IMG/VR virus record: IMGVR_UViG_3300034355_000520
Coordinates: 1-43,215 of that record
Length of the DNA: 43,215 bases
Strand: one strand, 5' to 3'
Origin: a virus
Shown here: positions 1-43,215 of the stretch, in pieces
Numbering within the stretch: the stretch's first letter is position 1
Layout of the letters: each line of letters begins with the position of its first letter
Made by a program: the position numbers and the translations under genes
The notes under the pieces: model-generated
Told to the model about the DNA's origin: nothing
What the model saw: the letters and a program-made list of their open reading frames with translations, nothing else
Database searches by the model: none

Positions 1-117
1 AGCGTTCGGCCAGTGAACCCGCGCCGTGCCGTTGATGTTGAGCGAGCCGATCTCCAGCACGCTGATTGGATCGGTGTTGCTGTATCGCTCAAGCCACTCA
101 GCCGCTTCGCTGTGCAT
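1..117 (-). CDS. Partial copy of SAM methyltransferase (truncated by window edge)
   Basis: This is the first 39 codons of the methyltransferase annotated in full at 42726..43205, present again only because the window ends overlap. The ATG at 115..117 has an AGGAG ribosome-binding site ten bases upstream. It overlaps the end of the glycosyltransferase at 98..847 by 20 bases, which gives the true arrangement at the join. It is not a separate gene. Confidence 0.9.
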   Translation of the reverse strand, partial: MHSEAAEWLERYSNTDPISVLEIGSLNINGTARVHWPNA

Positions 118-127
118 TCGCGTTCTC
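1..127. repeat. Left copy of 127-bp terminal direct repeat (assembly overlap)
   Basis: Bases 1..127 are identical to 43089..43215. Genes run through the join: the methyltransferase starting at 43205 overlaps the end of the glycosyltransferase at 98..847. This is the signature of a circular genome opened by an assembler; 127 bases also matches a common assembler k-mer size. A genuine packaged terminal repeat would usually be longer, so I read it as an overlap artefact. Confidence 0.95.
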
Positions 128-847
128 CTGCAGGACGTACTTAATGTGTGGGCTTCGGTGCTCGTGATAGTTGCCACTCGGAACGCCGGATGGTTCACAG
201 GCTCGAACAATTGCCCGGAGATTACAGCCGAATCGGTCCGCGTCGATTCGCTTCAGGAGTTTGCGACGGTATCGGGGCAAGGTCGATGTTGCCGCGTCCC
301 CATGCCTAACCCAGATCCAGCCTGGGGACTCGCTGACAATGCGACTGGGCCACGTCGTCGGGATCTCCCAGTGCCGAATCTGATGAGGGTCTTCGTTTGC
401 GTCCGTGCACAGCGTTGGAAACTGATTGCCTGGGTGTCGCAACAGGTGGATTTGTTGGCGCCAAAATGTGTAGCCGGCCGGCCACAGCAACGCCTCCCGT
501 GCCTGCCGTGCGGTTGCCTGAATCGACTCGCAAAAATCGATGGCCAGCACGTCGTCGTCGTCCATTCTCGAAACTAACTTCCAGCCTGCCGGCAGCTCCC
601 AATTCTCTTTGTACAGCCGCCATTCTGGCCGTTCAATAAACCGCACTTCGCAGCCCGTTGAAAGAAACATTTCGCGCCGTGCGTCAATGTGGACATCGTC
701 GGGGCAGACAGCCACGTGGACAATGGGTTTCAGTCGCTGCGTCCGCAATGCCACCTCGCAGGTATGCCGCGTTATCTCCAGCCGCCTTGCTGACAGGTCT
801 GCCCGATCCGGCGGATACGCAGACTGAATGATCATGATATGTCGCAT
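98..847 (-). CDS. Putative glycosyltransferase, rhamnosyltransferase-like
   Basis: 249 residues. The sequence resembles the 'putative rhamnosyl transferase' family (GT-A fold): a beta-strand start (HIMIIQSAYPP), a middle segment ending in four acidic residues (VSRMDDDD, Asp96-99) that would bind metal and nucleotide sugar, then an IDFCE stretch. The start at 847 was preferred over an upstream in-frame start because it overlaps the previous stop as TGATG and has GGAGG just upstream. It follows another glycosyltransferase and precedes a methyltransferase, suggesting a small glycan-building cluster behind the tail genes. Likely substrates are virion proteins or the host surface. The family is inferred from the motif, not searched; the sugar specificity is unknown. 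Confidence 0.6.
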   Translation of the reverse strand: MRHIMIIQSAYPPDRADLSARRLEITRHTCEVALRTQRLKPIVHVAVCPDDVHIDARREMFLSTGCEVRFIERPEWRLYKENWELPAGWKLVSRMDDDDVLAIDFCESIQATARQAREALLWPAGYTFWRQQIHLLRHPGNQFPTLCTDANEDPHQIRHWEIPTTWPSRIVSESPGWIWVRHGDAATSTLPRYRRKLLKRIDADRFGCNLRAIVRACEPSGVPSGNYHEHRSPHIKYVLQENANAQRSG

Positions 848-1911
848 CACTTGCCCTTCGCCTCCACAACTGCTCGGTGTGTGTGCCGCGGTCTGCGCTT
901 CACAGGTCGCCGCTGGTTGCCTCGATTCACTCGCTTGAACTCCGGTCGGTAGCCACTCGTGATTGTCTCGCCTTGTGCTGGCTGCGGCAAGCGGTCTTCG
1001 AGGAATCGTCGCATCGCTGGAGTCCAGCACTGGGCAAGGTGATTCATCACTGACGCCCCGGTGGTTGCTCGCTCGATGTCCTGAGGGTTGCGAGCGTCGC
1101 TCAGGCGGGCGAAGAACGGCCGCGTGCCCCAAGGCTTTTGCCGGTATTCATTGCCATAGAGAACCTCCCAGAGCATTGTGTTTTGCTTCAATTGGTACAC
1201 GTCGAACAGGTCGCGCAGTTTCTGCTTTTCAACCGTATGCGGCAGATGTGTGGCGAAGTCGTATTGAGTTTTGCCGCGTCCTGCCAGCGCTCGCATCGTG
1301 TTTGTCTTGCGACGCTGCCAACTATTGCCCCGGGACTCATGCCACCGCCACGCTCGCGGGGTGTCGAGGTCGTCCCATGTCACGGGCTTCAGCAAGTACA
1401 CGTCATCCATCATCCACACGAATTCACTGTCGATCTGCGGATGAGTCGCCATCGTCCACATTTTGTTCAGCATGTCCCTATATGGTCGATTGCTGTGATT
1501 TGGGCCGATTCGTGGGCAGCTGGTAACGTGGCCACGGAACCACTCGGGACGGTCCCCAACGATCGTGATTTTCGCCGTGCCGCGGTAGTTGGTTTCAACG
1601 CTTCGAATTGAGAACCGCAGTTCATCGCCATTTGCGCCGCCAGCCCAGTAGGGCCAGACGAATTGGGTGGCTGTGTCTCTGGCTTTAAACGTGCCGCAGC
1701 CACCACAGGATCGAGGTTGCGGGGTGTATTCGCCGCGGTGATATTTGGTCACCTGCAGGCGTTCGGTTTGCGCGAAAAAGTCAGGCTGCCGGGCAAATGG
1801 ACAATAGCCGCACAGTTCCACAGGAACCGTGCCGCCGTGCATGAGGTCTTTCACGTTTGTGCACCGGCAGGAATCGCCTTCAATTTTGCCGCGGTAGATA
1901 CACGATTTCAT
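847..1911 (-). CDS. Putative glycosyltransferase with Cys-rich N-terminus
   Basis: 354 residues. The first 75 residues carry paired cysteines (Cys4, 15, 17, 34, 37 and CGGC at 69-72), suggesting a zinc- or iron-binding domain. Residues about 95-300 look like a GT-A glycosyltransferase or Stealth-like sugar transferase: LRFSIRSVE, then TIVGDRPEW, then FVWMMDDVYLL with the Asp169-Asp170 pair expected to hold metal. The C-terminus is basic (many Arg and Lys). The ATG overlaps the upstream stop by four bases (ATGA), so translation is probably coupled. I have a recollection of similar Cys-rich N-termini in planctomycete phage proteins, but did not verify it. Role inferred: glycan decoration, with the neighbouring glycosyltransferase and methyltransferase. 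Confidence 0.55.
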   Translation of the reverse strand: MKSCIYRGKIEGDSCRCTNVKDLMHGGTVPVELCGYCPFARQPDFFAQTERLQVTKYHRGEYTPQPRSCGGCGTFKARDTATQFVWPYWAGGANGDELRFSIRSVETNYRGTAKITIVGDRPEWFRGHVTSCPRIGPNHSNRPYRDMLNKMWTMATHPQIDSEFVWMMDDVYLLKPVTWDDLDTPRAWRWHESRGNSWQRRKTNTMRALAGRGKTQYDFATHLPHTVEKQKLRDLFDVYQLKQNTMLWEVLYGNEYRQKPWGTRPFFARLSDARNPQDIERATTGASVMNHLAQCWTPAMRRFLEDRLPQPAQGETITSGYRPEFKRVNRGNQRRPVKRRPRHTHRAVVEAKGK

Positions 1912-2660
1912 GCTGGCACCGGGGTTGCTGTGACGTACTCAGGCAGCCCTGAATCAATCATGGAAAAACTGTCTTGATCGCATGGGCTGCCAAACGGAAC
2001 ACCGCCGCGGGTGTACGATCCCACCCAAATTGCGGGCTGATTGTTGATTGCCCACACTGCCCGGAATCGCTGCTGTTGCAGGCATGGGATTTTCTCAAGC
2101 GGCTCTGTGACGGGGCTGCCGTTAGCGTCCACGCGAACATATAAAGCCTGCTTGACGGTCACGACCGGCGCAAGAATTGGGTTTAGGTCGCCCTCTTCGT
2201 AGTACACGCTCAGCTCCACTCGCGGTCTGCCGCTTGTAAGCGTGAACATTCTGAGGACCACTCGAGCGCCGGTGCCATCCTGACAGTTTGCAATCACCCC
2301 AAATGGTGGCAGCGGTACGCGCTTTTTCATTTTCTCGTTACTGGACCAGACACACTCGCCTGTTGGTGCAGGTCTGGCATAAAGCCGATATTTTTTCTGG
2401 CTGCTGTATATGCTGCAGCATGGCCGCGGGGGAAACGGTTTGACAGCTTTTCCGCCATACGCCCACTCGAATTCGTAGACTTGCGGGGCTGTTCCAAACA
2501 TACACACGGGGCACGACACCACAGCCGTAGGCGGATCAGGTGCCGCAGGATCTCCGCTGCTGTAACTCAGCAGGCTGCCCTGTAGACTGCTAGGTGTCTG
2601 GCTGGGCGGAACCTCGCTGACCGACCCTCTTTCGCAGTGACAGCCACACCAAAGGAACAT
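1908..2660 (-). CDS. Cys-rich hypothetical protein in tail region
   Basis: 250 residues, not recognised. It begins MFLWCGCHCERGS and has further cysteines at SCPVC and PCCSIYSS, spaced like metal-binding or disulfide pairs. The rest is beta-rich with prolines, as in an extracellular or virion domain. Its position directly after the tail-tip genes and before the glycosyltransferases fits a tail-tip accessory or receptor-binding component. The ATG start has GGTGACAGC upstream. I cannot tell whether it is structural or enzymatic. Confidence 0.7.
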   Translation of the reverse strand: MFLWCGCHCERGSVSEVPPSQTPSSLQGSLLSYSSGDPAAPDPPTAVVSCPVCMFGTAPQVYEFEWAYGGKAVKPFPPRPCCSIYSSQKKYRLYARPAPTGECVWSSNEKMKKRVPLPPFGVIANCQDGTGARVVLRMFTLTSGRPRVELSVYYEEGDLNPILAPVVTVKQALYVRVDANGSPVTEPLEKIPCLQQQRFRAVWAINNQPAIWVGSYTRGGVPFGSPCDQDSFSMIDSGLPEYVTATPVPA

Positions 2661-2669
2661 GCTGTCACC

Positions 2670-3053
2670 TCACGGAGGGGATGGAAAGCCAGGCGGTTGA
2701 TTTTCGAGCAGGCTATCGACTGCACTGCCGCCAGCACTGGGAACCGAGTCGCTGCCCGCGATGCAGTCTGCCGCGTATGGTTGCCACTCGCCTTCAATCC
2801 ACTCAATCTTGATCAGCGTCCCCGAGTCCAAGCTGATATTTTCAAACGGATTCCACACCGTCAAGCGTCGCGTCGTGATGTAAAAATCCCCGCTGGCGGT
2901 TCGCTGAACTACGGCGACCGTCGCCGCGCTGCGGTCCGTTTTCCAGTCAACGGCAGCATATAGATCCTCCAGCAACACCGCGAGCAAATGTCGTCGCGGC
3001 GTTCCGCCTTGCAACACCTTCATCACTCGTCGGACGTTTGGCTGCTGCCTCAC
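2670..3053 (-). CDS. Hypothetical protein downstream of tail hub
   Basis: 127 residues, starting with GTG at 3053 that overlaps the stop of the 665-residue tail protein by four bases, so the two are probably co-translated. It has a helical start with a hydrophobic stretch (HLLAVLLEDLY), a beta-rich middle (DFYITTRRLTVWNPF) and a Gly/Pro-rich tail. No family recognised. The position suggests a small tail-tip or baseplate component. Confidence 0.65.
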   Translation of the reverse strand: MRQQPNVRRVMKVLQGGTPRRHLLAVLLEDLYAAVDWKTDRSAATVAVVQRTASGDFYITTRRLTVWNPFENISLDSGTLIKIEWIEGEWQPYAADCIAGSDSVPSAGGSAVDSLLENQPPGFPSPP

Positions 3054-5047
3054 TGCGCCACCCCGCGATCCACTATGAGCACCGTTGAGGGTCCACCGTT
3101 GTCGCTGCTTTCGAATCGCCTCTCGACAATCTGCACGTAACGATTTTGTGACGCTCCGGTCGGGGCAGCATTCAGCGAAATTTCACGGCCTGCAATTTTG
3201 GTGATCAGGTCTCCGATCTTGTATTCAGTATGCCAGCCAGGCAAACGGAATTCACAGGAGACGTCCGCAAAGTGGTTTTGGTTGCGTATGGCTTCGGCCT
3301 GCACGCTGATCAGCGACGTGTCATCTACGGTGAATGAATGCGGGTAGTTGGTTGCGTCGTAACGAGTGGCAAACGGTCCTGTTGTTTGGCGGGTTGCCTT
3401 GCGGTATTTGTCTGGCTGGACCAACACCTGCACAAACTCGCGTGCGTTCACGCAGTCGGCTGTTACCTGCGTGGCTATGTCTGCGATGCGGTGATCGCTT
3501 GCAATTGTGCCTGTGAGCCTAAGTCGGGCTGCGGCCTTTGCCTCATACAGCTCTGAAGGAATTTCGTGCCCGTCGAACAATACACCGATCTGATCTGGCA
3601 GCAACTGAAAAGACCAGTCCGGCTCCGCTGGCTTCCACGTCGCTCCGCTGTCCGTCGAGTATTCCAGCAAATGCGGCAGCGGCTGAATGCGGCCTGTGCT
3701 GATGTCCTTTGCTCCGGTAATCGGCGGCTCCATCACGCGATGCCGAATCGCTTGCGGTACGTTAAACACACCGCCGCTGGTGTACCCTGTCACCGCACTG
3801 GATAACGTGCCAAAGTATGGTATCTTGACCGTGCCGCCCGGCCGCGGGTTGCTTGGTGTGATGTCGAGGTCGGCTCCCTCATTTGCGATCCACAAACGCC
3901 AAACGTCCTCATTGTTCGTGTATTGATCTCCGTCTTTTTGGACCGTCCACGCGTCGATATTGTCCTTCAGTTCGTCCCAGCCAGCGAACAGCGGAACCGT
4001 CACCTCTCGCCGGTCGTAGTCGCCGAAAATGAGCACCTCATTAAACGAATCCGCAATTGCGTTTTCCACGCTCAACTGATTGCAATTGCTGTTTGCTAAA
4101 TTGAGCGTAGCGCCCACGGCCTGCAGCTTCAATTCCTTTTGTGTGCCAGTGCCGATCTGGAAGATTTTAATGATCGGCTTTGCCGCTCGATCGTAATCCA
4201 CGTACCAGTTGTAGCCAAGCGGAATCAGCAGCAGGTCAAGAGCCTGAGGAAGATACGTGCCGATCGGAATTCGCAGATCCCGCACCTGGGGGCCAGTGAT
4301 CAGCGAGTCATTGACAAGCGTGATGCTCGCAGCGTCTGGCGTCTCGATGAACCGCGCTCTGTTGCTGTGTCCGTAGTCCCATGCTAAATCCCACAACAGA
4401 TAGGCCAGTGCCTGTCTCAGCGTCCACAGGTTGCGCGTTTCGTTTGTCTGTGTCATCGCCAACGTGCTATCCAACGCCTCCGGGTGCGTAAAATAGTACG
4501 CTGTGCGCGATGCTGACACGCTGGCGGGAATCGTGATATCCGATCGGTTGCCTAACAGTCGCCCATCAATGATCGGATTGAAAACGATATCATCCCTGAG
4601 CCAGCCCTCTGCTGTTGAGGGGTTGTCCAGGAAGGCTGGAGCCGACAGCATAAACGTGCCCGTCAGTGGGCCGCCGAAATGATACGGGCGCAGCTGAATT
4701 TGTGCGATCAGTGAGTCACCCTGCATTTGCACGTCAGCCTTTTCCGTGACGTAATCGCCGCGAGCAATTTTGATTTCCGGAGACGATGGAAGGCGAACGT
4801 CTACCATTCGAGCGAAGTTTGCGGGCTGCGTGCGATTCTGCAAAGGCGCGGAAAGATTGTATCTCAGTTCCGCGTAGTCAAGCCGACTGCCACTGGCAGA
4901 CTGCACCACACGCTCACACCACACGCCCGAGAATGCCGCTGGGCTGCTATCCGGAGGCGCAGCACCACTACTGTCGCCAAGGTAAACCTTCAGCGCCGGA
5001 TACACATACGCCAGTTGCCCCGATGTGTTGACCGCGTCGGTGCTCAT
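3050..5047 (-). CDS. Putative tail tip or hub protein
   Basis: 665 residues, the largest protein between tape measure and glycosyltransferases, where long-tailed phages encode the tail hub or baseplate protein. The sequence is beta-rich throughout: an early RLDYAELRYNL segment, a repeated strand pattern around 90-130, then long YVDYDR and FQIGTG stretches, and a C-terminal part ending IVERRFESSD. It has no enzymatic motif I recognise. The ATG overlaps the preceding stop as ATGA. The call rests on gene order and length, not on a domain match. A tail-attached depolymerase or fibre is less likely because there is no collagen-like or beta-helix repeat. Confidence 0.5.
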   Translation of the reverse strand: MSTDAVNTSGQLAYVYPALKVYLGDSSGAAPPDSSPAAFSGVWCERVVQSASGSRLDYAELRYNLSAPLQNRTQPANFARMVDVRLPSSPEIKIARGDYVTEKADVQMQGDSLIAQIQLRPYHFGGPLTGTFMLSAPAFLDNPSTAEGWLRDDIVFNPIIDGRLLGNRSDITIPASVSASRTAYYFTHPEALDSTLAMTQTNETRNLWTLRQALAYLLWDLAWDYGHSNRARFIETPDAASITLVNDSLITGPQVRDLRIPIGTYLPQALDLLLIPLGYNWYVDYDRAAKPIIKIFQIGTGTQKELKLQAVGATLNLANSNCNQLSVENAIADSFNEVLIFGDYDRREVTVPLFAGWDELKDNIDAWTVQKDGDQYTNNEDVWRLWIANEGADLDITPSNPRPGGTVKIPYFGTLSSAVTGYTSGGVFNVPQAIRHRVMEPPITGAKDISTGRIQPLPHLLEYSTDSGATWKPAEPDWSFQLLPDQIGVLFDGHEIPSELYEAKAAARLRLTGTIASDHRIADIATQVTADCVNAREFVQVLVQPDKYRKATRQTTGPFATRYDATNYPHSFTVDDTSLISVQAEAIRNQNHFADVSCEFRLPGWHTEYKIGDLITKIAGREISLNAAPTGASQNRYVQIVERRFESSDNGGPSTVLIVDRGVAQ

Positions 5048-5205
5048 TTTGTGGCGTCATTACCTGTCGTCTGCTTGCCTGCGTTGCCAAATCCCGGCTG
5101 CTGCAGTGTCTGCAGGATTCGCTGGCGGTATTCGTCAAGGGTTTCCGTGCCGCTCGGATCAAACCCTTTGTCGATATCCTGTGCATCTACGCTCTCTGCC
5201 GCCAT
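5044..5205 (-). CDS. Small acidic protein between tail genes
   Basis: 53 residues. A longer upstream open frame exists, but it would sit over the well-supported 129-residue gene; the ATG at 5205 gives an acidic, helix-forming protein (ESVDAQDIDKGFDPSG, then LDEYRQRILQTLQQPG) preceded by GAGAGGG. It overlaps the upstream gene by 19 bases and the downstream tail gene by four (ATGA), so it fits the tight operon. Function unknown, possibly a tail assembly cofactor. Confidence 0.5.
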   Translation of the reverse strand: MAAESVDAQDIDKGFDPSGTETLDEYRQRILQTLQQPGFGNAGKQTTGNDATK

Positions 5206-5576
5206 TTCAATCGCCCTCTCAAATTCCAACCGTTGATGCCTGAGCCATCCAACCACGGATCCTCTTCGGGCGTGAAGCCCTCGAACGTGCAGTTCGTGAA
5301 TGTAACCGAGTTTGCGCCGATTGTCATCGTCACTGTTCCAGCTTCGCCGATGTTTTGCTGCAGCGTACTCACTGCAGCTTGCAACAGCGAGTGACTGCCG
5401 TGGCCGGTGAATTGCAGCCACGCCGATATTTCACGGCCGCGAGCGCCACCGAGCAGATGATATTCGCCGACCGTGCCAAAAAACGACTGCGTCGCACGTG
5501 CGTATTCCCACGGTCCGACTTGCATCGTGCCGTGTAGATTACTGCCGGTCGTCAGTGTGGTCATCGAAATTGTCAT
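5187..5576 (-). CDS. Putative tail protein after tape measure
   Basis: 129 residues, encoded immediately after the tape measure protein, with ATGA overlap. Beta-rich and Gly/Thr-rich (MTISMTTLTTGSNLHG, TMTIGANSVTFTNCTF), ending in NLRGRLKWRQRA. The place in the gene order matches a distal tail or tail-tip adaptor protein, but at 129 residues it is shorter than the typical Dit. The terminal Trp-Arg segment could contact the tube. Assigned from context only. Confidence 0.5.
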   Translation of the reverse strand: MTISMTTLTTGSNLHGTMQVGPWEYARATQSFFGTVGEYHLLGGARGREISAWLQFTGHGSHSLLQAAVSTLQQNIGEAGTVTMTIGANSVTFTNCTFEGFTPEEDPWLDGSGINGWNLRGRLKWRQRA

Positions 5577-7303
5577 GGTGCTGTAGCCGCTGGCAAGGGT
5601 GCTTCTTTCGGCCGCGCTGCTGGAGCCTGGACATTCACACGCAGCACGCCCGGAGGTTGCTGGCGTTCGGCTTCCCGTCGATCGCGCTCAAGTTTCTGGA
5701 TTGCGTCAATCGCGGCCGCTAATCGGTTGCCTGTGTCCAGTGATGTCTGCCCGCCAAATGGTACGTTCTGTTGCAGCATTCGTAGTTCTTCGATCGTTGC
5801 TTTTGCCACAGATTCGCCGGTGCCCTGCCGCAGTTCTACCATTGATCTCGCAAGCAACTTGCGGGCCGCGTCAAAACCTGACAACTCCACCTCTGATAGC
5901 GCCTTGTCCATCACGTCGAACATTTGCCCCTCGAAGGATCGCTGAGGCTCACGAAGCGTTGCCACTGTGCGTTCGGCTTCCGCGCGTCGCGTGGTTGTGA
6001 GCAGCGGGGTAGCTTCTGTTGTCTGCTTTTTCAGCGCCTCAAACGCCGGGGCCGCGTCTGCAAGCGGTGTAACCGCTGCCTCTGCCTTTTTTAGCAGTGC
6101 CATCGCGGTCGCCTGCTGCTCGATGATTTGCTGAATGGCGACTTTACCAATTGACTCCCGTTGCGTTTCAAGGAACTGCTGCCCGATCGCCGGGACGTCC
6201 GCCATCATTTGCATTCGCTCATCAAAGCTGCGCAGCTTATTGAACGCTTCGATCTGCGGTTCTGTCACCCGGGCAATCGAGTTGTCTTCCAGCTTAACCT
6301 CTCGCTGCGGCGTGAATGTACCAAGTCGAGTGAACAGCATGCGCATCGTGGTTGCCGTGTTTGCCATCGTCGGGTCGCTCAGGATGGTCGATATCGTGCC
6401 AGCCAGCTCCAGCGCTCGCTCTGTGCTGACTGCGTTTTGTCGCGGCATGTCGGCTGCTGCTGCAGCCAAGCCTGGCCCAATGTTGGTAACGAAGTCGCGG
6501 ATATTGACACCGCGACTTTCAGATTGCGTCTGAAGTAACTGACCAAGTGCGGCCTTAAAGTCCGTGGTTTTCCCGGCGCGTGCGACGTCGAGCGCACCAC
6601 CAATCAGTGGCAAGGCTTCCTCGACGTTTCCGGCCGTCAGTGTAATGGCCGCTTCCGCCACCGATAACGCCTGTGCAAGGTCTGTTGCTCCTGCCGATAT
6701 TGCCTGCGCCATCGCAGTGACTATTTTGCCCGGATCCGCTCCGAGTTGAGGCGCTGCCTGCAGTGCCATTTCCCGCGTCTGCATGACTGCTTGTGGGCCT
6801 TGTGCCATGAGATTTGGCGCCGCCTCCGTCAATGCCTCCTCAAATGTGCGCGCCGTCCCTGCTGCTGCAATCTTGATTTCTCGCACGCGATTTAGTTCGT
6901 TTACGACTGCGCTCACGGCCTGCTGCAGTCCAACGAATCCAGCGGCGAACGAAGTCAGCTTAGTCATGCCTGCGTTTAGCGCCGCGGTCATCCCGCTGGG
7001 AGCCTGCTGAAGTGACGTGCGAGCCTGTGCCAAACTTGTGCGAAGGCCATCGACTTTGGCCTTTTGCGCTGCAAACGCAGCCGTCCCCACGGTCAGTTTA
7101 TTCAACGCGGCTTCCGCCTGTTTCAGCTCAGCTTCCATGTGGTTGAACGAACCAGCCGCAGCCTCTGCCGCCTTCTCTGAAGTCTTGCCGATCTTGTCAA
7201 GTTTCGCATCTTGCTTGTCCAGTCGCGTGTCGATCTTGTCCAGAATCTGTATCATTCTGGTAGACGTTGCGATCCACTCAACCTCAATTCGCTCGTCAGC
7301 CAT
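5573..7303 (-). CDS. Tape measure protein (short)
   Basis: 576 residues, dominated by Ala, Gln, Lys and Glu in long predicted helices. Residues 1-110 have the heptad-like pattern of a tape measure N-terminus (DKIDTRLDKQDAKLDKIGKTSEKAAEAAA). A hydrophobic, Gly/Ala-rich segment follows at about 105-140 (SFAAGFVGLQQAVSAVV). A Pro/Ala-rich tail closes the protein. Tape measure length sets tail length; at roughly 1.5 angstrom per residue this would give a short tail of about 85 nm, which is arithmetic, not observation. It overlaps the upstream gene by eight bases. No lytic transglycosylase or peptidase motif is visible. Confidence 0.75.
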   Translation of the reverse strand: MADERIEVEWIATSTRMIQILDKIDTRLDKQDAKLDKIGKTSEKAAEAAAGSFNHMEAELKQAEAALNKLTVGTAAFAAQKAKVDGLRTSLAQARTSLQQAPSGMTAALNAGMTKLTSFAAGFVGLQQAVSAVVNELNRVREIKIAAAGTARTFEEALTEAAPNLMAQGPQAVMQTREMALQAAPQLGADPGKIVTAMAQAISAGATDLAQALSVAEAAITLTAGNVEEALPLIGGALDVARAGKTTDFKAALGQLLQTQSESRGVNIRDFVTNIGPGLAAAAADMPRQNAVSTERALELAGTISTILSDPTMANTATTMRMLFTRLGTFTPQREVKLEDNSIARVTEPQIEAFNKLRSFDERMQMMADVPAIGQQFLETQRESIGKVAIQQIIEQQATAMALLKKAEAAVTPLADAAPAFEALKKQTTEATPLLTTTRRAEAERTVATLREPQRSFEGQMFDVMDKALSEVELSGFDAARKLLARSMVELRQGTGESVAKATIEELRMLQQNVPFGGQTSLDTGNRLAAAIDAIQKLERDRREAERQQPPGVLRVNVQAPAARPKEAPLPAATAP

Positions 7304-7958
7304 GTTGCTTCCTCTGCAGTCCGAGCGTAGTCAGGAAAATGTCAAGCAGTTTTTCTTTGCCCACCCACAAGTCAAGTACCACCGCAATTTCCGGCGTGAT
7401 GCGGTAGTTCACCTGCAGCAGTTTGAGCAACCAATTGACCTGCGCGGAAGGATCAACAGAAAAAACGATTTGCCTCATTCCAAATTCTTCGAGGTACGTT
7501 TGGCGGAGCGTTGCTGCCTCATCCACCATCCATGCAAATTGCCGGACAACCTCCCACCGCATCGAGCCGTCATCGCTGTACATTGCTCGACTGTCCACAG
7601 TGTCAGGGGTTGGCAACTTCCATCGCTGACTGCCAAGTTCGATCAGCGGTCCAGCCTGCGTATAACGCCTGCGCAGTTCGCCTTCCTGCGGTGGCTTGTC
7701 ACGCCAAACGCCAACGCTGTAGAGTGGGCCGCTATCGCCCTTAACAATGCCCGGGAACCAGTCCTGTGCGGTTGCGTCAAAGTGCATTAGCGGGGCTTGT
7801 GGCGACAGCCAGCCGACCATCAATCCGGTGGTTTCACGCGGTCCCGGATGAACCGGCAGGAGATCGTGCCCACCGAGCAAATGAGACAGCCCAGCCAGGC
7901 GACAGCGGCTTTCAAGATCCTGCGGTGTGCAGTTCGGAAAATGAACAAGAAAGTGCAT
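7296..7958 (-). CDS. Hypothetical protein in tail assembly chaperone position
   Basis: 220 residues, between the probable tail tube gene and the tape measure gene, where phages usually encode tail assembly chaperones. No slippery site for a programmed frameshift was found at its end; instead it overlaps the tape measure start by eight bases. It contains several Trp and His residues (MVGWLSPQAPLMHFD, LPVHPGP) and a helical C-terminal part (QVNWLLKLLQVN). I do not recognise the fold. Chaperone is the contextual guess. Confidence 0.5.
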   Translation of the reverse strand: MHFLVHFPNCTPQDLESRCRLAGLSHLLGGHDLLPVHPGPRETTGLMVGWLSPQAPLMHFDATAQDWFPGIVKGDSGPLYSVGVWRDKPPQEGELRRRYTQAGPLIELGSQRWKLPTPDTVDSRAMYSDDGSMRWEVVRQFAWMVDEAATLRQTYLEEFGMRQIVFSVDPSAQVNWLLKLLQVNYRITPEIAVVLDLWVGKEKLLDIFLTTLGLQRKQHG

Positions 7959-7967
7959 GGGACCCCA

Positions 7968-8858
7968 TCATGGAATGGCAACAGTGGTCGAGCTGGTTAA
8001 GGTCTTGCCGTGAAGCGTGATGACTGCCGAGCCGTCGTCGTTATTGCTGATGCTGACGTTGCCTGTGTCAGACAATCCAGCAGCAAAAGTGAATCGGATG
8101 TTATCGCTGCCGACGCTGTAAACCCCACTGTCTGCACGCCTGCGCAGATAGGCATTTGCCGAGGTCATCGCGGTCCAATCACCAACCGTTCCGGCAACTG
8201 CTGCGAAGTCGTTAACGGTGATTTCGATGGTCGGCATGATCGCCTTAATCATTGCCCGCGTTGGCCACACCGCTCCAGATCCGAGCGGAGGTTTTTCGAC
8301 TTCAAGCCCGGGAGTTACTCGCACGGATTGCACACCGGCAATCAGTGTGCCATTGATGTAAACAGGCCCCAGCGCAAATTCTGCATTAAACGACTGCCCA
8401 CCCAGTGCTTGCCCGGTGGCGTCGTCTGCGCCTTTCGTCACGCCGTCGACAGATAGCCAGTGAAGGTCGCACTGACAGGTCGCGAAATCGCCATCCTGTG
8501 TCGCCTCAATGAGCGTCGGCACGAGAAAAGCATTTGCCCCTTGAATTGCGTCGTGGTTACTTCCAGCGGCAAACGTGCCACCGTTTGCACGGGCTTTCAA
8601 TGCGAGCGTGATCGTACTGCTTGCAGCCAGTGATCCGGCCGAAATGAACGCCCCGCCATTCAATGCCAGCAAGCCTGCGAGGTCGCCACTGGTGAGCTGT
8701 GCGACTTCACCGGCAGCCTTGCCTGATACCTGCGAAATGGTCGCACCGCCGGACGTCATTGCCTTCCGGTGCTCCTGATTTGTCCGGTGATCGGCCGCAG
8801 TGATTTGCCGAATCGTGGCAGCACCAAAAATAAAATCCGCAAGAGTGAAAACAGCCAT
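7968..8858 (-). CDS. Putative major tail tube protein
   Basis: 296 residues, beta-rich, Gly/Ala/Ser/Thr-rich and low in Cys, as expected for a protein polymerised in many copies. It lies after the connector and terminator genes and before the chaperone-position gene and tape measure, the usual place of the tail tube subunit. Segments such as VRVTPGLEVEKPPLGSG and IEITVNDFAAVAG fit the strand and loop pattern of a tube fold, and the C-terminus (SAVITLHGKTL) resembles a small Ig-like addition. Assigned by order and composition. Confidence 0.55.
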   Translation of the reverse strand: MAVFTLADFIFGAATIRQITAADHRTNQEHRKAMTSGGATISQVSGKAAGEVAQLTSGDLAGLLALNGGAFISAGSLAASSTITLALKARANGGTFAAGSNHDAIQGANAFLVPTLIEATQDGDFATCQCDLHWLSVDGVTKGADDATGQALGGQSFNAEFALGPVYINGTLIAGVQSVRVTPGLEVEKPPLGSGAVWPTRAMIKAIMPTIEITVNDFAAVAGTVGDWTAMTSANAYLRRRADSGVYSVGSDNIRFTFAAGLSDTGNVSISNNDDGSAVITLHGKTLTSSTTVAIP

Positions 8859-8861
8859 GAC

Positions 8862-9389
8862 TTACTTTGCCTTTCGATTGCGTTTGCGTTTGTATTCGGG
8901 GCTGGCGGCCCCCTTTTTGTACATGCGAGCCATCGTCATGCGGTCCTCACGAATCTCGCTTTTTGTCACCGTTGAAATTTCGTCTTTTTGCCACTTCGCC
9001 AATCGCCGGTTTCGCTTCGCTGACACTTTTGCCCGCTGCTTCGGCGTCATCTTTTCAAACTCATCCTGCGGGATGAATTTATTCAATCGGCTTCGCATTA
9101 CCAACCGTGAACCGTGCTGCGTTGCGGTCACTTTCTTTCGCAGGTTTCTGTAGAGCGTTCCAGTGCGATAGTTTGGCCGCTTGTGGCCGAATTTCTTTTG
9201 CTTCCACTTGTTGTATTTTGCCTTACGGGGGCGTGCCCCGTAAAGCTGATAGGCTCGTTCCTCAAAGTGCCACTTGATCCGCCTGTCTGCGTGTGATTGT
9301 GCGATCGTCCGATTGATTTCCCGCATTAGCTTTGCGTGCATTCGCGCGGTCAGATTCGCCCTCGTGACTTGCAGTTCAAGCTTTAGCAT
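8862..9389 (-). CDS. Putative neck or head-tail connector protein, HK97 gp10-like
   Basis: 175 residues, very basic, with many Lys and Arg (RPRKAKYNKWKQKKFG; C-terminus ending in a run of Lys and Arg). It starts with LKLELQVTRANL followed by helices, as in HK97 gp10-type proteins that sit between head and tail. ATG abuts the upstream stop (TAATG). It stands between the tail terminator-position gene and the tail tube gene. The high charge suggests contact with packaged DNA or the tail end; this is inferred. Confidence 0.5.
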   Translation of the reverse strand: MLKLELQVTRANLTARMHAKLMREINRTIAQSHADRRIKWHFEERAYQLYGARPRKAKYNKWKQKKFGHKRPNYRTGTLYRNLRKKVTATQHGSRLVMRSRLNKFIPQDEFEKMTPKQRAKVSAKRNRRLAKWQKDEISTVTKSEIREDRMTMARMYKKGAASPEYKRKRNRKAK

Positions 9390-9862
9390 TAAACTACCTC
9401 AACCACCAGTCCCAATTGGAGCATCCAATCCGTCCGCCCGTCGTTGTCGTCTGGATCAATCGGCCCTGGCCGCACGGGCATGGTTATATTCCGCAGCATC
9501 AGCTGCCCACTGCCATTCACCGCGCCATTGATGTCCGCAAGCAGTGCCGAGACCTGTTGCCAAACCCATGAAAACTGTGTTGCGTAATCCGCGATTTTGT
9601 CCTCTGGCACGGCGATTTCAAAACGCGCCTCAACAGTCACGCGGCCACGGGCTGTACTCTGCCAGTCAAAATTCGCCGGGTCAATATCCAGCCAGCAAAT
9701 GGGAGCCAGCGACTCCTCCGGTGCCGCGATAACGCCGCCAAGGTAGATTCGTTCTGATGCCTCTGCTGACGTGGTCACACCGCAGATCAACTGCCACGCA
9801 GCGAGTCCGGACAGCATCGCGCGAGCGTTTGTCAGTAGTCCAATCACGTCGAGTCGAGCCAT
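9389..9862 (-). CDS. Putative tail terminator or completion protein
   Basis: 157 residues. Start chosen at the ATG (9862) that shares its A with the upstream TGA stop; a GTG one codon earlier is also possible. It begins with a helix (ARLDVIGLLTNARAMLSG) followed by alternating strands (VTVEARFEIAVPED) and ends in short beta segments (QLGLVVEVV), which matches the alpha/beta pattern of tail terminators. Its place between a connector and gp10-like gene agrees. No sequence motif is decisive. Confidence 0.45.
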   Translation of the reverse strand: MARLDVIGLLTNARAMLSGLAAWQLICGVTTSAEASERIYLGGVIAAPEESLAPICWLDIDPANFDWQSTARGRVTVEARFEIAVPEDKIADYATQFSWVWQQVSALLADINGAVNGSGQLMLRNITMPVRPGPIDPDDNDGRTDWMLQLGLVVEVV

Positions 9863-10224
9863 CACAAATCCCCTGTCCGCAGAGTTTTTCCACCCCGCAT
9901 CTCGGGAATGGTCTGCGTGATGCTGACCACCACAGTTCCATCCTGCTTTTGACTGACCGCCTCAACCTGAACAAGGTCCGCGCCGATCCGGAACGCATCA
10001 TGCACCGTCACGGTCGCGGAGCTGCTCAAAATAATTTCGCCACGGCGTCGAGTGCCGCGGCCACGCTCTTCGGTTGGTTCTGTCGGGAACCACGTCACGA
10101 CGCCTGTCAAAATCTGCTGCTCTGACTCATTGCCGTTAACGTACCGCCGCACCTGGATCGCGAAATCGTCGAGGTCCAGAAACACGTCGGTAACATCGCT
10201 GGCAATGAGGTCACGCAGAGACAT
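9862..10224 (-). CDS. Putative head closure or head-tail connector protein
   Basis: 120 residues. The N-terminus (SLRDLIASDVTDVFLDLDDFAIQVRRY) and the later VVTWFPTEPTEERGRG and IPEMRGGKT segments fit the phage head-tail joining type, small proteins that plug the portal. It follows the probable decoration protein and precedes the terminator-position gene, sharing bases with that start. The charged middle loop (EERGRGTRRRGE) is unusual and may bind DNA. Role inferred from order. Confidence 0.5.
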   Translation of the reverse strand: MSLRDLIASDVTDVFLDLDDFAIQVRRYVNGNESEQQILTGVVTWFPTEPTEERGRGTRRRGEIILSSSATVTVHDAFRIGADLVQVEAVSQKQDGTVVVSITQTIPEMRGGKTLRTGDL

Positions 10225-10226
10225 GC

Positions 10227-10904
10227 TCAGACACCGTAGGCGTAGTTGTAGGCGATTTCGACAAGGGCAATCGTAACCGACGGGGTGCCGGTGCCGCTGG
10301 CCTTCTGGAGAGTGACGTAAGGCTGCACGTTCTGGCCGGCGGCAACTGCGGACAGGTTGAACGTGGTGCCAGCAGCCACGCGCTCGCCTTCGATGTAAAA
10401 CCGAACGTCATTCAGGCCGTTCGTAAAGTCGATCAGGAAAGTTTTGTAGACACCGGCCAGCGTGTATCCGGTGGCCTTGTCATCATTGTCAGTGGTGGCG
10501 TCGTCGGTTTCAGCAACAACTGCAGTGAGTGAGGCGCTGCCCTGCATCCGGAACCACGCGTTGACAGCCACGCTGTCAGGCGTTGCGTTGCGAGCGGACG
10601 CAAGACCGAAGCAGAGGGTAGTCACAGAGTCGATGCCGGACACCTGAGCGACAAATTTCGCGTACTTGATGTTGCGAATGTCAAAGGCCAGCACGTCGTT
10701 ATGAAAGAGGGTAACTTCTTCCGCTTCGCTGGTTGCGGCCAGCGTCAATTTTGCTGCGCCGCCGTCTTCAGTAATCGCCAGATAGGTCGGACCACCGGCC
10801 GCGCTGGTGTCGCTGACCGTCCATCCGTTCATGCCGGGCGTTGCGGAAAATTCCTGCGCGCGGTCGAACAGGTCCTGCCAAACTTTGGTTCCACGAGTGA
10901 CCAT
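10227..10904 (-). CDS. Putative capsid decoration or head fibre protein
   Basis: 225 residues, beta-rich, with a jelly-roll-like pattern and no catalytic signature (FHNDVLAFDIRNIKYAKF, VRFYIEGERVAAG). It is encoded just after the major capsid gene, where many phages encode decoration proteins, and is separated from it by a hairpin. The strand order, with a Trp near the start and a C-terminal IALVEIAYNY strand, could fit a concanavalin-like carbohydrate-binding fold, but I cannot confirm this. It starts with ATG and has AGAAAGG upstream. Confidence 0.5.
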   Translation of the reverse strand: MVTRGTKVWQDLFDRAQEFSATPGMNGWTVSDTSAAGGPTYLAITEDGGAAKLTLAATSEAEEVTLFHNDVLAFDIRNIKYAKFVAQVSGIDSVTTLCFGLASARNATPDSVAVNAWFRMQGSASLTAVVAETDDATTDNDDKATGYTLAGVYKTFLIDFTNGLNDVRFYIEGERVAAGTTFNLSAVAAGQNVQPYVTLQKASGTGTPSVTIALVEIAYNYAYGV

Positions 10905-10967
10905 TTGAGAGCCTTTCTGATGCCCCTATTCGGGGACTGTGCTATTCGCCGATCAGTTCGGCAAAAT

Positions 10968-10992
10968 CGGGGGCGACACAGCGTCGCCCCCG
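10968..10992 (-). terminator. Strong hairpin after the capsid gene
   Basis: A 10-bp perfect stem (CGGGGGCGAC pairing with GTCGCCCCCG) with a five-base loop, 21 bases beyond the stop of the protease/capsid gene, followed on the minus strand by ATTTTG. The T-run is short, so it may act as a partial terminator or as an RNA stabiliser that raises capsid mRNA over downstream connector mRNA. A second smaller hairpin (CCCC/GGGG) follows at 10923..10935. Confidence 0.5.
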
Positions 10993-11013
10993 CGTTCGTC
11001 AGCCGCTGCCCAA

Positions 11014-13215
11014 TCAGGCTCCAGCGTGCTTCTGGATGCCGCGATGGTTCAGGGCCTTTGCCCCGAACGTCTGCAGCACGTAATAGGTAATAGACAGATT
11101 GTGTTCGTCTGGCACCGTGCGAATCTGCGGCGTCTCCTGACCCTGCAGGAACGTCACTTCGACGGTGTCAATTCGACGAGGCTCGGCAAACAAATACCAG
11201 GCGGTGGCACTGTTGGCGTCCAGCAGTGGCTCGACAATCAGCTGCAGATTGCGGTTGATGTTTGCCACGCCGCTTTGAGATGCGTAGGGGTCCGCGGTTG
11301 ACTGCAGCAGCGTGAGGATGGTTGCACGCAGAGCAGCAGGAACGCAGATGTATGCTGGCATGAGCCCGAGGATGTCAGGCCCCTGCTCGCCCTCTGGTGT
11401 GTTTTCGCCGCGCATCGTCATCATGTTTTGCGTCAGCAAATTGATGGCGGTGGTGTAGTTGGAGACAGAGCCGGTCTCCAGATTTTTCTGTTTTCTGACG
11501 CCGCTGGCCGCAGAAAACAGAGCGATCCCGTCACTCATCAGCGGATTGCTCGTGATCTGCGACCACGCCACAGCGTTGACTGTGCGGGCTGCAGCATCAC
11601 CGAGACCCAGCGGGACGCGGGTGAGGGCGTCCATGTCGTCGTTGACGATCAGCTTGTAACTGAAGTCGATGCCTTCACTGTAGCATTCCACAGCGTAGGA
11701 TTCTTTGGCGTCTGCAAACGAGACGCGATTCGGCCGATCCACGTCGTTCCACGCAGGCAGGTTTGGAATGCCGCCATGCCTCAAGCGATGAATCGTCTTG
11801 AAGTCGGCCACACTCAGCCCCTGGCGCATTGGGCCGCGCCACGTTGCCGGCACTTCGGTGTAACCAATCATCATGGACTTATTGATCGCGTCGAGCGTCA
11901 GATTGGCAAAGTTGCCCGTCGTGTGGTACGGGGTTACTGAACGGCCGGACAGGCCCGCCTTGTCGGGGCCAAACATTGCCGCCTGAGCGATCTTTTCACG
12001 GGACAGGCCGAACGTCGAAACACCCATGCCACGCACGTACTCGGTTGCCATGTCCATCAAGGTAGCATGAGCGAACGGGGCTGCGGCTTTGCGTTCGGCG
12101 TCGGTCGTGTGCTTTTCAATCTTGCTGTGGTCGCCGTTTGCGGCAAAGCGGACAGCGTTTACGATCATGGCTGCGCGGAGATCGCCACTGAGTCGCTCCT
12201 GTCCGGTCTTGCCAATACTGACCGTGCTGCCGAATGGAATCGAGGCGGATCGTTCAGCCTTCGCCTTCTTCAGGTGTTCGCGGACGGCTGCCACGTCGCC
12301 AAGGTTGCGGACGGCGTCAAACTCGTCAGCCATGTCGGCCAGTTCGCACAGGCCACGGGCTTCAGCTTCAAATGCCGTGCGTGCCTGGTGCTGTGCCTCG
12401 ATCGCCTTGCGGGTGCCGTCAGCGATCATGCGAGCGACGTCGTCAGCGGTGAGAGCTGGCGGAGCGTGCACAATCTCAGCCGCTGACGCACGGATTACGT
12501 CTGTCTGAGCAGGAGATGGGCCGGCCAGTTTGCTGGCGTTGTCCACAAGCCACCGCTGGGCCTGCTCGTCAGAGAAGTCGGCTGGCATGCCACGCGACAC
12601 CAGCAAAGCGCGAAGTTCCTGATTCATCTCAAAATCCTCTTGCGAAAACCTGACCGCTGCCGGGTCGAGCCCTCGCAGCTTTGCCTGAGCGTCTGCACCG
12701 ATGGGAGTCAACGAGACTTCCCGCAGCCGCCACTTCGTCACGACGTTTACCGGCCCAGTGAATTCACGGCCGGAAATTGTTTTGGTTTGCCCTTCGGCAA
12801 TGTATGTTCGTTTCAGAACGTCATAGCCGACCGACACGTCCGTGATGTGTCCTTCCCGAACGCCTGCCATCGCGTCTTCAGCCTGAGCAGCCTTCGAGAA
12901 CATCAGGGTCGCGGTGATGTTGCCATCGCCTACGGTGATGTTTCGGGCGCTGCCCAACTGGTCTTTAATGCTGGATCGGTTGTGCGAGTCCAAAAATGGG
13001 ATCTGCCGACTCTTTGGAAACTCTGCACCACGGGCCAGCAATACCTCCGGCACCATCTCACCGCGGGACCAGTCCGGCATGAGCACGGGAGCCTCAGTGC
13101 TGATGACTGCCTCGACGCTGCGTTCGTCTTCGCGGAATGACTTTGCGCGGACTTCGAGCGAGCGAAAACCGGGGTCTGCCATCGGTCTTGCAAGTGCCTG
13201 TGATTGCTTAGACAT
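11014..13215 (-). CDS. Fused prohead protease and major capsid protein
   Basis: 733 residues in one open frame. Residues about 15-200 are an HK97-type prohead protease (S78 clan): LDSHNR with candidate catalytic His78, and HITDVSVGY with candidate Ser128, in the spacing seen in that family. Residues about 230-360 are Ala- and charge-rich, like a scaffold or delta domain. Residues about 400-733 resemble an HK97-fold or Mu-gpT-like capsid subunit (MSDGIALFSAASG, YICVPAALRATILTL, LQLIVEPLLDAN, WYLFAEP). Such protease-capsid fusions are known in phages, and self-cleavage would release the mature subunit. The start at 13215 was chosen because it overlaps the portal stop by eight bases; the frame extends upstream without one. 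There is no separate scaffold gene. Confidence 0.88.
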   Translation of the reverse strand: MSKQSQALARPMADPGFRSLEVRAKSFREDERSVEAVISTEAPVLMPDWSRGEMVPEVLLARGAEFPKSRQIPFLDSHNRSSIKDQLGSARNITVGDGNITATLMFSKAAQAEDAMAGVREGHITDVSVGYDVLKRTYIAEGQTKTISGREFTGPVNVVTKWRLREVSLTPIGADAQAKLRGLDPAAVRFSQEDFEMNQELRALLVSRGMPADFSDEQAQRWLVDNASKLAGPSPAQTDVIRASAAEIVHAPPALTADDVARMIADGTRKAIEAQHQARTAFEAEARGLCELADMADEFDAVRNLGDVAAVREHLKKAKAERSASIPFGSTVSIGKTGQERLSGDLRAAMIVNAVRFAANGDHSKIEKHTTDAERKAAAPFAHATLMDMATEYVRGMGVSTFGLSREKIAQAAMFGPDKAGLSGRSVTPYHTTGNFANLTLDAINKSMMIGYTEVPATWRGPMRQGLSVADFKTIHRLRHGGIPNLPAWNDVDRPNRVSFADAKESYAVECYSEGIDFSYKLIVNDDMDALTRVPLGLGDAAARTVNAVAWSQITSNPLMSDGIALFSAASGVRKQKNLETGSVSNYTTAINLLTQNMMTMRGENTPEGEQGPDILGLMPAYICVPAALRATILTLLQSTADPYASQSGVANINRNLQLIVEPLLDANSATAWYLFAEPRRIDTVEVTFLQGQETPQIRTVPDEHNLSITYYVLQTFGAKALNHRGIQKHAGA

Positions 13216-14890
13216 CGACTGTTTCCTCCTCGTTTTCGTCGGCTGTCTCGCTGCCGACGTCTTCCATTTGTTCAATCGTGGCCATCGCCGTGAGTGCCTG
13301 CGGATCAACGCCGAGGATGTTGTTGACCACAACTTCCGGGATGCCTTGAGCTGCTGCGACTTCCCGCATTTCGGCGATGTTGTCGATGACAGTTCGCCAA
13401 TTCACGTTCTGTTTTGCACACTCCATTTGCAGCGAACTGAGGCCGCCTTTGATTCGTAGTGAAGCCGCTTTGGCGTCGTCTGTTGGATTGATTGAAAGAG
13501 CAACCGGGCCTTGCCAGTTTGCAGCCGAAAACCGCCCTGGGCTGGCTTGAAACTCAGCCGCCGAAACAATGCCGTCGAAGAATCCAGCCAACACCGCTTC
13601 ACGAATGAGCGTCTCGTAAATTGGCTGGCAAAAAGAAGAAGCAAACCATTCCTGAACGTCATGCAACTCCGGCCAGGCGTCGTTATCCGCCGATCGCTCC
13701 GAGCTGAATGAGCTGTTGCGATAGTCGCCGGTGATCGTCGAAGACTTCACACCCGGCATTGCTCCGGCTGTTTGCCGCTGCAGATGCTGAACGAAGCCCT
13801 CTGGATTCATGTTTGGTTGATTCGGCGAATGCAGTTCAAACTTTCCATCCTTGCCCGTGTTGATCAGCATAGCGGGCTGGATCTTGGTGATCGTGTTGCC
13901 GTCCGCGTCGGTGAGGTCCGAGCCGTCCGCCGATGTGTGGACTGGCGTTGCAGACTGTGAAAGCCCCACGCGAGTTGCCCCAGTGGGCTTGCTGTATGAT
14001 CCAACGAAGCAAGCGGCCATTGCCGAGGCTTTGAGGACGTTGTAATTGAGGTCACTGGTGTCCCGCATGTTGATAAGTGCGGCAGCAAACCACGGCAATC
14101 CGCGAAGCTGGTCGATGTCATCCTCAATGAACAGGTGCCCGATTTCTGCGATGCCGAATCGATTCACGGCGCCCGTCTGATTGGCCGATGCGTAGGGCGG
14201 CTGAACGCGAATGTGATAGGCCACACGCTCGCCGAGCTCGGTCAATTCCACGCCACGGAAAACAGTGTTACCTTCGGTGACTGCTTCGGCCACCAGTTCC
14301 GATTCGTCAGCCAGTCTGCAAGTGTCGATCAGTTGCAGGGCAACTGGCACGGGTAGATCATGCGCCTGCTGTTTTTGCTCGCTGATCGGCTGCAGCCGGT
14401 AAAGGATGTCGCCACTGAGAATGACATTGCGCAGGGCCAGCTTCTGCAGTCCCGCAAACGTCTGACCACCCTTGCCTGGCAAACCGCGAAGGTCGAAGCC
14501 GGATTGAATCCGCGCCCACAACTCCTGTGCCTTTTCGCGGAAGGCGATGTTGGCTGTTCCGTCAGCGTTCATTGCCAAGGATTCGGGCTGCATTCCGTGG
14601 CGCCCGATGGTCTTCGCAACGATTGTGCGAACTACTTTGCGTGCGTTGGGATTGTCGCGGTACAACTGCCACGAATCCGCACGCAGGCTTTGCGCTCGTG
14701 ACGTGTCAACGTCGTTTTCCCGCCAGACGATCCGGTTTCGGGCGTTGAGTCTGTGGCGATTTGCAGCCGCGTATGGGCCGTTCGGCGTGCCGATCAATTG
14801 ATTGATCTGTTGCAGGCTTGCCCGAGCCGCCGCACGCCTAACGCCAGCCTCGGGGCTGAAAAATCCAATCACGCGGTCAAGGATGTTCAC
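13208..14890 (-). CDS. Portal protein, lambda-like family
   Basis: 560 residues. Features of the lambda B/HK97-type portal: a basic helical start followed by RLNARNRIVWREN, then QSLRADSWQLYRDNPNARKVV, which is the typical early portal signature, and later IGHLFIEDDIDQLRGLPWFAAAL. The acidic C-terminus (EDVGSETADENEEE) is normal for this family. It forms the twelve-subunit ring through which DNA is packaged. It starts with GTG and lies between the gpW-like gene and the capsid gene, as in lambda (A, W, B order). Confident from both sequence and context. Confidence 0.88.
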   Translation of the reverse strand: MNILDRVIGFFSPEAGVRRAAARASLQQINQLIGTPNGPYAAANRHRLNARNRIVWRENDVDTSRAQSLRADSWQLYRDNPNARKVVRTIVAKTIGRHGMQPESLAMNADGTANIAFREKAQELWARIQSGFDLRGLPGKGGQTFAGLQKLALRNVILSGDILYRLQPISEQKQQAHDLPVPVALQLIDTCRLADESELVAEAVTEGNTVFRGVELTELGERVAYHIRVQPPYASANQTGAVNRFGIAEIGHLFIEDDIDQLRGLPWFAAALINMRDTSDLNYNVLKASAMAACFVGSYSKPTGATRVGLSQSATPVHTSADGSDLTDADGNTITKIQPAMLINTGKDGKFELHSPNQPNMNPEGFVQHLQRQTAGAMPGVKSSTITGDYRNSSFSSERSADNDAWPELHDVQEWFASSFCQPIYETLIREAVLAGFFDGIVSAAEFQASPGRFSAANWQGPVALSINPTDDAKAASLRIKGGLSSLQMECAKQNVNWRTVIDNIAEMREVAAAQGIPEVVVNNILGVDPQALTAMATIEQMEDVGSETADENEEETVDV

Positions 14891-15102
14891 AGCGATGGCT
14901 CCCCAAGCGAAAGAAGGGTAGCCATGCCGCCGCTGCTGGTACTGCCAGCGCTGATCTCGTCTTTGAGTTGTTGACGAAGTTCGCGGAGGTCGCGCAGCTG
15001 CGCCATCTGCTTCCTGCGTCCGGCGACGGTATAATCCTGCGCAGTCAGGCAGTTCAAAATTGCCTGCTCAGTTGCGTCTAAAAGTTCTTGTGATGATGCC
15101 AT
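14887..15102 (-). CDS. gpW-like head-tail joining protein
   Basis: 71 residues. The pattern ELLDATEQAILNCLTAQDYTV..GRRKQMAQLRDLRELRQQL matches the gpW-like family, which has two helices around a beta hairpin. In lambda, W lies between the large terminase and the portal gene, as here. It overlaps the portal start by four bases. Predicted role: head completion, joining portal to tail. The Ser/Gly tail after residue 52 is likely disordered. Confidence 0.75.
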   Translation of the reverse strand: MASSQELLDATEQAILNCLTAQDYTVAGRRKQMAQLRDLRELRQQLKDEISAGSTSSGGMATLLSLGEPSL

Positions 15103-15155
15103 GCCGCCAATTGTGCGGCAGTGCGCGCCAAATTACATACCAGCTTTACCAGTGG

Positions 15156-15500
15156 TCACCGCTGCCCGTCGAGACTCACAACACGATGCTGAATCACGAT
15201 GGTCTCAAGTTGCACACGAACGGTCCACGTGTGACCGCACGGCCCCAGCCCGGGCTTCGCCGACTTGCAGCAGCGGTAATATCTGGTCTTGCCCTGCGTT
15301 GAATACGCCAGCCCGTAGCCGCCGCGGCCTTCCCAGCAAATGGGACAGCGGCGGTGGATCTCAATTTCCTCGCCCTGCGTGGTCGGTGGAAGGTCGATTG
15401 CTGGCCGCTGGGGTTGCGGTTGCGGGGTTGCGGCTGCTGGCCGCTGCTTCGATGGCTTATTCAATCCAAGGCCTCCCGTCGCTTCGTGTCTCGCCTGCAT
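15156..15500 (-). CDS. Small zinc-ribbon protein between terminase and gpW-like gene
   Basis: 114 residues. A Pro/Gln-rich N-terminus (to about residue 45) is followed by RRCPICWEGRGGYG, YYRCCKS and GPCGHTW, giving four or more cysteines spaced like a zinc ribbon. The protein overlaps the 3' end of the large terminase gene by 44 bases. Possible roles are a terminase or DNA-binding accessory or a transcription factor. No homologue recognised. Confidence 0.65.
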   Translation of the reverse strand: MQARHEATGGLGLNKPSKQRPAAATPQPQPQRPAIDLPPTTQGEEIEIHRRCPICWEGRGGYGLAYSTQGKTRYYRCCKSAKPGLGPCGHTWTVRVQLETIVIQHRVVSLDGQR

Positions 15501-17370
15501 TGACTACGGTCCTTTGCGTTTTGATTTCTGATCGTGCGGGAAACCCGCCGTTTTCCTCTGCGTAGCATACCGCCAAGGCCAGCCCGTAGCGAATCGCGTC
15601 GCGAAAGTCGTTTGGGGCGTTTTCGTTTTTTTTCACCCACAGCAGTTTGGCGTTGCCGCGGGTGTCCACTTTGTCGCCAAGCGTGGCGTTGCACAGTTGT
15701 TCGAGGAATTCCATGTCTCGATCCGCCCCAGCGCAGATGCTCAGGCTTTCGGGATCCGATGGCGTGCGGTCGTCCAAACGGGCTTGCAGGTCCGTCTCCC
15801 AGAAGTCTGTGGCCACCGTCAGCAGCGTTTGCCCCGCGTGGTCGCCTTCCTGCACCGAAGACAGCCGGTAAGGCTTGCCGCCGAGGTCGTGATTGGCGCC
15901 TTTGATAGCGAGAAAGCCATCGTGACGATTGGCGAAATCGTAGGTCGCCTTAGTATCCCAGCCGGAGTCTGCCGCTGCAGCATGTGGTCGCATGGAGTTG
16001 CCGCCGTCCTCGTGCTCGTAAGCCCGGCAAATTATCGTCTGCCAGATTTCGTCGAGCGTTTGCGTCAGCCCGTAATCTACGACATGAGACCGCCAGTCCG
16101 CGCCATGAGCCATGACAACCCAGAGCCGGTAGCCACCCTCTGCCGCCTGCTGGTCGATGGTCACAGTGAGCAGCCGCCCCCAGACTGGCACAATGCCGCG
16201 GGCTAACTGCGTTTTCAGTCGTTCACCTACTCGCTCGGGCGTTGATTTTGTGCGGCGTGGTTCCCACGTTTCGCCTTTGTCTTCGTTGATCCACTGGCGA
16301 AGCTTTGCGGGGTTTTTGCATTTACTGACGAAGTCTGCCGCAATTGAGCCCCAGCCATGAAACAGAGCGTAGAAAACGCTGATTTGACAGCCGTAATCCT
16401 GCCCCCAATTGCGAGGCTCACCACGCAGCCAAGACATATCATCCGGCGGAAGGTCGCGGGCTTCCATTGCCCGCTCGTGGTCCACCTCGCAACCCGCCGG
16501 AACCCACACGCCGCGCATCATCATTTCCGGCCGGTGCATGTCATCGATGCGACCCTCGCAAAAGCGGCAGACATAGTGAGCCGTCCTGCGTGCCAGTTCC
16601 TTATCGGACTGGCCGGAAGGGAGTTTCTCAAAGAAGATGCCGCCAGGGCTGCTGCCGTCGCCAAATTCGATTGCCTGGAATTTGTGGCAGTGCGGGCAAG
16701 GGACGTAGTAGCGGTGGTGTGTTGATCCCAGCAGCCCGGTTTCGACGTTGCTTTTGCCGCGGACTGATGGCGTTGACTCCATGACGAATTTTCTGTCCGG
16801 GTACTCCGCACCGCGCTTGCGGAAACGCTCCTGCGGGTCACCTTCTGTACTTGAGGATTCCATCACCCATTTGTCAATTTCGTTTCCGTGTGCGACGCGG
16901 ATCGACTTGTCAGCCAGTCGCGATTTGCCACGAGGCCAGGCGCCATGACAAACCGAACGGCGAAGCTGGATCCGCGTCTTCGACTGCCGCTGGCGGATCG
17001 GCGCCTGGTCACGCAGCCGCGGGCAGTTCTCAATCATCTGCCATAGACGGCCAAACACGGATTTGCAGTTGGTTTCGTCCGGAGTGGCGAACATCGTTTC
17101 TTCGGGGCGCTGGTCCATTGACCGCATGAGCATTGCCAGCCCAAAATTTGTCTTAAACATACGGGCCGCCCACTGAAGCCAAATGGTGCGGAACTGGATT
17201 GAATCATACGCCCAACATGGCCCCTGCGGAGCGGTGACCCACGGCACCATTGATTCATCGAATGCCCGGCCGGTGATATCATAGAACGACGTGCGGAGCC
17301 AGTCGCCAGCGGATTGAAGAATCCGCGGCCGCATCATTTCGCGGCAGACTTCCACACATAGCCTACTCAC
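15457..17370 (-). CDS. terL: Terminase large subunit, lambda GpA-like
   Basis: 637 residues, GTG start overlapping the small subunit stop by eight bases. The ATPase part shows the GpA-type order: DITGRAFDESMVPWVTAPQGPCWAYDSIQ, a degenerate P-loop region around WLQWAARMFKTNFG, and NEIDKW as the probable Walker B segment. A zinc-ribbon insertion follows (CPHCHKF ... CRFCEG), typical of GpA. The nuclease half has TVTIDQQ and AAADSGWDTKATYDF with acidic residues expected to bind metal. GpA-like enzymes usually cut at cos sites, so the genome may have cohesive ends; no cos site was identified. Confidence 0.85.
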   Translation of the reverse strand: MSRLCVEVCREMMRPRILQSAGDWLRTSFYDITGRAFDESMVPWVTAPQGPCWAYDSIQFRTIWLQWAARMFKTNFGLAMLMRSMDQRPEETMFATPDETNCKSVFGRLWQMIENCPRLRDQAPIRQRQSKTRIQLRRSVCHGAWPRGKSRLADKSIRVAHGNEIDKWVMESSSTEGDPQERFRKRGAEYPDRKFVMESTPSVRGKSNVETGLLGSTHHRYYVPCPHCHKFQAIEFGDGSSPGGIFFEKLPSGQSDKELARRTAHYVCRFCEGRIDDMHRPEMMMRGVWVPAGCEVDHERAMEARDLPPDDMSWLRGEPRNWGQDYGCQISVFYALFHGWGSIAADFVSKCKNPAKLRQWINEDKGETWEPRRTKSTPERVGERLKTQLARGIVPVWGRLLTVTIDQQAAEGGYRLWVVMAHGADWRSHVVDYGLTQTLDEIWQTIICRAYEHEDGGNSMRPHAAAADSGWDTKATYDFANRHDGFLAIKGANHDLGGKPYRLSSVQEGDHAGQTLLTVATDFWETDLQARLDDRTPSDPESLSICAGADRDMEFLEQLCNATLGDKVDTRGNAKLLWVKKNENAPNDFRDAIRYGLALAVCYAEENGGFPARSEIKTQRTVVNAGETRSDGRPWIE

Positions 17371-17938
17371 TTACCAATTCCTCCAACCCGTCGGTGAATT
17401 CCTTTTGTATCACTCTCACTTCCTGCTCAACTCGCTGCTTTGTCGTGGCCTTCATTTCGGCTGGTACGAGCGCCGCGATTCGTTCACCAATGCCCTGGAG
17501 ACGTGCCGACAATCGAGACCACAGCAAAGACATATCACGCTCAATTTCCTCCCGCTCAATAAGCAGCCCTCGCTTATGTGCGTTCTCCATTGTTCGCCGC
17601 TCGTTCACTAGCCGGATGGCCTCCACCTCTGCCAGTTTCTTCGCGTCGCTGGTGCTGTTACTTTGCAGCTTTGCCAGTCGCCAGGCCACGACCTCCTTCA
17701 ACGGATAGCCGCCCTCACCGCCCGGCATGGGTGGCGATTCAGTCCGCCACTGCTTAACTGTTTGCAGGGCCAACCCGAAGAATTCTGCCACCTCTGCCAG
17801 TGTCGCCGCTGTCCATTTTGGCTGTCGCGCCCGTCGTGCCTCCTGTTCTGCCAGCAGTTGCTCCACTGCCTGCAGGTCTTCCGGCGAGTCAGCGGAGGCG
17901 AGCAATTCGGCCAGACAGCTCGCGTCGCTTTCGCTCAA
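17363..17938 (-). CDS. terS: Terminase small subunit, Nu1-like
   Basis: 191 residues with a TTG start preceded by GGAG seven bases upstream. Residues about 42-95 form a winged-helix-like DNA-binding module (WTAATLAEVAEFFGLALQTVKQWR ... YPLKEVVAWRLAKLQ). Helical residues 100-190 (NERRTMENAHKRGLLIEREEIERD) fit the Nu1 oligomerisation region. It precedes the GpA-like large subunit with an eight-base overlap. It should recognise the packaging start site and recruit the large subunit. Confidence 0.8.
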   Translation of the reverse strand: MSESDASCLAELLASADSPEDLQAVEQLLAEQEARRARQPKWTAATLAEVAEFFGLALQTVKQWRTESPPMPGGEGGYPLKEVVAWRLAKLQSNSTSDAKKLAEVEAIRLVNERRTMENAHKRGLLIEREEIERDMSLLWSRLSARLQGIGERIAALVPAEMKATTKQRVEQEVRVIQKEFTDGLEELVSE

Positions 17939-18221
17939 GGTCGGTCTCCTGCAGTGCTACAGCGGGCTGCACATGCTGATGCAAATGCTGGTGCTGGTGT
18001 GCGATTATCACGGGGTCCGGATTGTTCTGCTCGTTCATTGCTACCAGCGCGCGGGCTGCCGCGATCTTCTCGCGGTTGGTTCCGTTCTGCAGAATGCCTG
18101 CAATAATGATAGCCGCCTTGTGGAACACGGCGTCTGGAATACTCCAGCCTTGGCGGATGCCCTGCTCGATCTTTCGCAGGTCACCGCGGACTCGCTGCGG
18201 GTCGGTTAGGATTTCGGTCAT
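17889..18221 (-). CDS. Hypothetical His-rich protein upstream of terminase
   Basis: 110 residues with helical segments (RKIEQGIRQGWSIPDAVF, AARALVAMNEQ) and a His/Gln cluster (AHQHQHLHQHV) at about residues 74-84, a possible metal-binding tract. It overlaps the small terminase gene by about 50 bases, unusually large for this genome. AAGGATAGCC precedes the ATG. The 'GW.IP' helix pattern recalls short proteins found before terminase genes in some planctomycete-related prophages, from memory only. Function unknown. Confidence 0.65.
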   Translation of the reverse strand: MTEILTDPQRVRGDLRKIEQGIRQGWSIPDAVFHKAAIIIAGILQNGTNREKIAAARALVAMNEQNNPDPVIIAHQHQHLHQHVQPAVALQETDLERKRRELSGRIARLR

Positions 18222-18286
18222 TGGCTATCCTTACTTTTACGCCGTTTTGTGGCACGCTGGCCAGATCCGCAAGGGACCACACACAA

Positions 18287-18862
18287 TCAGGTTTTTGGAT
18301 CAAATTCAAATTGACACCTCGGGCATTTAGCCTGCATTGAAAATTCGTCTGGATTGATTTCTTTCGCGCTGCTGTCCGGCGGGGCGTCGTCTGTCGGCAT
18401 GAGGTTAAGCAGCTTTTCCAACTCCCCAGCCTCAAAGCCCAACAACCCAAGATCCACTTCATCAGCGCGCAGTTCCTCCAGTTCCACCTGTAGCATCGCC
18501 TCATTCCAGCCCGAATTCAGGGCGATCCGATTGTCCGCCAGAATGTAGGCTCGCCGCTGGGCGTCTGTCAGGTGCGTCAGGCGGATACATGGGACGGTGT
18601 TGAGTTTAAGCCGCTGGGCCGCCAGTACGCGGCCATGCCCGGCAATGATGCTGTTTTGTCCGTCAATCAGGACGGGCACGTTAAAGCCGAATTCCTGAAT
18701 GCTTCCGGCGATCTGCCTGACCTGCTCTTCTGAGTGCGTTCTGGCGTTGCGTGCGTATGGGATCAGATCCGCGACCAGGATCTGCTCAATCTCCTGCGCC
18801 CAGGGCCTCTGCGGGCCTGCTGACGCCTCCACGTCTGCCCCCTTCCCCTTGCTGTTTTTCAT
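18287..18862 (-). CDS. ParB-like N-terminal domain protein with C-terminal CxxC
   Basis: 191 residues. Residues about 25-120 fit the ParB/Srx-type domain: LIPYARNARTHSEEQVRQIAGSI, FNVPVLIDGQNSIIAGHGRVLAA, and PCIRLTHLTDAQRRAYILADNR. ParB-like domains in phages lie next to terminases and have been linked to CTP or ATP binding and nuclease or modification functions. The end carries a CPRC pair. Start taken at the ATG at 18862 because GGCGGCGAG precedes it; the frame is open upstream to 19066 without stop, but that stretch is low complexity and looks non-coding. Role unknown: packaging, modification or partition. Confidence 0.75.
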   Translation of the reverse strand: MKNSKGKGADVEASAGPQRPWAQEIEQILVADLIPYARNARTHSEEQVRQIAGSIQEFGFNVPVLIDGQNSIIAGHGRVLAAQRLKLNTVPCIRLTHLTDAQRRAYILADNRIALNSGWNEAMLQVELEELRADEVDLGLLGFEAGELEKLLNLMPTDDAPPDSSAKEINPDEFSMQAKCPRCQFEFDPKT

Positions 18863-19113
18863 CTCGCCGCCCCCTGTAGTAGTATCATGCCCAAATTTTT
18901 TCTTATGCGCAAAAAAAGTCAGCAGTGAGGGACCCGCGCCGCTCCCTGGGGCCCCCGGAAGGACCCAAAAACCCTGAAAAACCCCGTCTTTTTGCCGCTT
19001 TTTCGTAGCATTGCCCACTTTTTCACGAGGTAAAACACTGGATTTTTGCATTCTCGACTTTGCCAACCATCGTCCCCTAGGGGGGCCGTCTACGCCTACC
19101 CTATACGTACCTT
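18863..19113. promoter_or_regulatory. Non-coding control region before terminase genes
   Basis: About 250 bases without a supported gene, on either strand. It holds several runs of A/T (minus strand TTTTTT and AAAAAA tracts), GC-rich inverted pairs such as GGGGCCC, and a GGGA/TCCC pair near 18930..18950 followed by T-runs. A weak promoter candidate is TTGCGC followed 19 bases later by GATACT (minus strand, near 18900), with the same -10 hexamer as some cassette promoters. A plausible start point for the packaging and head transcript; weak evidence. Confidence 0.35.
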
Positions 19114-19500
19114 TTAACCCACTGCTTCCGCATAGGCTTCCAGTGCGGTTTTGTTGTCCCCATGAATCCAGATCAAACCGTCCTTTGGGGCTGCTGGATA
19201 CGTGTTGGTTTCGCCGCTTTGAGTGACAGTGAACGAGCCCCAGTATACGCCGGGGGTGTCCACGTCTGCAGCCTGAAAATCGTAACTGACAATCCCGCTG
19301 GCTGCTGTCACAACGGTAGCCGCCACGTTATTCACCTTCACCGCACCAGTTGCAGCGTTCACCATTGCGAACGTTACAGACAGCCCGGTCAGGTCTTTGG
19401 ACACCATGACACCGCTGGTGTTCTTTGCCTGCAGAATTGCCGAATAGGTTGTTGCTGTGTCGCCTACTCTGCGCTCATGCGGAGGGTTTGCCGTGCTCAT
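19114..19500 (-). CDS. Putative tail appendage protein with Ig-like fold (BppU-like)
   Basis: 128 residues. RVGDTATTYSAILQAKNTSG, then DLTGLSVTFAMVNAATGAVKV and SGIVSYDFQAADVDTPGVYWGSFTVTQSG resemble the BppU N-terminal or related bacterial Ig-like domains attached to baseplate or tail proteins. This domain often anchors receptor-binding proteins. It is the last gene of the fibre cluster, followed by the control region. The assignment is by pattern, not search. Confidence 0.5.
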   Translation of the reverse strand: MSTANPPHERRVGDTATTYSAILQAKNTSGVMVSKDLTGLSVTFAMVNAATGAVKVNNVAATVVTAASGIVSYDFQAADVDTPGVYWGSFTVTQSGETNTYPAAPKDGLIWIHGDNKTALEAYAEAVG

Positions 19501-19727
19501 CGCGTGGTCCCTGTCAACGTGTATCGTTGCCCTGAAGTGCCTGTCAGTCGTGTTTCGTCTGCCGCTGTCCCAGTGAGTAACGCGCGCCCTGAACTGGTGC
19601 CGATCAGTCGCTGGCGTCGAGTCTGCTCAGCCACTACAACGACAGCCCCAGAGTTCGCCAGCGCCCAGCCCGCGAACACTCGCCCCTGAAACACCCTGCC
19701 CCGCATTATGTACCGACCAGCACTCAC
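19497..19727 (-). CDS. Small repeat protein of 10-residue units
   Basis: 76 residues, GTG start with AGGTG upstream and a four-base overlap with the next gene. Residues 40-76 form four units of exactly ten residues with an L-x-G-T core (LIGTSSGRAL, LTGTAADETR, LTGTSGQRYT, LTGTTR). This resembles beta-solenoid or pilus-like repeat edges, and lies between fibre-like genes. No known family recognised. A likely role is a small structural extension of the fibre or a chaperone. Confidence 0.55.
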   Translation of the reverse strand: MSAGRYIMRGRVFQGRVFAGWALANSGAVVVVAEQTRRQRLIGTSSGRALLTGTAADETRLTGTSGQRYTLTGTTR

Positions 19728-19735
19728 AGATCACC

Positions 19736-20560
19736 TCACGTTTTCGCAAATGCCGTTGTCCCACGATTACCCACCGAATCCAACCCCGCGTATGTGACCG
19801 TATACGTGCTGCCAGATATTGTGATCGTGTACGTCTCACCCGCCGCTCCTGCGTTGCTCGTGGCACCCGCCAAGATCGACAGCAGATACCGCTGATTATC
19901 GATCGTCCCCAATCCAGCTTGAATTTCCGCCACGCTGTGAACGTGCGACGTCGGGTCAATCAACACCGTATCCCCAGCACTCGGAGCAGTCACCAGAGCG
20001 TTCTCCAGCGTCACAGTCACGGTCCCATCACCGTTGTTGAGCGTGCTTAGAATCGGGCTGTTTTGTTCTTGTGATGCCCCGCTGTTCAGCCACAGGACAG
20101 AGCCGACCAGCGCCCCCGTTGGGTAGTCAATGCCGCTCAGTCGAAACACCGTCGTGGTTGGTGTCGGGCTGGCAAGGATGGTGCCTTCGAGGACCGTGTT
20201 CGATTTGCGCAACGTGTCCATCAACTTGCCGAATGTCCCTGCGGTCGTGTGCTGCGAATACGCTTCGTCCCACACCGCATCAGCGACAATGGACGGCGGC
20301 ACCTCGTAGGCCTGATAAGTCGCCGTCGCGGACTCAGTCAACGTCCACCACTGGCACAGCAGCGTCCCCGCTGCATTAGTCCCGACCAGCCGATATAGCC
20401 CGGGTGCAAGATCGGTGAACGCCGCCGCGTAGACGCCGGTCGCGTTTGTCCGTGCTGTTGCGGTTGCGGTTGCGACCACCGTATCACTGCCAGACGCGAA
20501 AAGCCGTGCGGTTACTGTCTGACCTGCCGGTGCCCCGAATTCGATTGTTTGCGTTGCCAT
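19736..20560 (-). CDS. Beta-rich tail fibre or appendage protein
   Basis: 274 residues, strongly enriched in Ala, Thr, Gly and Ser with little charge: an N-terminal Ig-like segment (ATATATARTNATGVYAAAF), a helical linker (IVADAVWDEAYSQH), then repeated beta strands to the C-terminus (ITISGSTYTVTYAG). It sits in the fibre gene cluster and overlaps the previous stop by one base. Probable exposed virion part. No enzymatic motif seen. Confidence 0.55.
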   Translation of the reverse strand: MATQTIEFGAPAGQTVTARLFASGSDTVVATATATARTNATGVYAAAFTDLAPGLYRLVGTNAAGTLLCQWWTLTESATATYQAYEVPPSIVADAVWDEAYSQHTTAGTFGKLMDTLRKSNTVLEGTILASPTPTTTVFRLSGIDYPTGALVGSVLWLNSGASQEQNSPILSTLNNGDGTVTVTLENALVTAPSAGDTVLIDPTSHVHSVAEIQAGLGTIDNQRYLLSILAGATSNAGAAGETYTITISGSTYTVTYAGLDSVGNRGTTAFAKT

Positions 20561-20958
20561 TATGTCACCTCAGCAGGGGCTTTCCAAATGTCTTTCAGCT
20601 CACCAACCACAATCGTATTGCCGTTGTGAATAGCCAGGTTAAACGCCGTCGATTGGTACTGCGTCGGCAGTGACCCGGGATAAGCTGCGTTGACGAACTC
20701 TCGCAGGGCTTGCGAGTCCTGCAGCATGTCCAGAGCCACACTCTGCGGGATGGCGTTTATGATCTGCTGCATCTCTGCGGTTGTGTGCCGTGAGCCTTTT
20801 GGTGGCCACTGGACACCCCAAAAATCTTCAAACGCCCCTTTGTATCCCTCAAGGATTGTTTCCTGCAGTTGATTCGCCCGCAGCACCTTATTGCGTGCGT
20901 GCTCGCGTGCGTCAAAGGTCTCTTCCGGGACTGGGTAGCCGATTGATGGTGTGCTCAT
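20560..20958 (-). CDS. Hypothetical protein in fibre cluster
   Basis: 132 residues, mostly helical (FDAREHARNKVLRANQLQE, MQQIINAIPQSVALDMLQDS). It differs in composition from the beta-rich neighbours, so it may be a fibre assembly chaperone or adaptor. ATG overlaps the fibre gene stop by four bases (ATGA at 20955..20958). No family recognised. Confidence 0.6.
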   Translation of the reverse strand: MSTPSIGYPVPEETFDAREHARNKVLRANQLQETILEGYKGAFEDFWGVQWPPKGSRHTTAEMQQIINAIPQSVALDMLQDSQALREFVNAAYPGSLPTQYQSTAFNLAIHNGNTIVVGELKDIWKAPAEVT

Positions 20959-21836
20959 GCGATTAATCCGAGTTCCTGAAGCCTGTCGATGATGGTGTTA
21001 ATTGCTGTCCGTGCTTCGGCGTCAATCGTTCCGCCGCCTGTTGGGTCCGTGATAGTGGCAGGCTGGTCAACTGGTGTTACGCCGTAGAATCCAAGCAGGC
21101 TCGTAGCCGCCGCGCCGATTTTCAACCCGCGGAGTGTTCCGCCTGCCGAACCGGCTGTCACTGCGATCGTGCAGACGTTTGTTGCCCAGCCAATTTCGAG
21201 TCGCTCAAATGATGTGTCTGATGTGTATGTGTTTGTAACACTAATTTTCTGCGGATTTGTTGAACGCCTGAAGGCTATGTGATCATTTTCCCAACGTTCG
21301 ATTTGTGCGGTCAGTCCTGTTCCTGGACCAAAACCAAATTTAGCTTCTGATCGAACTACTACTGTACCGTTGTTGTTAATTCTAAGTAATCCAACGCTGT
21401 CCGTATAATTTTGAGCCGAGAAGGCCATCGCAACCCCATTTCCTACTGCATAAATTCCGGCACCGCCGCCAGCATCAACAAACATAATATTGCTATTTGC
21501 AGCTAGAAACACATTGGCTCTTATGACGTTCGGTGTTCCGTTGTAAGTAAACACTGTTGCGCCAGTAGCTTTCAGTGTCGCCCCTGCGGTCCCGGACGCG
21601 ACCAAAATAGCGTTGTCCACGCTACCCGTTGAGCCGCCAACGCCAGCCGAAACAGCAGCCCACGTACCATCACCGCGAAGGTAGGTTGACGCTGACGGCG
21701 TGCCGGTCGCGAGAATGGCGAAAACCTCGGTGTTGGTCAGTGCCTCAGCCGACCCCGTGCCCGCATCGTCACGGCCCAATATGCGGGCCGTTGGGACGTC
21801 GATGACTGCGGTGAATGGAAAAGCCGTGATGCCCAC
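20955..21836 (-). CDS. Putative tail fibre protein with AT-rich central insert
   Basis: 293 residues with a GTG start and GAGGAC upstream. The N-terminus (TARILGRDDAGTGSAEALTNTEVF) and STYLRGDGTWAAV are typical of fibre proteins, where 'LRGDGTW' repeats occur. A central region (about residues 95-220, bases roughly 21180..21560) has many A/T-ending codons and Asn/Ile/Thr-rich sequence, unlike its neighbours, then ends in a helical stretch (AINTIIDRLQELGLIA) that may trimerise. The central part may have been acquired by recombination with another phage. Confidence 0.7.
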   Translation of the reverse strand: MGITAFPFTAVIDVPTARILGRDDAGTGSAEALTNTEVFAILATGTPSASTYLRGDGTWAAVSAGVGGSTGSVDNAILVASGTAGATLKATGATVFTYNGTPNVIRANVFLAANSNIMFVDAGGGAGIYAVGNGVAMAFSAQNYTDSVGLLRINNNGTVVVRSEAKFGFGPGTGLTAQIERWENDHIAFRRSTNPQKISVTNTYTSDTSFERLEIGWATNVCTIAVTAGSAGGTLRGLKIGAAATSLLGFYGVTPVDQPATITDPTGGGTIDAEARTAINTIIDRLQELGLIA

Positions 21837-22229
21837 TTATTGAGTCCTCAGAAGGTCTTTGAGCCGTCGTCGTGCCCCAGCAATCAATCCGATCGTATCA
21901 TCGATTTGCTGCCGCTTGTAACTCTTCACAGAGACAGGGGCTGCAGGTGCACCGCTCACATTGACATACTCGCCGCCGGGGGCTGGTGCTGGCCAGGGGT
22001 CGGCTTTCTTGCCGCTGCCCAGTATGCAGTCTGCGTAATCTGCCATCAACCCCTGTAAACGTGCTATCGCCGAATCCACCTTGTCCCCCGCTTCCTCCAT
22101 TGCATCGTAAATCAGGACACACTGCGGAGGTATATCCGATCCCGGTGGCGGATCGTCCGGTACCAGCATCGACGCGAATTGTGTGTCCGCCCTCTGTGAT
22201 GAATTCTGCTGCTGTGCTTCCTGTGTCAT
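21837..22229 (-). CDS. Hypothetical protein overlapping a membrane-protein frame
   Basis: 130 residues, starting at an ATG (22229). It has a Gln-rich start (TQEAQQQNSSQ), a Pro-rich turn (PDDPPPGSDIPPQ), helices (AMEEAGDKVDSAIARLQGLMADYA) and a basic C-terminus. It abuts the fibre gene: the TAA stop is directly followed by that gene's GTG. The first about 110 codons overlap the frame of the two-helix membrane protein at 21898..22452. Of the two frames this one has the more coding-like composition in the shared part. Confidence 0.5.
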   Translation of the reverse strand: MTQEAQQQNSSQRADTQFASMLVPDDPPPGSDIPPQCVLIYDAMEEAGDKVDSAIARLQGLMADYADCILGSGKKADPWPAPAPGGEYVNVSGAPAAPVSVKSYKRQQIDDTIGLIAGARRRLKDLLRTQ

Positions 22230-22452
22230 GTGCCCGATCGCCCCGCTGTACAAATTGCCAAAACTCCACCTGCCCGGCTGCAAAATTGGCGAACGCCGCC
22301 AGTTGCAGAACCCCCGCGCCAATCGCCGCACGGCCTACCCACCGATGCCAAGGCTGCTCTGCCATTTCCCAGGCCAGAGCCCCCACAATCCACGCAATGA
22401 GGCCGACTGTGATTGCCAACGCCGCTTGTGTTTCGATTGGTAAGGTTGTCAT
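21898..22452 (-). CDS. Two-helix membrane protein, long overlapping frame
   Basis: 184 residues. The first about 75 contain two predicted membrane helices (AALAITVGLIAWIVGALAWEM and AIGAGVLQLAAFANFAAG), as in a holin. The rest is Gly/Arg/Ser/Cys-rich and looks like out-of-frame translation of the gene at 21837..22229. The ATG overlaps the stop of the one-helix protein upstream by four bases (ATGA). The natural protein may be shorter, joined to the neighbouring frame by a frameshift, or truly overlapping. Confidence 0.45.
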   Translation of the reverse strand: MTTLPIETQAALAITVGLIAWIVGALAWEMAEQPWHRWVGRAAIGAGVLQLAAFANFAAGQVEFWQFVQRGDRAHDTGSTAAEFITEGGHTIRVDAGTGRSATGIGYTSAVCPDLRCNGGSGGQGGFGDSTFTGVDGRLRRLHTGQRQESRPLASTSPRRRVCQCERCTCSPCLCEELQAAANR

Positions 22453-22652
22453 TGCTGAAACACCGTCCACGATAAAACGAATCCCACCGCAATGATCACA
22501 ATCGCCGCGGCTGAAGCGATTACCGGCCAAACTAAGGCCGGGCCGATGTATTTCAGAAGCTGCTCAACAGCATCACCAGACGCGCGAAAACGACTGTTGC
22601 CGAGGTTGCCCTCGATCTCCGAATCTTTGTCGTTGTCTGGTGGTTCTGTCAT
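22449..22652 (-). CDS. Small one-helix membrane protein, holin-like
   Basis: 67 residues: an acidic hydrophilic start (TEPPDNDKDSEIEG) and one C-terminal membrane helix (ALVWPVIASAAAIVIIAVGFVL), ending WTVFQQ. The start at 22652 was chosen over an upstream in-frame extension that covers the terminator hairpin. It is the first gene after a strong terminator and is coupled to the two-helix membrane gene. Holin or antiholin is plausible from size and topology, but there is no sequence proof. Confidence 0.55.
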   Translation of the reverse strand: MTEPPDNDKDSEIEGNLGNSRFRASGDAVEQLLKYIGPALVWPVIASAAAIVIIAVGFVLSWTVFQQ

Positions 22653-22691
22653 GTTAGCGGGAGTGTAACAGAGTGTTAGTTGATAACACAA

Positions 22692-22749
22692 AAAGATGCC
22701 TGGCTGGCCCCTGCAGGGTGTGGCGGTGGAGGCTCGCCGCCAGCCAGGC
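22692..22749 (-). terminator. Strong Rho-independent-type terminator
   Basis: Perfect 11-bp stem (GCCTGGCTGGC pairing with GCCAGCCAGGC) with a structured 30-base loop that includes CCCTGCAGGG. On the minus strand it is followed by ATCTTTTT. It lies ten bases after the thioredoxin gene stop and should end the lysis-like transcript. This sets that block apart from the fibre and membrane genes that follow. Confidence 0.8.
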
Positions 22750-22758
22750 GGGCGAAAG

Positions 22759-23166
22759 CTACCTCCCGGCAACCTCCCTCAGGAGACTGTCGAGCGATCC
22801 CTTCGCGTATCCTGTGCGGGTGATAGTCTTTCCGCTCGCGTCTGTCCACCTGAAAGCCGGGACATACGATGAGAACCGCTGGTAGACAATTTCAACAGGA
22901 AGTTCCCCCGCTGCCGCCACGTCAGCCTTGAAGGTCTGACATGGTCCGCACCATGTCTCACTGTGCACGTACAGCACAGGCTTAGCCTTTACTGCCTGCT
23001 CTTTGGGCGATTCTGGCTTTGGTGCTTCCAATGCCGCCACTCGTGCTTCGAGTGACTCCAGCCGCTTGATCAGCAGTTGCAGATCCGCAGACTCAGCAGG
23101 TGGTTTTTCGTCGATCATCGGCATTGTCAGCAGCGCCGCGAGTGTCATTCCAATGTGCCATTTCAT
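22759..23166 (-). CDS. Secreted thioredoxin-fold protein with coiled coil
   Basis: 135 residues. The N-terminus (KWHIGMTLAALLTMP) looks like a signal peptide or membrane anchor, followed by a coiled-coil segment (ADLQLLIKRLESLEARVAALE) and, from about 62, a thioredoxin domain: YVHSETWCGPC with the active-site pair Cys73 and Cys76, and Val-Pro103 as the expected cis-proline. The domain is compact, about 73 residues. It is translationally coupled (ATGA overlap) to the papain-like peptidase gene. Predicted role: exported disulfide exchange, perhaps keeping the peptidase's active-site Cys reduced or activating it. The pairing is inferred from linkage. Confidence 0.75.
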   Translation of the reverse strand: MKWHIGMTLAALLTMPMIDEKPPAESADLQLLIKRLESLEARVAALEAPKPESPKEQAVKAKPVLYVHSETWCGPCQTFKADVAAAGELPVEIVYQRFSSYVPAFRWTDASGKTITRTGYAKGSLDSLLREVAGR

Positions 23167-24011
23167 GCAAAGTACCCCCCTCCCTGTGACTGTCGATCGT
23201 AGTAGCGCTCCTGAGCCCGATCAGGCATCAGCACGAAGCAACCGAACGGCTCACCACGCCTCGCGAGGATTTGTTCGTAGCATCGCTGTGACATGTAATA
23301 ATACCCGTCGCCGTGCGAATTCCACACGCAGAGATACCATCGGCCTTGTACCTGCTCAGCCCAAATAATTTCGGTGGCGTGGCCACCACCGCCGGTCGGT
23401 AGCGTGTCCATCAGTCGCCGCCCGTTTAGGTTGGACCAGCGTACTGACCAGTATGTACCGATGTGCCCTGTACCGCCCGCAGCAACAGCCGCCAACATGC
23501 CCTCCCACGAAGGCAAGGGGCCGTGCTCGGTTACGTGCGATGAGACGATCTCGACTTTGCGGGCTGCCTGCTCAAACTGGCTGGCACTGCGATAGTATTG
23601 AGCGTAAGGCCAGTTTGCCTCTGTGGCCACTCCAGGCTTAACCCCAAGCCTTGGAATGCCCTCCGTCAGCAGCCGAACGCCGCTGTGCATCGATGTTCCA
23701 CTGTCTCTGCCGACGTATTGTGGCGACATGAGATATTCGGATGCGTTGTACGCGTACATTTCACTCAAGACCGGCATCGTGCGTCGCCCGCTCACCACCC
23801 ACGATCGATATTCCTCGCCGTTCGCAGTTGCGTTACCTTGGCAGTCGTTTCTTTGCTGTCGCTCTACCTGCATTACGCTTAGCGGACTGTTTCGCGGGTC
23901 TTTTAGGATCCGTTCGTAATCCTCGAAGTCGCCTGCGGAGACTTTCACGGTCTGACTCTGCCCTGCCCAGGCTATTTCGTCCGCGGTCGGTGTCAGCAGC
24001 TCACTTGGCAT
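23163..24011 (-). CDS. Papain-like cysteine peptidase (C1-like)
   Basis: 282 residues. QQRNDCQGNATANGEEY matches the papain active-site helix with candidate Cys57, GGGGHATEII gives His211 and CVWNSHGDGYYYM gives Asn231: the Cys-His-Asn order and spacing of C1 peptidases. No signal peptide is visible, so export would need a holin or partner. It lies between a secreted beta-rich protein and a secreted thioredoxin, inside the lysis-like block; no peptidoglycan amidase or muramidase is recognisable elsewhere. It could cleave cell-wall proteins or peptides of the host envelope. An alternative is a role in virion maturation. Confidence 0.65.
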   Translation of the reverse strand: MPSELLTPTADEIAWAGQSQTVKVSAGDFEDYERILKDPRNSPLSVMQVERQQRNDCQGNATANGEEYRSWVVSGRRTMPVLSEMYAYNASEYLMSPQYVGRDSGTSMHSGVRLLTEGIPRLGVKPGVATEANWPYAQYYRSASQFEQAARKVEIVSSHVTEHGPLPSWEGMLAAVAAGGTGHIGTYWSVRWSNLNGRRLMDTLPTGGGGHATEIIWAEQVQGRWYLCVWNSHGDGYYYMSQRCYEQILARRGEPFGCFVLMPDRAQERYYDRQSQGGGYFA

Positions 24012-24687
24012 TTGCGGCGTACCTCCGGATGAACTGCGCGTGTCCCGCTGCGGTCCATTTAATGCCGCCGAATGCTCCCTGTTCGGATTGCAGAAGCGGA
24101 GTGAATGCCTGCTTTCGCGCCTCCGTGTTTGCGGTCGCAAACCAATCCGCCGCGTCACTCTCACTTGTCACCAGCCCAGAATCGAGCCTGTCAGCCAAGT
24201 CTGCTTGGGCCTGTCGCCATGCCGATTCATACGCGCGAAACGCCTGAGCGACAGCGTCTTGCGGTCGCTCAGGCTCCGGGGATGGGTCTGCGCGTCCCAC
24301 CACGCGCAAAGCCACCCGTCGGACTTCAAGAGTTTCGGTCGCTGCTGATGGAAGGACGATCAATTCCACTTGCCCGGGGGCTGCAGCAGTGACAAGGTAG
24401 CCGTTGGTGCGGCTGATCTTTCGCCGCTCCAGCAATCCATTGCCGCCTGCGAATTTGCCTCGAATGACTGTTCCCTGCTGCTCCTGCTCAACCTCGACGA
24501 CGCCTGAGGGTGACGCGAGCACGTGTAACGGCAGGTCGCTTTCAATCAGGTAGATATCCTCGACGGAGAACGAGTCCACCCGCTCAGGCCGCACCGGTGG
24601 CGGTGGCGGTGGCACTGGCCGAGTCAGGTCCGGAAAGACAATCGGGCCATCCTGCAGAAGCAGGATGAGCAGCAGGAGTGCTTTCAC
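24001..24687 (-). CDS. Secreted Pro-rich protein with BACON-like domain
   Basis: 228 residues from the GTG at 24687, giving a signal peptide (KALLLLILLL), a Pro-rich linker (PPPPPP) and a beta domain (SFSVEDIYLIESDLPLHVLASPSG, GKFAGGNGLLERRK). The ILES/VLASP pattern reminds me of domains seen in Planctomycetes. The C-terminal third is helical (EARKQAFTPLLQSEQG). It overlaps the peptidase gene by 11 bases. A substrate-binding partner or inhibitor for the peptidase is possible; not proven. The upstream in-frame extension overlaps another gene and was rejected. Confidence 0.55.
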   Translation of the reverse strand: MKALLLLILLLQDGPIVFPDLTRPVPPPPPPVRPERVDSFSVEDIYLIESDLPLHVLASPSGVVEVEQEQQGTVIRGKFAGGNGLLERRKISRTNGYLVTAAAPGQVELIVLPSAATETLEVRRVALRVVGRADPSPEPERPQDAVAQAFRAYESAWRQAQADLADRLDSGLVTSESDAADWFATANTEARKQAFTPLLQSEQGAFGGIKWTAAGHAQFIRRYAANAK

Positions 24688-24689
24688 GA

Positions 24690-25139
24690 TCAGGCTCCCG
24701 CTGAGGCCACCAGCAACTCCGCAGCGGCTGCGGGCAGGCTGACCATTTGCGCAATGCTGTGATCTGCCAGCCGCTCGATTGACGCATCGTCGATCTGATA
24801 GCGTCCCAAGTCCGCGGGAATGCCGGACTGCTTCGCTCGCCGCTTCTCTGCCTGCATGCCGTCGCGGCAGCATTTTTTAATCCGCACACACAAGGCCTTG
24901 TGTTGCTTCCCCGAGGTCCGCGGGTTGCCGTGATGTTGCACCACTGACGGCTGGACGTCGCGATTGCCGCGGAGTTCGCGGCACTGCTTCACCCAGCCGA
25001 AAATTACCGGCAGAATGGTGGTAATCAACGTGATAATGGTCACAGGCTCAATTGCCACTGTCTTGCCACTGTCACTGACGGAAGTCAGCCGTGCACCGCA
25101 TTTGTTCGCGACTGCTTCTGCGTACTGCTTAGGATTCAT
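24690..25139 (-). CDS. Hypothetical protein with one membrane helix
   Basis: 149 residues. A start at the inner ATG (25139) gives NPKQYAEAVANKCGARL, then a hydrophobic segment (VTIITLITTILPVIFGWV, about residues 34-51), a Cys- and Lys-rich stretch (ALCVRIKKCCRDG) and a helical C-terminus (SIERLADHSIAQM). It resembles phage membrane proteins of the lysis region (holin class), but there is no strong match. It is the last gene before the secreted Pro-rich protein, and the stop lies three bases from that gene's start. Confidence 0.55.
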   Translation of the reverse strand: MNPKQYAEAVANKCGARLTSVSDSGKTVAIEPVTIITLITTILPVIFGWVKQCRELRGNRDVQPSVVQHHGNPRTSGKQHKALCVRIKKCCRDGMQAEKRRAKQSGIPADLGRYQIDDASIERLADHSIAQMVSLPAAAAELLVASAGA

Positions 25140-25171
25140 TTTCGCCCTCTCCACTCCAATGAAAATCCGCA

Positions 25172-25216
25172 GCCACCACGGCCGCGGGAATGCTCTATTG
25201 TCGCCTCCGTGGTGGC
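25172..25216 (-). terminator. Hairpin overlapping the end of a small membrane gene
   Basis: A 10-bp perfect stem (GCCACCACGG with CCGTGGTGGC) with a 25-base loop, covering the last codons of the gene at 25195..25386, followed on the minus strand by GCGGATTTTCATT. Weak terminator or regulatory hairpin between the membrane genes. Confidence 0.4.
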
Positions 25217-25386
25217 GGTGGAGACGTTGGCAGTCCGGTGCGATCTGGTGGCAAGCATGGCCTGCCGGTCATGCGCTCCCATTTGTTTTGCTCGCGGGGC
25301 TGCTCTGTGACGCTCGCGATGTACACGACTCCGCATACAGTCGCGAAACCCGCTGCCACAAGCATCAGCGCGATCAGACATGTCAT
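25195..25386 (-). CDS. Small one-helix membrane protein with Pro/Arg-rich tail
   Basis: 63 residues: an N-terminal membrane helix (TCLIALMLVAAGFATVCGVVYIA), then a polar stretch ending PPPPRRRQ. It overlaps the preceding gene by four bases (ATGA), so the two are coupled. Small paired membrane proteins with a downstream peptidase suggest a holin or spanin-like pair; Cys at residues 3 and 18 gives no clear lipobox. Confidence 0.6.
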   Translation of the reverse strand: MTCLIALMLVAAGFATVCGVVYIASVTEQPREQNKWERMTGRPCLPPDRTGLPTSPPPPRRRQ

Positions 25387-25625
25387 CGCCGCACCTCGCA
25401 GCGCTTCGCGATTCGTGCAGCCTCGGCTCTAATCTCGTCGTCAATTTTCGCAAACAGGGCGTCTGTCTGCGCGAGTGCATCCGCGTCTGCGTCGGAAAAC
25501 TCCTGCGGATCTGGCCGCTTGCGATCCAGCCTGAGCAATTTGCTTAAAGCTTCCGCCAACAGAATCACAATGCCGCCGATTCCGAGCAGCATCAAGAGAC
25601 TGCCCAGCCATTCCTGCCAACTCAT
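25383..25625 (-). CDS. Holin- or spanin-like small membrane protein
   Basis: 80 residues from an ATG with the strong ribosome-binding site GGAGGTGGCGAA. Topology: SWQEWLGSLLMLLGIGGIVILLAEAL forms a membrane helix, followed by an acidic coiled-coil-like segment (DADADALAQTDALFAKIDDEIRAE). Short helix plus periplasmic helical tail is the topology of an inner-membrane spanin or a class III holin. It is the first gene of the lysis-like block. Confidence 0.6.
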   Translation of the reverse strand: MSWQEWLGSLLMLLGIGGIVILLAEALSKLLRLDRKRPDPQEFSDADADALAQTDALFAKIDDEIRAEAARIAKRCEVRR

Positions 25626-25679
25626 TTCGCCACCTCCGAGGGTTGTGATAGCAGGGCGGGGGCTTCGTGTCAAGAGGAA

Positions 25680-26810
25680 TCAAAACAACACCCCCTGCTT
25701 CAGCCGTTCTTTGCAATCCGCAATGTACTCCGGATTCAGTTCGCATCCAATGGCCCCGAATCCTTCGAGCCTCGCGGCCTCTAGCGTCGTTCCCGAGCCG
25801 CAGAACGGATCCAAGACAATCCCATCGGGCGGGCAGACTAAACGGCACAGGTAACGCATCAGGGCAAGCGGTTTGACCGTAGGGTGTTTGCTGTTGCGAC
25901 GTTCGGAGGCGTCGGCTTTGGCGCAGTAGAAAAAACGGGCTGCGGATTGCTCTTGCTCCTCCGGAAACAGCCCCACAACTTCATCAGAGCCATCGTGGAT
26001 GAGATTTGCGGGCCAGCGGCCGGCGGCGTTGTGCCGCACGCTCTCAGGGTGGGGATTGGCGTTGTTCCACTCGCCCCGGTAGCCGCCCTCATAGATTCCG
26101 CCAGCTCCAACCTCGCCGTTGCCGGGCGTGCGGTAGCTGACGCCGATCTTGCCTTCAACCCTACACCCATCCACATTCACCCCGCCGGTTCCGTGCTGCA
26201 GGACGTTTTCCGCCACGGTGCCGCATAGGGGCTTGCGTGCGACTGTCACGGGCTCGAAACTCGGCTTCAGAGATGTGCCCCAGCCTGCCCACTGCTTCGC
26301 GGCTTCGGTTGCGGGAGCGGTGATGTTCCATCCATCCTTCACAACTTCGTATCCATTCACTCCTGTTAATCCATTTGCGTAATGACCGGCTGCTCCTTTA
26401 CCGCGAGCATTACCTGTTGCTGTTTGCCGACCAATTATTTCTGTTCGCTCAGCCCCAGCCGCCTTATCAATCGCCTTTGATACGTCCAGTGATTTCGGGA
26501 ACCCCGAGCCGTAGCACCACGCGATCATATCCCGGATCTCAAACCCCGCATCCTCAATCCTCGCGGCCATCCGGTGTTGCGTGCGAGTGCCGGCGAATGC
26601 GAGCAGATGGCCGCCGGGCCTCAGGACTCGTAAGCACTCCTGCCAGACTTCTACGGCAGGAACGTCGTAGTCCCATTTCTTCCCCATGAAGGACAGACCG
26701 TAAGGCGGATCTGTCACGACGCAGTGGACGGACTCGTCGGGCATGGTCCGGAGTGATTGCAGGCAGTCGCCTTCGTGAATTGTGACGCGGTTGATTGTGT
26801 GGGTGGTCAT
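25680..26810 (-). CDS. DNA methyltransferase, N4-cytosine or N6-adenine type
   Basis: 376 residues. The catalytic motif DPPY is at 34-37 and the SAM-binding FCGSGTT at about 336-342, with DPPY first and the SAM motif near the C-terminus, so beta-type order. The middle (about 110-300) contains a target-recognition region rich in Gly (NARGKGAAGHYANG, TPGNGEVGAGGIYEGGYRG). It modifies amino groups in DNA, probably to protect phage DNA from host restriction; the recognition site cannot be read from the sequence. No partner restriction gene nearby. Confidence 0.88.
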   Translation of the reverse strand: MTTHTINRVTIHEGDCLQSLRTMPDESVHCVVTDPPYGLSFMGKKWDYDVPAVEVWQECLRVLRPGGHLLAFAGTRTQHRMAARIEDAGFEIRDMIAWCYGSGFPKSLDVSKAIDKAAGAERTEIIGRQTATGNARGKGAAGHYANGLTGVNGYEVVKDGWNITAPATEAAKQWAGWGTSLKPSFEPVTVARKPLCGTVAENVLQHGTGGVNVDGCRVEGKIGVSYRTPGNGEVGAGGIYEGGYRGEWNNANPHPESVRHNAAGRWPANLIHDGSDEVVGLFPEEQEQSAARFFYCAKADASERRNSKHPTVKPLALMRYLCRLVCPPDGIVLDPFCGSGTTLEAARLEGFGAIGCELNPEYIADCKERLKQGVLF

Positions 26811-27067
26811 TGGGTTGCCTCGTCCCAGCTCGGCTTCATCTCAGCCCGAAACGCCTCCTCGATCTCGACGTGCGACAGTCCCGCTTCCTTCAGTCGCCGA
26901 ACTGCGTGCCCAAGACTGCACAGTGCGTCGTGGATCGCCACGGCCTGCTGTACGCTGCGGATTACTCGCGGGCGGTCTGTGCGTCTCGGCGGTGGTGGTG
27001 ACGTAGGCCGCGGGGCGTCTTGAGCCCAGTCTGGGATTGGTGGCGGTGGTCCGTTTGGCGGGGTCAT
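26807..27067 (-). CDS. Pro-rich hypothetical protein
   Basis: 86 residues from an inner ATG at 27067 preceded by AGGAG eight bases upstream; a 33-base upstream extension is unlikely. It begins TPPNGPPPPIPDW, with a Pro-rich first third and a helical C-terminus (VQQAVAIHDALCSLGHAVRRLKEAG). It overlaps the methyltransferase start by four bases. Function unknown; the Pro stretch may bind a partner. Confidence 0.6.
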   Translation of the reverse strand: MTPPNGPPPPIPDWAQDAPRPTSPPPPRRTDRPRVIRSVQQAVAIHDALCSLGHAVRRLKEAGLSHVEIEEAFRAEMKPSWDEATQ

Positions 27068-27089
27068 CTCATGTACTCCTGCGTTTCGC

Positions 27090-27257
27090 TCATTGTTCAA
27101 GCCAAATCCAAATCACCCGCAACAAAATGCCGTAGCCAAACAACAGACATCCAAGCTCCGGCCGCCGAGTCGTGAAGTCGAATCCTCCGAGCCAGAGGCA
27201 CAGCAAAATGAAAATGCCGACAACGGCGGTAATCACGTACGATTTTGAAAGCTTCAT
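27090..27257 (-). CDS. Two-helix micro membrane protein
   Basis: 55 residues with two membrane helices (VITAVVGIFILLCLWLGGF and ELGCLLFGYGILLRVIWIW). The ATG has GGGAGTACATGCA upstream, which resembles the leader of the next gene downstream (AGGAGTACATGAG), so the two appear to be related translation starts. The frame is open upstream as far as 27431, so a longer 113-residue protein is possible; the ribosome-binding site argues for the shorter one. Confidence 0.55.
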   Translation of the reverse strand: MKLSKSYVITAVVGIFILLCLWLGGFDFTTRRPELGCLLFGYGILLRVIWIWLEQ

Positions 27258-27279
27258 TGCATGTACTCCCGCAGATGCC

Positions 27280-27431
27280 TCATTGCTGTTTCGGTGTTTT
27301 GCACTTGCATTCCGTCCCAGCCTCACATGTGCAGCCGCGGAGGAAGTCGCCTGGGCTCCATGATTCCTGAGGAATTGCAGCTGCTCGCGGATGGCAGCGA
27401 CTTCCTGCCATACGATGAATTTTTCGCTCAC
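27280..27431 (-). CDS. Possibly frameshifted small Cys-rich protein
   Basis: A GTG at 27431, coupled by GTGA overlap to the upstream gene, starts a frame with convincing coding character (SEKFIVWQEVAAIREQLQFLRN). A different frame after about 27365 reads SWSPGDFLRGCTCEAGTECK and stops at 27280, just before the next gene's ribosome-binding site. Changing frame by minus one near CTCAGGAAT would join the two into a protein of about 50 residues. Without a shift the first frame continues into the membrane gene at 27090. Could be a sequence error, a decayed gene or a programmed shift. Confidence 0.3.
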
Positions 27432-27727
27432 TCGATCCCTCCCAGCAAATCCGCGTCGACCAGATCGAGAGCCGTTGCCGGGCGCCACGCTCCGACGAAA
27501 TACGGGTCGTCATCGCTGTCCCAGTGACGGTCTCGATGTCGCTCGCCCTCCCACACCATGATGCGAGCACCGCCGGGCACGGTTTCCTGAATCGGGAACT
27601 TTGTGGCGTCATGCTCGCAGGCAAAAAGCAGCTCCTCAAAGTGCTCGCCCTCCGCGTGCAGGACGATAGCTTCTTCGAGTCCGTAGCGGTCGCTGTTGAT
27701 GAAGAATACGATCAATTTTTCAGTCAT
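27428..27727 (-). CDS. Hypothetical acidic protein
   Basis: 99 residues from an ATG with GGAGGTGCACA. Acidic, with TEKLIVFFINSDRYG at the start, then GARIMVWEGERHRDRHWDSDDDPYFVG and an acidic end (LDLVDADLLGGIE). The compact alpha/beta pattern resembles small phage regulators or inhibitors; no family recognised. Confidence 0.65.
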   Translation of the reverse strand: MTEKLIVFFINSDRYGLEEAIVLHAEGEHFEELLFACEHDATKFPIQETVPGGARIMVWEGERHRDRHWDSDDDPYFVGAWRPATALDLVDADLLGGIE

Positions 27728-27820
27728 TGTGCACCTCCAGTATGTAGTCCCGCGAAAATCACCCTCAGCCGTCTGCACCGAATAACCATATTCCCGACGT
27801 CGGGCTGATGGTTTGCAGGC

Positions 27821-28036
27821 TCATGTGTCCCCAGATCTATCCGCTGCGTCGATTGCTGCCGACTGTGCTTCTGGTCGAGTGTTGCTGCTGCCTGCGATGA
27901 ACTTGCAGCCGCCTTCGATTGCCAGCCGCTCGGCGAACCACTGCCACACGCCATCGCGCTTTTGGACACGCAAGCCGAAATGCCCGCGCAGCGCACTGTA
28001 GCAGTGCTGGTCTGGTATGTATTTCCATTGTGTCAT
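27821..28036 (-). CDS. Small hypothetical protein
   Basis: 71 residues, ATG preceded by GGAGGGGAGCG. It begins TQWKYIPDQHCYSALRGHFGLRVQ and contains three or more Trp/Tyr in a likely beta sheet, followed by a helix (EAQSAAIDAAD). The layout, aromatic beta hairpins then one helix, recalls the small proteins at 32914..33153 and 33758..34006. About 90 bases without a gene precede the next gene. Confidence 0.6.
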   Translation of the reverse strand: MTQWKYIPDQHCYSALRGHFGLRVQKRDGVWQWFAERLAIEGGCKFIAGSSNTRPEAQSAAIDAADRSGDT

Positions 28037-28296
28037 CGTCGCTCCCCTCCAGAAAAAACGGTCCGCCCCGTCAGCCGCCATGTTCTCGGGGTGCTGCCGG
28101 TTGCGTCGTCGTGTGTGATCTCGCAGCCGAGTTCGATTAACGCTCGCAGGTTGCGGTCAATCGTCCGGCGGACCAGCCCGGTTGCAGATGTCAGGTCTGA
28201 CATCGTGCAACCGTCGCTGCCTGCAGTGCGTAAGGTAACCTCGATGCGCCTGAGGCCGCTGACTGTGTCAGAAAGTGGCGTGCGGGGCTTAGGCAT
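28033..28296 (-). CDS. Winged-helix DNA-binding protein
   Basis: 87 residues. SDTVSGLRRIEVTLRTAG followed by CTMSDLTSATGLVRRTIDRNLRALIELG is a winged helix-turn-helix; the second helix (RRTIDRNLRALIELG) is the expected recognition helix, and TWRLTGRTVFSGG closes the wing. This is the best candidate for a phage transcription regulator. It overlaps the next gene by four bases (ATGA). Confidence 0.65.
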   Translation of the reverse strand: MPKPRTPLSDTVSGLRRIEVTLRTAGSDGCTMSDLTSATGLVRRTIDRNLRALIELGCEITHDDATGSTPRTWRLTGRTVFSGGERR

Positions 28297-28552
28297 GGGC
28301 CACCTCATCCAATTGCTGCCGCAAATCAAGTTCTGTGCGGCTTGCTTCCGTCACGATGGACAGGAGCGCGTCCACCTGCTGCCGCAACGCAAGTACGGTC
28401 TGGTACGCTGCGTTGTATCGTCGCTGCATGATGCTCGTGATTTCGTCGGTGTCGGCACGGTCGAGCAAGGCGTCCACGAGGTGGTTGGACTCGACAATCC
28501 ACCCCATAAGGTTGTCTTCGGTGAGATGCTGTGCGTCGGTGTAAGCGGTCAT
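28289..28552 (-). CDS. Small helical protein
   Basis: 87 residues, all helical (YTDAQHLTEDNLMGWIVESNHLVDALLDRADTDE, then AYQTVLALRQQVDALLSIV). ATG preceded by AGGAGTTTATGTA, similar to leaders at 27067 and 27257. It lies just after the hairpin at 28586..28606 and probably forms a dimer or coiled coil. Function unknown. Confidence 0.6.
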   Translation of the reverse strand: MTAYTDAQHLTEDNLMGWIVESNHLVDALLDRADTDEITSIMQRRYNAAYQTVLALRQQVDALLSIVTEASRTELDLRQQLDEVAHA

Positions 28553-28585
28553 TACATAAACTCCTGTTGATTACCTGAAAGAAAC

Positions 28586-28606
28586 CCCCGGCAAACGCTG
28601 CCGGGG
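28586..28606 (-). terminator. Cassette hairpin (CCCCGGCA type)
   Basis: Eight-base perfect stem (CCCCGGCA/TGCCGGGG) with loop AACGC, followed on the minus strand by GTTTCTTTC. It lies 23 bases after the stop of the cassette gene at 28630..28845. The same hairpin and flank (also GGATAGGATC) recurs at 28970..28990. Confidence 0.65.
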
Positions 28607-28629
28607 ATAGGATCCGCCTGCTGCTGTGA

Positions 28630-28845
28630 TTATCGCACCTTCCACAGGCCAGCGTCTTTCATCGACTTCAGCACACCCTGCGGAATCACGGAGCCAGCGG
28701 ACTTGCTGCAGCCCACCAGAACCTGCACAGACCGAGTGCGTGCCGCGTATGCTTTGCAGTCGGCCAGACTGCCAGCGAACCACACGGTTGCCTGTGTGCC
28801 AAAAGTGCCGTCTGCGTCCACTACTGCTGCTGTTGCGTTGTTCAT
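28630..28845 (-). CDS. Cassette gene: small protein with LKSMKDAGLWKVR end
   Basis: 71 residues. ATG preceded by the cassette ribosome-binding stretch GCAAGGGGCTAAGA. Sequence: Ala/Thr/Gly-rich start, then TVWFAGSLADCKAYAARTRSVQVLVG and a C-terminus (VLKSMKDAGLWKVR). It is transcribed from the cassette promoter at 28904..28932. Its C-terminus is paralogous to the +1 frame of the neighbouring cassette (LKTLTQSGLWKAMR). Function unknown; it lacks a known domain. Confidence 0.6.
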   Translation of the reverse strand: MNNATAAVVDADGTFGTQATVWFAGSLADCKAYAARTRSVQVLVGCSKSAGSVIPQGVLKSMKDAGLWKVR

Positions 28846-28903
28846 TGTCTTAGCCCCTTGCTGATTGTTTGTCCGGTATCGCACCTTGCGTCCCGGTTGG
28901 TAG

Positions 28904-28932
28904 AGTCTAGATTCTGTATCGTCCTGTGTCCA
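28904..28932 (-). promoter_or_regulatory. Cassette promoter copy 1
   Basis: Minus strand -35 TGGACA, 17-base spacer, -10 TAGACT. Downstream is the conserved leader element (28881..28890, CGCAAGGTGC). The -35 also forms the left arm of an eight-base inverted repeat (GTGTCCAG/CTGGACAC, 28926..28947), a possible operator. Driving gene: 28630..28845. Confidence 0.65.
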
Positions 28933-28969
28933 GTGTGGTCTGGACACTTTTTGGAAATTTTCAGAGAGC

Positions 28970-28990
28970 CCCCGGCAAACGCTGCCGGGG
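28970..28990 (-). terminator. Cassette hairpin (CCCCGGCA type)
   Basis: Second copy of the eight-base stem hairpin (CCCCGGCA/TGCCGGGG, loop AACGC), followed on the minus strand by GCTCTCTGA. It lies 19 bases after the TAG at 29010..29012, so the true gene end is probably there and not the TGA at 29077. Confidence 0.6.
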
Positions 28991-29009
28991 ATAGGATCTG
29001 CCGTGGTGG

Positions 29010-29110
29010 CTACCGCATGGCTTTCCACAGCCCGGACTGCGTCAGTGTCTTCAGTGCGTGCCCTGTGTGTGTCCAATCAAATCGAGTCGTGCGTGAATCC
29101 CCGAAAATGC
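29010..29110 (-). pseudogene. Out-of-frame tail of the cassette gene, paralogous to next gene
   Basis: In the +1 frame relative to the gene at 29077..29328, this stretch reads FDWTHTGHALKTLTQSGLWKAMR and ends with TAG 19 bases before a cassette hairpin. The end matches the C-terminus of the neighbouring 71-residue protein (LKSMKDAGLWKVR). The two frames probably belong to one gene broken by a one-base insertion in the TTTTCGGGG run at about 29099..29107. Confidence 0.45.
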
Positions 29111-29328
29111 TTCTTTGCACATACCCGCCCAACCGGAAAAAACCCCATATACCCCGGATCGCTCTGGTCTGGATCAAGGCCGGGGGCAGCGACCTGCGCG
29201 CCACCGTCGATGACCTCCACGTACACTGGCGTGCTCGTCAGCGTGCGGCCGCAGCACGCACAATGCTCCATACTGCCATTCGTGTACTTATCCGACCACT
29301 TCATCGGTATCATTGCTGCTGTCGTCAT
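29077..29328 (-). CDS. Cassette gene: Cys-rich zinc-binding protein, probably frameshifted
   Basis: 83 residues in frame from ATG 29328: KWSDKYTNGSMEHCACCGRTL, with Cys pairs, then YVEVIDGGAQ, GLDPDQSDPGYMGFFPVGRVCAKKHF. I recall phage proteins with this CxxCGR...PVG..CAKK pattern; likely a zinc-ribbon protein of unknown role. The frame ends 67 bases before a cassette hairpin; one base less in the TTTTCGGGG run would extend it to 29010 with a C-terminus like its neighbour's. A cassette promoter lies upstream. Confidence 0.55.
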   Translation of the reverse strand: MTTAAMIPMKWSDKYTNGSMEHCACCGRTLTSTPVYVEVIDGGAQVAAPGLDPDQSDPGYMGFFPVGRVCAKKHFRGFTHDSI

Positions 29329-29383
29329 CGTTCTGCACCTTGCTGAATTGTCTTCCCGTTCGCACCTTGCGTTCCTGTGTGGG

Positions 29384-29413
29384 TATAGTATCGACGTTTG
29401 CAGTTTGTGTCCA
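29384..29413 (-). promoter_or_regulatory. Cassette promoter copy 2
   Basis: Minus strand -35 TGGACA followed by possible -10 GATACT (15-base spacer) or TACTAT (17-base spacer). CGCAAGGTGC leader element at 29362..29371. Upstream lies a palindrome at 29434..29448. Confidence 0.55.
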
Positions 29414-29433
29414 TAGTCAATCGGCCAGAATTC

Positions 29434-29448
29434 CGGAAAAGTTTTCCG
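29434..29448. repeat. 15-base palindrome upstream of cassette promoter 2
   Basis: CGGAAAAGTTTTCCG: perfect inverted repeat with seven-base arms around a central G. It lies about 20 bases upstream of the -35 and downstream of the stop at 29471; a candidate operator or a short terminator. Other cassettes have hairpins of different sequence at this place. Confidence 0.4.
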
Positions 29449-29470
29449 AATTGTGTCCAAACTAGGAAAA

Positions 29471-29947
29471 TCACTGGTCGCACTCCAGCAACTCAATCGC
29501 CCGTCGGCAGGAATTTGCGGCCTCGTCGATGTCTTGCTCCGCGCTTTTGTTGCCCCTCAACCCCGCACACAACAGCTTTTTTACTGCGTGCTGCAATGCC
29601 GGACACGAGACGCCAAACGCTCGCAGAACATCGTAGACATCCACAGTTACGCTCAGGCCGTGGGTGTCGCCCGGGAGCGTCTGCGTCAGCGTGCGGTGGT
29701 ATTTGCTGCCGCGATCGGTTGTGAGGGCTGGCGGTTGTTCGGGGGCTGGTTCGACTGGTGGCTTCGCCGGTCGGCAAAACTGAATGTCCTTCCAATGCCA
29801 CGCGCCGAAATAACCGACCTCTGTGCCCGCGCAGTGGTCTGCCGATTGCCATTCGCCGTAGTCGTAGTGACTATCCTTCCGCACGCGGTATAGGTCGCCG
29901 GACTGAATTATTGTGGTCGGGTCAGTGATCCATGCATCACCATTCAT
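29471..29947 (-). CDS. Hypothetical phage protein, two-part
   Basis: 158 residues. First part (NGDAWITDPTTIIQSGDLYRVRKDSHYDYGEWQSAD ... WHWKDIQFCRP) is beta-rich and aromatic. After a Pro/Glu linker, the second part (YHRTLTQTLPG, VTVDVYDVLRAFGVSCPALQHAVKKLLCAGLRGNKS) matches a short helical domain I have seen repeatedly in phage genomes as a hypothetical protein. It overlaps the preceding gene by four bases and ends the replication operon. Confidence 0.65.
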   Translation of the reverse strand: MNGDAWITDPTTIIQSGDLYRVRKDSHYDYGEWQSADHCAGTEVGYFGAWHWKDIQFCRPAKPPVEPAPEQPPALTTDRGSKYHRTLTQTLPGDTHGLSVTVDVYDVLRAFGVSCPALQHAVKKLLCAGLRGNKSAEQDIDEAANSCRRAIELLECDQ

Positions 29948-30408
29948 CGCGCACCCCCTTTCACGATCCAACACGCTCGGTCAGTCACCCCACCCGGCAA
30001 ATGGTGCACCGCATATTCGCCTCGGAGTTGGACACCGTAGACGCTGGACATCTCTTGCAGCAGTCCCTCGACGTCCATCACGGCCAGCCCAGGCAGGAAC
30101 ACTTCCGGCATGTCTGATGCTGCGAAGTGCGTCAACGCTTGCCGCTGCTCGTCGCTCACCGGGCGGTACTGCCAATGTTTCGGCATGACGCGGATTCCGC
30201 CGTCGACCGCCTGCGTGGCTAGGCCGTGTTCTGGCACTCTTAGCCCATCTGCTGCCATCGCTTTTTTGGCGTCCTGAATTCCCTTAATCACGCTGCTGCG
30301 GCTGTAGTCGCAGACTGTCACAGGCTCACCGTGTGAGACTGTGGAAACAATCTTTTGCCAGCGAACCTCGTATGCTGTCGGTTTGCGGTTTTTGGTTGCT
30401 GTACTCAT
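29944..30408 (-). CDS. Hypothetical protein in replication operon
   Basis: 154 residues, four-base overlaps at both ends (ATGA). Begins with a basic stretch (STATKNRKPTAYEVRW), then VCDYSRSSVIKGIQDAKKAMAADG, and LLQEMSSVYGVQLRGEYAVHHLPG. It may bind DNA: a basic helix-rich start preceding a compact domain. It sits next to the helicase loader; a replication accessory is inferred. Confidence 0.65.
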   Translation of the reverse strand: MSTATKNRKPTAYEVRWQKIVSTVSHGEPVTVCDYSRSSVIKGIQDAKKAMAADGLRVPEHGLATQAVDGGIRVMPKHWQYRPVSDEQRQALTHFAASDMPEVFLPGLAVMDVEGLLQEMSSVYGVQLRGEYAVHHLPGGVTDRACWIVKGGAR

Positions 30409-31040
30409 TCAATCCTCATCTTTCGTCCTGTGTTTTTCCTGCGGTCCTGTCCGCGAATTTCCAGCACCGTGCCTGCCGACAACCGGCTTACAATGCGCTC
30501 GTCATATATTTCGCTCAGTTTGCGAAGGTCGTGATTACTGACAATGACAACCGGCCGTCCCTTTCGCATTTCCAAAACATCGAAAATCGCCTGCAGCATG
30601 GGTGGGGTTGGCGGCCTTACCCCGAGGTCGTCCAAGAAAAGACACGGCGTGCCCTCCACCTTTGCCTGCAGGGCTTTTCGGCCGTCGCCGCGGTCCACGT
30701 ACTCAAGCAAAAAATCATCAGCCCGTGACCACATTGGACGTCGCGTAAAAGCTTCGTAAATCAATGCCGCGATGCACGTCTTTCCGCTGCCGGGATTACC
30801 GTAGATGTAGAGCGGCCAGGCAGATTCTCGCTGCACTGCCCGCAGCATCTGCCGCACTTGCTCGCCCTGCCGGACTTGCGACCAGTCGGCGAACTCGTAG
30901 CCTTTCGGCAGTCGCCGCTCTGGCTTCGGTCTTGCTTGTGTGTCTGACCGTCGCGTCAGTGACTCGCGGGCTTTTTCAGCTGCGATCCGGACTCGTTCGG
31001 CGAGTACACCGGCCATGCTATTCACTCGGTCGGTTTCCAT
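30405..31040 (-). CDS. Helicase loader, DnaC-like AAA+ ATPase
   Basis: 211 residues from an ATG with GAGGAGATTCCAGA upstream. Walker A GNPGSGKT (81-88), Walker B CLFLDDLG (about 133-140), sensor 1 VIVSNHD and an arginine-finger-like DERIVSRLSAG, as in DnaC/IstB-type ATPases. The N-terminal 45 residues are basic and probably bind the host replicative helicase. It follows the organiser gene, overlapping it by 19 bases; the phage apparently recruits host DnaB since no phage helicase, primase or polymerase is seen. Confidence 0.85.
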   Translation of the reverse strand: METDRVNSMAGVLAERVRIAAEKARESLTRRSDTQARPKPERRLPKGYEFADWSQVRQGEQVRQMLRAVQRESAWPLYIYGNPGSGKTCIAALIYEAFTRRPMWSRADDFLLEYVDRGDGRKALQAKVEGTPCLFLDDLGVRPPTPPMLQAIFDVLEMRKGRPVVIVSNHDLRKLSEIYDERIVSRLSAGTVLEIRGQDRRKNTGRKMRIE

Positions 31041-32077
31041 TCTGGAATCTCCTCGTCCCAATTACGGTTACTGCGGACTGCTGTTGTGATCTCAGAGCCA
31101 CGCTGGTTCTCAGATCGTTTCCACGTTCGGACTGCTGCTTTCCAATCCTTCATTTTGTTTTTGCCGATCATCCATCCCTTCGATTCGTAGAAGTCAACAA
31201 ACTGCTGGCCGTCAACACCTGCGCTGATTTGCTCGGAGTAGACTGCCACCTCGTCCGCGGTTGGCGGGGTGAATCGCTTGTGACTCGCAGATTCTTTTGT
31301 AGGCTTCACCACGGGGCTTGTGTCTTTCGCAGGCTCCACAACTGTCAACCCGCGCCGCCATTGCCTGATCCTGTCCGCCTCCGCCAAGATATCGTCCTCA
31401 CTGACAGAAATCATCCTGTTCAGCGGTTCGCTCCACTCGTACCAATTGCCATCGTGGTACGTTCGCGGATCGTCCGGCGGCACGATGCCGACCCTGTCCG
31501 TCTCCCGTGCGTCTGGTGCGCGTCGGTTTGCGGATGTGTGGTGGGTGTTGGTTTTCGGAAGTTGCGGCAGGTCGTCCTCTTCAGGGCAGTCTAGCTCGTC
31601 CGGGTTGGCGAGCCATGCAGGCTTCGCGGGCTGCGCCTGCGGGCTTGGCGGGTTTTCATGACGAATGACACCAGATGACACGGGAGGGGCTGGCGTAGCA
31701 GGCGCCAAGGACTTTGGTGGGGCCTGGAGTTTTCTGGCGTCGCGTTCGGCTCTCTTTGTCTGCTTTTCTGGCGTGTCTGCGATCATTCGCAGGGCACCCT
31801 GAATCGTCTCTGCTGACTCCAAATTTGAACGCGCGTTCAAATTTGCAATTTCCATATATTGAGTCGCCCGCTTGTGGCTTTGGCTGAAATTCTCTGCCAG
31901 CCACTGGCCCCACTCGCCATGCCTAAGCTGAGCCTTGATCGCCAGCAGTGCGCGCCCGCAGGTTGCTGCGTGCTCCACAGTCTTCCGGCCGCTCGCCTCA
32001 CAGGCCGCTGCGGCTTCGTTCGCCATTTCCGCCAGCGTCTCCACTGGCAAGGAGTCCAACTGAATCAATTCGCTCAC
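31022..32077 (-). CDS. Replication organiser with DUF3102-like N-terminus
   Basis: 351 residues, GTG start with AGGAGGTGCGAGC. Residues about 30-90 (EHAATCGRALLAIKAQLRHGEWGQWLAENFSQSHKRATQYM) fit the DUF3102 domain found with phage replication proteins. A Pro-rich linker follows. The C-terminal 90 (FTPPTADEVAVYSEQ, GQQFVDFYESKGWMIGKNKMKDWKAAVRTWKR) resembles the C-terminal helicase-loading module of phage replisome organisers. Predicted to bind the origin and hand over to the DnaC-like protein. Confidence 0.7.
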   Translation of the reverse strand: MSELIQLDSLPVETLAEMANEAAAACEASGRKTVEHAATCGRALLAIKAQLRHGEWGQWLAENFSQSHKRATQYMEIANLNARSNLESAETIQGALRMIADTPEKQTKRAERDARKLQAPPKSLAPATPAPPVSSGVIRHENPPSPQAQPAKPAWLANPDELDCPEEDDLPQLPKTNTHHTSANRRAPDARETDRVGIVPPDDPRTYHDGNWYEWSEPLNRMISVSEDDILAEADRIRQWRRGLTVVEPAKDTSPVVKPTKESASHKRFTPPTADEVAVYSEQISAGVDGQQFVDFYESKGWMIGKNKMKDWKAAVRTWKRSENQRGSEITTAVRSNRNWDEEIPEWKPTE

Positions 32078-32549
32078 GCTCGCACCTCCTGTCCTGTCGA
32101 TGAACTGTCAAGAAATCGTTTACCGTTCAACCTTCCGGAAACTCCGGATAGTTCAACTCTCCAAGAACTTCGGAGAGTTGCTGCGCTGGTGAAGCCCAGG
32201 AACCCATGCCTCCCCCTATTATCCCCCTCCGCACAGCGGAAACGGATAACGGGAGAGACTAGTGATTTGCCGCGCCGGAGCCAGCCCGATCACCCTTGTC
32301 CGCGGTCTTGTTTATCGTCCTCCCGCTCCAGTCTTTCGACCGCCTCCAGGACGCTTCCGCCGCGGGCCTATTAACTCCGCGACAGGATGTCAAATTGCCC
32401 GTCTCTCCGAGCTGTCACGGTCGCCGCGCATCGTTACCCACCGTTCACTGCTTGCCACCCGCGGTAGATGGTGCCGATATAAGCCACTGGTCTCGGCACT
32501 ACTTCAAAAAGTGGCTGAAGTGCATCGCATTGTTTCAATCGCCCGTCTT
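32078..32549. promoter_or_regulatory. Palindrome-rich non-coding region, candidate replication origin
   Basis: About 470 bases with no credible gene on either strand, upstream of the organiser gene. It contains CAACTCTCC/GGAGAGTTG (32154..32180, nine-base perfect arms, nine-base loop), a nested palindrome at 32219..32249 (TTATCC/GGATAA outside, TCCGC/GCGGA inside), and CCGGAAACTCCGG at 32133..32146. The neighbouring organiser and loader genes favour an origin or early promoter region. No clear iterons or DnaA boxes were found by eye. Confidence 0.45.
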
Positions 32550-32777
32550 TCAAAAGTGTCGGGCCAAATCCGCACCAGCGGCCAGCGCCTGCGCGATTGC
32601 CATCGCGTCCTGCAGATACACTGTCTCGAACCACTTCCGCCAGTCCGGGCCGCGGTCCTGAATCGGCTGAACGCAGAGTAGCCATTTTTTAGGCTGCTGC
32701 GTGATGGTGTACGTCCACCCGTCCTGTATTGCGTCAATCGTGATAGCAGAGAGCAGTTTCCAGTTGAGCCTTTGCAT
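32550..32777 (-). CDS. Small aromatic protein before the non-coding region
   Basis: 75 residues from an inner ATG (32777). QRLNWKLLSAITIDAIQDGWTYTITQQPKKWLLCVQPIQD, then WFETVYLQDAMAIAQALAAG: beta hairpins with Trp and a final helix, the same layout as the proteins at 32914..33153 and 33758..34006. It follows the terminator at 32791..32835, so it needs its own promoter or readthrough; no ribosome-binding site is obvious. Confidence 0.45.
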   Translation of the reverse strand: MQRLNWKLLSAITIDAIQDGWTYTITQQPKKWLLCVQPIQDRGPDWRKWFETVYLQDAMAIAQALAAGADLARHF

Positions 32778-32790
32778 TTCATGAGTCCAT

Positions 32791-32835
32791 GAAAAAACCC
32801 GCTCGAAGTGTGGTAGCAGCACACCTCGGCGGGTT
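32791..32835 (-). terminator. Rho-independent terminator ending the early operon
   Basis: Stem AACCCGC/GCGGGTT extended by an inner stem (GTGTG/CACAC with one mismatch), followed on the minus strand by TTTTTTC. A second small hairpin (CAGGC/GCCTG) lies just before it at 32839..32852. It follows the gene at 32914 and should end the operon that starts near 39.1 kb. Confidence 0.85.
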
Positions 32836-32913
32836 GAACAGGCGTTAGCCTGATAGTTCTGATGTTGCGTCAGCCTCTGCTACAAGCCGACGTGTTCAGG
32901 TTAGCAGATTAGT

Positions 32914-33153
32914 TCAGTCTGTCAAGGCCGTATTCTGCTGCTGGCACCACAGCTTCGCGGCTTTAATGCTCTCGAACTGCGGCCAGTCTGTCAAATTTAA
33001 GACCATGAGCAGGTACGGCGTAGAACGCGCCACAGACGCGCCGGTTGCCGTTCCAGCCACACGCCAGATCAGCGGCCCCCAGTGTGGCCAGACATTGCTG
33101 ACGGCTTCCCAGTGATCACCGTAGTCAACCCAGAATAGCGTCGATGTGCTCAC
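32914..33153 (-). CDS. Small aromatic protein, paralogue of 33758..34006
   Basis: 79 residues, GTG start, four-base overlap with the next gene. TSTLFWVDYGDHWEAVSNVWPHWGPLIWRVAG and the end FESIKAAKLWCQQQ. The FES...AKLWC ending is shared with the protein at 33758..34006, suggesting duplication. The fold is probably a small beta sheet followed by one helix. Function unknown. Confidence 0.6.
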   Translation of the reverse strand: MSTSTLFWVDYGDHWEAVSNVWPHWGPLIWRVAGTATGASVARSTPYLLMVLNLTDWPQFESIKAAKLWCQQQNTALTD

Positions 33154-33338
33154 GATTCACCTCCACTATCCTCGTCTGCAATCTCTGGCCGCGTCAGCGC
33201 TTCGACAACTCTCGCGTTGAGAACGATGAACTCCGCCACCAAAATCGCGTATCTGCCGTCGTGCTCAGGATCCAACATGCCTTTAAGCGCTTCTGCAGAC
33301 GCCACCAAGGCTTTAGCTGCGTTGTGTGTTTTGCTCAC
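33150..33338 (-). CDS. Small helical protein
   Basis: 62 residues, GTG start with AGGTGAGAC. Two helices (NAAKALVASAEALKGMLD, YAILVAEFIVLNARVVEALT) and a polar acidic tail. Coupled on both sides by four-base overlaps. No known family. Confidence 0.55.
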   Translation of the reverse strand: MSKTHNAAKALVASAEALKGMLDPEHDGRYAILVAEFIVLNARVVEALTRPEIADEDSGGES

Positions 33339-33607
33339 GTCTCACCTCCAGTCTGTTCCGGCGTCAGGTCTGCCGCGCCGTACGCCTGCGACTCTGAGCC
33401 TGCCACAATGTTGCCCGTCGCAATGTCCACGACGTGCCACCACTCGTGGACGTCCTGCAGCCTCGCCGACCCCGAAACGCCCCGCTGTCGCGTGCCCTCT
33501 GCAACTGCCTCGGCAATCGTGTCATACATGCCGCGTCCGTCATGCAAACCAGCCGCGTAATAGCATTCGCCGCCAAACAGCCAGTACCGCTTTGCTGCCT
33601 CAGGCAT
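33335..33607 (-). CDS. Small hypothetical phage protein
   Basis: 90 residues from the ATG at 33607, which overlaps the zinc-ribbon gene stop by eight bases. KRYWLFGGECYYAAGLHDGRGMYDTIAEAVAEG then EWWHVVDIATGNIVAG: a short alpha/beta protein of a type commonly seen in phage early regions. An in-frame extension to 33685 was rejected because it would cover that gene. Confidence 0.6.
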   Translation of the reverse strand: MPEAAKRYWLFGGECYYAAGLHDGRGMYDTIAEAVAEGTRQRGVSGSARLQDVHEWWHVVDIATGNIVAGSESQAYGAADLTPEQTGGET

Positions 33608-33761
33608 ATTGCCCCCTTTGCTCTTTTGCGTTCGGCAGCTGGCGACAGCCGCAGCTCCAGAAGTAAAACTCATCGTAGTAGCCAATATGCTTAACCGGCT
33701 CCATTTTTTCTTTGCAGTATGGGCACATAGGCTGTTTGATCGTCTGTTTTTTGTCGCTCAC
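33600..33761 (-). CDS. 53-residue zinc-ribbon protein
   Basis: GTG start in a GTGA overlap with the upstream gene. Reads SDKKQTIKQPMCPYCKEKM, then YYDEFYFWSCGCRQLP and an acidic/basic end; CPYC and CGC give three or four metal ligands. It closes the gap between two neighbours exactly, with eight-base and four-base overlaps. Probably a small nucleic-acid-binding or host-interaction protein. Confidence 0.65.
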   Translation of the reverse strand: MSDKKQTIKQPMCPYCKEKMEPVKHIGYYDEFYFWSCGCRQLPNAKEQRGQYA

Positions 33762-34006
33762 TGCACACCTCCCGCCAGCAGCTCATCAGCAGCCTCACAC
33801 CACAGTTTCGCCATCTCACACGACTCAAACATCGACCACCGCTCAAGCCCGCTATCACCCAACGCCCACGGCGTCGAATCGGTCGCATCCCAGCGCCCGT
33901 TGGACAGCCTACGAATTCGCCAGAATACGATGCCCACTTTATTTCGCTGTCGCGTCGACGCGACCAGATACGGGCCTGACGGTGTCCAATCAAGTTTAGT
34001 CGCCAT
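33758..34006 (-). CDS. Small aromatic protein, paralogue of 32914..33153
   Basis: 82 residues, ATG with GGAGGGCGACGCCG. TKLDWTPSGPYLVASTRQRNKVGIVFWRIRRL then STPWALGDSGLERWSMFESCEMAKLWCEA. Shares with the paralogue the WxW beta part and FES..MAKLWC helix. It overlaps the upstream gene by 11 bases. Function unknown. Confidence 0.6.
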   Translation of the reverse strand: MATKLDWTPSGPYLVASTRQRNKVGIVFWRIRRLSNGRWDATDSTPWALGDSGLERWSMFESCEMAKLWCEAADELLAGGVQ

Positions 34007-34211
34007 CGGCGTCGCCCTCCCGGTTAAGCACAAGGATGGTGCTGATCTTGTAAGGTCGCCGCACCCTCAGGCCGTCACGCACTTCCATAGACGCTCCAGG
34101 CGTCAGCACAAGCGGATGCCAGCGCCCGTCCTCATTCTGCCACTGGTCGCCCTCCTGAATCAGGTCGCCTACCTGCAGTTCCTCGTATGCCCATCGCTCT
34201 CGCTCACTCAT
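33996..34211 (-). CDS. Small hypothetical protein
   Basis: 71 residues from an inner ATG with GGGAGCGAGAAAC. SERERWAYEELQVGDLIQEGDQWQNEDGRWHPL then VRDGLRVRRPYKISTILVLNREG. Looks like a small SH3- or PUA-like beta barrel, acidic at the end. Chosen over the longer upstream frame, which overlaps another gene. Confidence 0.55.
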   Translation of the reverse strand: MSERERWAYEELQVGDLIQEGDQWQNEDGRWHPLVLTPGASMEVRDGLRVRRPYKISTILVLNREGDADGD

Positions 34212-34455
34212 GTTTCTCGCTCCCGTAAAAATGCCGAAATGCGTATCCCTCTGCGTTACTGCGTGCAACAAATGACCGTGTGGCTGCTGATGCTCGAGCG
34301 CCTCGGGCAAGTCGTGGCGTGCCACGTCGTTCGAGTCCGTCGAATTCAACCTTCCAGATGTCCTGATTCGCTGTCAATCGGTAGCCGTGCCAGTTGCATT
34401 CGTAGTGGTGCTGTTCGATGTGTCGCCAGTCAAACGGGGTGTCTGTGTCACTCAC
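34204..34455 (-). CDS. Small basic hypothetical protein
   Basis: 83 residues, GTG start, eight-base overlap with the annealing-protein stop. DTPFDWRHIEQHHYECNWHGYRLTANQDIWKVEF then an Arg-rich stretch (ARGARASAATRSFVARSN). It contains the same WHGY.. aromatic pattern as other small proteins here. The basic second half may bind nucleic acid; it could also be out of frame after about residue 40, since the other frame also looks coding there. Confidence 0.45.
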   Translation of the reverse strand: MSDTDTPFDWRHIEQHHYECNWHGYRLTANQDIWKVEFDGLERRGTPRLARGARASAATRSFVARSNAEGYAFRHFYGSEKHE

Positions 34456-35425
34456 TGGTCAATTCTCCTTTACGTGCGTCCTTGATCCGTGTCAGCAACT
34501 CGTACGCTCGATTGTCCAGTTTCTGCTCTTTCCGTTTTTTGCTGATGTCCCCCCAGACCTCTCGCAATTTCGCCTCCGACATTGCCTCTGTAATGTCCTC
34601 GTGACCGTCACCGAGTATCTTTGCGTGGTCTGCGCTCAGCTTTGTTTGCAGTGCTGCGACTGCGTCAATAAGGTCGATTTCAGGGGCTGCCTGAACGGTC
34701 TGCGGTCCTGCGTCGACAATCTGAACCTTACCCTCAATGGCTGTTTCGTCGCCTTCGTTACTGTCCTCGGAAACCATGCCCGCAGCGCTCTGAACCACCC
34801 GCATCAGCTCCAGCAGCATTCGCCGCCTCGCCTTCGCAATGATGCCATCGATGTTGTCGCTGGTGTCTGGCGAGTTCTTGAAAAACTTGCAGGGCAGTTT
34901 GACGGAACCCGCGCCGCTGAACTGAACCCGATACGTCTTGCCGTCGTAGACTGTGCTGGCGTCGCCCTCCACAGCCCAAACCGTCATACCGTTTTTCAGC
35001 TGCGTCTGCACCGGGAAGTGCGCCGACACCTGCGGGGGCTCGCATCCCTGCTGAACCAGTAGTTTGCGGATGCCTGCATCTTTCAAATACAGAGACGATT
35101 TCACTCGCCCGTGAAAGATCGCAAACTCGCCCCGGCCCGGCGTGAACCCGCAGAACAACGCCATTGCCATGACTCGCACGGTTTCGCTGTTGCTGCCCTC
35201 ACCCACGATCTCCACAAGGCCAGCGTCCTGGTGTGCCATCCTGAGCAACAGCGCCGCCACCTGCTCGGTACGTGCCGCGTCGATAGCCTGCAAAAGCCCA
35301 TCAGCCCGCACCATCGCGGCTTCCATTTCATCGCGCCGCTGAATGGCTTCGAGGTATGCGGTCCGTCCGGCTTTGCAGAGTTGCACCAGTGCAGTCATGG
35401 GCGCTTTAATTACCGCTGTTGACAT
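34448..35425 (-). CDS. Putative single-strand annealing or recombination protein
   Basis: 325 residues from an ATG with GGAGGAAATTGACT. Helical N-terminus (TALVQLCKAGRTAYLEAIQRRDEMEAAM), central mixed region (SSLYLKDAGIRKLLVQQGCEPPQVS, TVWAVEGDAS, SGAGSVKLPCKFF) and IIAKARRRMLLELMRVVQSAAG before an acidic linker. The YLKDAGIRKL plus ARRRMLLELMR pattern resembles RecT-type and Erf-type annealing proteins as I recall them. The VRR-NUC nuclease nearby supports a recombination role. Confidence is limited without a profile search. Confidence 0.4.
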   Translation of the reverse strand: MSTAVIKAPMTALVQLCKAGRTAYLEAIQRRDEMEAAMVRADGLLQAIDAARTEQVAALLLRMAHQDAGLVEIVGEGSNSETVRVMAMALFCGFTPGRGEFAIFHGRVKSSLYLKDAGIRKLLVQQGCEPPQVSAHFPVQTQLKNGMTVWAVEGDASTVYDGKTYRVQFSGAGSVKLPCKFFKNSPDTSDNIDGIIAKARRRMLLELMRVVQSAAGMVSEDSNEGDETAIEGKVQIVDAGPQTVQAAPEIDLIDAVAALQTKLSADHAKILGDGHEDITEAMSEAKLREVWGDISKKRKEQKLDNRAYELLTRIKDARKGELTSE

Positions 35426-35744
35426 AGTCAATTTCCTCCAAAATCGTTTTCAAAACATCATCACTAACAAGCGGAGCCAACGCGGCTGCCGCTTCCACTG
35501 CCGCCCGCTGCTGCGCTGCGGATTCCAGCATCGCATCGTAAGCGGCATTGGTCATCAAATTGCGCTCTTCTCTCCACAGCTTTTGCAGTTCAACCATCGA
35601 CGTTGGGCGAGTCGATGGATTCGCCGAGGCCAGCGGCTGTCCCACGCCTCGCATCCACGGCGATTGAATCGGCTCGGAGTAATCGAGCCGAACGCCTGGC
35701 CGCATAGGGTCTGATGGCAGACAAGCGTAATCGGGCGAGTCCAT
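35406..35744 (-). CDS. Hypothetical acidic protein
   Basis: 112 residues from an inner ATG. It begins DSPDYACLPSDPMRPGVRLDY, with a Pro-rich stretch (SEPIQSPWMRGVGQPLASANPSTRPT), and ends in a long Ala-rich helix (ESAAQQRAAVEAAAALAPLV). Overlaps the annealing gene by 20 bases. May bridge another phage protein. Unknown. Confidence 0.5.
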   Translation of the reverse strand: MDSPDYACLPSDPMRPGVRLDYSEPIQSPWMRGVGQPLASANPSTRPTSMVELQKLWREERNLMTNAAYDAMLESAAQQRAAVEAAAALAPLVSDDVLKTILEEIDYVNSGN

Positions 35745-35769
35745 GGCGAGGAAAATCAGGTCATTGGTT

Positions 35770-35994
35770 TTAAGTGTCACTGTCAATGTCCTCGGCGATT
35801 CGTGCAATAATCAAAATCGGCTCCGGCAGGTTGCCATCTTCGCCAAACAACGCGTGTTTAATGTCAACGATTCGAGCCTGAAAGCCGTCCGGCGACACAA
35901 CGACAATTTCGCCGATACGCGGTATCCAGTTGTCGTATGTGTAATACACTCGCGGTCGCGCATCACTTCCGAACTCTTCGAGCTTTACTCGCAT
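35770..35994 (-). CDS. Small beta-rich protein
   Basis: 74 residues, ATG with GGAGAAAAGGAAG. RVKLEEFGSDARPRVYYTYDNWIPRIGEIVVVSPDG, then EPILIIARIAEDIDS. Looks like a small OB- or SH3-like barrel. It overlaps the CsrA-like gene by 32 bases. Unknown. Confidence 0.5.
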   Translation of the reverse strand: MRVKLEEFGSDARPRVYYTYDNWIPRIGEIVVVSPDGFQARIVDIKHALFGEDGNLPEPILIIARIAEDIDSDT

Positions 35995-36148
35995 CTTCCT
36001 TTTCTCCATCAATTCGAGCCACTGGAATATCTTTCGGTGCATCCACAAGCACCGTAGTGTAACTGCCTCGCGTTTCGCCGATTGTCACGACGATGTTGTC
36101 ACCGATCTTAATTCGTTCACCGGCCTTGCGTTTGAGCGCCAGAGCCAT
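35963..36148 (-). CDS. csrA: CsrA-like RNA-binding regulator, copy 1
   Basis: 61 residues. ALALKRKAGERIKIGDNIVVTIGETRGSYTTVLVDAPKDIPVARIDGE follows CsrA closely: the R-K-x-GE start, IGDNIVVT, and the A-P-K-x-x-V-x-R motif with the arginine that binds GGA RNA in known CsrA. The start is the second ATG at 36148, five bases from AGGA and sharing its A with the nuclease gene TGA. CsrA represses or stabilises mRNAs; phage copies could reprogramme host metabolism or time phage mRNAs. Targets are unknown. Confidence 0.8.
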   Translation of the reverse strand: MALALKRKAGERIKIGDNIVVTIGETRGSYTTVLVDAPKDIPVARIDGEKEDASKARRVRK

Positions 36149-36474
36149 CATTTCCTCCCTGAAAAAACGTCTTCAATTTGCTTCCAATCTGACGGGTACC
36201 ACAGGTAAGCGTCGGCTCCCCAGTGGTGTAGCCAGAGCACCTGATCTTCGGTCGGCTTGTTGTTGCCGACCTTTAGTTCCGCCCCGATCACGCGACCGTT
36301 GCGAGCTGCGATGATGTCAGGCGCCCCAGCGTGTCCCTGTATTGCAGTCCGCCAGCCCTTGGCGGTTCGCGCTGGCCGAAAGTGACAGACCTGCCAGCCG
36401 TAAAGAATCGCCAGCCGGATGACCTGTCCCCTAAACTGCGATTCCGTCAGTCGAGGGAATTCTCGCTTACCCAT
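36148..36474 (-). CDS. VRR-NUC nuclease
   Basis: 108 residues. ESQFRGQVIRLAILYGWQVCHFRPARTAKGW, then GHAGAPDIIAARNGRVIGAELKVG with PD at 52-53 and E66-x-K68: the VRR-NUC PD-(D/E)xK core. Length fits a stand-alone VRR-NUC. These enzymes are linked to Holliday-junction or branched-DNA cleavage in replication and recombination. It overlaps the CsrA-like gene by one base and the next gene by eight bases. Confidence 0.85.
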   Translation of the reverse strand: MGKREFPRLTESQFRGQVIRLAILYGWQVCHFRPARTAKGWRTAIQGHAGAPDIIAARNGRVIGAELKVGNNKPTEDQVLWLHHWGADAYLWYPSDWKQIEDVFSGRK

Positions 36475-36664
36475 CGCCGTGGTCCCTCACTGGCATTCTG
36501 GCTGTGTGCACCCGCACCGTTCGCGGGCCTCGATAGGATGAACCAACCGGCACGCCTGCGGATCGTCGCATGGCCTCCGCGATCTCCTGCAGGGTTGGGT
36601 CTCCGGGCTTCCTGTCGCCGCCGTAGGGCAATGGTGGCAGTGGCTTAATCGACTTCAATTGCAT
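36467..36664 (-). CDS. Small Pro-rich hypothetical protein
   Basis: 65 residues, ATG with GGAGACCAGTAAAG. QLKSIKPLPPLPYGGDRKPGDPTLQEIAEAMRRSAG and a basic end (SSYRGPRTVRVHTARMP). Overlaps the second CsrA-like gene by 20 bases. Unknown. Confidence 0.5.
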   Translation of the reverse strand: MQLKSIKPLPPLPYGGDRKPGDPTLQEIAEAMRRSAGVPVGSSYRGPRTVRVHTARMPVRDHGDG

Positions 36665-36836
36665 CTTTACTGGTCTCCCTATCAATGAGTTCAGATCGAA
36701 GAATTTCCACACTCAGCGGGGCGACGATGTCGATTGACACACGCCCTGGGCTGATTTCGCGGATTGTGATTTTAGCCACGGTTTCGGAGCCGTGGAACAG
36801 TTCCACGCCTTCGCCGGGCTTGCGGGTTAGTCTCAT
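36645..36836 (-). CDS. CsrA-like RNA-binding regulator, copy 2
   Basis: 63 residues. RLTRKPGEGVELFHGSETVAKITIREISPGRVSIDIVAPLSVEILRSEL shows the CsrA pattern: LTRK.GEG start, RVSIDIVAP, and the L-R-S-E-L near the end matching the GGA-binding arginine. It is more divergent than copy 1, with a longer loop (ELFHGSETV). Two CsrA-like proteins in one phage suggests a heterodimer or two specificities. Confidence 0.75.
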   Translation of the reverse strand: MRLTRKPGEGVELFHGSETVAKITIREISPGRVSIDIVAPLSVEILRSELIDRETSKDAIEVD

Positions 36837-36934
36837 TCAATGGATTCCCAGTGTGTGCCCTTATTGGCCATTGCAACCCATGCCCCTGAGCGTGTCTCTG
36901 CCCATGCTTTTAGGGCTGGCCGGCGTCGATCCAT
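36833..36934 (-). CDS. Possible 33-residue peptide upstream of csrA-like gene 2
   Basis: 33 residues: MDRRRPALKAWAETRSGAWV AMANKGTHWESIE (split for length). It overlaps the upstream gene end and joins the CsrA-like start by an ATGA overlap. Trp-containing, basic start. No ribosome-binding site. The overlap pattern is like the other gene joints here, so it could be real; it could also be a chance open frame. Confidence 0.3.
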   Translation of the reverse strand: MDRRRPALKAWAETRSGAWVAMANKGTHWESIE

Positions 36935-37149
36935 CCATCGCACCAAATGGCGAGTAATTCGATCAAATCGTCAATATGCCGGACGGGGATTTCAATCACG
37001 CCATCCTCTTCGCTGTCGTCATCGCCGTCGTCGTCACGCCAGTTCTTTGCGGCCGCGGCAAATTTGTCGCCGCACAGCGTCTCAGCGTCCTCGTAGGTAA
37101 TGCCGCAAATACGAATGGAGAATTGGGTGTCGGTTGGTTTTTGGGTCAT
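36910..37149 (-). CDS. Acidic hypothetical protein
   Basis: 79 residues, strongly acidic in the middle (NWRDDDGDDDSEEDGVIEI) and with HIDDLIELLAIWCDGW near the end. The acidic composition mimics DNA or binds a basic partner, as in several phage DNA-mimic or inhibitor proteins; this is inference. Four-base overlap with the next gene upstream. Confidence 0.6.
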   Translation of the reverse strand: MTQKPTDTQFSIRICGITYEDAETLCGDKFAAAAKNWRDDDGDDDSEEDGVIEIPVRHIDDLIELLAIWCDGWIDAGQP

Positions 37150-37655
37150 TGGAGTTGATCCTTTGATTGAATGTCCGCCTGCATCGCAGCAGTCGCCAGC
37201 CGCTCACGATGCCACTTCACCATCGACTCCAGCCGGTCCGGGCTCAGGGAGTCAACAACACGATCGGCCAACTCGTGCTTCATTCGGTCCTTTTGGCCTA
37301 AAACGCTAATGTCATGCCTGAACTGCACTGAGCACTCCATCGGCAAGGTGCCCACAAGGCTAACAACTCCATACGCCATCATCCGCTCGCGGAACTGCAT
37401 CGAAGACATCACCGCAGCAATCTTCTCCTCCCGCGTCGGAGGAGCCAGATCGCTCGATGCGTCCTGAAGGTTGAAACGCAGCAAGTCGCAGGCCTCGAAC
37501 AACTGCTTCAGGTTGCTCTGAAGGTCCTGATAAGCACGGCCCTCTGGCATCAAAATGCCATTAACCGTGCGCACCTCATACTCCGAACGCTGCGCGTGAC
37601 GCACAATCCGATCCAAATACACCTTGATCATCGTCGCCATCTGTACTGGGGTCAT
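37146..37655 (-). CDS. Helical hypothetical protein
   Basis: 169 residues, almost all helical (QMATMIKVYLDRIVRHAQRSEYEVR, YQDLQSNLKQLFEACDLLRFNLQDA, DRLESMVKWHRERLATAAMQ). No known family. Overlaps the next gene upstream by four bases. Perhaps a replication or recombination accessory. Confidence 0.65.
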   Translation of the reverse strand: MTPVQMATMIKVYLDRIVRHAQRSEYEVRTVNGILMPEGRAYQDLQSNLKQLFEACDLLRFNLQDASSDLAPPTREEKIAAVMSSMQFRERMMAYGVVSLVGTLPMECSVQFRHDISVLGQKDRMKHELADRVVDSLSPDRLESMVKWHRERLATAAMQADIQSKDQLQ

Positions 37656-37915
37656 TGGGGTTGCTCCTGTGCGTTACGTTTTTGATATTCATCCAACGCC
37701 CACAGCATCAGCCCGCGTTTACGGTTGCCGCCAGCAATTTTGATCCAACGCTCTGCTGATTGGCTGTGTGGCCAGTTTTGTCCATAAATGATTCGCTCGC
37801 CCGTCGGAAGCGGGAGGCTGATTGTGCCCATCATGTGAACGCGGATTCCGCTAATGTGCTCGTGGACTGGCGACAGTACCCAGTGAGTCCATCCGGGGCC
37901 GGGGCGAAGCTTCAT
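37652..37915 (-). CDS. Small hypothetical protein
   Basis: 87 residues. KLRPGPGWTHWVLSPVHEHISGIRVHMMG, LPTGERIIYGQNWPHSQSAERWIKIAGGNRKRGLMLWALDEY. Several Trp and His, compact. Four-base overlap at both ends. No family recognised. Confidence 0.6.
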   Translation of the reverse strand: MKLRPGPGWTHWVLSPVHEHISGIRVHMMGTISLPLPTGERIIYGQNWPHSQSAERWIKIAGGNRKRGLMLWALDEYQKRNAQEQPQ

Positions 37916-38340
37916 TGCTTTGGCTCCTGTTCAAAATCAACATACGTGCATCCGCCGCCACCCTTATGTGTCACATAACATCCACGCCCATGATGCAGAA
38001 CGCCACGCTCGTTTGGCCATTCGCCGCAGACACGGCATTTGTGCCTTAGTCTTTGCTCGACTGTTGGGCTTTGTGGCTCATCGCCCTCTGCCAGTGCCAG
38101 CGCCTCACGCATTCGCGCCAGGATTTCGGTGGGTAGCGGGCCGACGTAGGCGACGATGTCAAATTCTGATTCCTCGCCACCAACCCAAAAATCACCGTTA
38201 ACTTTGTACGACATCGGTAATTTGTGGCCGACGGCAAACCACTGAAGTGGCGACTCAGAAAATGCTGGCCATAAACAAACCTCACTGCCGTCGCGTCGTC
38301 GATACACGCCTGGCTTGTCGATTCGGAATTCAGTGGTCAT
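37912..38340 (-). CDS. Zinc-finger-ended hypothetical protein
   Basis: 142 residues. First part TTEFRIDKPGVYRRRDGSEVCLWPAF then FWVGGEESEFDIVAYVGPLP: a common phage 'PGxYxxRDG' domain as I recall. C-terminal part HKCRVCGEWPNERGVLHHGRGCYVTH has a zinc-binding pattern with CxxC plus His/Cys. Function unknown; early gene. Confidence 0.65.
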   Translation of the reverse strand: MTTEFRIDKPGVYRRRDGSEVCLWPAFSESPLQWFAVGHKLPMSYKVNGDFWVGGEESEFDIVAYVGPLPTEILARMREALALAEGDEPQSPTVEQRLRHKCRVCGEWPNERGVLHHGRGCYVTHKGGGGCTYVDFEQEPKQ

Positions 38341-38714
38341 TGCTGCGGCTCCTCTACGTACTCAAACTCGATGCGATTTACCAATGTGTCTGCGCTAAAC
38401 TTCGCTGTCATGTGCTCCATGAACATCTCAACGAACTGATCTCCGCTCCAGCCCGGAAAACCTTCCTTCGCCGCCTCGGACGCACCATACTCACCCTGTA
38501 GAATCATCCGAGACAGCGGCTCAATGCGTGTCCGCACTACACGAATTTGTGCCAGTTTCTGCACCTTTTCGCCCGGCTTTAGCCCCATACATTTAACGCA
38601 GGCGTTCACGATGTCGCCGGGATTCAGAAAACCCCAGCCAACGCGGCGCGTGACTGTCTTCGTGCGGTTTTTGATCTGCTCTGTCGTCAGAGCAAAACTC
38701 ATGTTACGTGGCAT
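38337..38714 (-). CDS. ASCH/PUA-like domain protein
   Basis: 125 residues from an ATG with GAGAGGTAAACCG. RNMSFALTTEQIKNRTKTVTRRVGWGFLNPGDIVNACVKCMG, then QKLAQIRVVRTRIEPLSRMI resembles ASCH-type domains that bind RNA or nucleotides and are frequent in phages. It ends with a helix (VEMFMEHMTAKFSADTL) and an acidic tail. Role: RNA or modified-base handling, inferred. Confidence 0.7.
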   Translation of the reverse strand: MPRNMSFALTTEQIKNRTKTVTRRVGWGFLNPGDIVNACVKCMGLKPGEKVQKLAQIRVVRTRIEPLSRMILQGEYGASEAAKEGFPGWSGDQFVEMFMEHMTAKFSADTLVNRIEFEYVEEPQQ

Positions 38715-38831
38715 CGGTTTACCTCTCAAAAAACACCGCAGGTCCGATCGTCGGAGACGGGGATCAGCCGGCCAGTGAGTCCTCAGCCTCACCTGCACGC
38801 GGTCCGTGTGCTGCCTGCGGGCTGTTGTTGT

Positions 38832-39104
38832 TCAGTTGGCCTCAATAATCTCAACAAAGCCGAGCGAGACCACGCCGCCCAACAGCCGCACGATGCCCAC
38901 CGAGCCCAGCTCGGAAATGTCCGGCTTATGCTTGCTGCCCCCAAACCAGAACGAAAACGACTCACCCACATTGCCCCGCAAAACGTCGGGCTCCGCAACG
39001 ATCACGCGGGCCAGTTCCTTCGCGGATTCAAGGTCTTTTTTGCACTCGATCACCACGTCGTCCATCGGGAAACGTGCAATCACCAAAAACGTATCTGCTG
39101 ACAT
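38832..39104 (-). CDS. Hypothetical protein, first gene after cassette array
   Basis: 90 residues, ATG with GGAGTCGCATT. SADTFLVIARFPMDDVVIECKKDLESAKELARVIVAEPD then FGGSKHKPDISELGSVGIVRLLGGVVSLGFVEII. Looks like a small alpha/beta fold. It begins the early operon; about 190 bases of leader precede it, holding hairpins near 39137..39169 (CCCTGT/ACAGGG) followed by a T-rich stretch, a possible attenuator. Confidence 0.6.
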   Translation of the reverse strand: MSADTFLVIARFPMDDVVIECKKDLESAKELARVIVAEPDVLRGNVGESFSFWFGGSKHKPDISELGSVGIVRLLGGVVSLGFVEIIEAN

Positions 39105-39293
39105 AATGCGACTCCAAGAAAAAGAAGAAACTCCCTGTTCCCGCCGATTGGCACTGCAGACAGGGGGCTGCAGTCGATAGTGTCATGCGAACTTGCCGAG
39201 GCTCTGACGGTTTGCCTCCGGATCGGGTATCCGCAGCCCCACTGGGTAACTGCCGCGGAGTCCTTAGCACGTATAGTCAACCGGGTGACTGCT

Positions 39294-39314
39294 GCCGGGA
39301 GTGACCAGCCCGGC
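39294..39314 (-). terminator. Cassette-type hairpin after micropeptide
   Basis: Six-base stem (GCCGGG/CCCGGC) with a nine-base loop, eight bases after the micropeptide stop. It is shorter and closer than the other cassette hairpins but comparable in place. Confidence 0.5.
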
Positions 39315-39322
39315 GAACGTCC

Positions 39323-39391
39323 TTATTGTGCGATGTACGCACCGACTCCAAGAATAACGAGTACGATTGCTGTGGCTGCTGCGATGTCCAC
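39323..39391 (-). CDS. 22-residue single-helix membrane micropeptide
   Basis: GTG start with a perfect ribosome-binding site (AAGGAGG, six bases upstream), then DIAAATAIVLVILGVGAYIAQ and TAA. The whole peptide is one membrane helix. It has the cassette architecture: promoter copy 3 with TTGACT, leader element, hairpin eight bases after the stop. Too short for standard gene finders. Such peptides often inhibit host membrane enzymes; role unknown here. Confidence 0.55.
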   Translation of the reverse strand: MDIAAATAIVLVILGVGAYIAQ

Positions 39392-39447
39392 TGTGTGCCT
39401 CCTTGCTGGTTGTTGCTGGCCTGCACCTTGCGGGCCGATTGTCAGAC

Positions 39448-39475
39448 GATATCCGCGGACGGCGAGTAAAGTCAA
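39448..39475 (-). promoter_or_regulatory. Cassette promoter copy 3 (variant)
   Basis: Minus strand -35 TTGACT, 16-base spacer, -10 GATATC, and leader element at 39423..39432. It is the most divergent copy; the others have TGGACA. Confidence 0.5.
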
Positions 39476-39502
39476 GAGGGATGTTTCGGATTTTTGAAAT
39501 TG

Positions 39503-39521
39503 CCCGGGCCGGTCTCCCGGG
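39503..39521 (-). terminator. Cassette hairpin (CCCGGG type)
   Basis: Stem CCCGGG/CCCGGG with loop AGACCGG (minus strand), 18 bases after the gene stop at 39540. Followed by CAATTTCAAAAATCC, with no long T-run; may stabilise or weakly terminate. Confidence 0.55.
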
Positions 39522-39539
39522 GTTGCCTTACCGGGCTTG

Positions 39540-39839
39540 TTATCCGCAAATCAGATGGAGTGCCAGTTTCTGCTGGCGATTCGCTTTAGTCCAGAACCAG
39601 CCAGCCACACAGTGCCAACAGCAGTTCACGCTGTGGCTGTCCTTTGCCGTCCGATTGAATGCAGTGTTCACCTGCAGGGCGCTTCGCGGAATCCACACTG
39701 TCAGGTTTCGCTCAGCGTTGTGAACCTTGATTGCCTTGTCCGTCGCTGCCATAACATCCAGAACGAAGTCAATGTGGTCTTCCACGCATCGCGTGCAAAA
39801 CAAAGCGTCGCCAACCTGTGCTTCGGTAACAGTCTTCAT
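39540..39839 (-). CDS. Cassette gene: hypothetical Cys-rich protein
   Basis: 99 residues. KTVTEAQVGDALFCTRCVEDHIDFVLDVMAATDKAIKVHN then VWIPRSALQVNTAFNRTAKDSHSVNCCWHCVAGW; CxxC pairs at the start and CCWHC near the end suggest a metal site. Preceded by the cassette ribosome-binding stretch (AAGGGGCTGAGA). Function unknown. The end codons GGATAA are followed by the same CAAGCCCGGTAAGG as in the gene at 41191. Confidence 0.6.
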   Translation of the reverse strand: MKTVTEAQVGDALFCTRCVEDHIDFVLDVMAATDKAIKVHNAERNLTVWIPRSALQVNTAFNRTAKDSHSVNCCWHCVAGWFWTKANRQQKLALHLICG

Positions 39840-39896
39840 CTCTCAGCCCCTTGCTTAGTTGTGCTGTCTTCCGCACCTTGCGTCCGACATGGCAGT

Positions 39897-39925
39897 AGTA
39901 TCGTTTGTTTTCCCGTTTGTGTCCA
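39897..39925 (-). promoter_or_regulatory. Cassette promoter copy 4
   Basis: Minus strand TGGACA, 17-base spacer, GATACT; leader element CGCAAGGTGC at 39873..39882. The flanking sequence resembles promoter copy 7. Confidence 0.7.
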
Positions 39926-39963
39926 GTGTAAACGGGAAAGAATTTTGAGATTCTGGAAGATTG

Positions 39964-39984
39964 CCCCGGGCCGGTCTCCCGGGG
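39964..39984 (-). terminator. Cassette hairpin (CCCGGG type)
   Basis: Seven-base stem (CCCCGGG/CCCGGGG, loop AGACCGG) 17 bases after the LPD29-like gene. Followed by CAATCTTCC. Confidence 0.6.
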
Positions 39985-40001
39985 GCTGATCTTGTTGCGA
40001 G

Positions 40002-40574
40002 TCAGTTCACGGTCTGTTTTTCCAATCGATCCATCCAAACGCCAAGCGATTCGCCATTGTGGTACAATCGCCAGATACTTTCGCCATTGTCTTTGATTCC
40101 GTAGTGCTCAACCGTTCGTTTTCGCAGCTTCTCAGAGTATTCGGCGGACATGTCCCGATGGGTGCTCATGTACTTCACGCTACTGCCGACCAGCACGGCT
40201 CCCGCCTGCGGGCAGTCGGTAGCGTAGCCTTCAACGTAGCCCATTGATCCGCAGGTGCCGCGGCTTTCAGCCGGTGTCATTTCGCCAGACGGCAGGAGCC
40301 AGTTGCGGCTGCTGTATGCCATGTCGATGCTGCCATCAAAGCCGCCGAATGAAAACTGGCCGATGATTTTACTTACTTCGCTGCAGACAGCGCCATCCAC
40401 CCATGAAACATCGATTCCGCTGTAGTCGCTGCGGACGCTGAACTTGATTCCAGGAAACGCCTTTTTCAGTGCGGCTCGCACCAGAACAGCCACATCTTTT
40501 GCTGCCAGATATGCTACGCCATTTTCGTTGCGATTGTTGCGAGCGGTTTCGATGATGCTTTTGACCGTTGCCAT
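40002..40574 (-). CDS. Cassette gene: LPD29-like domain protein
   Basis: 190 residues, the longest cassette gene. It starts ATVKSIIETARNNRNENGVAYLAAKDVAVLVRAALKKAFPG, then IKFSVRSDYSGIDVSWVDG and FSFGGFDGSIDMAYSS. This matches my recollection of 'large polyvalent protein-associated domain 29' (LPD29), often carried alone by phages. A central PAESRGTCGSMGYVEG and the C-terminal RLYHNGESLGVWMDRL follow. Predicted to be an early effector or anti-host factor; biochemical function unknown. Confidence 0.6.
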   Translation of the reverse strand: MATVKSIIETARNNRNENGVAYLAAKDVAVLVRAALKKAFPGIKFSVRSDYSGIDVSWVDGAVCSEVSKIIGQFSFGGFDGSIDMAYSSRNWLLPSGEMTPAESRGTCGSMGYVEGYATDCPQAGAVLVGSSVKYMSTHRDMSAEYSEKLRKRTVEHYGIKDNGESIWRLYHNGESLGVWMDRLEKQTVN

Positions 40575-40628
40575 TGTTCAGCCCCTTGCTTGTCTTCGCC
40601 TCTCGCACCTTGCGTTCGGCATGATAGA

Positions 40629-40656
40629 AGTATAGCCGCGTTACCGTTTGTGTCCA
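40629..40656 (-). promoter_or_regulatory. Cassette promoter copy 5
   Basis: Minus strand TGGACA, 16-base spacer, TATACT; leader element at 40605..40614. Drives the LPD29-like gene. Confidence 0.7.
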
Positions 40657-40693
40657 GTGTAAACGGGACAAAATTTTAGGATTCTGGAAGATT

Positions 40694-40714
40694 GCCCGGG
40701 CCGGTCTCCCGGGC
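40694..40714 (-). terminator. Cassette hairpin (CCCGGG type)
   Basis: Stem GCCCGGG/CCCGGGC, loop AGACCGG, 17 bases after the gene at 40732. Confidence 0.6.
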
Positions 40715-40731
40715 TTTCGTTTTGCTTTGTC

Positions 40732-41028
40732 TCAGCCTGCCCACCGAGCATCCATTTCCATCCCGTGCAGCTCCAGCCAGCGATCTTGCAGGGCTGCTAC
40801 CGCCTGCTCCATATCTGTTTTCTCAATACCATAACTGCCGCGCTTCACCCACAGGGCAATCACTCGGCGCCGCATCAGTTCGCAAGCTGTCTTGCTTTTG
40901 TATCGCGTGGCGTTTGTCTTGATGGTACAGCAGAATCGGTCATAGCGGCGATGGCTTTCGCATCGCTCCCGGTAGGCTGCTGTGGTTGCCTGTGTTTCAG
41001 TCAGCTTGCTGTAATCGACAGTCTTCAT
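40732..41028 (-). CDS. Cassette gene: basic helical protein
   Basis: 98 residues. KTVDYSKLTETQATTAAYRERCESHRRYDRFCCTIKTNATRYKSKTACELMRRRVIALWVKRG, ending in a helix (EQAVAALQDRWLELHGME). Basic and rich in Arg with five Cys. A nucleic-acid-binding role is possible. Uses the cassette ribosome-binding stretch. Confidence 0.55.
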   Translation of the reverse strand: MKTVDYSKLTETQATTAAYRERCESHRRYDRFCCTIKTNATRYKSKTACELMRRRVIALWVKRGSYGIEKTDMEQAVAALQDRWLELHGMEMDARWAG

Positions 41029-41085
41029 TTCTCAGCCCCTTGCTTTTTGTTGTCCTGTCTTCCGCACCTTGCGTCTGACGGGTGA

Positions 41086-41113
41086 AGTATAGCACCTTAT
41101 CGTTCTGTGTCCA
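41086..41113 (-). promoter_or_regulatory. Cassette promoter copy 6
   Basis: Minus strand TGGACA, 16-base spacer, TATACT; leader element at 41064..41073. Identical to copy 8. Confidence 0.75.
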
Positions 41114-41152
41114 GCGTAAGCTGAAAAGAATCTGGAAGATTTCAAAAGATTG

Positions 41153-41173
41153 CCCCGGGCCGGTCTCCCGGGG
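41153..41173 (-). terminator. Cassette hairpin (CCCGGG type)
   Basis: Stem CCCCGGG/CCCGGGG, loop AGACCGG, 17 bases after the gene at 41191. Part of the 118-base repeat. Confidence 0.6.
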
Positions 41174-41190
41174 TGGCCTTACCGGGCTTG

Positions 41191-41487
41191 TTATCCAACA
41201 AATACCGGAACCTGATGAATCGTGTGGCCGCCTTCCAAGTTTGACCACTCCAATGATTCCGGGCTAGGGGCAATTCGCGTTGTCTGCGTGTTCACGTGCT
41301 TCCACGCGTCAATTGCTACTGCCGCCTCGTGCACCTGCTTGCGTGATCCGTAGTTCTGAGCGAAGGTCAGCACAAACTCGAATTGTTCTTTCACGGCTGG
41401 ATCTGCCGTCAGTCGCTGCACAATTGCGGCCAGTTCGGCGTTTGTCTTTTTGGTCAGGTTGATTCCGTCGATGAAAACCGATGCCAT
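41191..41487 (-). CDS. Cassette gene: hypothetical protein
   Basis: 98 residues. ASVFIDGINLTKKTNAELAAIVQRLTADPAVKEQFEFVLTFAQNYGSRKQVHEAA then a Trp/Asn/Glu-rich end (SPESLEWSNLEGGH). No family recognised. It uses the cassette ribosome-binding stretch. Confidence 0.55.
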   Translation of the reverse strand: MASVFIDGINLTKKTNAELAAIVQRLTADPAVKEQFEFVLTFAQNYGSRKQVHEAAVAIDAWKHVNTQTTRIAPSPESLEWSNLEGGHTIHQVPVFVG

Positions 41488-41540
41488 CTCTCAGCCCCTT
41501 GCTTGTTTCGCCTCTCGCACCTTGCGTTCGGCATGGCAGT

Positions 41541-41569
41541 AGTATCGTTTGTTTTCCTGTTTGTGTCCA
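41541..41569 (-). promoter_or_regulatory. Cassette promoter copy 7
   Basis: Minus strand TGGACA, 17-base spacer, GATACT; leader element at 41517..41526. Confidence 0.7.
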
Positions 41570-41608
41570 GTGTGAACGGGACAGGATTTTGAAAATCGTG
41601 AAAGAAAA

Positions 41609-41629
41609 CCCGGGGCCGGTCTCCCCGGG
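41609..41629 (-). terminator. Cassette hairpin (CCCGGGG type)
   Basis: Stem CCCGGGG/CCCCGGG, loop AGACCGG, 16 bases after the gene at 41646, followed by TTTTCTTTCACG, with more T than the others; probably the best terminator of the set. Confidence 0.65.
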
Positions 41630-41645
41630 GGCCTAGCGGGCCGGA

Positions 41646-41840
41646 TTATCGATGGCTGGTAAGGCAGTCGAGCACAGCAGCGAATGCCAGTTCGTTGGCA
41701 ATCCAATCTGTTTTGCAAAGGTGGCGAATAGCGTCCATTGCCACTCGGTGCATACCAGACTGCTCTGGGCAGATTTCGTTTTTGCGGATGGCTGCTTTGA
41801 TGGCTTTGCGGGCGATTGCGATTTCGTTGATCTTTTTCAT
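41646..41840 (-). CDS. Cassette gene: small helical protein
   Basis: 64 residues from an inner ATG. KKINEIAIARKAIKAAIRKNEICPEQSGMHRVAMDAIRHL then KTDWIANELAFAAVLDCL; helical throughout. Its ribosome-binding stretch (AAGGATTCACGAC) differs from the common GCAAGGGGCT. Confidence 0.5.
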   Translation of the reverse strand: MKKINEIAIARKAIKAAIRKNEICPEQSGMHRVAMDAIRHLCKTDWIANELAFAAVLDCLTSHR

Positions 41841-41896
41841 TGTCGTGAATCCTTGTTCGTTGTTCGCGTCTTCCGCACCTTGCGTCTGACGGGTGA

Positions 41897-41924
41897 AGTA
41901 TAGCACCTTATCGTTCTGTGTCCA
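41897..41924 (-). promoter_or_regulatory. Cassette promoter copy 8
   Basis: Minus strand TGGACA, 16-base spacer, TATACT; leader element at 41875..41884. Drives the 64-residue protein. Confidence 0.7.
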
Positions 41925-41963
41925 GCGTAAGCTGAAAAGAATCTGGAAGATTTCAAAAGATTG

Positions 41964-41984
41964 CCCCGGGCCGGTCTCCCGGGG
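41964..41984 (-). terminator. Cassette hairpin (CCCGGG type)
   Basis: Stem CCCCGGG/CCCGGGG, loop AGACCGG, 15 bases after the gene at 42000. Part of repeat copy B. Confidence 0.6.
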
Positions 41985-41999
41985 TTGAGTGTGTCGGGT

Positions 42000-42170
42000 T
42001 TACTTGCAGTCGAAGCAGACAGAGTCAATTTCATCCAGAGCGTCGAAATCTTCCATCATCGCGAGAAACTTGTTGTAATCGACCATGTTTCCAAACGTCT
42101 TTGTTTCGAAATGCCACGCACCAGCGGTTCCAAAGTCGCGGCCAGTTTTCACGTTTACGGTAATGGTCAT
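42000..42170 (-). CDS. Cassette gene: 56-residue protein
   Basis: MTITVNVKTGRDFGTAGAWH, FETKTFGNMVDYNKFLAMME, DFDALDEIDSVCFDCK (split for length). Below 60 residues, so easily missed. It has the full cassette promoter, leader, ribosome-binding stretch and hairpin. Beta start, then a helix and an acidic CFDCK end. Unknown. Confidence 0.65.
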   Translation of the reverse strand: MTITVNVKTGRDFGTAGAWHFETKTFGNMVDYNKFLAMMEDFDALDEIDSVCFDCK

Positions 42171-42227
42171 CTCTCAGCCCCTTGCTTTTTGTTGTCCTGT
42201 CTTCCGCACCTTGCGTCCGACGGGTGG

Positions 42228-42255
42228 AGTATAGTTGATTATCGGTCTGTGTCCA
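42228..42255 (-). promoter_or_regulatory. Cassette promoter copy 9
   Basis: Minus strand TGGACA, 16-base spacer, TATACT; leader element at 42206..42215. It lies partly within the 3' end of the gene at 42239, whose stop falls in the spacer, so here no hairpin separates the cassette from the upstream operon. Confidence 0.7.
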
Positions 42256-42442
42256 GCCTAATCTCCAAAGAATCTGGAAAATTTTCGGAAGTCGCGGAAA
42301 CACGGGGTCCGCCAACATGCTCCCGGTACTCCTGCCAGTCCCGCTCAAGCTGTGCGTCCAGCTCGCGACGTGGGCTGTCGATCAGGACGGCGATCGCGAC
42401 GGCAGAGGCGATCACGGCGAGGATTATTCGCACGTTGCCCAC
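42239..42442 (-). CDS. Small membrane protein with coiled-coil tail
   Basis: 67 residues, GTG start. GNVRIILAVIASAVAIAVLI is a membrane helix, followed by RRELDAQLERDWQEYREHVGG, a short coiled coil. Size and topology recall an i-spanin or holin but it lies outside the lysis-like block. It overlaps its upstream neighbour by 19 bases and ends inside cassette promoter 9. Confidence 0.5.
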   Translation of the reverse strand: MGNVRIILAVIASAVAIAVLIDSPRRELDAQLERDWQEYREHVGGPRVSATSENFPDSLEIRLDTDR

Positions 42443-42729
42443 CCAGCCGCCAACAGCAAATCACGGCAACCCGAATACGCCTGCACGTCCACGTACTTAA
42501 GATTCTCGACGTGCACCATATACCGGCCACTGGCCAGCCACAACACCACCGCCGCCACCGGCAGCTGCAACCCAGGGGCACACTCGATATCGACACCCAC
42601 TGCGGGCACCGCGTCAACCTCCGTTTGCAGGTGAAAGTCCGACACTGCTGCGGCCCGCTTCTGGTGATCGTCAATTCGCGTCCACAGGACCACTTGCAAT
42701 TCAAACACGACCGCGATCTTGTTCGTCAT
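42424..42729 (-). CDS. Hypothetical beta-rich protein
   Basis: 101 residues, ATG in a four-base overlap with the methyltransferase. TNKIAVVFELQVVLWTRIDDHQKRAAAV, then EVDAVPAVGVDIECAPGLQLPVAAVVLWLASG. Two Cys near the end. Unknown. Confidence 0.55.
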   Translation of the reverse strand: MTNKIAVVFELQVVLWTRIDDHQKRAAAVSDFHLQTEVDAVPAVGVDIECAPGLQLPVAAVVLWLASGRYMVHVENLKYVDVQAYSGCRDLLLAAGWATCE

Positions 42730-43205
42730 GCTGCCCACCATCTTAAATCGTGCCCCGTATCGTGCACCAGCACGCGCAAAAATCCAGCCGCCTGCAGCTC
42801 GCTCAACAGATCGTCCGCGGTAATGTTGCCGTAATACTCGCCCTGCCTCAGCGGCCCGCCATCAATCGCACTGTGAGGCGCCCTCAGCGGCCCTGCACAC
42901 GTGCCGATAAAAAACCCATCAGCCATCAGCAGTGGCCTCGCCCTGCCGATAATGTCCCGCCACGCGCTTGAGTGCTCCAGCACCTCGCAGCACACGACGA
43001 CGTCCCACGCGACGTCTGACTCCCAGTCGAGGAAATCGCAAACGACATCCACCCCCGGGCCGCGTTGCTGGTCGATACCGAGCCACTTAGCGTTCGGCCA
43101 GTGAACCCGCGCCGTGCCGTTGATGTTGAGCGAGCCGATCTCCAGCACGCTGATTGGATCGGTGTTGCTGTATCGCTCAAGCCACTCAGCCGCTTCGCTG
43201 TGCAT
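42726..43205 (-). CDS. SAM-dependent methyltransferase, class I
   Basis: 159 residues. ISVLEIGSLNINGTARV is a glycine motif I variant, then KWLGIDQQRGPGVDVV, VVVCCEVLEHSSAW as motif-like acidic loops, and ARPLLMADGFFIGT. The order resembles small-molecule or sugar methyltransferases (Methyltransf_11-like). It overlaps the end of the rhamnosyltransferase-like gene by 20 bases across the circular join, so it probably methylates a sugar built by that cluster. Sequence-based, moderately sure of the class, unsure of the substrate. Confidence 0.7.
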   Translation of the reverse strand: MHSEAAEWLERYSNTDPISVLEIGSLNINGTARVHWPNAKWLGIDQQRGPGVDVVCDFLDWESDVAWDVVVCCEVLEHSSAWRDIIGRARPLLMADGFFIGTCAGPLRAPHSAIDGGPLRQGEYYGNITADDLLSELQAAGFLRVLVHDTGHDLRWWAA

Positions 43206-43215
43206 TCGCGTTCTC
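43089..43215. repeat. Right copy of 127-bp terminal direct repeat (assembly overlap)
   Basis: Identical to 1..127. It carries the start of the methyltransferase gene. See the left copy. Confidence 0.95.

Follow-up and report, generated by a model that had tools for sequence, protein, structure and literature searches.

The window, that is, the whole analysed stretch of 43,215 nucleotides (IMG/VR virus record IMGVR_UViG_3300034355_000520, positions 1 to 43,215), carries a conserved lysis-like cassette of planctomycete phages. Its core is three overlapping genes on the minus strand, running from 24687 to 22759, which encode an anchored protein, a papain-like cysteine peptidase and a predicted exported thioredoxin; these coordinates agree with an earlier note made from the sequence alone. 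A protease and an exported thioredoxin beside holin-type proteins, with no recognisable peptidoglycan enzyme, suggest lysis through the protein of the envelope. On balance we lean to reading the block as a lysis cassette: a holin-released protease and a thioredoxin exported beforehand would act against a disulfide-rich protein wall.

Organization of the locus

The features of the block and its borders are as follows.

25383..25625, minus strand: small membrane protein, 80 aa, found in the closest relative only
25195..25386, minus strand: small membrane protein, 63 aa, found in the closest relative only
24690..25139, minus strand: 149-aa protein with one hydrophobic segment, at a holin-like gene position, conserved in window-type cassettes
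24001..24687, minus strand: first gene, exported or anchored protein, 228 aa, GTG start
23163..24011, minus strand: middle gene, papain-like (C1A fold) cysteine peptidase, 282 aa, leaderless
22759..23166, minus strand: third gene, putative exported thioredoxin, 135 aa
22680..22758, minus strand: GC-rich terminator-like hairpin followed by a T run, judged by folding energy against shuffles
22449..22652, minus strand: small one-TM protein just past the terminator, weakly conserved in L004, L005 and L015

The first gene overlaps the protease gene by 11 nt, and the protease and thioredoxin genes share an ATGA overlap. The hairpin after the thioredoxin gene has a folding energy of -38 kcal/mol (z = -2.4; 5 of 200 shuffles were equally stable) with U5 behind the stem, which matches the strong terminator described in the earlier note. 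Several small membrane proteins flank the block among the window ORFs, also as described there. Because the 149-aa protein is kept in nearly all window-type relatives, we assign it to the block on sequence conservation; it gave no family match in Pfam and PHROG searches and is a candidate holin by its gene position.

The gene order in the window is a DNA methylase gene, the block, tail-fibre-like genes, a ParB-like protein, terminase, portal and a capsid-protease fusion. The head-maturation protease of this phage is a separate one, fused to the capsid protein. The cassette precedes the terminase genes and stands between the early genes and the head genes, both in the window and in the prophages of genomes G218 and G736.

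Papain-like protease

The AlphaFold2 model of the middle protein, built on an alignment of 22 relatives, shows a papain fold (pLDDT 89.9, pTM 0.90). Foldseek matched it in the PDB to cathepsins, ficin and Der p 1 (best E 1.4e-8, TM to target up to 0.67). The best structural matches in BFVD were uncharacterised or "Peptidase C1A" proteins of uncultured Caudovirales (A0A6J5RCA6, TM 0.70); the same fold is therefore present in phage genomes, and the sources consulted give neither function nor gene context for these proteins. Gln52 (oxyanion), Cys57, His211 and Asn231 were invariant in 36 of 36 sequence clusters. The oxyanion Gln stands at -5 relative to the catalytic Cys, and in papain it stands at -6. 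The model, the Foldseek matches and the invariant residues bear out the Cys-His-Asn papain-like peptidase named in the earlier note, and we are confident that the middle gene encodes a protein predicted to have the C1A fold of the papain family; endopeptidase activity is likewise predicted.

The window protease had no match in Pfam, PHROGs or PDB profile searches, and the protease of one relative matched the phrog_16701 peptidase at 1.8e-7. No leader was found in the aligned relatives. A C-terminal tail (ERY-DR-GGGYFA) is conserved in window-type proteases, yet it was modelled as disordered. Relatives of the protease or thioredoxin were not found among cultured phages, and a pattern scan of a GTDB contig collection for protease relatives was also negative, although a later genome profile search did find them. 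Two loci (L106 and L206) encode papain-like proteins with no thioredoxin partner and were rejected as cassette members. In another (L059:9236-11206) the protease is split over frames, by decay of the copy or by sequencing errors.

Exported thioredoxin partner

The third protein consists of a hydrophobic leader, a coiled coil (residues ~29-48), a linker and a short thioredoxin domain, with WCGPC at 72-76 and a VPA cis-Pro-like motif at 102-104. In an alignment of 21 relatives W72, C73, P75 and C76 were invariant, as were WC[GA]PC and VPA. Family matches were weak: PF13899 gave E=1.4e-4 and 22.3 bits, below the curated cut-off of 27, and the profile matched solved thioredoxins at E=3e-4. Among the relatives, most have a match to Pfam thioredoxin models at E <= 0.1, the best being 2.9e-7. 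The leader of the window protein is itself weak, but a clear signal peptide, membrane anchor or lipobox is present in its relatives, and in the window-type proteins the coiled coil follows the leader. The exported WCGPC thioredoxin of the earlier note is thus supported by the motif and these weak matches, and its export is predicted from the leaders of the relatives.

The active site varies among relatives (WCGPC, WCEPC, NCPPC, SCGPC, WCAPC and others), and so does the mode of anchoring. It means that the thioredoxin function of the partner is conserved, rather than one frozen operon. The layout of leader, oligomerising N-terminus (a coiled coil here), linker and C-terminal thioredoxin domain is the same as in the exported oligomeric reductases of DsbC/ScsC type, but the likeness is one of layout only, since the window domain is shorter, is phage encoded and has no family-level sequence match to them. 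In one locus (L028, equal to L014; 673-1708) two thioredoxin-like genes stand in tandem behind the protease, the first with YGSPQS and no CxxC.

Anchored protein of the first gene

The AlphaFold2 model of the first protein shows a hydrophobic leader, an Ig-like beta-sandwich (residues 39-130) and a C-terminal three-helix domain. The earlier note had proposed a signal peptide and a BACON-like domain; the leader and the beta-sandwich are present, but the BACON label does not hold, because the protein has no family match in Pfam or PHROG, no profile matches it, and the model is a generic Ig-like sandwich with three helices. The helical part is what occupies the first-gene position in most relatives, including divergent ones. 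Both protease subfamilies described below repeatedly have a membrane-anchored helical protein encoded immediately ahead of the protease, also in cassettes that have no Ig-like part.

A chagasin-type (I42) inhibitor was considered for this gene and rejected. Foldseek gave several weak chagasin-type matches to the Ig-like domain (E 2e-3 to 3e-2) among many other Ig-fold matches, and its loops SPxG, FAGG and LPxG recall NPTTG, GxGG and RPW of chagasin, but the PF09394 search and the PDB profile search were negative. The reading is further weakened as the domain is missing in divergent cassettes.

Linkage across phages

Scans of IMG/VR with the protease and thioredoxin gave 58 loci, and a broader protease profile gave 80 more. 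For the linkage set we kept the 124 loci whose protease was nearly complete and was followed by 450 nt or more of sequence; some contigs are counted more than once. Dereplication at 90% identity left 36 clusters. For loci found via the protease, linkage to a thioredoxin was not a selection criterion. An exported CxxC thioredoxin lay downstream of the protease in 30 of the 36 clusters, nearly always directly adjacent; in L126 a methylase gene stands between the two. So the linkage is conserved in other phages and is far beyond chance. The remaining clusters (6/36) have an exported protein or lipoprotein with no thioredoxin domain at this position. Such a partner was seen in about 10 phage contigs, where the protease is intact and its catalytic Cys is kept. 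Pattern scans with the single L105 and L112 proteins found almost nothing.

The protease tree splits into two subfamilies along a very long branch with full support; identity between them is less than 30%, and the thioredoxin partner occurs in both. Window-type proteases keep 45-65% identity across phages with portals of 16-22% identity, and these phages use different types of terminase and capsid (GpA-type, Terminase_6N, Mu gpT-type, capsid-protease fusion). By these comparisons the cassette appears to cross phage lineages whose head genes are unrelated. In 14 genomes, which were chosen via the cassette, the protease, thioredoxin, anchored protein and 149-aa protein were among the most widely shared families.

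Hosts and chromosomal cassettes

A profile search covered 392 genomes from the phylum of a Schlesneria assembly (Planctomycetota). In genome G218 the cassette is inside a complete prophage on a 3.0-Mb contig. Viral contigs G003, G010 and G014 have the window-type cassette, and their terminase, portal and capsid show 36-53% identity to the corresponding proteins of this prophage. The Planctomycetota genome G736 has three protease copies on an 8.4-Mb contig, and at least one of them belongs to a prophage that also has holin-like, anchored, terminase and portal genes. In G736 a secreted trypsin-like protease (Trypsin_2, PF13365, E 1.9e-9) follows the protease in place of the thioredoxin, and the partner of another copy is a lipoprotein of this kind (L218:8410-9270 and the G736 copies L211, L216). 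The trypsin-like protein and the thioredoxin-less partner proteins have a CPGG-CP C-terminal tail in common. A short tail of this kind, CPGG[VM]CP...RRGLFG or similar, was noticed on the exported partner in L037, L194-L204, L218 and others. Five further loci (L208, L209, L210, L212, L213) have the protease followed by an exported thioredoxin.

In two other Planctomycetota genomes, G345 (L111/L114:14750-18315) and G307 (L112/L116-L117), the contigs exceed 5 Mb and the complete five-gene cassette is surrounded by bacterial genes, with no phage structural genes found within ~15 kb on either side. It means that virion genes are not needed for its retention. The stand-alone cassette is either a prophage remnant or a domesticated lysis module, and domesticated lysis modules are known for some gene transfer agents. 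The protease was present in 10 of 170 genomes of the family of G345. A further Planctomycetota assembly, G766, has a window-type cassette on a 10-kb contig (DUF1353, 149-aa-like, anchored, protease and CGAC thioredoxin genes), which might be a binned phage. As control, 249 genomes from the phylum of a gammaproteobacterial assembly contained no cassette, and only one generic papain with no thioredoxin.

Several cassette members thus have hosts in Planctomycetota, and the link to Planctomycetes suggested in the earlier note is strengthened by these chromosomal cassettes and by YTV genes: cysteine-rich YTV wall proteins are encoded in G218, G307 and G345. PBP transpeptidases are also encoded in these three genomes. 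The window's own host is probably a planctomycete, by indirect assignment. The capsid protein of the window was uninformative for this purpose, as its best cellular matches are contigs of gammaproteobacterial, Sumerlaeota, desulfobacterial, acidobacterial and Schlesneria assemblies; the cassette was absent from the profiled stretches of four of those contigs.

Holin and endolysin content

In two relatives (L048, L038) a protein of 55-57 aa encoded two genes upstream of the protease belongs to Pfam Phage_holin_10 (PF23987), with E 8e-18 and 2e-17, far above the cut-off. Other cassettes have small membrane proteins at the holin place with no family match, and the small TM proteins of the window likewise matched no Pfam or PHROG family.

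Among the Pfam families listed for the 75 window ORFs (the best 25 families per scan, where an unlisted family would score worse than 1.7e-3), there was no amidase, lysozyme, transglycosylase, M15, M23, CHAP or NlpC/P60. The same hydrolase families were absent among the Pfam matches listed for ~190 non-redundant proteins of 13 relatives, where in the weakest case an unlisted family would score worse than 1.7e-6. No canonical endolysin family was among the matches listed for the 42 proteins of the G218 prophage. This is in agreement with the earlier note, which had seen no peptidoglycan-cutting enzyme. That note had also named three results that would speak against its idea, namely models lacking the expected folds, linkage that is not conserved, and a separate endolysin; we looked for all three, and neither the fold models, nor the linkage, nor the families listed gave such a result.

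Proposed lysis mechanism and its alternatives

We infer from the gene content that the block serves lysis, and propose the following substrate, redox role and order of events. In the cassette the lytic enzyme would be preceded by small membrane proteins of holin type and by a helical protein anchored in the envelope. The papain-type endopeptidase has no leader, so it should build up in the cytoplasm, and the exported thioredoxin would be placed in the envelope beforehand. Opening of the membrane would give the protease access to the envelope. The thioredoxin would break, or would have broken already, the disulfide cross-links of a protein wall, and it may also keep the protease cysteine reduced; the protease would then digest the loosened wall.

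According to PMC2754498, in a passage citing Liesack 1986, the planctomycete wall is a sacculus of protein that contains disulfide bonds. This wall is rich in cysteine-rich YTV proteins (PMC8567305) and withstands boiling SDS (PMC3422733). It is such a disulfide-bonded protein wall, together with the YTV genes of G218, G307 and G345, that leads us to propose loosening by thioredoxin and digestion by protease. The data suggest dismantling of a protein envelope as the burst route of these uncultured phages, several of which are planctomycete prophages. Of the protease-driven lysis or entry proposed in the earlier note, lysis has gained from the gene content, and entry has found no support. A bolder idea is that reductive proteolysis is a new mode of lysis, with a thioredoxin and a holin-released papain-type protease, no peptidoglycan hydrolase, and a reductase exchangeable for a secreted serine protease; we offer it tentatively and with some doubt.

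Since PBP transpeptidases are encoded in the same genomes as the YTV proteins, a peptidoglycan target is a serious rival. In that case the papain-like enzyme would be a hidden endolysin that cleaves peptide cross-links in the peptidoglycan of planctomycetes, with an accessory role for its partner, thioredoxin or trypsin. The protease does occupy the endolysin gene position, and papain-clan cysteine peptidase domains occur in known endolysins (mycobacteriophage N4/N5, PMC3314691). We regard this as unlikely, because the fold matches C1A endopeptidases, with Cys-His-Asn, and not NlpC/P60 or CHAP, the protease has no wall-binding domain, and both kinds of partner, disulfide reductase and serine protease, are protein-directed.

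Functions other than lysis, such as envelope modification during infection (receptor removal, superinfection exclusion) or processing of phage proteins, would fit the tail-fibre-like genes adjoining the cassette, the block standing alone in two bacterial chromosomes and a protease with no export signal. They are improbable given the holin family gene within the cassette of two relatives and the absence of another lysis enzyme among the families listed, and the phage already has its separate head-maturation protease.

The main role that the earlier note gave to the thioredoxin, as a switch which only keeps the cysteine protease reduced outside the cytoplasm within a lysis cassette, agrees with the need of such a peptidase for a free thiol, with export of the thioredoxin but not of the protease and with the ATGA coupling, but it is quite improbable, as the trypsin-like protease takes the thioredoxin's place in G736 and the ~10 contigs that lost the thioredoxin keep the catalytic cysteine. 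As the partner varies between a disulfide reductase, a serine protease and a mere anchor, lysis with a partner acting on envelope protein explains the cassettes better than obligatory activation of the papain enzyme.

Comparison with known systems

Neither this cassette nor lysis by planctomycete phages was found described in the sources and literature searched. Like the holin-endolysin-spanin cassettes of dsDNA phages, the block has membrane-protein genes beside a leaderless lytic enzyme between early and head genes, and one gene in each of two relatives scores above the cut-off of a Pfam holin family. Unlike them, it has a papain-type endopeptidase in place of a peptidoglycan hydrolase and an added exported thioredoxin (or trypsin-like protease), and no spanin pair was recognised. 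The mycobacteriophage endolysins N4 (RipA-like) and N5 (C39-like) also use a papain-clan cysteine peptidase for lysis, as proposed here, but theirs are domains of modular peptidoglycan endolysins, whereas the present enzyme is a stand-alone C1A fold. The pseudomurein endoisopeptidases PeiW and PeiP of a Methanothermobacter phage and prophage are alike in being cysteine peptidases which lyse a host with a non-standard wall; they differ in the wall itself, in having wall-binding repeats and in having no thioredoxin partner.

For decades it has been debated whether protein or peptidoglycan bears the load in the planctomycete wall. Since a dedicated lysis cassette is shaped in evolution by the structure that keeps the cell intact, the substrate of this one would directly reveal that structure. 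The cassette would also serve as a phage-derived marker for planctomycete viruses and would be a source of lytic enzymes for a phylum in which genetic tools are scarce. If true, the proposal would give an example of lysis by a protease plus a disulfide reductase.

Other genes of the neighbourhood

In several relatives a DUF1353 gene lies directly upstream of the cassette (L069:1634-2026, L217:6706-7113), and its product is possibly another lysis-associated protein. Among the early genes of the window, a CsrA-like regulator (36645-36836) was assigned by reading its sequence, and PF02599 is listed for this gene at 1.5e-8 in the Pfam scan of the window ORFs.
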